Positions 1 through 22,124 of a DNA stretch of 22,124 bases are shown piece by piece. The stretch's first letter is position 1, and each line of letters opens with the position of its first letter. The stretch comes from a virus. Both the position numbers and the translations under genes were made by a program. The stretch is taken from positions 1-22,124 of IMG/VR virus record IMGVR_UViG_3300009408_000035; one strand, written 5' to 3'. The notes beneath the pieces were generated by a model. The model ran no database searches. It was not told where the DNA came from and worked only from the letters and a program-made list of their open reading frames with translations.

Positions 1-437
1 GCGGCAATGTCAGACATACCACTCACTGTAGCTGCGATTAACTTATTAACCTGCGTAGCCCAAAACGCGCCAATCTTTTCAAGTACCAAACGGTTAGGCT
101 CATTACTCGCCATCAAATCTTTTTCGATTGTGCGAATAGCCCACCACTGATTACCGTAAAAAGTCTTAACTGTGTATGCGTCAAAAACACCTTCAAGACT
201 TGCGGCAACTGTATCGCTTGCATCACCAAAGTTCTGCTCTGCCCATGCAATATCAACCAAGCCCAAAGTAAGCGTTGACTGAACATTGCCGTAATCCATT
301 GCATCAAGAATGGCTTTAGCTTGGTCACTTGCTGAACCTACCAAACCATCCTGAAACAACCGATTTACTGCTGTTGCTTTCTGAAAGCTAGACGACTTCC
401 AGTTGTTATTTTGAATCACATCTGCAATTAGTGCCAT
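1..437 (-). CDS. Major capsid (coat) protein, N-terminal part
   Basis: The gene opens at an ATG (435-437) preceded by a good Shine-Dalgarno (AGGAG) and runs off the left edge, so only about 145 N-terminal residues are visible. The protein begins MALIADVIQ and has the look of tailed-phage coat proteins: an N-terminal arm with a T/L-rich 'VQSTLTLG' stretch, a segment around residues 97-112 rich in Trp and charged residues (QWWAIRTIEKDL), and a helix 'FWATQVNKLIAATVSG' like the long spine-type helix of these proteins. It is the last gene seen of a packaging-head operon in the order TerS, TerL, portal, head morphogenesis, scaffold-like, which is exactly where a major capsid gene is expected. The family call rests on position and general resemblance. 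The gap from the preceding gene (438-516) holds only the ribosome binding site and no supported gene. Confidence 0.72.
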   Translation of the reverse strand, partial: MALIADVIQNNNWKSSSFQKATAVNRLFQDGLVGSASDQAKAILDAMDYGNVQSTLTLGLVDIAWAEQNFGDASDTVAASLEGVFDAYTVKTFYGNQWWAIRTIEKDLMASNEPNRLVLEKIGAFWATQVNKLIAATVSGMSDIA

Positions 438-516
438 GATTTTTTCTCCTGTTTTTTTATTAAGTTATTCACCACAGCAATCCAACCGTGTACACACTAT
501 GAAATCCATCAAATCA

Positions 517-1212
517 TTATGGAACGAAGTCACCACCTGTTGTTCGCGTACCACCTTGGCGTTTATCCGCACCACTGTCCTGAACCGAAATATCAAAGAA
601 CATACTTTCGTTTGATTCTTTTTCCTTCGCCTGCATTTCAGCAATAATACCATCCAATGTAGCATCTTTACCACCAATGCGGCGAGTAGTGCCATCTTCG
701 TTTTTGAAGATAATCTTACCATCTTCAAATACTGCCTGTTTCTTAATCGCATCCATCAAGTAAGGCGTTGCATTCGTTTTCGCCTTGTACTTCGGAAGCA
801 ATACAGCAACATCTTTTTCCAACGCCACACCAAGAACTTGTGACTTTAACTGGTTGCGCTCTGCGTCAAACCCTAAAGACATATCCTCAACCTCTTTTTT
901 CAGGTTGGCGATTTCAGTTTCAGCGATAGTCAACGCTTCTGTTTTATCAACGCCTTTTTTGGCTTTGATTGCTGCAATAGCATCATCAACATTATCCGCA
1001 TCAATATCAATACCCAGCTTAGAACCAATATCCTTTAGCTTTGACTTAATCTTGTCGCGTGTGCCGATAGCATCAAGCTTTGCCGCCTCATGCTTGGTAA
1101 CTTCACCATCCAGCGAAGTAATCTTACCCATAGCAGCTTCAGCAAACTTTTTAGCTTCTTCTTTTTTGCTCTCATCTACCAATGCAAGCATTTTCAAAAG
1201 TTCTTCCCACAT
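517..1212 (-). CDS. Scaffold-like / capsid assembly protein
   Basis: This 231-residue protein is very rich in Lys, Glu, Ala and Asp. It is probably mostly helical with coiled-coil segments (about residues 10-60 and 85-125), followed by a compact part (about 130-200, with 'LPKYKAKTNATPYLMDAIKK' and 'GGKDATLDGIIAEMQAKE') and a Gly/Thr/Arg-rich tail. That build is typical of phage scaffolding proteins, which occupy the inside of the procapsid and leave before DNA packaging. Position supports it: it lies between the head-morphogenesis gene and the major capsid gene. It is a little larger than the smallest scaffolds and I see no protease catalytic motif, so I prefer scaffold to protease. The function is inferred from composition and context only. 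Confidence 0.62.
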   Translation of the reverse strand: MWEELLKMLALVDESKKEEAKKFAEAAMGKITSLDGEVTKHEAAKLDAIGTRDKIKSKLKDIGSKLGIDIDADNVDDAIAAIKAKKGVDKTEALTIAETEIANLKKEVEDMSLGFDAERNQLKSQVLGVALEKDVAVLLPKYKAKTNATPYLMDAIKKQAVFEDGKIIFKNEDGTTRRIGGKDATLDGIIAEMQAKEKESNESMFFDISVQDSGADKRQGGTRTTGGDFVP

Positions 1213-1287
1213 AATTACACTCCAGCAATTTTTTTATCCAACTCATCGCAACATAGTATTGCTGAAGGCATCTTGCAACCAAATCGT

Positions 1288-2187
1288 TTAACTTTTTATG
1301 TTTGACAACCGTTTTCTTGATTTAATTCCCAACCTCTTAACTATTTCTTCGTTGGTGAAAAACCTCTTGCCTTTGATGTCAATATACCTTGCAACCTTAG
1401 CTTTACCGCCTGACCATAACCTGTACTTTTCAATACCCATTATATCTTTCGCTATGTGAGGATTCCTTCTCAAGAAAGTCTCAATCTTGTCGCCTTTATA
1501 CTTGGTAATATTTACACCTTCATACACCGTGAGCAATATTGACCTGCAATTAGGGTGGCGCGGTGGACGTTCAGGAACATTCACACGACTGCCGTATTTC
1601 TTCTTGGTATAAAATCTATTGTGCAGCCCGATACATATTGCACTTGTCTTGTTATCCAGTACCGCAACACTTATCCAGCCCCTTATCTTTGACCGACCCT
1701 TAGCATCAACCTTTTCATAAGCGTGTTCACGACCTGCTTTCGCTTCAGTCCTGTAAAACGCCTCAGTCTGCCGAATGTACTTGTCCACTTCATTGCGAAT
1801 CAAATCACGAACAGATTTACCATCCTTCAGCAGTTCCTTAGCCCTTGCCATGAATGATACTGTCCTATGCCTGTTACCAGCTATGCGATTCCTGATATTC
1901 TCAGCGAACGTGAACCCTGCCATTGATTCAGCACCAAGACTGAAGCTCTTTCGTTCGCCAGTTATGTATTCAGCTTGGTCTTCAATCATTTGCTGGATTC
2001 CAGCTTCCAACTGTGTATCCATCTGGTAGCTATGTATGTATCGCTTGATGGTCTTTATCGTATCACCAGCTTGCAATGCACCAACTATGTATATCAGCAA
2101 TGCCTTCCACGCATCTGAGCCATTATCCTGAATCTTTTGCTGTTCAGAATATATCTCAATGGCAACAACCTCATCGAACGAAAGCAT
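1288..2187 (-). CDS. Phage head morphogenesis protein, Mu F / SPP1 gp7-like
   Basis: This 299-residue protein carries the C-terminal signature of the Mu gpF / SPP1 gp7 minor head family. Around residues 130-225 are a helical 'YRTEAKAGREHAYEKVDAKG' stretch, 'VLDNKTSAICIGLHN' and 'PPRHPNCRSILL', matching the family pattern of a D-x-R/K-T-S-x-x-C segment followed by P-x-H-x-N-C-R. Family members sit in the capsid interior near the portal and act in head assembly. Its ATG shares one base with the stop codon of the portal gene (TAATG), so translation is coupled. The 75-base gap to the next gene holds only an unconvincing 18-codon reading frame. Confidence 0.85.
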   Translation of the reverse strand: MLSFDEVVAIEIYSEQQKIQDNGSDAWKALLIYIVGALQAGDTIKTIKRYIHSYQMDTQLEAGIQQMIEDQAEYITGERKSFSLGAESMAGFTFAENIRNRIAGNRHRTVSFMARAKELLKDGKSVRDLIRNEVDKYIRQTEAFYRTEAKAGREHAYEKVDAKGRSKIRGWISVAVLDNKTSAICIGLHNRFYTKKKYGSRVNVPERPPRHPNCRSILLTVYEGVNITKYKGDKIETFLRRNPHIAKDIMGIEKYRLWSGGKAKVARYIDIKGKRFFTNEEIVKRLGIKSRKRLSNIKS

Positions 2188-3476
2188 TATGCATTACTCT
2201 CCAGCTTACCTTTCTCATCGGCAGCATTGAAATCCTGAGATAATATATTGGCAACCTTCAATTTCTCCCAAAAAGTCTCACGGCTCAAATCACCCGACAA
2301 CACAAGCTCATGCAGTAACTTCAACTGGCTATCACTGAACAATACATCATCAAACTCTTTCTTAAACTCAATGAAGGCATCGGCTGGAAGCGTTTTGTTC
2401 TCAAGCTCTGCAACGAACCCAAATACACGGTTCATCTTAGCCTCAAGCTCTGTTGCAACATCACCAAGATATGATGTATTTTTGCTTTGTGATTGCTGTG
2501 CATCCACCACCGTATTGTTGTTTTCCTTCTGCAATAGACTGAATGACAACCTATCAATCTGCTTGCCAAGATTATCAATCTTACCTTCAATCTTCGTTAC
2601 GCCCTCACCAGTGATTTCAGCATACTCAAAACCTTCCTTTGACTTATCACTGAATACCAACCCTTCTTTCACCCCAACGACCAGCTTGCCTTCCCCAATC
2701 TCACCGTAAAACACTGGAACTGGATTCCCTACAACACTAAGAATATTCCCTAACGTGCTTTCAAGGTTCAACATCACTTTATTCAGTTCGGCAATATCAA
2801 ACATCCTTGGGATAACCTCAAAGTCTGAAACCAACCTACCTGTAATAATCGCAACAACTGGAATATCAGTAAGCGTATTCGCCCACTCATCCTTCAGTGA
2901 TATTTCCTTCTCACCATCATCCATATACCAAATTTCACCGCCGCCAACTTTGAACACAACATGACGTTCAATAGTTTTCGTTCCGAATACCCCATCTTTT
3001 TGCTCTATGACTTCTTTAAACACCATCTGAGTAACTTTGTTACCATCCATTTGATATGTGATAAAGTCTTCAGCCTTAAAATGCTGTAAATACGCCCTGT
3101 TCAAATCCTTGTCAGTTAGCGCAGCAACAAACGATAAGCCGCTAACCAGTGAATCCTCAGTAATACCCTTAACGAACTTGGCAAACGAGTTGCCCTTTAG
3201 GTCAACATTCTGCATATCAAAATTATCAAACCCTTTTGGCGTTGGTTCTTTCCGAGTAACAAGCCCTGATATGCCGCTGATAATCGGTGCAAACATATTT
3301 ACGAATGCAGTGTTTGCCAGCCTTACATCATAACCAGCTTGGTCTTCACGATTCCATTTAGGCACATAAGTTTCATTCAGTACACGCAATGCGCCAATGA
3401 AGAAATCACGGCAAATCTTTATATTGTCACTCATGTCCTTCAACTTCTTCATCTTCACGTTTGGTAAATCAGCCAT
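2187..3476 (-). CDS. Portal protein (DUF4055-like)
   Basis: This 429-residue protein fits phage portals of the DUF4055 type. The N-terminal part has 'YVPKWNREDQAGYDVRLANT' followed by 'NMFAPIISGISGLVTRKEP', like the W-x(n)-Y-x-x-R-L...N....I.G..G...R pattern I associate with that family. The centre is beta-rich, and the C-terminal third (about 280-400) has long helices. Portals form the dodecameric ring at the capsid vertex through which DNA is pumped by the terminase. The gene lies two bases after the large terminase and overlaps the head-morphogenesis gene by one base. I identified it by order and motif resemblance, not alignment. Confidence 0.8.
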   Translation of the reverse strand: MADLPNVKMKKLKDMSDNIKICRDFFIGALRVLNETYVPKWNREDQAGYDVRLANTAFVNMFAPIISGISGLVTRKEPTPKGFDNFDMQNVDLKGNSFAKFVKGITEDSLVSGLSFVAALTDKDLNRAYLQHFKAEDFITYQMDGNKVTQMVFKEVIEQKDGVFGTKTIERHVVFKVGGGEIWYMDDGEKEISLKDEWANTLTDIPVVAIITGRLVSDFEVIPRMFDIAELNKVMLNLESTLGNILSVVGNPVPVFYGEIGEGKLVVGVKEGLVFSDKSKEGFEYAEITGEGVTKIEGKIDNLGKQIDRLSFSLLQKENNNTVVDAQQSQSKNTSYLGDVATELEAKMNRVFGFVAELENKTLPADAFIEFKKEFDDVLFSDSQLKLLHELVLSGDLSRETFWEKLKVANILSQDFNAADEKGKLESNA

Positions 3477-3478
3477 CT

Positions 3479-4876
3479 TTATCTCCTAAGTACGCTTGGC
3501 GTTTTAACCACCTTCGCAGCCTTTTTCACATCGGTCAAATTCTCAACGCAATCTGACAATGTATCAACCATGTCATCATGTGTAGCCAATGGAAAACCCT
3601 CAAGCTCTTTAAACAACTCATCATTCCACTTAGCCCTCATTATCCTGATATTTCCTATCCCAGCCTGAGCCGATGCAGGTGCAGCACGCACCTCTTTTGA
3701 GCCTGTAACCCTATGCGATTCCACACTGTAACCTGCAACCGCCCTAATATAATCTGCCGCCACAACCTTACCAGCACTTCCAGCGTCTTCAGGTATATGC
3801 CCTACGCATTCTTTCCCATCTTGCTTAGTAGTGTTTACAAAAAGCTCTTTAACCTTCACAGGCGGCATCCTGACACGCTTAATGTCTATCACGTAAATAA
3901 TACCAGCCTCATCAATGCCAGCCTTCATGCCTACAGTCCAATCAGGGTCAGGATTTGTTTCACTTACTGGCGTAGCAGCCAAATCCCAACAACGCACAAC
4001 ATGCTTCATCTTCGGCAGTGCATCAACAACTTCAAACGTGGAACGGTCAAAATAGTCACCAGCACCAGCCCTGATATTCCAGTTGCCGCCTAGCAACCTT
4101 TCCCTATCAACCCTTGGTAATGCTTCAAGATTCGTTATGTAGTTAGGGTCTTCCTTAAGCAGGATTTTATTATCGTAAACATTAGATGCTATGAAAGAAA
4201 ATGACTTTGCCTTTGTCGCATACATAGGCGGTATCGGAGGGAACGCCTTGTCAGCCTCTTCCTGTGTATCAAACCAATATATCTCATCATTCTGATGCAC
4301 AAACCAGCGCACAACACCACTACGCTCTTCAATGGCAAAGCCATTATCATCAATCCACCAATCTACAAGCTGCCTTACCCAACTATCAGGGTCAGGATTG
4401 CATGTTGCTCTCATGTACGGCTTAACACCGCAAACACTTCGATTCCTAGAAAGCATGTAAAAAAACATTTTCTTCGTAAAATGAGTAAGCTCATCAAATA
4501 TAATCAACGGTATCTGAGTTCCCTGCCAATCAATCAGGTCTGCATTCCGCGCCAAATATGCAAAAGACACCTTGCTATTAAACGCATTCCACTTGAATAA
4601 CTTACTATTATTGTTTGGCTTACCTGCCATCAATGGGTACACGCTCATTGCCGTATCCCATAACCCCCCCTCTTTTTCAATTTGCGTAATACTTTTCCTG
4701 AAAATAACAGCACCAAACCCTTTAACGCAAACCCCTCTCCCAGCTTCAAGAATTACACCATAAGTTTTACCACCTCCAGCGGCACCACCATAAACAACAA
4801 TATCTGCCGTACTTGATAAAAACTCAGTCTGCTTCCCTTCCTGCGGCGCAATCTTCCTTACCCTTAGCTTTGCCAC
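3479..4876 (-). CDS. terL: Terminase large subunit (packaging ATPase/nuclease)
   Basis: This 465-residue protein is the DNA-packaging motor. The N-terminal ATPase shows Walker A GGAAGGGKT at residues 30-38 and Walker B LIIFDE with the catalytic acid pair at 128-129. The C-terminal RNase H-like nuclease starts near residue 290 with 'RCWDLAAT', where the Asp is the expected metal ligand; later acidic residues include the 'IPEDAGSAG' segment and the Asp-rich 'THDDMVDTLSD' near the C-terminus. The length is normal for the family. The start is a GTG at 4876 with only a weak ribosome binding site; an overlapping ATG one base upstream is out of frame. Upstream lies a 32-base gap to terS holding a 12-bp palindrome. 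Function is well established for the family. Confidence 0.95.
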   Translation of the reverse strand: MAKLRVRKIAPQEGKQTEFLSSTADIVVYGGAAGGGKTYGVILEAGRGVCVKGFGAVIFRKSITQIEKEGGLWDTAMSVYPLMAGKPNNNSKLFKWNAFNSKVSFAYLARNADLIDWQGTQIPLIIFDELTHFTKKMFFYMLSRNRSVCGVKPYMRATCNPDPDSWVRQLVDWWIDDNGFAIEERSGVVRWFVHQNDEIYWFDTQEEADKAFPPIPPMYATKAKSFSFIASNVYDNKILLKEDPNYITNLEALPRVDRERLLGGNWNIRAGAGDYFDRSTFEVVDALPKMKHVVRCWDLAATPVSETNPDPDWTVGMKAGIDEAGIIYVIDIKRVRMPPVKVKELFVNTTKQDGKECVGHIPEDAGSAGKVVAADYIRAVAGYSVESHRVTGSKEVRAAPASAQAGIGNIRIMRAKWNDELFKELEGFPLATHDDMVDTLSDCVENLTDVKKAAKVVKTPSVLRR

Positions 4877-4891
4877 ATTTAACTACCATAC

Positions 4892-4903
4892 ATACATATG
4901 TAT
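4892..4903. repeat. Short perfect palindrome between terS and terL
   Basis: ATACATATGTAT is a 12-base perfect palindrome in the 32-base terS-terL gap, one of the few non-coding stretches in this tightly overlapped operon. It could be a protein-binding site or chance in AT-rich DNA. Nothing else supports a function. Confidence 0.25.
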
Positions 4904-4908
4904 TTCAT

Positions 4909-5259
4909 TCACTTAACCCTTCCGTTATCAGGTAGCACAATCTGCACTGGCACAAATCCTTCAGACGCATCAAGCTCAACTCTTTCTACATAGCCCCTAT
5001 CTTTAGCTTTGGTCTTTAACCAAAATATCTGCGCCGCTACACTGCCACCTTTAATGTTCTTTAATAACTCTGTTTCAACAAAGTCCTTTAATTGCTCTAA
5101 ACTATCACCATATTCTTTTTTATAAGTGTCAGATTTGTCAAGCCATGCGTAATGTGTTTGTCTACTAACCCCAACCATTTTACATGCCGCTGATACATTC
5201 CCTGCTGATTTGGTAAGTGCCTCAATCATATCCTTTTTTTTACCTTTCAAATCACTCAC
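4909..5259 (-). CDS. terS: Terminase small subunit
   Basis: This 116-residue protein has an N-terminal helix-turn-helix (about residues 9-37: 'MIEALTKSAGNVSAACKMVGVSRQTHYAWLDKS') of the kind used by small terminases to recognise packaging DNA. A central helical part follows ('LEQLKDFVETELLKNIKGGSVAAQIFWLKTKAKDRGY'), then a short extended tail. The 'IFWLKTKAKDRGY' signature recurs in phage small terminases. The start is GTG (5257-5259) with AGGAG eight bases upstream. The gene overlaps the end of the ParB-methyltransferase gene by eight bases and lies just before terL, so TerS is translated from the same message as the putative modification genes. Confidence 0.88.
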   Translation of the reverse strand: MSDLKGKKKDMIEALTKSAGNVSAACKMVGVSRQTHYAWLDKSDTYKKEYGDSLEQLKDFVETELLKNIKGGSVAAQIFWLKTKAKDRGYVERVELDASEGFVPVQIVLPDNGRVK

Positions 5260-6637
5260 CGTATATCTCCTTATGCCTTTTAATAAATATCGACAATGCC
5301 CTGTTCCTTAAACTATCTAACCTTCTATCCATATATTTAATGCCAAATTCAAAATTTACTGCTTCAATTAGCTCTTTAATACATACCTTATACTTTGGTT
5401 TTATAACTGTTACCTTGCTGTAGTCTGAATCATCTCTTGCAAATCCGCCCTCAAACATTGCTTGTAGCTCATCCTTACCATGAAACATCTGAACCTTTAC
5501 TTTACTTGCCCCCGATACTTGGTTTTCATCTTTTGTTAGCATGGATGATGTTTTCTTTATATCCCCACAAAAAACCCTATTCCTTGATGATGCAACAAGA
5601 ACCTTTGAGCCTATAGACAAGAACTTAGTTAATACAACCACCTTTTCGACATCCTCTTTGAATGGCACGCTGTTTAATACAGCATTTGAAACTACCGCAT
5701 CATAATATCCATGCTCTTCATAATCATCTAAGAATCTTGTTATATTTTCCCTAGTTTCTTCAATGTCAAATATCCCATTCCTTATTGAAAAGGGTTCAAA
5801 CGGTATAATGCATACCCCTCTTTGTCTCATGTATTTGCTTTGCGCTGTATTACCAGCCCCAAAATCAAGTACCCTTTGATAGTTCCTTTTCATATACTCA
5901 ACTAAAAGTTCCCCTCCTTTCCTTAATGATTCAGGAACAAAACTTTTATATGTATACGGTATATCCCACCTTATAAAATGCCTTCTCTGACCAACCCTCA
6001 CTTTGTCTTTTGACTTTTCAAAGTCGTAAGCTGCCGATATTTCCTTGAAAACATCATTCTTGGCATTCTCTGAAATAACCATCGGTACACACCCAAACAT
6101 ATTCATGTATGTATTTGCTCTCTTCAGCCCATTAACAATACACACCCCATTGCTTATAACTGGCACTATTATCTTGCCCTTTCTATAAAGAATCTCTGAA
6201 ACCTTGCACACACCTTCTTTATCATCATTCATTTCACCGTTATTGGCTGTCATTTCATTTAAAGGTCTAAATATGTCATCTATATCATCAAGAGCCTCTA
6301 AGTAGCCTCTAACATCAATCCCTGCCTTTGTATCCTCACCTTCAATTTCTTGCAAAACCCTGTTGAAATTAAAGTTTACAGCCAGTCTCTTCTCTTCGCT
6401 CCAGCCTTTTGTATTTACGATATTAACTACAATATCACTTACACCCATAGCTATTATTGTTTTCGTCCTTTGGTGTCCTGATAAGATAATGCCCCCTTCA
6501 GTGCAATATACTGGACTTAAAACCCCAAGCTTTCTTATTGACAACTCAATCAGTGAATATAACCCATCTTGTGCAACCCTTGGATTCTCCTTTTCGCCCC
6601 TAAGATGCGCCGCCCTAACCTTTCTTAATGCAAACAT
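5252..6637 (-). CDS. ParB-fold / SAM methyltransferase fusion protein
   Basis: I see three parts in this protein of about 461 residues. Residues 1-105 form a ParB/sulfiredoxin-fold domain with the diagnostic box ILSGHQR (51-57) and a following 'FNFNRVLQEIE' helix. Residues about 145-190 look like a second, degenerate ParB box ('VPVISNGVCIVNGLKRANTYM', ending near 178) that has lost the GHGR histidine. From about 215 on there is a class I methyltransferase with SAM-binding motif VLDFGAG (256-262), a later acidic turn ('IIPFEP') and 'YYDAVVSNAVLNSVP' in place of the motif IV region. ParB domains bind CTP or act on nucleic acid, and such fusions occur in phage DNA-modification genes; the substrate here is unknown. 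I prefer the ATG at 6637 because GGAG lies six bases upstream; an ATG at 6649 lacks a ribosome site. The gene overlaps both neighbours. Confidence 0.72.
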   Translation of the reverse strand: MFALRKVRAAHLRGEKENPRVAQDGLYSLIELSIRKLGVLSPVYCTEGGIILSGHQRTKTIIAMGVSDIVVNIVNTKGWSEEKRLAVNFNFNRVLQEIEGEDTKAGIDVRGYLEALDDIDDIFRPLNEMTANNGEMNDDKEGVCKVSEILYRKGKIIVPVISNGVCIVNGLKRANTYMNMFGCVPMVISENAKNDVFKEISAAYDFEKSKDKVRVGQRRHFIRWDIPYTYKSFVPESLRKGGELLVEYMKRNYQRVLDFGAGNTAQSKYMRQRGVCIIPFEPFSIRNGIFDIEETRENITRFLDDYEEHGYYDAVVSNAVLNSVPFKEDVEKVVVLTKFLSIGSKVLVASSRNRVFCGDIKKTSSMLTKDENQVSGASKVKVQMFHGKDELQAMFEGGFARDDSDYSKVTVIKPKYKVCIKELIEAVNFEFGIKYMDRRLDSLRNRALSIFIKRHKEIYGE

Positions 6638-7037
6638 AATCCTCTCCATCGCTAAAAACTATTAACCCATGCCCTGAACACACATCTGCAAGCACTTCTA
6701 AAAATGTTTTCATATCCATTTTACACGTCGCCCAAATAGCAAAAAAACTAGCGTTTAAATAGCTAGTTTTAACCTTGAAAATAATAACCCTAATCTCACC
6801 CTCGAAAGCCTGAATTATAGACGATATACTTACCTTTAAATCAGATATTACCACGGCATCTATAGAGCCGTCACACTTTGCCTTTATTGCCCCATTCAGT
6901 GCCTTTAATGTTTTCACCCCCACCATATCTGTATTCGTGTGTATACTTTGAATAAATCTTAACGCCACCTTTTCATTTGGTACAAAAATGCCCTCACCAT
7001 CGCACTGCACCGCTATCTTTTTTGATTTACTTAACAT
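6615..7037 (-). CDS. Uncharacterised protein of the modification cassette
   Basis: This 140-residue protein is not one I recognise. It alternates hydrophobic strands and helices in an alpha/beta pattern (for example 'AVVISDL', 'IRVIIFKVK', 'SFFAIWATC', 'HGLIVFS'), has four Cys and no obvious catalytic box. It overlaps the ParB gene upstream by 11 bases and the ParB-methyltransferase downstream by 23-35 bases, so it is part of the same translational chain. The start ATG has GAGG six bases upstream. One possibility is a degenerate Rossmann-like or methyltransferase-like accessory subunit, but I cannot show a SAM motif. Confidence 0.6.
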   Translation of the reverse strand: MLSKSKKIAVQCDGEGIFVPNEKVALRFIQSIHTNTDMVGVKTLKALNGAIKAKCDGSIDAVVISDLKVSISSIIQAFEGEIRVIIFKVKTSYLNASFFAIWATCKMDMKTFLEVLADVCSGHGLIVFSDGEDYVCIKKG

Positions 7038-7590
7038 ATTTAGCCTCTATACACTTTATTCCTCTCCCCTCCATTTCCAGCCTTAAATCTTCCCTGTGCT
7101 TGTCATCACAAACAATCACAAAACATGCTTTTTTATCTACTGTGGTTTTAAATGCTTTCTTTGTCATATCAATGTCTAATATTGATTCAGAGAAAACATC
7201 GACCAGCCCATCAAAACTTAAAACCGAAACATCAAAATCAACATCCTCATCCATTATTCCTGAAACTGTTTTTACAACCATCCCCTTGTCTAAATACCCT
7301 GTCCTTGCAGACTGATTATCAAACAATCTAAACCTGTTTTTTTGGTCTTCAGAAAGCCCCGAAACCATAAGAACCTCCAGTTCAGTTTCCTTGCCTATGT
7401 TTTTCATTGCGCTAACTCGACCATGCCCCGAAAGAATCCTATTGTCTTCATCTATGATTACTGGTGTAACATACCCAACCTGCTTTATTGAAGCCTCAAT
7501 TAAATGATTGTTTTCTTCAGTGTGAATCTTCTCATTATGCTCATCAACCAATAAATCATTTATCTTTAATGTTATAAGTTCCTTTTTCAT
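7027..7590 (-). CDS. ParB/Srx-fold protein
   Basis: This 187-residue protein contains a clear ParB/sulfiredoxin-like domain in its first 100 residues: 'IKQVGYVTPVIIDEDNRILSGHGR' ends in the GHGR box that binds nucleotide (CTP in chromosomal ParB), followed by 'SAMKNIG' and a helical 'FRLFDNQSARTGYLD' segment typical of phage and methyltransferase-linked ParB-like proteins. The last 60 residues form a separate small alpha/beta part. There is no helix-turn-helix for parS binding, so it is not a partition protein. The start has AGGGG five bases upstream of ATG. It sits between a CmoA-like enzyme and a second ParB-fold protein, which points to nucleic-acid modification. Confidence 0.8.
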   Translation of the reverse strand: MKKELITLKINDLLVDEHNEKIHTEENNHLIEASIKQVGYVTPVIIDEDNRILSGHGRVSAMKNIGKETELEVLMVSGLSEDQKNRFRLFDNQSARTGYLDKGMVVKTVSGIMDEDVDFDVSVLSFDGLVDVFSESILDIDMTKKAFKTTVDKKACFVIVCDDKHREDLRLEMEGRGIKCIEAKYVK

Positions 7591-7599
7591 TTTCGCCCC

Positions 7600-8265
7600 T
7601 TATTTTATAGCCAAAATTCCTGCAAACATCATATCCTTCCAAATTATATCAACGTGGCTAAACCCTGCTGAGTAAAGCATTTTCTCAATCTCGCTTCTTT
7701 TCTTAATCATCATCATTCCCCTGAGCGTGACCTCTTTATCTAAAATCTCATCGCCGCTAAAATCCGCCCTTTTGAACTGATAATACATGCTGTTCATCAT
7801 GCCATCAATTACTGTTGATTCACCATAGGTTTTTTCAGCAATTATCAATGCCCCTCCATCATTCATCCCCTCATAAATTTTATTTATTAACCATTGTCTT
7901 TTTCTCATTTCAATAAACTGCAAGGTAAATAACATTATCGCAAAGCCAATATCTTCATATTCGTATAGCAATGCGCTCTCTTTGAATACATTAACCCCAT
8001 CTTCTTCAAGCTTCTTGTGAAAGCTACCTTCAACTTCTATGCCTGTAACTTTGTACCCTTTCGCGCTAAGAGCCTTTACTATGCGCCCATCACTGCACCC
8101 AACATCAACCGCTCGTCCCCCTGACATTAAAAAGAAATCTGCAATCTCCATGCACATATCATTTATTCTTTTATATGATGGTATACTTGCGTTGATATGC
8201 TTGTGAAAATCGTCACCTGTATACCCTCCAAAACCTTTAAACTTACCCATTGCATAAAACCTCAT
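7600..8265 (-). CDS. CmoA-like (carboxy-SAM synthase family) SAM-binding enzyme
   Basis: This 221-residue protein resembles bacterial CmoA along most of its length. Matches to E. coli CmoA from memory include 'SIPSYKRI' (27-34; CmoA SVPGYSNI), SAM motif 'VDVGCSDG' (53-60; CmoA YDLGCSLG), 'FTLQFIE' (113-119; CmoA FTLQFLE), 'KIYEGMNDGGALIIAEK' (129-145; CmoA KIYQGLNPGGALVLSEK) and 'FKRA' (164-167). CmoA makes carboxy-SAM from SAM and prephenate for wobble-uridine modification of tRNA. In my alignment the CmoA carboxylate-binding Arg199 corresponds to Glu178 here ('ILDKEVTL' against 'ISQKRSML'), so the product may differ from carboxy-SAM. An internal ATG at 8250 with GAGG upstream is an alternative start. 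The gene overlaps the HAD-like gene by 23 bases. The family call is firm; the reaction is inference. Confidence 0.78.
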   Translation of the reverse strand: MRFYAMGKFKGFGGYTGDDFHKHINASIPSYKRINDMCMEIADFFLMSGGRAVDVGCSDGRIVKALSAKGYKVTGIEVEGSFHKKLEEDGVNVFKESALLYEYEDIGFAIMLFTLQFIEMRKRQWLINKIYEGMNDGGALIIAEKTYGESTVIDGMMNSMYYQFKRADFSGDEILDKEVTLRGMMMIKKRSEIEKMLYSAGFSHVDIIWKDMMFAGILAIK

Positions 8266-8803
8266 TTCTTCTTCTTGAAACTATCCCAATCTTTTTATAT
8301 TCCCTTGCTGTTTCCGCATTTGATTCAATAGCAAAAATGTCTTTTGCTGAAAGCCCTCTTCCTAAAATCTTTTTGGCAAAATCCCTTTTAAAGTTGCTTA
8401 CTTTCATTCTCTTGAAAGGCTTACATTCAAATCCATCAATGTTAAAATCAGGTAAGTCTAATTTTATTTTGCTCAATGTTTCCTCTTTGTATTCCCCACC
8501 CCTTGCTGTGATAATAATAACTAGCGCATCCTTTTCTTTGATGTACTTAGCTAACTCCGCAGAGTAAACATCTTCATTTACATAATAAGTTCCATCCTTC
8601 CAGTTAAACTTGCATTTTTCGGCAAGTGTCATGTTTAAATCAATAAGCATAACCCCACTATAACTCTCTATTCTGCATGTTACCCCACTATCTATTAGCC
8701 TTTGATAAATATCTTCATTAAAGATGACATGATTATCTGTTATTAACGCATCAGCTTCAACCAGTGGTAAATCATCATTGCATATTTCTATAACTTTAAT
8801 CAT
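8243..8803 (-). CDS. HAD-superfamily-like protein
   Basis: This 186-residue protein has HAD-type motifs in order: motif I LIDLNMTL (Asp55 as the expected nucleophile), motif II IIITARG (96-102, Thr99), a Lys-rich segment 'KPFKRMKVSNFKRDF' for motif III and 'IFAIESN' (about 157-163) for motif IV. HAD phosphatases usually have D-x-D in motif I with the second Asp as acid/base; here it is Asn57, so the chemistry may not be simple phosphate hydrolysis or may be weak. The first 45 residues are an extra N-terminal part I cannot assign. It overlaps the upstream 60-residue gene by four bases and the CmoA-like gene by 23. A role in nucleotide or modification metabolism is inferred from neighbours. Confidence 0.65.
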   Translation of the reverse strand: MIKVIEICNDDLPLVEADALITDNHVIFNEDIYQRLIDSGVTCRIESYSGVMLIDLNMTLAEKCKFNWKDGTYYVNEDVYSAELAKYIKEKDALVIIITARGGEYKEETLSKIKLDLPDFNIDGFECKPFKRMKVSNFKRDFAKKILGRGLSAKDIFAIESNAETAREYKKIGIVSRRRNEVLCNG

Positions 8804-8982
8804 TTCTTCAACCCCTTTTGTCGTTTAGTTACTGCTTTTCCATCGCTGATAATCTTTTCTGCACATTCGATTGTGATTCCATAATGGCTTGCAAAAGCAT
8901 CAACCGTTAGAAAGTTATTTACCCAATCAAGGTACATTTCCTGCTTTTTCTTCTTGTTTATCTTTCGCATTACGACTCTCAT
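8800..8982 (-). CDS. Small basic protein with a possible helix-turn-helix
   Basis: This 60-residue, Lys-rich protein has a predicted helical core ('YLDWVNNFLTVDAFASHYGIT' ends near residue 38) with helix-turn-helix spacing: VDAFASHYG as first helix and turn, IECAEKIISDG as second helix. Its ATG overlaps the stop of the clamp-like gene (ATGA) and its end overlaps the HAD-like gene by four bases. It may be a small DNA-binding protein. The exact function is unknown. Confidence 0.62.
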   Translation of the reverse strand: MRVVMRKINKKKKQEMYLDWVNNFLTVDAFASHYGITIECAEKIISDGKAVTKRQKGLKK

Positions 8983-9560
8983 CGCACAGGCATTAGAATC
9001 ATTTTAATGCCTGATTTTTCTGATTCTGCCTTTCCACCAAAAAATACATTTGCAGGATTCAGGCTTCCGTTAAATACAACATTCACAGTCTCGCCATCCA
9101 TACCTGCCACTTTTGCTACCTTGGCAAGGTACGCCGCATTAAACGCAACGCTCAAACACCCATCACGCCCATCTTCAAATTCTTTATCAAACTGTGTCCA
9201 CTCAGGAAATGTACCATCAACAACATCAGCAACAATTAGCTGACGCTTGTTATTCTTACGCACCTTGAATTTTCCAACCCAAGCGGTGATATGACCTTCA
9301 TTTTCTTCAATCACAAGCTCCGCATCAAATCCTGAACCATATTGAGCAGACGAAAGCTGCTTTGCAGCAACAATCATTTTATCACCATCAAAAGGCTCTA
9401 CACAATCCTTACAGATAACCATGTAGTGACTATTCGTTGCCACAACCGTTCCATCAGGCTCAATCAACACACCTGTCAAATAACTCCTTGTCTCATCAAG
9501 ACTTACAGCCGCTTGGCAAGCTGCAAATCCTCGCTTATTTTTAATAACAATTTTCATCAT
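8979..9560 (-). CDS. Short sliding-clamp-like (DnaN-type) protein
   Basis: This 193-residue protein resembles the DNA polymerase III beta clamp in its later part: 'GTFPEWTQF' matches the [Y/F]P[D/E][Y/W] element before the last clamp domain, and the protein ends in ILMPVR like the beta-clamp ending VVMPMRL. Bacterial clamps have about 366 residues and three domains; this one could hold only two, similar in size to T4 gp45. A sliding clamp encircles DNA and tethers polymerase. The true start is the ATG pair at 9560/9557, preceded by a strong G-rich ribosome site; a longer reading frame up to 9614 crosses the promoter and is spurious. It is the first full gene after promoter A, and its ATG overlaps the stop of a 13-residue leader peptide. 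Confidence 0.62.
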   Translation of the reverse strand: MMKIVIKNKRGFAACQAAVSLDETRSYLTGVLIEPDGTVVATNSHYMVICKDCVEPFDGDKMIVAAKQLSSAQYGSGFDAELVIEENEGHITAWVGKFKVRKNNKRQLIVADVVDGTFPEWTQFDKEFEDGRDGCLSVAFNAAYLAKVAKVAGMDGETVNVVFNGSLNPANVFFGGKAESEKSGIKMILMPVR

Positions 9561-9598
9561 ACTCTCCCCCTCATCTTTCTTGTTTGGTTTCCTGCCAT
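9557..9598 (-). CDS. Leader peptide A (MAGNQTRKMRGRV)
   Basis: A 13-codon reading frame starts at ATG 9596-9598. The promoter -10 hexamer ends exactly six bases upstream, so the transcript should begin at this ATG or next to it and have no 5' leader. The stop TGA (9557-9559) overlaps the clamp gene ATG (9558-9560), which would couple its translation. Its first seven residues, MAGNQTR/K/N, recur in leaders B and D and, with one change, in C. Confidence 0.5.
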   Translation of the reverse strand: MAGNQTRKMRGRV

Positions 9599-9604
9599 GT
9601 GGAA

Positions 9605-9633
9605 ATCTTACCATGTTTTTGTTACTTTGTAAA
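9605..9633 (-). promoter_or_regulatory. Promoter A (extended -10, drives clamp to capsid operon)
   Basis: On the minus strand TTTACA (9628-9633) is followed by 17 bases and TAAGAT (9605-9610), with TGg just before it as an extended -10. Six bases separate the hexamer from the ATG at 9598. A core AACAAAAACA lies in the spacer. No terminator is visible downstream, so this promoter could serve the clamp, modification, packaging and head genes. Confidence 0.75.
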
Positions 9634-9662
9634 GTGTTTTAACTGTTTTTTGTTTAATCTGC

Positions 9663-9729
9663 CTTTACGCATGGTGACTGATAGGCGATGAGGGAGGGAG
9701 GGGAAACCTACCAATCACCATGCGTAAAG
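9663..9729. repeat. Long inverted repeat with G-rich loop
   Basis: Arms of 15 bases (9663-9677 and 9715-9729) are perfectly complementary, and an inner pair (9678-9685 with 9707-9714) matches at six of eight positions. The 21-base loop holds three runs of G (GGGAGGGAGGGG) on the plus strand. No U-run follows on either strand, so it is not a standard intrinsic terminator. It fills most of the gap between the SSB operon and promoter A and could be a replication origin element, a protein-binding site or an RNA processing hairpin. Confidence 0.75.
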
Positions 9730-9752
9730 ATGCTGACTACTTCGCCAACTTT

Positions 9753-9950
9753 TCATCCTGCAAGCTCAAACAATTCTGCTGGTCGCCTCATGTTGCACTT
9801 ACCATCAAATCCATCGAACTCTAATGTGACTTGGGCTTCATGCTCCTGCTTATCTGCATTCCACCCACGACCATTCACACCACTTACCCTGAATACTCTT
9901 CCTTCATATCGCTCACCTGTGTAACGAACAACATCGTCAATATTGAACAT
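9753..9950 (-). CDS. Small uncharacterised protein, last gene of SSB operon
   Basis: This 65-residue acidic protein begins MFNIDDVVRYTGERYEGRV. Its pattern (VVRYTG, GRVFRVSGV, QVTLEFDGFDG, MRRPAELFEL) suggests a small SH3/KOW-like beta barrel, common in phage accessory proteins. It follows ssb by two bases and is the last gene before the large inverted repeat. Function unknown. Confidence 0.65.
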   Translation of the reverse strand: MFNIDDVVRYTGERYEGRVFRVSGVNGRGWNADKQEHEAQVTLEFDGFDGKCNMRRPAELFELAG

Positions 9951-9952
9951 CG

Positions 9953-10327
9953 TTAATACGGAATATCACCATCTACAGGTACATCATCTACTGGTTTCTG
10001 CTGACCGCCATCCTTATTGCCACCAATCAAGTCCAGCTTATCAACACTTACCTCAACCGATGTGCGTTTGATGCCATCTTTATCATCATATTCACGGATG
10101 CGTAACTCACCACTAATAGCAACTTGTGTACCTTTTACCAAATATTTAGGCAACTGACCTTCGGCACGCTTACCAAACAAGGAACAACGCAACCAGTTCG
10201 TACCTTTATTTTCTCCAAAACCATAGTCCACTGCTACAGAAAACGAGCAAATCGCCATGCCGCCAAGTCCAAACCGCGTTTCACTATCCCGCGCCAATCG
10301 TCCTGTAAAACTATAAACATTCACCAC
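9953..10327 (-). CDS. ssb: Single-stranded DNA-binding protein
   Basis: This 124-residue OB-fold protein coats single-stranded DNA in replication and recombination. It begins MVNVYSFTGRLARDSETRF, and includes 'FSVAVDYGF', 'NWLRCSLFGKRAE', 'KYLVKGTQVAISGEL' and 'SVEVSVDKLDLIG', all standard SSB segments through about residue 103. A Gln/Pro/Asp-rich linker leads to the tail DGDIPY, a variant of the DDDIPF tip that recruits partner proteins. The start is a GTG at 10327 with GGAG four bases upstream, and the stop of the small membrane protein gene overlaps it. It is in the same operon as the RecE-like nuclease and annealing protein. Confidence 0.93.
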   Translation of the reverse strand: MVNVYSFTGRLARDSETRFGLGGMAICSFSVAVDYGFGENKGTNWLRCSLFGKRAEGQLPKYLVKGTQVAISGELRIREYDDKDGIKRTSVEVSVDKLDLIGGNKDGGQQKPVDDVPVDGDIPY

Positions 10328-10428
10328 ATAACTCCGTTTCCAAAAATATATTCACATGCAACTAAATACACTGCAAACGCAAAATACACCCAAAGCGTTT
10401 TCCAGTGAAACTTAAAGCTATTCATCAT
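10321..10428 (-). CDS. Micro-protein with one membrane segment
   Basis: A 35-codon frame starts at paired ATGs (10428 and 10425) and ends at TGA 10321-10323, inside the start of ssb. The product has a short basic N-terminus (NSFKFHWK) then a hydrophobic stretch of about 18 residues (LWVYFAFAVYLVACEYIF), so it is probably a small inner-membrane protein. Its start overlaps the stop of the preceding micro-ORF, which supports coupled translation. Function unknown. Confidence 0.5.
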   Translation of the reverse strand: MMNSFKFHWKTLWVYFAFAVYLVACEYIFGNGVMW

Positions 10429-10471
10429 TCGTTTTGTAAACTGTCTTTTCAACCTTTTCAATACCCACCAT
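10418..10471 (-). CDS. Micro-ORF, 17 residues
   Basis: This ORF encodes MVGIEKVEKTVYKTNDE and has an excellent ribosome site (AAGGAG five bases before ATG). It starts inside the end of the upstream 40-residue gene, and its stop falls just after the ATG pair of the membrane micro-protein. It may serve mainly to couple translation through this chain. Confidence 0.4.
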   Translation of the reverse strand: MVGIEKVEKTVYKTNDE

Positions 10472-10580
10472 ATACTCCTTTTCCCATCAATCCTATTTTA
10501 GCCATCAACTTATCATGCTTGGAAACCTTTACTTTCCGTACCTTCGACTTACCCTTTTTATTATTCACTCGCTTGCTCAT
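10458..10580 (-). CDS. Small basic protein, 40 residues
   Basis: This 40-residue frame starts at ATG 10578-10580 (AGGGG five bases upstream), within the end of the preceding gene, and ends at TGA 10458-10460. About a third of its residues are Lys or Arg in the first half ('MSKRVNNKKGKSKVRKVKVS'), and it ends GKGVYGGY. That suggests nucleic-acid binding. It fills part of what would otherwise be a 233-base gap before ssb. No family recognised. Confidence 0.5.
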   Translation of the reverse strand: MSKRVNNKKGKSKVRKVKVSKHDKLMAKIGLMGKGVYGGY

Positions 10581-10776
10581 TAACCCCTACCTTTTCTACT
10601 ATTTTTTGTATCACTTCTTCAGTCAAATTAACCTCAAACGAAATACCTATCGGCTCACCATTTCTTTCTGTAATAACGTACTTATCGTTCACATGGCATA
10701 TCGCCTCTTCCCACCCTGACCTAAACTCATCACTTTCGTTTTCACCAACATCCTGCATCAATCTCCGTATCGACAT
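10561..10776 (-). CDS. Small acidic hypothetical protein
   Basis: The protein has about 71 residues, and I do not recognise it. Its middle 'HVNDKYVITERNGEPIGI' resembles the beginning of Phd/YefM-like antitoxins, where 'yvITrnGkPvavl' forms a beta strand pair, but no full antitoxin fold is evident. It ends with an acidic helix (LTEEVIQKIVEKVG). I prefer the ATG at 10776, nine bases after GGGAG, over an upstream TTG. It lies in the SSB operon, 20 bases after a Gp157-like gene. Confidence 0.6.
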   Translation of the reverse strand: MSIRRLMQDVGENESDEFRSGWEEAICHVNDKYVITERNGEPIGISFEVNLTEEVIQKIVEKVGVNEQASE

Positions 10777-10802
10777 CGGCAATCACTCCCCTCCTGTTAT
10801 TT

Positions 10803-11270
10803 TTAGCGATTCAGTCTTATTGCCGCAGGTTTCTTAACAACCACCTCTTCTCCAATAATCCTTGTTTTCACCCCTTTTTTCTCAAGAAGCTCAACCAAGC
10901 ATTCCTTATTCAAATCATCCAAATCAACATACTTGCCGCCACACATAATCTGCTTCTTTGAAACAGCATCCTGCTTCTCGCTTGCAGCCGTGTACGTCAC
11001 AGACTTGAACTTGTTACCATCAAGCCTATCAATGCCTTTCTCCCCCATGTAATCAACCATGTACCCCTTCAGGCGTGCAATCGACTCCTTAATTGCCTTT
11101 GAACCAGCATCAATCTCAACCTTATGAGACTTAGCCTTTTCGATGCTCTGCTTGAATAAATCATCAACCTCAATGAACAAATCCACTGGGTTTTTTGAGT
11201 CATCAATCAGCATCTTAAACTTCTGAAAATCAGCCTTAACAAACTGTTCTGCCATTCGTTGTGATACCAT
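10803..11270 (-). CDS. Gp157-like coiled-coil protein (tentative)
   Basis: The protein has about 155 residues. The first 100 are helical and charged ('DLFIEVDDLFKQSIEKAKSHK', shown up to residue 54), followed by a beta-rich segment 'DRLDGNKFKSVTYTAASEKQ' and a helix. This order (N-terminal coiled coil, then a G-x-F-x-V-x-x strand) is that of siphophage Gp157-type proteins found beside phage recombination genes. The match is by pattern only. The ATG at 11270 has AGGTG six bases upstream. It lies in the recombination-SSB operon and may assist or modulate the exonuclease. Confidence 0.55.
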   Translation of the reverse strand: MVSQRMAEQFVKADFQKFKMLIDDSKNPVDLFIEVDDLFKQSIEKAKSHKVEIDAGSKAIKESIARLKGYMVDYMGEKGIDRLDGNKFKSVTYTAASEKQDAVSKKQIMCGGKYVDLDDLNKECLVELLEKKGVKTRIIGEEVVVKKPAAIRLNR

Positions 11271-11271
11271 G

Positions 11272-11526
11272 TTAATCACCTCTCGCTTCTTCGTTTTTAG
11301 AGCATATTATAGCCCTGCATTCAGCAAACCCGATATTACTCAACTTGCCCTTTTTGCCACTAATTGCTTTCGCATTGAACCTCAGACCAATCAAATCAAT
11401 GTTGCACCTCAAGCACAACCCATCATTGTTCACATCTTGCGTTTCAAAGCGTTCACCGCACTCTGAGCAATTTCCCTTAATGGTGATTTTCTTCAACCGT
11501 TTCACCAAACACATCAGGATTTCCAT
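11272..11526 (-). CDS. Small zinc-ribbon protein
   Basis: The protein has up to 84 residues. It contains CSECGERF...GLCLRCN, a pair of C-x2-C knuckles spaced about 18 residues apart that should bind one zinc ion, and a later 'AECRAIIC'. The start is uncertain: the frame opens at 11526 but in-frame ATG/GTG codons 15-27 bases later are equally possible, since the first part overlaps the preceding gene by about 50 bases. It may bind nucleic acid. Function unknown. Confidence 0.55.
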   Translation of the reverse strand: MEILMCLVKRLKKITIKGNCSECGERFETQDVNNDGLCLRCNIDLIGLRFNAKAISGKKGKLSNIGFAECRAIICSKNEEARGD

Positions 11527-11713
11527 TCACAATTTCCTGAATACGCTCATACGCTGAAAGCTTATCCAGTTTATTGCCATTCTTCCGACTTTGATAAACA
11601 GCGTTTGAGCTTACACCCTGCCGTTCCAACACTTCGTTTGCCGACATTACATGACTTCCTTTCTCATCAGTAATCGTCAGCAACTTTTTAATTTCACTCT
11701 GCAATACATCCAT
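11477..11713 (-). CDS. Small hypothetical protein with HTH-like segment
   Basis: This 78-residue protein has a segment 'MSANEVLERQGVSSNAVYQ' with the spacing of a helix-turn-helix, then 'SRKNGNKLDKLSAYERIQEI'. It may bind DNA. It overlaps the annealing-protein gene by 20 bases and the zinc-ribbon gene by up to 50. No family recognised. Confidence 0.58.
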   Translation of the reverse strand: MDVLQSEIKKLLTITDEKGSHVMSANEVLERQGVSSNAVYQSRKNGNKLDKLSAYERIQEIVNGNPDVFGETVEENHH

Positions 11714-12200
11714 CTTCTTCTCCTGTTATCTCAATAAGTTCCATGCTGGAAATCACATCTTCAGCACTCATTTCAGGCTTAATCAATTCATCGTCACTGT
11801 AAATATCAGCAAAAAAACCAAGCCTTGATAACGCCTTGTTAATCAAATCTGATTCAATCGCCTTGCGGTATGTAGTGTTCACAACCCAGCTATCACCTGA
11901 CTTTGACACAATCCCCATGCTGCTTGATATTTCAAATTCAACATCAACTCCACCTGAATGAACGAAAAACGTAGCATCAATCGCAGCAATAAACAAATTG
12001 TTTAGTTGAACAACCTCATGCTTAATACCCTTCAACCCCCACTTAACACCATATAAACCAAACTCTTCAGTGGCTTTTTTGATTCTATTTATACTGGATA
12101 CCGAGTTAAGCTGCCTGCCATCATCACCGAACCTTTGTCTAACAATATCAGACGGCGTTTCCTCAACTCTGCTCCATAAACTCAAATTATCTTCGCTCAT
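11694..12200 (-). CDS. Rad52/Sak-like single-strand annealing protein
   Basis: This 168-residue protein has the opening I associate with phage Sak-type annealing proteins: 'LWSRVEETPSDIVRQRF' followed by 'SSINRIKKATEEFGLYGVKW' and 'WGLKGIKHEV', then an alternating beta sheet ('LFIAAIDATFFV', 'VDVEFEISSSMG'). 'TTYRKAIESDLINKALSRLGFFADIY' corresponds to the segment where members read T-D-A-x-x-KALS-x-LGF. Such proteins anneal complementary single strands produced by an exonuclease. The gene next to it but one encodes a RecE-like nuclease and ssb follows in the same operon, so the three should act together in phage recombination. The family is called from motif memory. Confidence 0.7.
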   Translation of the reverse strand: MSEDNLSLWSRVEETPSDIVRQRFGDDGRQLNSVSSINRIKKATEEFGLYGVKWGLKGIKHEVVQLNNLFIAAIDATFFVHSGGVDVEFEISSSMGIVSKSGDSWVVNTTYRKAIESDLINKALSRLGFFADIYSDDELIKPEMSAEDVISSMELIEITGEEDGCIAE

Positions 12201-12409
12201 TCTTCACCCCTGTTTTTTATCGCCTTACTAATTTCTTCTTTACCATGGTCAACACAGCAATTCAAAACCTCATCGTCACCCCTGAATATCTGGTCGCGGA
12301 TTTCAACCAATCCTTTAGCACTCCCATCATCCAGCCCACATACAAAACACCTGCCAAGCCACTTCTTTTTAAACATCCGTCCTTTCTTAATTTTTGGCGG
12401 CTTTATCAT
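12197..12409 (-). CDS. Small Cys/His-containing protein
   Basis: This 70-residue basic protein contains 'CFVCGLDDG' and, about 30 residues later, 'NCCVDHG', giving a C-x2-C...C-x2-H/C set able to bind zinc. It is placed between the RecE-like nuclease and the annealing protein, overlapping each by four bases, so it is made in step with both. It may be a nucleic-acid-binding accessory. Function unknown. Confidence 0.6.
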   Translation of the reverse strand: MIKPPKIKKGRMFKKKWLGRCFVCGLDDGSAKGLVEIRDQIFRGDDEVLNCCVDHGKEEISKAIKNRGEE

Positions 12410-13743
12410 AGAACCCCCATGTCAATAAATTGATGCGCCCTGTACGCTGGCAACTGAATATCTGTTGTTGATTCAAACACACACTTTTCGTAATCAAACC
12501 GACCTTCATTCCATATATCATTTTCCCTGCAAAACTTGTACTTTTTAATTACCGACTTCACAATCTTTTCAGCGTCTTCCACATTGCCTTTATCAATTCT
12601 GAAATATGAAGCCTGTGAAAACTCACCCTTGCCAGCCACACAAAACCTGAACTCAACAATATCAATTCCATTCTGCTTCAATACATCCGTATAAATCCAT
12701 TGCTGCAAGTCATAACAAAACCTTCCAGCACCCTTAATAAACTCACCCTGCGTTGCATCAATTCCACTCTTCAGGTCGATGCAAAACCATACGTCACCAT
12801 TCTTACCTAGATTCAATAATATATCAGGGCGAACCTGCACAACTTCCCCATCAATCTTCCCATAGAACGTGCGCTCCACATAGGCAATATCCATCTTCAG
12901 AATATCTTTTAGCTTGGCACTCAAAAGCACCTTACCCTTGGCTTCAATTACATACATGCTTTCCAAAGCCCTTTCAGCAATCAACTTTGCAATATCAACC
13001 TGAGCTTTTGTTACAATTTCCTTTTCTGACTTTTCCTTTGCCTCATCCAGCATAACCCTCAATTCAGCAACCGTATTCTTAACCTTGTCGCCATCACGAT
13101 TCACACGACACCCCAATGCCTCAACATTCTCCACCAAGCCATCTTTCAGGCTATCACCATGCAGCACTATGTAATCCCTATCAAACGTATGCGGCTCAAG
13201 TACAAGCGTGTGATACATACTGCCTATTAACAACGCATCGGTTTTCTTCTTTGGCTTTTCCTTCGTTACATACTCAACCTGATACTGCCTTGCATTTTCC
13301 ATAATCAGCTTGATTCTTGACGAACCTAAAAAACCGCTGGCATGATAATCTTCATTAGTTACGTCAAAACCTATTCCATCTGCAAACTGCTCTGCACTCG
13401 CTACCAAGCCCTGAACACTTTTCTCCCTAGAACCATTTGCTTTATCACTTGGCTCTTTCTCTGCTTCCCAAGCCACCCCATCCTTATTTCCAATCGCCTC
13501 TTCATCTTCAGCCTGTACCTTGTCTTCATCTTCCTCTTTTCTAGCCAACCCCTCATCGACACTCGCAATCTCATTCTTGCCATCACAAAACTCCTTAAAC
13601 TTATCCAAAAACGGCTTATGTAATTTATCAGGATACTTAAACCTATCCAGCACCCTTTCGCTGTACCCAAGCTCAACAAGCAAGTCCTTCCACCTTGCAT
13701 AACCAAGCTTCTCAGCCTTGGCAATAAATTCTTCTTTAGTCAT
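12406..13743 (-). CDS. RecE-like PD-(D/E)XK exonuclease (DUF3799-type)
   Basis: This 445-residue protein has, after an acidic Lys/Glu/Asp-rich region (about 60-115), the phage exonuclease VIII core. It contains 'YHASGFLGSSRIKLIMEN', 'DALLIGSMYHTLVLEP' with the conserved His, and the catalytic pair RPD (305-307) and CIDLKS (Asp323, Lys325), followed by 'RFCYDLQQWIY' in place of the Q-x3-Y helix. Such enzymes chew one strand of duplex DNA so that the partner annealing protein can act. The N-terminal 60 residues are an extra basic segment. The ATG has GGAGG five bases upstream and overlaps the stop of a 10-residue leader peptide under promoter module R. Family assignment is firm. Confidence 0.85.
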   Translation of the reverse strand: MTKEEFIAKAEKLGYARWKDLLVELGYSERVLDRFKYPDKLHKPFLDKFKEFCDGKNEIASVDEGLARKEEDEDKVQAEDEEAIGNKDGVAWEAEKEPSDKANGSREKSVQGLVASAEQFADGIGFDVTNEDYHASGFLGSSRIKLIMENARQYQVEYVTKEKPKKKTDALLIGSMYHTLVLEPHTFDRDYIVLHGDSLKDGLVENVEALGCRVNRDGDKVKNTVAELRVMLDEAKEKSEKEIVTKAQVDIAKLIAERALESMYVIEAKGKVLLSAKLKDILKMDIAYVERTFYGKIDGEVVQVRPDILLNLGKNGDVWFCIDLKSGIDATQGEFIKGAGRFCYDLQQWIYTDVLKQNGIDIVEFRFCVAGKGEFSQASYFRIDKGNVEDAEKIVKSVIKKYKFCRENDIWNEGRFDYEKCVFESTTDIQLPAYRAHQFIDMGVL

Positions 13744-13772
13744 CGTGCCTCCAACTTTTCTTTAATTCCCAT
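13740..13772 (-). CDS. Leader peptide R (MGIKEKLEAR)
   Basis: A 10-codon frame starts at ATG 13770-13772, six bases after the -10-like hexamer of the diverged promoter module R. Its TGA overlaps the ATG of the RecE-like gene, as leader A does with the clamp gene. The peptide itself is not MAGNQT-like; only the architecture and flanking DNA match. Confidence 0.35.
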   Translation of the reverse strand: MGIKEKLEAR

Positions 13773-13778
13773 GTGCAA

Positions 13779-13807
13779 AGCTTAACAATTATTCGTTCAT
13801 TCGTACA
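13779..13807 (-). promoter_or_regulatory. Promoter-like module R (diverged copy of promoter A)
   Basis: From 13816 to the ATG at 13772 this stretch matches the promoter A region at about three of four positions without a gap. The -10 equivalent is TAAGCT (13779-13784) with TG one base upstream as an extended -10. The -35 equivalent TGTACG (13802-13807) is poor. It may be a weak or activator-dependent promoter for the recombination genes. It begins in the stop codon of the upstream gene. Confidence 0.45.
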
Positions 13808-13812
13808 GTGTT

Positions 13813-14052
13813 TTAAACATTATTGTTTACAACTACATCCTTTACTACAGATAGAACTACATACCCTTCAGCCAGCCCAAGCCCTGAATGAACATGGGTT
13901 ATCACAAAATAATACTCAGCAATATCATCATGGAATATCAACCTGTCTTCAGCCTGATAATCCCTGTCATTAAAACGAACTTCGCATTTCTTCTTGCCAA
14001 GAACCAAATTTATTAAACGCTCTCTTCCAATCTTCAGCTTATGGTCAGTCAT
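13813..14052 (-). CDS. DUF3850 (ASCH/PUA-like) protein
   Basis: This 79-residue protein matches the DUF3850 pattern: 'HKLKIGRERLINLVLGKKKCE' (residues 3-23), then 'EVRFNDRDYQAEDRLIF', a short beta strand and 'GLGLAEGYVVLSV'. DUF3850 is an ASCH/PUA-like fold, thought to bind RNA or modified nucleotides. Its ATG lies inside the end of the upstream small gene. In this phage it could bind a transcript or a modified base; that is inference. Confidence 0.8.
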   Translation of the reverse strand: MTDHKLKIGRERLINLVLGKKKCEVRFNDRDYQAEDRLIFHDDIAEYYFVITHVHSGLGLAEGYVVLSVVKDVVVNNNV

Positions 14053-14221
14053 TGTTCAACTCCCTCCGTTTTATCATCCTGAAACTTCCAGCTTCATTGT
14101 TACGGTATGCCTTTAAATCATCCCTTGCTTCAGACCAGCTTTCACTCTGCGTTAAGTCTTCCCAGCCAAACTCATACATACCCTGAACAACATGCAGATA
14201 CACATACTTATTCTTTTTCAC
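14045..14221 (-). CDS. Small conserved-looking phage protein, GTG start
   Basis: This 58-residue protein starts at GTG 14219-14221 with GGAGG about nine bases upstream. It opens MKKNKYVYLHVVQGMYEFG and continues with 'WEDLTQSESWSEARDDLKAY' and a basic C-terminus (MIKRREL). The pattern of Tyr/Trp-rich strands followed by a helix and 'IKRRE' looks like small phage proteins of unknown role. It overlaps the XRE gene and the DUF3850 gene at its ends. Confidence 0.7.
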   Translation of the reverse strand: MKKNKYVYLHVVQGMYEFGWEDLTQSESWSEARDDLKAYRNNEAGSFRMIKRRELNND

Positions 14222-14408
14222 AATGCCTTACCTCCAAATACAATCTCAAAACAACCTTCAGCCTATTCAGGCATACCTTTGGCATAGAACCTCTTACACC
14301 ACGTTCAGCCTTACTCACTGAGCTTTCATGTGTTCCCAAAAGCTCTGCAAATTCCACTTGCGTCATGCCTAGCCCTTTCCTCAAGTGAACAATAGGCTTC
14401 ATGTTCAT
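14208..14408 (-). CDS. XRE-family helix-turn-helix regulator
   Basis: This 66-residue protein is a bare HTH of the Cro/CI type: 'LRKGLGMTQVEFAELLGTHE' gives the first and second helices (TQVEFAELLG) and 'SSVSKAERGVRG' the recognition helix. It has no dimerisation or cleavage domain. It is the only classical transcription regulator in the window and is the best candidate for binding the repeated operator-like elements in promoters B, C and D, including the one that drives it. Its ATG overlaps the upstream stop (TAATG). Confidence 0.82.
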   Translation of the reverse strand: MNMKPIVHLRKGLGMTQVEFAELLGTHESSVSKAERGVRGSMPKVCLNRLKVVLRLYLEVRHCEKE

Positions 14409-14908
14409 TACTTATTACCTTGCTTTTCACAAAGCTTTTCGAGTGCCTTTTTCGATATTGTGTATGCAGTCGTAATATTTCCAAACCCTTCAGGAATCAT
14501 GTTATCTGCAACCAAGTACGCATAAGCAATACTGTCACTGAAATCCATGCCGCACCCATTCAGTGCAATCACTGTGCAATCAAGTTCTTCAATTTCCAAT
14601 ATAGATATGTTCGGCGCGTTCTCTGCAATATCTAACAATTCAGCCTCATCAACTCCGTACTGAATAACATGAGCAATGTTGTACATTGGATACCAGCTTT
14701 CTTCTAATTGCTGGAAAACATCATTTTCACGAACCCATATTGCCTTTTCCTCAACATCTGATTCATCCAAACCTTCATACTTCCAATCAACATAACCATC
14801 AGCCTGTTCCACCAGCTTTTCATCGTTATTACTTACTGCTTCCCAAGTCTTATTTACAAACTTATCGTAGCCTTCTTTTATCTCACTGATATTTATTGTG
14901 TATGACAT
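14408..14908 (-). CDS. Uncharacterised acidic protein
   Basis: This 166-residue protein is strongly acidic and Tyr/Trp-containing, and I cannot place it. It has a helical N-terminal half ('EGYDKFVNKTWEAVSNNDEK') and a second half with 'NISILEIEELDCTVIALNGCG', 'DSIAYAYLVADN' and a final helix. No catalytic or metal-binding signature is visible. It is in the early operon behind promoter B and joined to its neighbours by one-base overlaps. A small early protein acting on the host is one possibility. Confidence 0.62.
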   Translation of the reverse strand: MSYTINISEIKEGYDKFVNKTWEAVSNNDEKLVEQADGYVDWKYEGLDESDVEEKAIWVRENDVFQQLEESWYPMYNIAHVIQYGVDEAELLDIAENAPNISILEIEELDCTVIALNGCGMDFSDSIAYAYLVADNMIPEGFGNITTAYTISKKALEKLCEKQGNK

Positions 14909-15345
14909 TATTCTTCCCCCTCACTCGAAACTTCGTATGCAAGGTCTTCAAGAGCAAACCAAGCCATTGCATTTTTCACCTGAACCTCAGCATCATTCTC
15001 ACATGCAGGGTCAAACAACACTTCGCCAATTTCATCTTCTGAATAATTATCATTCAGGCAGTTGAAACTTTTTACCATTCCAATCATTCCACATTCACAA
15101 TTCTCTTCTGATTTTTCCTTTAGAAGCTGAAGCAATGCGTTCCTGTTATCATTAAAGAACTTCACCGTATCGCTGTAATACACAAACTTCCCATAACCAC
15201 CTGCCGCGCCATGCTCTGCGACCTGTTTCAAATCATCCTTACACTCTTCATCCAACTCTTCATATCCAAGCTGTTCAATTACTGCCTTCTTTAATCCCTC
15301 GTTCATTTTGTTCACCTCGCTTTTTTTTGTTTGGTTTCCTGCCAT
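14908..15345 (-). CDS. DUF7222-like early protein with leader B fused in frame
   Basis: The body (from MNEG at 15306) has 132 residues. It shows 'EHGAAGGYGKFVYYSDTVKF' (up to residue 59 of that form), 'FFNDNRNALLQLL', 'FNCL', 'DEIGEVLFDP' and 'NAMAWFALEDLAYEV', the pattern of a phage family I recall as DUF7222. Function is unknown. Two starts are possible. ATG 15345 is the leaderless MAGNQT start of promoter B and is here in frame, adding 13 residues. ATG 15306 has its own GAGGTG seven bases upstream. Both may be used. It is the first gene after promoter B and terminator B. Confidence 0.72.
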   Translation of the reverse strand: MAGNQTKKSEVNKMNEGLKKAVIEQLGYEELDEECKDDLKQVAEHGAAGGYGKFVYYSDTVKFFNDNRNALLQLLKEKSEENCECGMIGMVKSFNCLNDNYSEDEIGEVLFDPACENDAEVQVKNAMAWFALEDLAYEVSSEGEE

Positions 15346-15351
15346 GTGAAA

Positions 15352-15380
15352 ATTCTACACTGTTTTTGTTTATTATGCAA
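15352..15380 (-). promoter_or_regulatory. Promoter B with operator-like direct repeats
   Basis: TTGCAT (15375-15380), 17 bases, TAGAAT (15352-15357), then six bases to ATG 15345. A 14-base element (AATAAACAAAAACA) lies in the spacer at 15361-15374, and a copy with one change lies just upstream of the -35 at 15381-15394, 20 bases apart. It drives the early and recombination operon. Confidence 0.82.
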
Positions 15381-15413
15381 GGTTTTTGTTTATTTTGATT
15401 GTCGCCATGACAT

Positions 15414-15441
15414 AAAAAAAGCCACCCGAAGGCAGCTTTTT
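15414..15441 (-). terminator. Intrinsic terminator B
   Basis: On the minus strand a stem GCTGCC/GGTGGC, flanked by A-run and U-run, closes on a UUCG tetraloop (15427-15430), with two G-U pairs, and ends in seven T. It follows the dUTPase fragment and insulates promoter B from the operon upstream. Confidence 0.88.
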
Positions 15442-15458
15442 CGTTGGTAATGTTAGGT

Positions 15459-15524
15459 TTACTTGCCTGTTGAACCGAATCCACCATCACCACGCTCAGT
15501 CTCATCAAGTTCCTCAACAACCAT
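15459..15524 (-). CDS. dUTPase motif-V fragment as a 21-residue ORF
   Basis: The frame reads MVVEELDETERGDGGFGSTG followed by K and TAA. It is the C-terminal arm of trimeric dUTPases, where VVEELDETERG...GGFGSTG is motif V that folds over the active site. No other dUTPase motif is found upstream; an in-frame stop lies at 15540-15542. It has GAGG five bases before ATG, and the ATG overlaps the stop of the preceding micro-ORF (TGATG). It is most simply the tail of a deleted dut gene, but the well-placed start signals mean it could still be translated. Confidence 0.7.
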   Translation of the reverse strand: MVVEELDETERGDGGFGSTGK

Positions 15525-15589
15525 CAATGCCTCTTTATTTCACCCTCATGCTTTTCAATGCACCTTAGATGATACGCCCTATCTCCCAC
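15524..15589 (-). CDS. Micro-ORF, 21 residues, GTG start
   Basis: A GTG at 15587-15589, with GGAG a few bases upstream inside the end of the previous gene, opens a frame reading MGDRAYHLRCIEKHEGEIKR plus His. The 'YHLRC...H' pattern looks like part of a metal-binding knuckle. It ends exactly at the start of the dUTPase fragment. Real expression is uncertain. Confidence 0.3.
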   Translation of the reverse strand: MGDRAYHLRCIEKHEGEIKRH

Positions 15590-15803
15590 CTTCTCCGAAC
15601 CTCCTCAACTCAATACCGACTTCATTTAAGTTTGCATAATCCTGAATACATAGCCTGCCTATTTGCGGCATCACATCGTCAAAGAACTTCAATGCTTTCT
15701 TGGCACAACCTCTAAGCTCACCATTCTCATCTTCCAATGCCTCAATATATTCACTCACACTTGCTGGCGTATGCGCCATATCATCATCGCTTGGTTCAAC
15801 CAT
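15579..15803 (-). CDS. Small acidic hypothetical protein
   Basis: This 74-residue protein has a helical acidic core ('SVSEYIEALEDENGELRGCA' then 'KKALKFFDDVMPQIGRLC'), the type of short coiled-coil protein common in phage early regions. It overlaps the upstream Cys-rich gene by eight bases. Function unknown. Confidence 0.62.
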   Translation of the reverse strand: MVEPSDDDMAHTPASVSEYIEALEDENGELRGCAKKALKFFDDVMPQIGRLCIQDYANLNEVGIELRRFGEGGR

Positions 15804-16065
15804 CTATTGCCTCCATCCGACCCTTCTCAATTAAAAAATCTTCCATATCACCCTGACTACCCCCTGCCATAACTCTTTTCTCTACAATAGTTCCTGTTTC
15901 CGATATTTCACAAAACCGTTCAGCGGCTTCACCTATCAAAGCATAAGCCTCATTAAGTTCATCGCTCATCTTTTTTGCGTACCATGTTTCATGATGCGAA
16001 CAATCAGTCTTCAAACACCCATCTAAATTGCCCTTTATTATACAATTTCCGCATTGGTCAACCAT
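15796..16065 (-). CDS. Small protein with N-terminal Cys/His knuckle
   Basis: In this 89-residue protein the N-terminus 'CGNCIIKGNLDGCLKTDCSH' followed by HETWYAKK offers four Cys and two His for a zinc site (C-x2-C-x8-C-x4-C-x-H-H), and the rest is helical and acidic. The 'CLKTDC.HHETWY..K' pattern is typical of small phage proteins of unknown role. It is preceded by a 52-base stretch (16066-16117) with only an unconvincing 18-codon frame. Confidence 0.62.
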   Translation of the reverse strand: MVDQCGNCIIKGNLDGCLKTDCSHHETWYAKKMSDELNEAYALIGEAAERFCEISETGTIVEKRVMAGGSQGDMEDFLIEKGRMEAIDG

Positions 16066-16117
16066 TACTCACCACCTCTCAAGGTACTCATACATCCTCT
16101 TATGCTTGGCTTAGTAT

Positions 16118-16543
16118 TCATAGTACAATGTATTCACGTACATTATCCCAATCAACCTCTAAAGCTAACATAGGTCGATATTCACAGTTAAAATTCTTAA
16201 CTTCTAGTCTTGCATTTCCTTCTGGATGAGGATGCCCTTTTAAATGTGGCTGGCGCAAGCCTTTCTCGCGGACAACCTTATAATTATTATAATTACTACA
16301 CATTTGAGGCAAAAGTCTTATACCAGACTGATTACCCACAGTGCGCACATAGAATTCCTCATCACGCACCTTATTCCAATCCTCAGTCGTCATTGTTGGC
16401 GTAGGGTTTAGGATTTCTTCTAACATATCATTAGCTTTGTCTGCTGATTCCTCATAGCTTAATGCGCTGCCAAGCATTGTCATAATATCTTCAATCTTTT
16501 TGCGTTATACTGTAATCATTTCTTTTACTATCTGTTCACTCAT
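16118..16543 (-). pseudogene. Hypothetical gene with an in-frame TAA at codon 13
   Basis: A frame starts at ATG 16541-16543 with a good ribosome site (GGTGAG) and ATGA overlap to the gene before it. It reads MSEQIVKEMITV and meets TAA (16505-16507). The same frame then stays open for 129 codons (CGC AAA AAG ATT... on through MTMLGSALSYEESAD to the stop at 16118). The long part could restart at ATG 16481-16483, but its ribosome site is weak. The simplest reading is a gene of about 141 residues interrupted by one base change, or a sequencing error. The protein, with 'PHLKGHPHPEGNARLEV', is not one I recognise. Confidence 0.5.
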
Positions 16544-16698
16544 AACTCACCGTCCTCTATTTCTATTTTTTCGGCGCACCTACCACTGCTTAATACATCC
16601 ATTAACCTCTCCCTTTCAATAGCGTTGTGTCTGCTATTATATTTTAGGCAAAAATCATCATCGTCAATTTTGAAATTACAGTTGTCGCATACACCCAT
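16540..16698 (-). CDS. Small Cys-containing protein, 52 residues
   Basis: It starts at ATG 16696-16698, sharing one base with the stop of the HNH-like gene, and ends overlapping the next ATG (ATGA). The sequence MGVCDNCNFKIDDDDFCLKY has C-x2-C then Cys, with another Cys later, suggesting a small zinc site. Function unknown. Confidence 0.58.
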   Translation of the reverse strand: MGVCDNCNFKIDDDDFCLKYNSRHNAIERERLMDVLSSGRCAEKIEIEDGEL

Positions 16699-17249
16699 CA
16701 GCGCACCCTCTCATCATCATATTGCTCCTTTAATACCTTGGCATGCTCAATAAAGTAATCAACAATATTTTCCACACCGATTAGACTTACACCCCACTTC
16801 TTCATGTAATCGCTTTTCGTGTTGTTGTGGTACGCCAAATCACCCCAGCTATGAGCAAGTCCAACAAGTGGCACTTGCATGTAGTCGTTTCTTGGTCGCC
16901 GCCCATGAATATGATGGCAGTGCATATCATGCGCCCCTGCACCACGCTTTGCCGTTGCTCCAGTGACCACACAAGCCTGTTTGCCAAGCCAAGCACTATA
17001 TTCATCATCCACAATGTCATTACGCCCCTGCTTTGGCTTTCCTGCACGTTTAAACACCCTTTCTACTTTCTTCAGGCTGCGTATATGAGCCGATACACAT
17101 ACATACACATCATCATGTAGGTCTTTCACTTCATACATATCATCTTTCTTCTTGTTGAAATTCCTGCGAATCAAATCCTTCGCATCATCCAATGTGCATT
17201 CATACCCAAGGCACTTGCAGTTCTTAAACACCATGTACCGTTCAATCAT
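16698..17249 (-). CDS. HNH-like (DUF968/Ref-type) nuclease
   Basis: The protein has about 183 residues. The C-terminal half has 'YSAWLGKQACVVTGATAKRG' followed by 'HDMHCHHIHGRRPRNDYMQV', 'PLVGLAHSWGDLAYH' and 'YMKKWGV'. This is the W-x-x-x-PC-V-x-G...H-H-I-x-G...D...PL...H...H pattern of phage HNH endonucleases related to DUF968 and P1 Ref. These cut DNA, sometimes as recombination helpers. The N-terminal 80 residues are Lys/Cys-rich and unassigned. I prefer the ATG at 17249 because it overlaps the upstream stop (ATGA); an ATG 15 bases earlier is possible. Confidence 0.75.
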   Translation of the reverse strand: MIERYMVFKNCKCLGYECTLDDAKDLIRRNFNKKKDDMYEVKDLHDDVYVCVSAHIRSLKKVERVFKRAGKPKQGRNDIVDDEYSAWLGKQACVVTGATAKRGAGAHDMHCHHIHGRRPRNDYMQVPLVGLAHSWGDLAYHNNTKSDYMKKWGVSLIGVENIVDYFIEHAKVLKEQYDDERVR

Positions 17250-17596
17250 ACGACCACCAAACATTCTCTCATTGAATTTACTGCATTCCGCCTAAACTCT
17301 TTTGCCATACCATCAAGCCCATCCACAACCCCACGAAACCTATGCTCTTCCAAAGAAGCGGCATCGTCATTCCACTCTTTTGCGCTTTTCCATACCTGAA
17401 CTGCATTTGCCAGCCACGCATCCATCACCGCTTTAGCACTTGCAACATCACCAGCACTTCCATCATCAGCGAAAGCTCTCTTAAACTTTAACCCTTTCCA
17501 CTCCTGCCTAGTTACTTGCATCACAACTTCAGACCTTCCATTCCTAAACATTCTAACAGCGACCACCTTTTCATTTACCGATAATTGAGTTGACAT
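17246..17596 (-). CDS. First gene after promoter C, unknown function
   Basis: This 116-residue protein begins MSTQLSVNEKVVAVRMFRNG and continues with beta strands ('SEVVMQVTRQEWKGLKFKRA') and helical Ala/Trp-rich parts ('VMDAWLANAVQVWKSAKEW'). I recognise no family. The start has GAGG five bases upstream. A longer open frame to 17668 crosses the promoter and is not real. The leader C frame overlaps this start out of frame. Confidence 0.65.
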   Translation of the reverse strand: MSTQLSVNEKVVAVRMFRNGRSEVVMQVTRQEWKGLKFKRAFADDGSAGDVASAKAVMDAWLANAVQVWKSAKEWNDDAASLEEHRFRGVVDGLDGMAKEFRRNAVNSMRECLVVV

Positions 17597-17633
17597 ACAC
17601 ACCTCGCTTTTTGTTTGTTTGGCTTCCTGCCAT
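17571..17633 (-). CDS. Leader peptide C (MAGSQTNKKRGV...)
   Basis: This 20-residue frame starts at ATG 17631-17633, six bases after the -10 of promoter C. It begins MAGSQTNKKRGVYV and ends at TGA 17571-17573, 25 bases inside the following gene and in another frame. In this copy the stop does not coincide with the next start, so coupling would be by overlap. Confidence 0.42.
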   Translation of the reverse strand: MAGSQTNKKRGVYVNSIIGK

Positions 17634-17639
17634 GTGAAA

Positions 17640-17668
17640 ATTCTACACTGTTTTTGTTTATTGTGCAA
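17640..17668 (-). promoter_or_regulatory. Promoter C with operator-like direct repeats
   Basis: TTGCAC (17663-17668), 17 bases, TAGAAT (17640-17645), six bases to ATG 17633. A 14-base repeat lies in the spacer (17649-17662) and a copy matching at its last 11 bases lies at 17669-17682. There is no terminator here, unlike B and D; the upstream gene ends 26 bases before the -35. Confidence 0.82.
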
Positions 17669-17693
17669 TGTTTTTGTTTACATCTCTCCAGCA

Positions 17694-17837
17694 TCACTTA
17701 CACCTCTTTCCCAATTCCTGAAGGCATAAATTATAATCATCATCGCTTAGATGGTTCAGCCTGTTTGTTACAATCCTTGTAGCCAGTGAATGCGACCTCG
17801 CATGAGCTATCGCCTCAACAAAAAATTCAACACCCAT
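17694..17837 (-). CDS. Small hypothetical protein, 47 residues
   Basis: ATG 17835-17837 shares one base with the stop of the DnaJ-zinc gene (TAATG). The product begins MGVEFFVEAIAHARSHSLAT and continues RIVTNRLNHLSDDDYNLCL, with a basic C-terminus; it is probably helical. It is the last gene of the promoter D operon. Function unknown. Confidence 0.55.
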   Translation of the reverse strand: MGVEFFVEAIAHARSHSLATRIVTNRLNHLSDDDYNLCLQELGKRCK

Positions 17838-18187
17838 TATGTTTTCTCCTCAAAATAAGATTTCAATTCAGTCAGTACAGCTTCAGCAAATGCAAGCTTG
17901 CTTGATTCCACATTGCCACCAGCATCCAAATCATTTTCGTAAGTCTCATAATACTCAGCAATAACCTCTGACACTGCATCACTATCAACTTGCGATTCAA
18001 GCCACTTCAGCATTGTTAATACACCTGAACCTTCACACTGCTCACACATACTCTTTTCAGAACCGCTACCTTTACATGATTGGCAGCGCGTTCCATCTGC
18101 ATATCCCTCTCCACTTCCATTACATGAGCCACAATAGCCATCCTCATGCCCTGAGCCTTCACATTGTTTACATTCCTTTTTAATCAT
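17837..18187 (-). CDS. Stand-alone DnaJ-type zinc-finger protein
   Basis: This 116-residue protein has four CxxCxGxG repeats in its first 55 residues (CKQCEGSG, CGSCNGSG, CQSCKGSG, CEQCEGSG), the complete set that binds two zinc ions in DnaJ. It has no J domain, no substrate domain and no Gly/Phe linker; the remaining 60 residues are an acidic helical part. It could hold unfolded protein, act as a redox or assembly aid, or bind a host chaperone. It overlaps the upstream gene by four bases. Confidence 0.82.
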   Translation of the reverse strand: MIKKECKQCEGSGHEDGYCGSCNGSGEGYADGTRCQSCKGSGSEKSMCEQCEGSGVLTMLKWLESQVDSDAVSEVIAEYYETYENDLDAGGNVESSKLAFAEAVLTELKSYFEEKT

Positions 18188-18633
18188 GCTTTCACCTCCA
18201 AATCAATCTCCTTTATCACAGCAAGCATACTTCTTACCTGATACGCCATCCCACCTTCAATATGCTCACTTTGTTCAACCCTCTTTATTGCAAAACCAAT
18301 GCTTCGCTTCAAAAACTCAATCTCAAAGCTTCTCACCCCTACTGTGTATTCAGGCTCAGTACCATCGTCATCTTCACGCAATGCAGCAACCAACTCCACC
18401 GCATAATCTTCAGGGTCAACATTATGTTCATATTCACCCTCCCCACTGTCATCATGCAGTTCAAGCGATACATGACCATCAAGATTTAGACACCAATCAT
18501 CTTTAAATATATCTGCCAGCTTTCCAATAATCTGCTCACGCTCTTCGGGCGAATCATCCAACTCAGAAAACGTAGCCATCACACCCCTGTTGCCATCAGC
18601 ATCATCACCATACATTCCATCCCAAACCTTCAT
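18184..18633 (-). CDS. Uncharacterised acidic early protein
   Basis: This 149-residue, Asp/Glu-rich protein has the stretch 'GHVSLELHDDSGEGEYEHNV' and a helical C-terminal third ('FLKRSIGFAIKRVEQSE'). No motif known to me is present. Such acidic early proteins often bind host DNA-binding proteins, but that is only a possibility. It overlaps both neighbours by four bases. Confidence 0.6.
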   Translation of the reverse strand: MKVWDGMYGDDADGNRGVMATFSELDDSPEEREQIIGKLADIFKDDWCLNLDGHVSLELHDDSGEGEYEHNVDPEDYAVELVAALREDDDGTEPEYTVGVRSFEIEFLKRSIGFAIKRVEQSEHIEGGMAYQVRSMLAVIKEIDLEVKA

Positions 18634-18821
18634 GCCGTCACCTCAACCTTTCTTGCGCCAAGCGTTGCGAATGGCGTGCTATACAAATTCATAACCCTTG
18701 CTTGACTTTCGTGCTTATCATTTAATTTCTTGGCAAATTCCTTAACCTTTTCTATCGCATCAGCATCATTTGCTGCCCATACGTACATATCAAGTTCAAC
18801 CGTGTACCGTGATTCACTCAT
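18630..18821 (-). CDS. Small conserved-looking protein, 63 residues
   Basis: It begins MSESRYTVELDMYVWAANDA followed by 'DAIEKVKEFAKKLNDKHE' and a final strand pair. The beta-alpha-beta pattern with 'AANDADAIE' resembles small phage proteins where residues 'v.A.d.deAi..a' start a helix. The ATG overlaps the upstream stop (ATGA). Confidence 0.6.
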   Translation of the reverse strand: MSESRYTVELDMYVWAANDADAIEKVKEFAKKLNDKHESQARVMNLYSTPFATLGARKVEVTA

Positions 18822-18964
18822 AGCATCAAATCCCCTGCTTTAATTACTGTTGAAGCCCGATACTTAAAAGTGCGCTTCATTTTTGGGAAGCCGCTTGTAT
18901 CGGCAACATTTTCACTCTTTGTCTTGTTGAACTTATTATTTAATTCATTCAGTTCTTTTTTCAT
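18818..18964 (-). CDS. Small basic protein, 48 residues
   Basis: ATG 18962-18964 overlaps the end of the upstream gene, and TGA 18818-18820 overlaps the next ATG. It begins MKKELNELNNKFNKTKSENV and continues with a basic segment (KMKRTFKYRAS). It fills the whole stretch between its neighbours. Function unknown. Confidence 0.55.
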   Translation of the reverse strand: MKKELNELNNKFNKTKSENVADTSGFPKMKRTFKYRASTVIKAGDLML

Positions 18965-19275
18965 TTCAGACACCCTCCTTTTGATTCAATGTAATTCAAA
19001 AAAGGCATAGTCCATGTGTTTAAATCATCATAAGGGTCGTAGTTTTCTGCAATCTTATCATAGTCGCATTGCTCCATGAAAATTCGTTTTCCCGATTCGC
19101 CTTTGCTGAAATGATTGAATCTTAAGAGAACGCCTTCACTTTTTTCACCATTTTTAGCACTAATCTTTTCAATGCTTACGCCCCTGCTATTGATATAGCC
19201 AGCTATATCCCAGCCAGTTATTTTATATTCATCACCGTCAAGCGTTATTGTTTTAGATTTCTTATAAGCTTTCAT
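18961..19275 (-). CDS. First gene after promoter D, unknown function
   Basis: This 104-residue protein begins MKAYKKSKTITLDGDEYKIT and contains 'GWDIAGYINSRGVSIEKISA', 'LLRFNHFSKGESGKRIF' and 'DPYDDLNTWTMPFLNYI'. I recognise no family. Its ATG overlaps the stop of leader D (ATGA). A longer frame up to 19494 crosses the promoter and terminator and is spurious. Confidence 0.65.
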   Translation of the reverse strand: MKAYKKSKTITLDGDEYKITGWDIAGYINSRGVSIEKISAKNGEKSEGVLLRFNHFSKGESGKRIFMEQCDYDKIAENYDPYDDLNTWTMPFLNYIESKGGCLK

Positions 19276-19331
19276 TTTAATCTCCGCACCCCGTAAGCCT
19301 GTGCCGCTTTGTTTGTTTGGTTTCCTGCCAT
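19272..19331 (-). CDS. Leader peptide D (MAGNQTNKAAQAYGVRRLK)
   Basis: A 19-codon frame starts at ATG 19329-19331, six bases after the -10 of promoter D. Its TGA (19272-19274) overlaps the ATG of the next gene (19273-19275), the same arrangement as leader A and leader R. Confidence 0.5.
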   Translation of the reverse strand: MAGNQTNKAAQAYGVRRLK

Positions 19332-19337
19332 GTGAAA

Positions 19338-19366
19338 ATTCTACACTGTTTTTGTTTATTGTGCAA
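19338..19366 (-). promoter_or_regulatory. Promoter D with operator-like direct repeats
   Basis: TTGCAC (19361-19366), 17 bases, TAGAAT (19338-19343), six bases to ATG 19331. Two perfect 14-base copies of AATAAACAAAAACA flank the -35 on both sides (19367-19380 and 19347-19360), 20 bases apart, so a bound regulator would cover the promoter. This is the first promoter after the lysis genes. Confidence 0.85.
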
Positions 19367-19399
19367 TGTTTTTGTTTATTTTGATTGTCGCCATAGCAT

Positions 19400-19428
19400 A
19401 AAAAAAGCCGCCCGAAGGCAGCTTTTTC
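19400..19428 (-). terminator. Intrinsic terminator D, after the lysis genes
   Basis: A stem of 11 pairs (19402-19412 with 19417-19427) with one G-U pair closes on a UUCG tetraloop and is followed by T residues on the minus strand. It lies 17 bases after the endolysin stop and ends the late lysis transcript. The A/T-flanked symmetry could allow some action in the other direction. Confidence 0.9.
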
Positions 19429-19444
19429 GTTGGTAATGTTTGGC

Positions 19445-19993
19445 TTACACCCTGTTTTTGAACCATCCGTAAATATACTTCTCATCTTTCTCACGGCGTT
19501 CAGAAAGCTCTACATAGAAAGCCCCCTGCAAACAATTCAGCATCTTGTACAGAATTTCAGCACCTTCAATTCCACGCTTATCCATCAAAGCATTGAATGC
19601 CGATAACGTGCCACTACCAACCTGACCATCAACACCAATATCACCATACAATGCACCTCTGTTATTCAATACATTCAATGAGCGTTGCAAGAATTTACCT
19701 GCACGACCCACACCCATATTCACAGCAGTATCAGCAAGCTCTTCAGCTACCAATCCACTCACTTCAGCGATTGCATCAAGCTTCAACTTATCCCAATACA
19801 AAACAACATACACACTGAATGCAAATTCTCTCGACATACCCTTCATCGTGCCTTTGTAGCCATATTTGCGTGCAACCTTTTCGGTCACGCCAAAGTTCGT
19901 TTCGCCACCACTGTCATCTGAATCATTAACGTATCCACCTTCACGCTTAATAATCTCATTGATTACCCTTGCCTTCAATCCATCTACTGACAC
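19445..19993 (-). CDS. GH108-type endolysin (muramidase)
   Basis: This 182-residue protein matches the GH108 lysozyme family: 'IIKREGGYVNDSDDSGGETN' then FGVT holds the catalytic Glu in the EGGYVND...GGxTxxGVT motif (about residues 17-38). 'ELADTAVNMGVGRAGKFLQRS' and 'GVDGQVGSGTLSAFNAL' follow as in the family's second, peptidoglycan-binding part. It cleaves the glycan backbone of the cell wall at the end of infection. There is no signal peptide, so it needs the holin encoded just upstream (11-base gap). Length is normal for the family. Confidence 0.93.
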   Translation of the reverse strand: MSVDGLKARVINEIIKREGGYVNDSDDSGGETNFGVTEKVARKYGYKGTMKGMSREFAFSVYVVLYWDKLKLDAIAEVSGLVAEELADTAVNMGVGRAGKFLQRSLNVLNNRGALYGDIGVDGQVGSGTLSAFNALMDKRGIEGAEILYKMLNCLQGAFYVELSERREKDEKYIYGWFKNRV

Positions 19994-20004
19994 ACCAGCC
20001 CCCT

Positions 20005-20526
20005 TTACTTCCCCACCAAGCTATCTTTCAGCTTCGAGCCAGCCGATGACCCAAAGCTGAACCCAACTAAGTCTTGCCGCTCCTTCAGCAACGATTGAAT
20101 CACCATGCCAATCATCGTACCAAGTGCCTGAGCCGCAGCAGCATACTCAGCAGGTACAAAAACCATGATTGCCGCATTGATTGCCAGCAACGCAAAAATA
20201 AACGGCAGATTCATCTTCATAATCTGCTTCGCCATATCTTTCTGCATATCATTATTGTGCTTGAACATATCCCGCGCATCCGCCCTGTCTTTTAGTCGCA
20301 TTTCTTCAGCAATATGACTATCAGCCATCAACGCCTTCTTGAACTCAAGCTGTAATTCAGGACTGCCTTCAACAGCAGCCATTGCTTCATCACCTTTTTT
20401 ACCAGTTACCGATTCAGCTAAATTCGATGCAATCTTAATTGCCTTATCAACCTTTGAACCACCACCTGTAAACATACCAACAATTTCAGGCGCATAACTC
20501 GCCACCAATCCCAATACTGATAACAT
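20005..20526 (-). CDS. Holin of the three-TM gene-transfer-release type
   Basis: The protein has 173 residues and is similar in pattern to the GTA-type three-helix holin family: an N-terminal 'LGLVASYAPEIVGMFTGGG', a helical amphipathic middle with 'ELQLEFKKALMADSHIAEEM' and 'RDMFKHNN', then two hydrophobic segments ('LPFIFALLAINAAIMVFV' and 'AAAAQALGTMIGMVIQSLL'). It should form pores in the inner membrane to release the endolysin. The ATG at 20524-20526 has AGGAG seven bases upstream; a longer open frame exists but overlaps the gene before it. Confidence 0.82.
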   Translation of the reverse strand: MLSVLGLVASYAPEIVGMFTGGGSKVDKAIKIASNLAESVTGKKGDEAMAAVEGSPELQLEFKKALMADSHIAEEMRLKDRADARDMFKHNNDMQKDMAKQIMKMNLPFIFALLAINAAIMVFVPAEYAAAAQALGTMIGMVIQSLLKERQDLVGFSFGSSAGSKLKDSLVGK

Positions 20527-20528
20527 TA

Positions 20529-20900
20529 CTATTCTCCTTTCCTTCGTCTGCATTGATTCTCTTCAGTCATTTCAACCAACAAATGCCTGATTGATAAAAT
20601 TGCACTAAACCCAATCACGACAATTCCATAACACGCAATCCGCGTAGAGGATATTTCAATCTCACCGACCATTTCCAATGTCCATTCTTGTATCAAATGG
20701 TCAACGCCGCCCCAGCCAAGCATGAAGCCACCAATCGCATACATAATCGCTATCATATTACGCTGATGCACATGCTCATCTGATAGATACACATTCAACT
20801 CAACACCCTCGCGCTTCATCGCAAGTATCTTGTATCCATAGTACATACTGAACATACCAACAATCATCATCACTGCTTCAAGTACCAAATGGGTAGTCAT
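20529..20900 (-). CDS. Lysis-block membrane protein
   Basis: This 123-residue protein has predicted membrane segments near residues 8-25 ('AVMMIVGMFSMYYGYKILA'), 48-66 ('MIAIMYAIGGFMLGWGG') and 88-106 ('IACYGIVVIGFSAILSI'), with a charged C-terminus. I cannot tell whether it is a second holin, an antiholin or another membrane protein. It overlaps the upstream gene by four bases and ends two bases before the holin start. Confidence 0.65.
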   Translation of the reverse strand: MTTHLVLEAVMMIVGMFSMYYGYKILAMKREGVELNVYLSDEHVHQRNMIAIMYAIGGFMLGWGGVDHLIQEWTLEMVGEIEISSTRIACYGIVVIGFSAILSIRHLLVEMTEENQCRRRKGE

Positions 20901-21244
20901 TTTTTACTTACCATCCTTTTAACTATATTCGGCATCATATCTCGTACCGCATCTATCGTTACTGCAAGAACTTCAGTTAGCGTAAAGGCAGCACATCCAC
21001 TGAAGAATGCCCTCAATCCAACCTGTCCTTCTTCAAACGAAGATTCCGTTGCAACAAAAATCACCCCTCCTAAGAAAAACAGAATTGATAAAGAAAGCAC
21101 CCATTCATACCAACACATCTTCATGCCAATTCTAAGTCGATAAAATATGCCTAGTGAAGATGATAAAATTCCTGATACGGCTGATGGGTCAACCGCCACC
21201 CCAAATAAATTAAGCATTCTACGCATCCTCTTTCCCGAACTCAT
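20897..21244 (-). CDS. Lysis-block membrane protein, holin-like
   Basis: The protein has about 115 residues. It has two hydrophobic segments ('WVLSLSILFFLGGVIFVA' and 'AFFSGCAAFTLTEVLAVTI') and a basic C-terminal helix ('NIVKRMVSKK'), an arrangement found in small holins. ATG 21244 has GGAGAG eight bases upstream and lies inside the end of the preceding gene. Other in-frame ATGs exist. Function inferred only from place and shape. Confidence 0.6.
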   Translation of the reverse strand: MSSGKRMRRMLNLFGVAVDPSAVSGILSSSLGIFYRLRIGMKMCWYEWVLSLSILFFLGGVIFVATESSFEEGQVGLRAFFSGCAAFTLTEVLAVTIDAVRDMMPNIVKRMVSKK

Positions 21245-21545
21245 TTTTACAGCTCTCCGCACAATGATTCAAACCGAAAAAGAAATCAATAAAACGCTCA
21301 AAATACATAGCATACACATTGCCCTTGGCACGCAACCAACACGTCCTGCTTGATACCGTCCAATCAGGCTCAAGATAAATTATTGAGCCTCCTAGCTGGT
21401 CAAGCCCTATGGCTACATTCCAAAACAGCTTACCAAGCGGCTTACGCATGATTAAGTGCCTCAATGCTTGCAGCACAAATACCAGTGGCGCGGCAATAAC
21501 AATTATTACCACCGCCACCAGCATTAACCCAAATGCCTTTACCAT
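21219..21545 (-). CDS. Membrane-anchored phage protein of the lysis block
   Basis: The protein has 108 residues. Its N-terminal helix ('FGLMLVAVVIIVIAAPLVFV') is a strong membrane anchor. The rest follows a phage family pattern I recall from lysis regions: 'DQLGGSIIYLEPDWTVSSR' (compare DQ....GG.PDETISAR), then W/Y-rich residues, and 'FIDFFFGLNHCAESCKNE' with the terminal HC..S...E. The family's function is unknown to me. It overlaps the genes on both sides. Confidence 0.7.
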   Translation of the reverse strand: MVKAFGLMLVAVVIIVIAAPLVFVLQALRHLIMRKPLGKLFWNVAIGLDQLGGSIIYLEPDWTVSSRTCWLRAKGNVYAMYFERFIDFFFGLNHCAESCKNEFGKEDA

Positions 21546-22054
21546 GCTATCGCCTGAATGTCTGCAATCGCTGTAGGCGAAGTTAAATCAATCGCAGCCA
21601 GTGCGCCCTTAGCCTGAAGCTTCCGAGTAAATAGCGCAGCTTCATGGTCGCCAAAAGCCTTATTCAAACCCTGAAGCCATGCCTTCGTTGCTGAATGTGC
21701 TACGTTCGCAGCATCTATCCATACAAACCCTGCTGGCAGCACCCATGAGTTCGCAAGTGCAGTCAACACCTTCACAAGTGACTGAACTGACTTCTCATCT
21801 GATTGAAATACTGCCGCCTTGTATGTAACTCCAGCATTGAGCGCATCACGATATGCAGTATCAATTTCAACCTTCTTATCTGACACTATTTTTGCAACAA
21901 TCTCCTGTGGAGAAAACTCATCCTCAACAATCCCACCGTTTTTAATAAAGCTTTGAACTTCTTGATACTGTCGATTTGCACCATCGTTAGGAACAAAAAT
22001 ATCACCATTAACCAAATACCCATCACCTTGCTTCTTTACTGTTTTAATACTCAT
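21539..22054 (-). CDS. DUF4376-containing tail protein
   Basis: This 171-residue protein has a C-terminal part of the DUF4376 type: 'IDTAYRDALNAGVTYKAAVF', 'QSLVKVLTALANS', 'FVWIDAANVAHSATKAWLQGLN' and helical turns, as seen at the end of tail fibre or tail-fibre assembly proteins. The N-terminal 60 residues ('GDIFVPNDGANRQYQEVQ') look like a short tail-fibre-assembly leader. It probably decorates or helps assemble the tail tip. The start has AAGGAG seven bases upstream. Confidence 0.72.
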   Translation of the reverse strand: MSIKTVKKQGDGYLVNGDIFVPNDGANRQYQEVQSFIKNGGIVEDEFSPQEIVAKIVSDKKVEIDTAYRDALNAGVTYKAAVFQSDEKSVQSLVKVLTALANSWVLPAGFVWIDAANVAHSATKAWLQGLNKAFGDHEAALFTRKLQAKGALAAIDLTSPTAIADIQAIAW

Positions 22055-22063
22055 ATTATCTCC

Positions 22064-22124
22064 TTATAATTCCGCGTCCGCCGAAGTTCCCATTGTATAA
22101 GAGGCATTTGGGGCGGATGATGTA
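22064..22124 (-). CDS. C-terminal end of an upstream tail gene
   Basis: The last 19 codons of a frame entering from the right edge read TSSAPNASYTMGTSADAEL and end at TAA 22064-22066, just before the next ribosome site. The small-residue composition fits a tail-fibre C-terminus, but another frame is also open across this short stretch, so this is tentative. Confidence 0.4.
   Translation of the reverse strand, partial: TSSAPNASYTMGTSADAEL

Follow-up and report, generated by a model that had tools for sequence, protein, structure and literature searches.

The junction between the single-strand DNA-binding protein (SSB) operon and the clamp-packaging operon (clamp operon for short) of this phage carries a long hairpin. 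We propose, with a probability of roughly one half, that it acts as an operon-junction mRNA element, which, judging from its sequence and setting, would fix the 3' terminus of the upstream transcript and uncouple the two operons. The window, i.e., the whole virus record that was analyzed (22,124 bases), is that of a tailed phage, a virus of bacteria. All convincing genes lie on the minus strand and include those for portal, terminase, endolysin, SSB, exonuclease VIII-like, and clamp-like proteins (features of the junction are collected in Table 1). The nearest named endolysins belong to a Shewanella phage (60.5%) and a Vibrio phage (57.4%), which is no more than a hint that the host is gammaproteobacterial. 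Two ParB-like genes (5252-6649 and 7027-7590) are found between clamp and terminase; the longer one, 5252-6649, also harbors a methyltransferase domain and matches phrog_5475, a family of unknown function. At its 3' end, the clamp coding sequence contains a palindrome of 12 to 13 bp (8987-9013) followed by a T run on the plus strand, on which no gene is evident.

Table 1. Features at the junction of the SSB and clamp operons (positions in the window)
Feature	Position	Strand	Remark
Clamp-like protein (DNA polymerase III beta central domain)	8979..9560	-	First gene past the junction
Clamp gene ribosome-binding region, GATGAGGGGGAGAG	9562..9575	-	Complementary to hairpin loop
Promoter A, TTTACA-17-TAAGAT	9605..9633	-	One of five related cassettes
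AAACAAAAAACAG element of promoter cassette	9643..9655	-	7 nt downstream of stem in the direction of transcription
Hairpin	9663..9729	-	Arms 9707-9729 and 9663-9685; 24 RNA pairs including G-U
Apical loop	9686..9706	-	Pyrimidine-rich in mRNA, TTTCCCCTCCCTCCCTCATCG
65-aa ORF, no function assigned	9753..9950	-	Last gene of upstream operon
SSB (single-strand DNA-binding protein)	9953..10327	-	Upstream operon

The hairpin is real and far beyond chance. Its two arms of 23 nt each, 91% complementary and 21 nt apart, give a Watson-Crick stem score of 17 (+1/-2 scoring), whereas no other short-range inverted repeat in the window scores above 9. In 60 dinucleotide shuffles of the window, the best stem scores averaged 10.35 and never exceeded 13. 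The hairpin also had the lowest energy of all 90-nt folds on both strands. These results bear out the earlier note, which had singled it out as the strongest hairpin of the window, with 15 perfect outer pairs and no U-tract. The outer 15 pairs are indeed perfect, and a U-tract after the stem is absent on both strands, the tails being CAGATTAAAC (minus) and ATGCTGACTA (plus).

Folded as minus-strand RNA, the region forms one unbroken stem of 24 to 25 pairs (25 if the terminal U-G at 9730/9662 is included) with an energy of -42.7 kcal/mol and a z score of -9.70, while plus-strand RNA reaches -30.8 kcal/mol and a z score of -4.68; on either strand, none of 200 shuffles folded as well. The strands differ because the inner pairs are G-U on the minus strand. 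The inner eight positions had been described as only partly paired, which holds on a Watson-Crick count, but both inner mismatches are G-U pairs in minus-strand RNA. The hairpin is thus a feature of the coding-strand RNA. Likewise, the G-rich loop of the earlier description is correct for the plus strand and not for the transcript: since all convincing genes are on the minus strand, the loop is C-rich in mRNA, where it reads UUUCCCCUCCCUCCCUCAUCG and measures 19 to 21 nt.

The strand on which the hairpin pairs best also bears on the suggestion that it functions as a DNA hairpin, namely, as a replication origin or single-strand initiation site. Replication and recombination genes adjoin it, and the plus strand folds as well (z score of -4.7). 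However, the better fold is that of minus-strand RNA, and each of the 22 one-kb windows has a negative GC skew, with no change of sign at the hairpin. DnaA-like boxes occur only at 3522, 14214, and 16768, none of them within 4 kb, and apart from the promoter cassette, the repeat scan listed no convincing direct-repeat family around the hairpin. We therefore rejected an origin on skew, initiator boxes, and repeats, and consider it very improbable.

We compared the length of the helix across 39 sequences totaling 633,755 bases (window included, some near-duplicates) and found a longer one only in the palindrome beside the protelomerase gene of Halomonas phage phiHAP-1. A protelomerase target site was rejected here, since the 21-nt asymmetric loop contrasts with the near-perfect palindrome of such a site. 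In Rhodoferax phage P26218, an intergenic hairpin of 17 pairs that also lacks a U-tract follows the coat-protein region (9115-9160) and is possibly a further case of the same kind.

The loop is unusual in its own right. On the coding strand of the window, a pyrimidine run of at least 12 was found only in the hairpin loop. Among 500 shuffles, 110 contained a run of at least 12 but none a run of 17. Nevertheless, 19 runs of at least 17 were present in the 1,306,244 strand-bases of other sequences compared, indicating that phages do contain runs of this length. The 78-nt window of the coding strand with the highest C-minus-G value (17; equaled in 0 of 500 shuffles) starts at 9706 and includes the 3' arm of the hairpin, which is itself paired in the fold.

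The earlier note had placed the hairpin upstream of promoter A, at the boundary between the replication-recombination genes and the clamp-packaging operon; the operon that ends there is the SSB operon. Its final stop codon, that of the 65-aa ORF, precedes the stem by 23 nt, and the hairpin is not crossed by any minus-strand ORF of at least 60 aa. Ten gaps of at least 60 nt separate called genes, and only this one contains so long a stem. Promoter A belongs to five related minus-strand cassettes at about 9601, 13775, 15348, 17636, and 19334 (extents 9575-9645, 13769-13816, 15322-15462, 17610-17680, and 19308-19448), whose transcription starts were inferred from the promoter match. CACATGG follows the -10 element in all five, and a longer common leader is present in four. 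The cassettes at 15322-15462 and 19308-19448 share 94% identity across 141 nt, terminator included. Each of these two (15348 and 19334) is directly preceded by a GC-rich hairpin that has seven consecutive T; at promoter A, the long U-less hairpin occupies the slot that these U-tract terminators hold. The cassettes at 13775 and 17636 have no comparable hairpin in front.

Searches by protein, pattern, and promoter motif found no relatives sharing the hairpin junction. Of 27 terminase relatives (48% identity in the best full-length match and 55% in the best partial one), 2 share one further gene, which is ParB-like, the other 25 share none at an E value of 1e-4, and none carries the junction genes. 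The portal query returned one locus (23%), and the clamp alignment search returned only the Sodalis phage SO-1 region; scans with the clamp, the exonuclease, and the promoter motif likewise gave no relative with this junction. Clamp relatives detected by tblastn were about 25 to 26% identical and differently placed in both records examined. In the clamp relatives from Dhillonvirus, the clamp gene stands alone on the strand opposite to its neighbors, so that the junction is not comparable. Weak blastn matches (E values of at least 0.02, covering 12 to 16% of the query) were attributed to chance, and the Rfam covariance models gave no match in the window at the gathering score.

The hairpin could also be a REP- or MITE-like palindrome, mobile or host derived, that landed between the operons and has no phage function. 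It is indeed an isolated long palindrome without a U-tract, present in a single copy in the phage. Yet the arm-pair pattern had no match in viral_contigs or genome_contigs, there was no convincing match in phages or plasmids, and no flanking target duplication was seen by eye. We rejected a REP, MITE, or host repeat on the lack of copies in the window, viral_contigs, and genome_contigs, a search by exact arm-pair pattern that diverged copies could escape, and regard this origin of the hairpin as improbable.

How might a hairpin in this position act on the message? A canonical intrinsic terminator was rejected on either strand: there is no U-tract, the hairpin does not appear in the terminator scan, and its loop of 19 to 21 nt compares with 3 to 8 nt in that scan. 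A U-less ("I-shaped") terminator of the phiC31 early-region type, in which the stem alone would stall or release RNA polymerase, is a candidate way of stopping transcription here, although a rather unlikely one. Ingham, Hunter, and Smith reportedly described in 1995 Rho-independent terminators without poly-U tails in actinophage phiC31. The setting is alike, with a stable intergenic stem that lacks a U-tail, lies between phage operons, and precedes a promoter, which is the structure expected of such a terminator. Our scan of the phiC31 plus strand (at least 12 pairs, below -15 kcal/mol) recovered 12 intergenic hairpins, several of which have few T after them (29590-29626 and 31155-31193, for example). 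However, those hairpins have 12 to 20 pairs and are mostly GC-rich, whereas the present one, from an unrelated phage, has 24 to 25 pairs and a pyrimidine-rich loop of 19 to 21 nt. A 19-nt loop on a stem of 24 to 25 bp is also larger than in usual terminators. Passages of PMC5335608 present literature both for and against U-less terminators, including cited work in which mycobacterial polymerase required a U-tract in vitro.

In the operon-junction reading that we prefer, read-through from the SSB operon would produce an RNA carrying, 23 nt past the stop codon, the 24- to 25-bp stem and its C-rich loop, whereas RNA made from promoter A would begin past the hairpin and lack the stem. Most likely, host RNase III would cut the long stem and/or Rho would release the RNA, the latter in the C-rich, G-poor stretch that starts at the loop, and the stem would then block 3'-to-5' exonucleases and protect the upstream 3' end. 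The far stronger fold on the transcribed strand and the location shortly after a stop codon and directly before a promoter cassette speak for such a role. The missing U-tract and the two of four sister cassettes (13775 and 17636) without such a hairpin speak against it, and a very stable stem need not terminate transcription or be cleaved. The earlier proposals of a roadblock between operons or an RNA processing site fit the inter-operon position, the RNA-strand asymmetry, the two-turn stem, and the terminator slot.

RNase III substrates comprise about two turns, or at least 20 bp, of double-stranded RNA. With 24 to 25 contiguous predicted pairs, the stem is predicted to be long enough for such a substrate. 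The RNase III sites of T7 have internal loops and are located after promoters, whereas the stem here is unbroken and precedes one. It nevertheless resembles the sites of T7, T3, and lambda in being a long double-stranded intergenic stem in a phage polycistronic RNA, and RNase III targets several sites in the RNAs of these phages, as passages of PMC5371410 describe. Rho sites are C-rich and G-poor, and after Rho-dependent termination, exonuclease trims the transcript back to a stem-loop, according to sections of PMC9927376. The junction likewise combines a message-end stem-loop with a C-rich, G-poor stretch, but much of its C excess is within the hairpin itself, and the pairing of the 3' arm in the C-rich window is at odds with the lack of structure expected of a Rho site. 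The sequence does not decide among RNase III, Rho, and U-less termination.

The C-rich loop raises a further, unlikely alternative, namely, a translational switch. In the read-through RNA, the loop would pair with the ribosome-binding site of the clamp gene, some 90 nt further downstream than the stem, and clamp synthesis would be confined to the hairpin-free transcripts that start at promoter A. In its specific form, which we hold to be slightly less probable still, the stem would display an anti-Shine-Dalgarno loop, and a long-range pseudoknot with GATGAGGGGGAGAG would silence the clamp on SSB-operon messages, leaving promoter A as its only source. In favor of this, the clamp start region ranked first of 41 start regions in predicted pairing with the loop (-22.8 kcal/mol). 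The significance is modest, however, since 53 of 2,000 shuffled start regions and 149 of 2,000 shuffled loops paired equally well, and three other sites in the window pair better with the loop. The mean predicted pairing of the clamp Shine-Dalgarno sequence was 0.80 to 0.84 for RNAs starting at or upstream of 9617 and 0.18 to 0.30, i.e., mostly open, for those starting at or downstream of 9609. This occlusion is independent of the hairpin, being already present with a start at 9617, and the other four cassettes, with start codons picked by a simple rule, gave a mixed picture. Gene e of T4 offers a precedent: passages of PMC3014915 describe a start site sequestered in longer transcripts. The clamp is alike in that its start region is predicted to be hidden in longer RNA and open in promoter-proximal RNA, although here this is a prediction only, and the long hairpin is unnecessary for the pairing. 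Once processed, the hairpin might also target other G-rich start sites in trans.

Overall, the sequence supports the hairpin well as a strong element of a known kind whose loop is unusual; the class of function that we propose for it is ordinary, and its exact mechanism is putative. Should the hairpin form the operon boundary, this phage would provide a clear and testable case in which both ordinary terminators and a long U-less hairpin are used ahead of repeats of a single promoter. Should the loop control translation of the clamp as well, a compact switch would tie the expression of the replication genes to that of the clamp.
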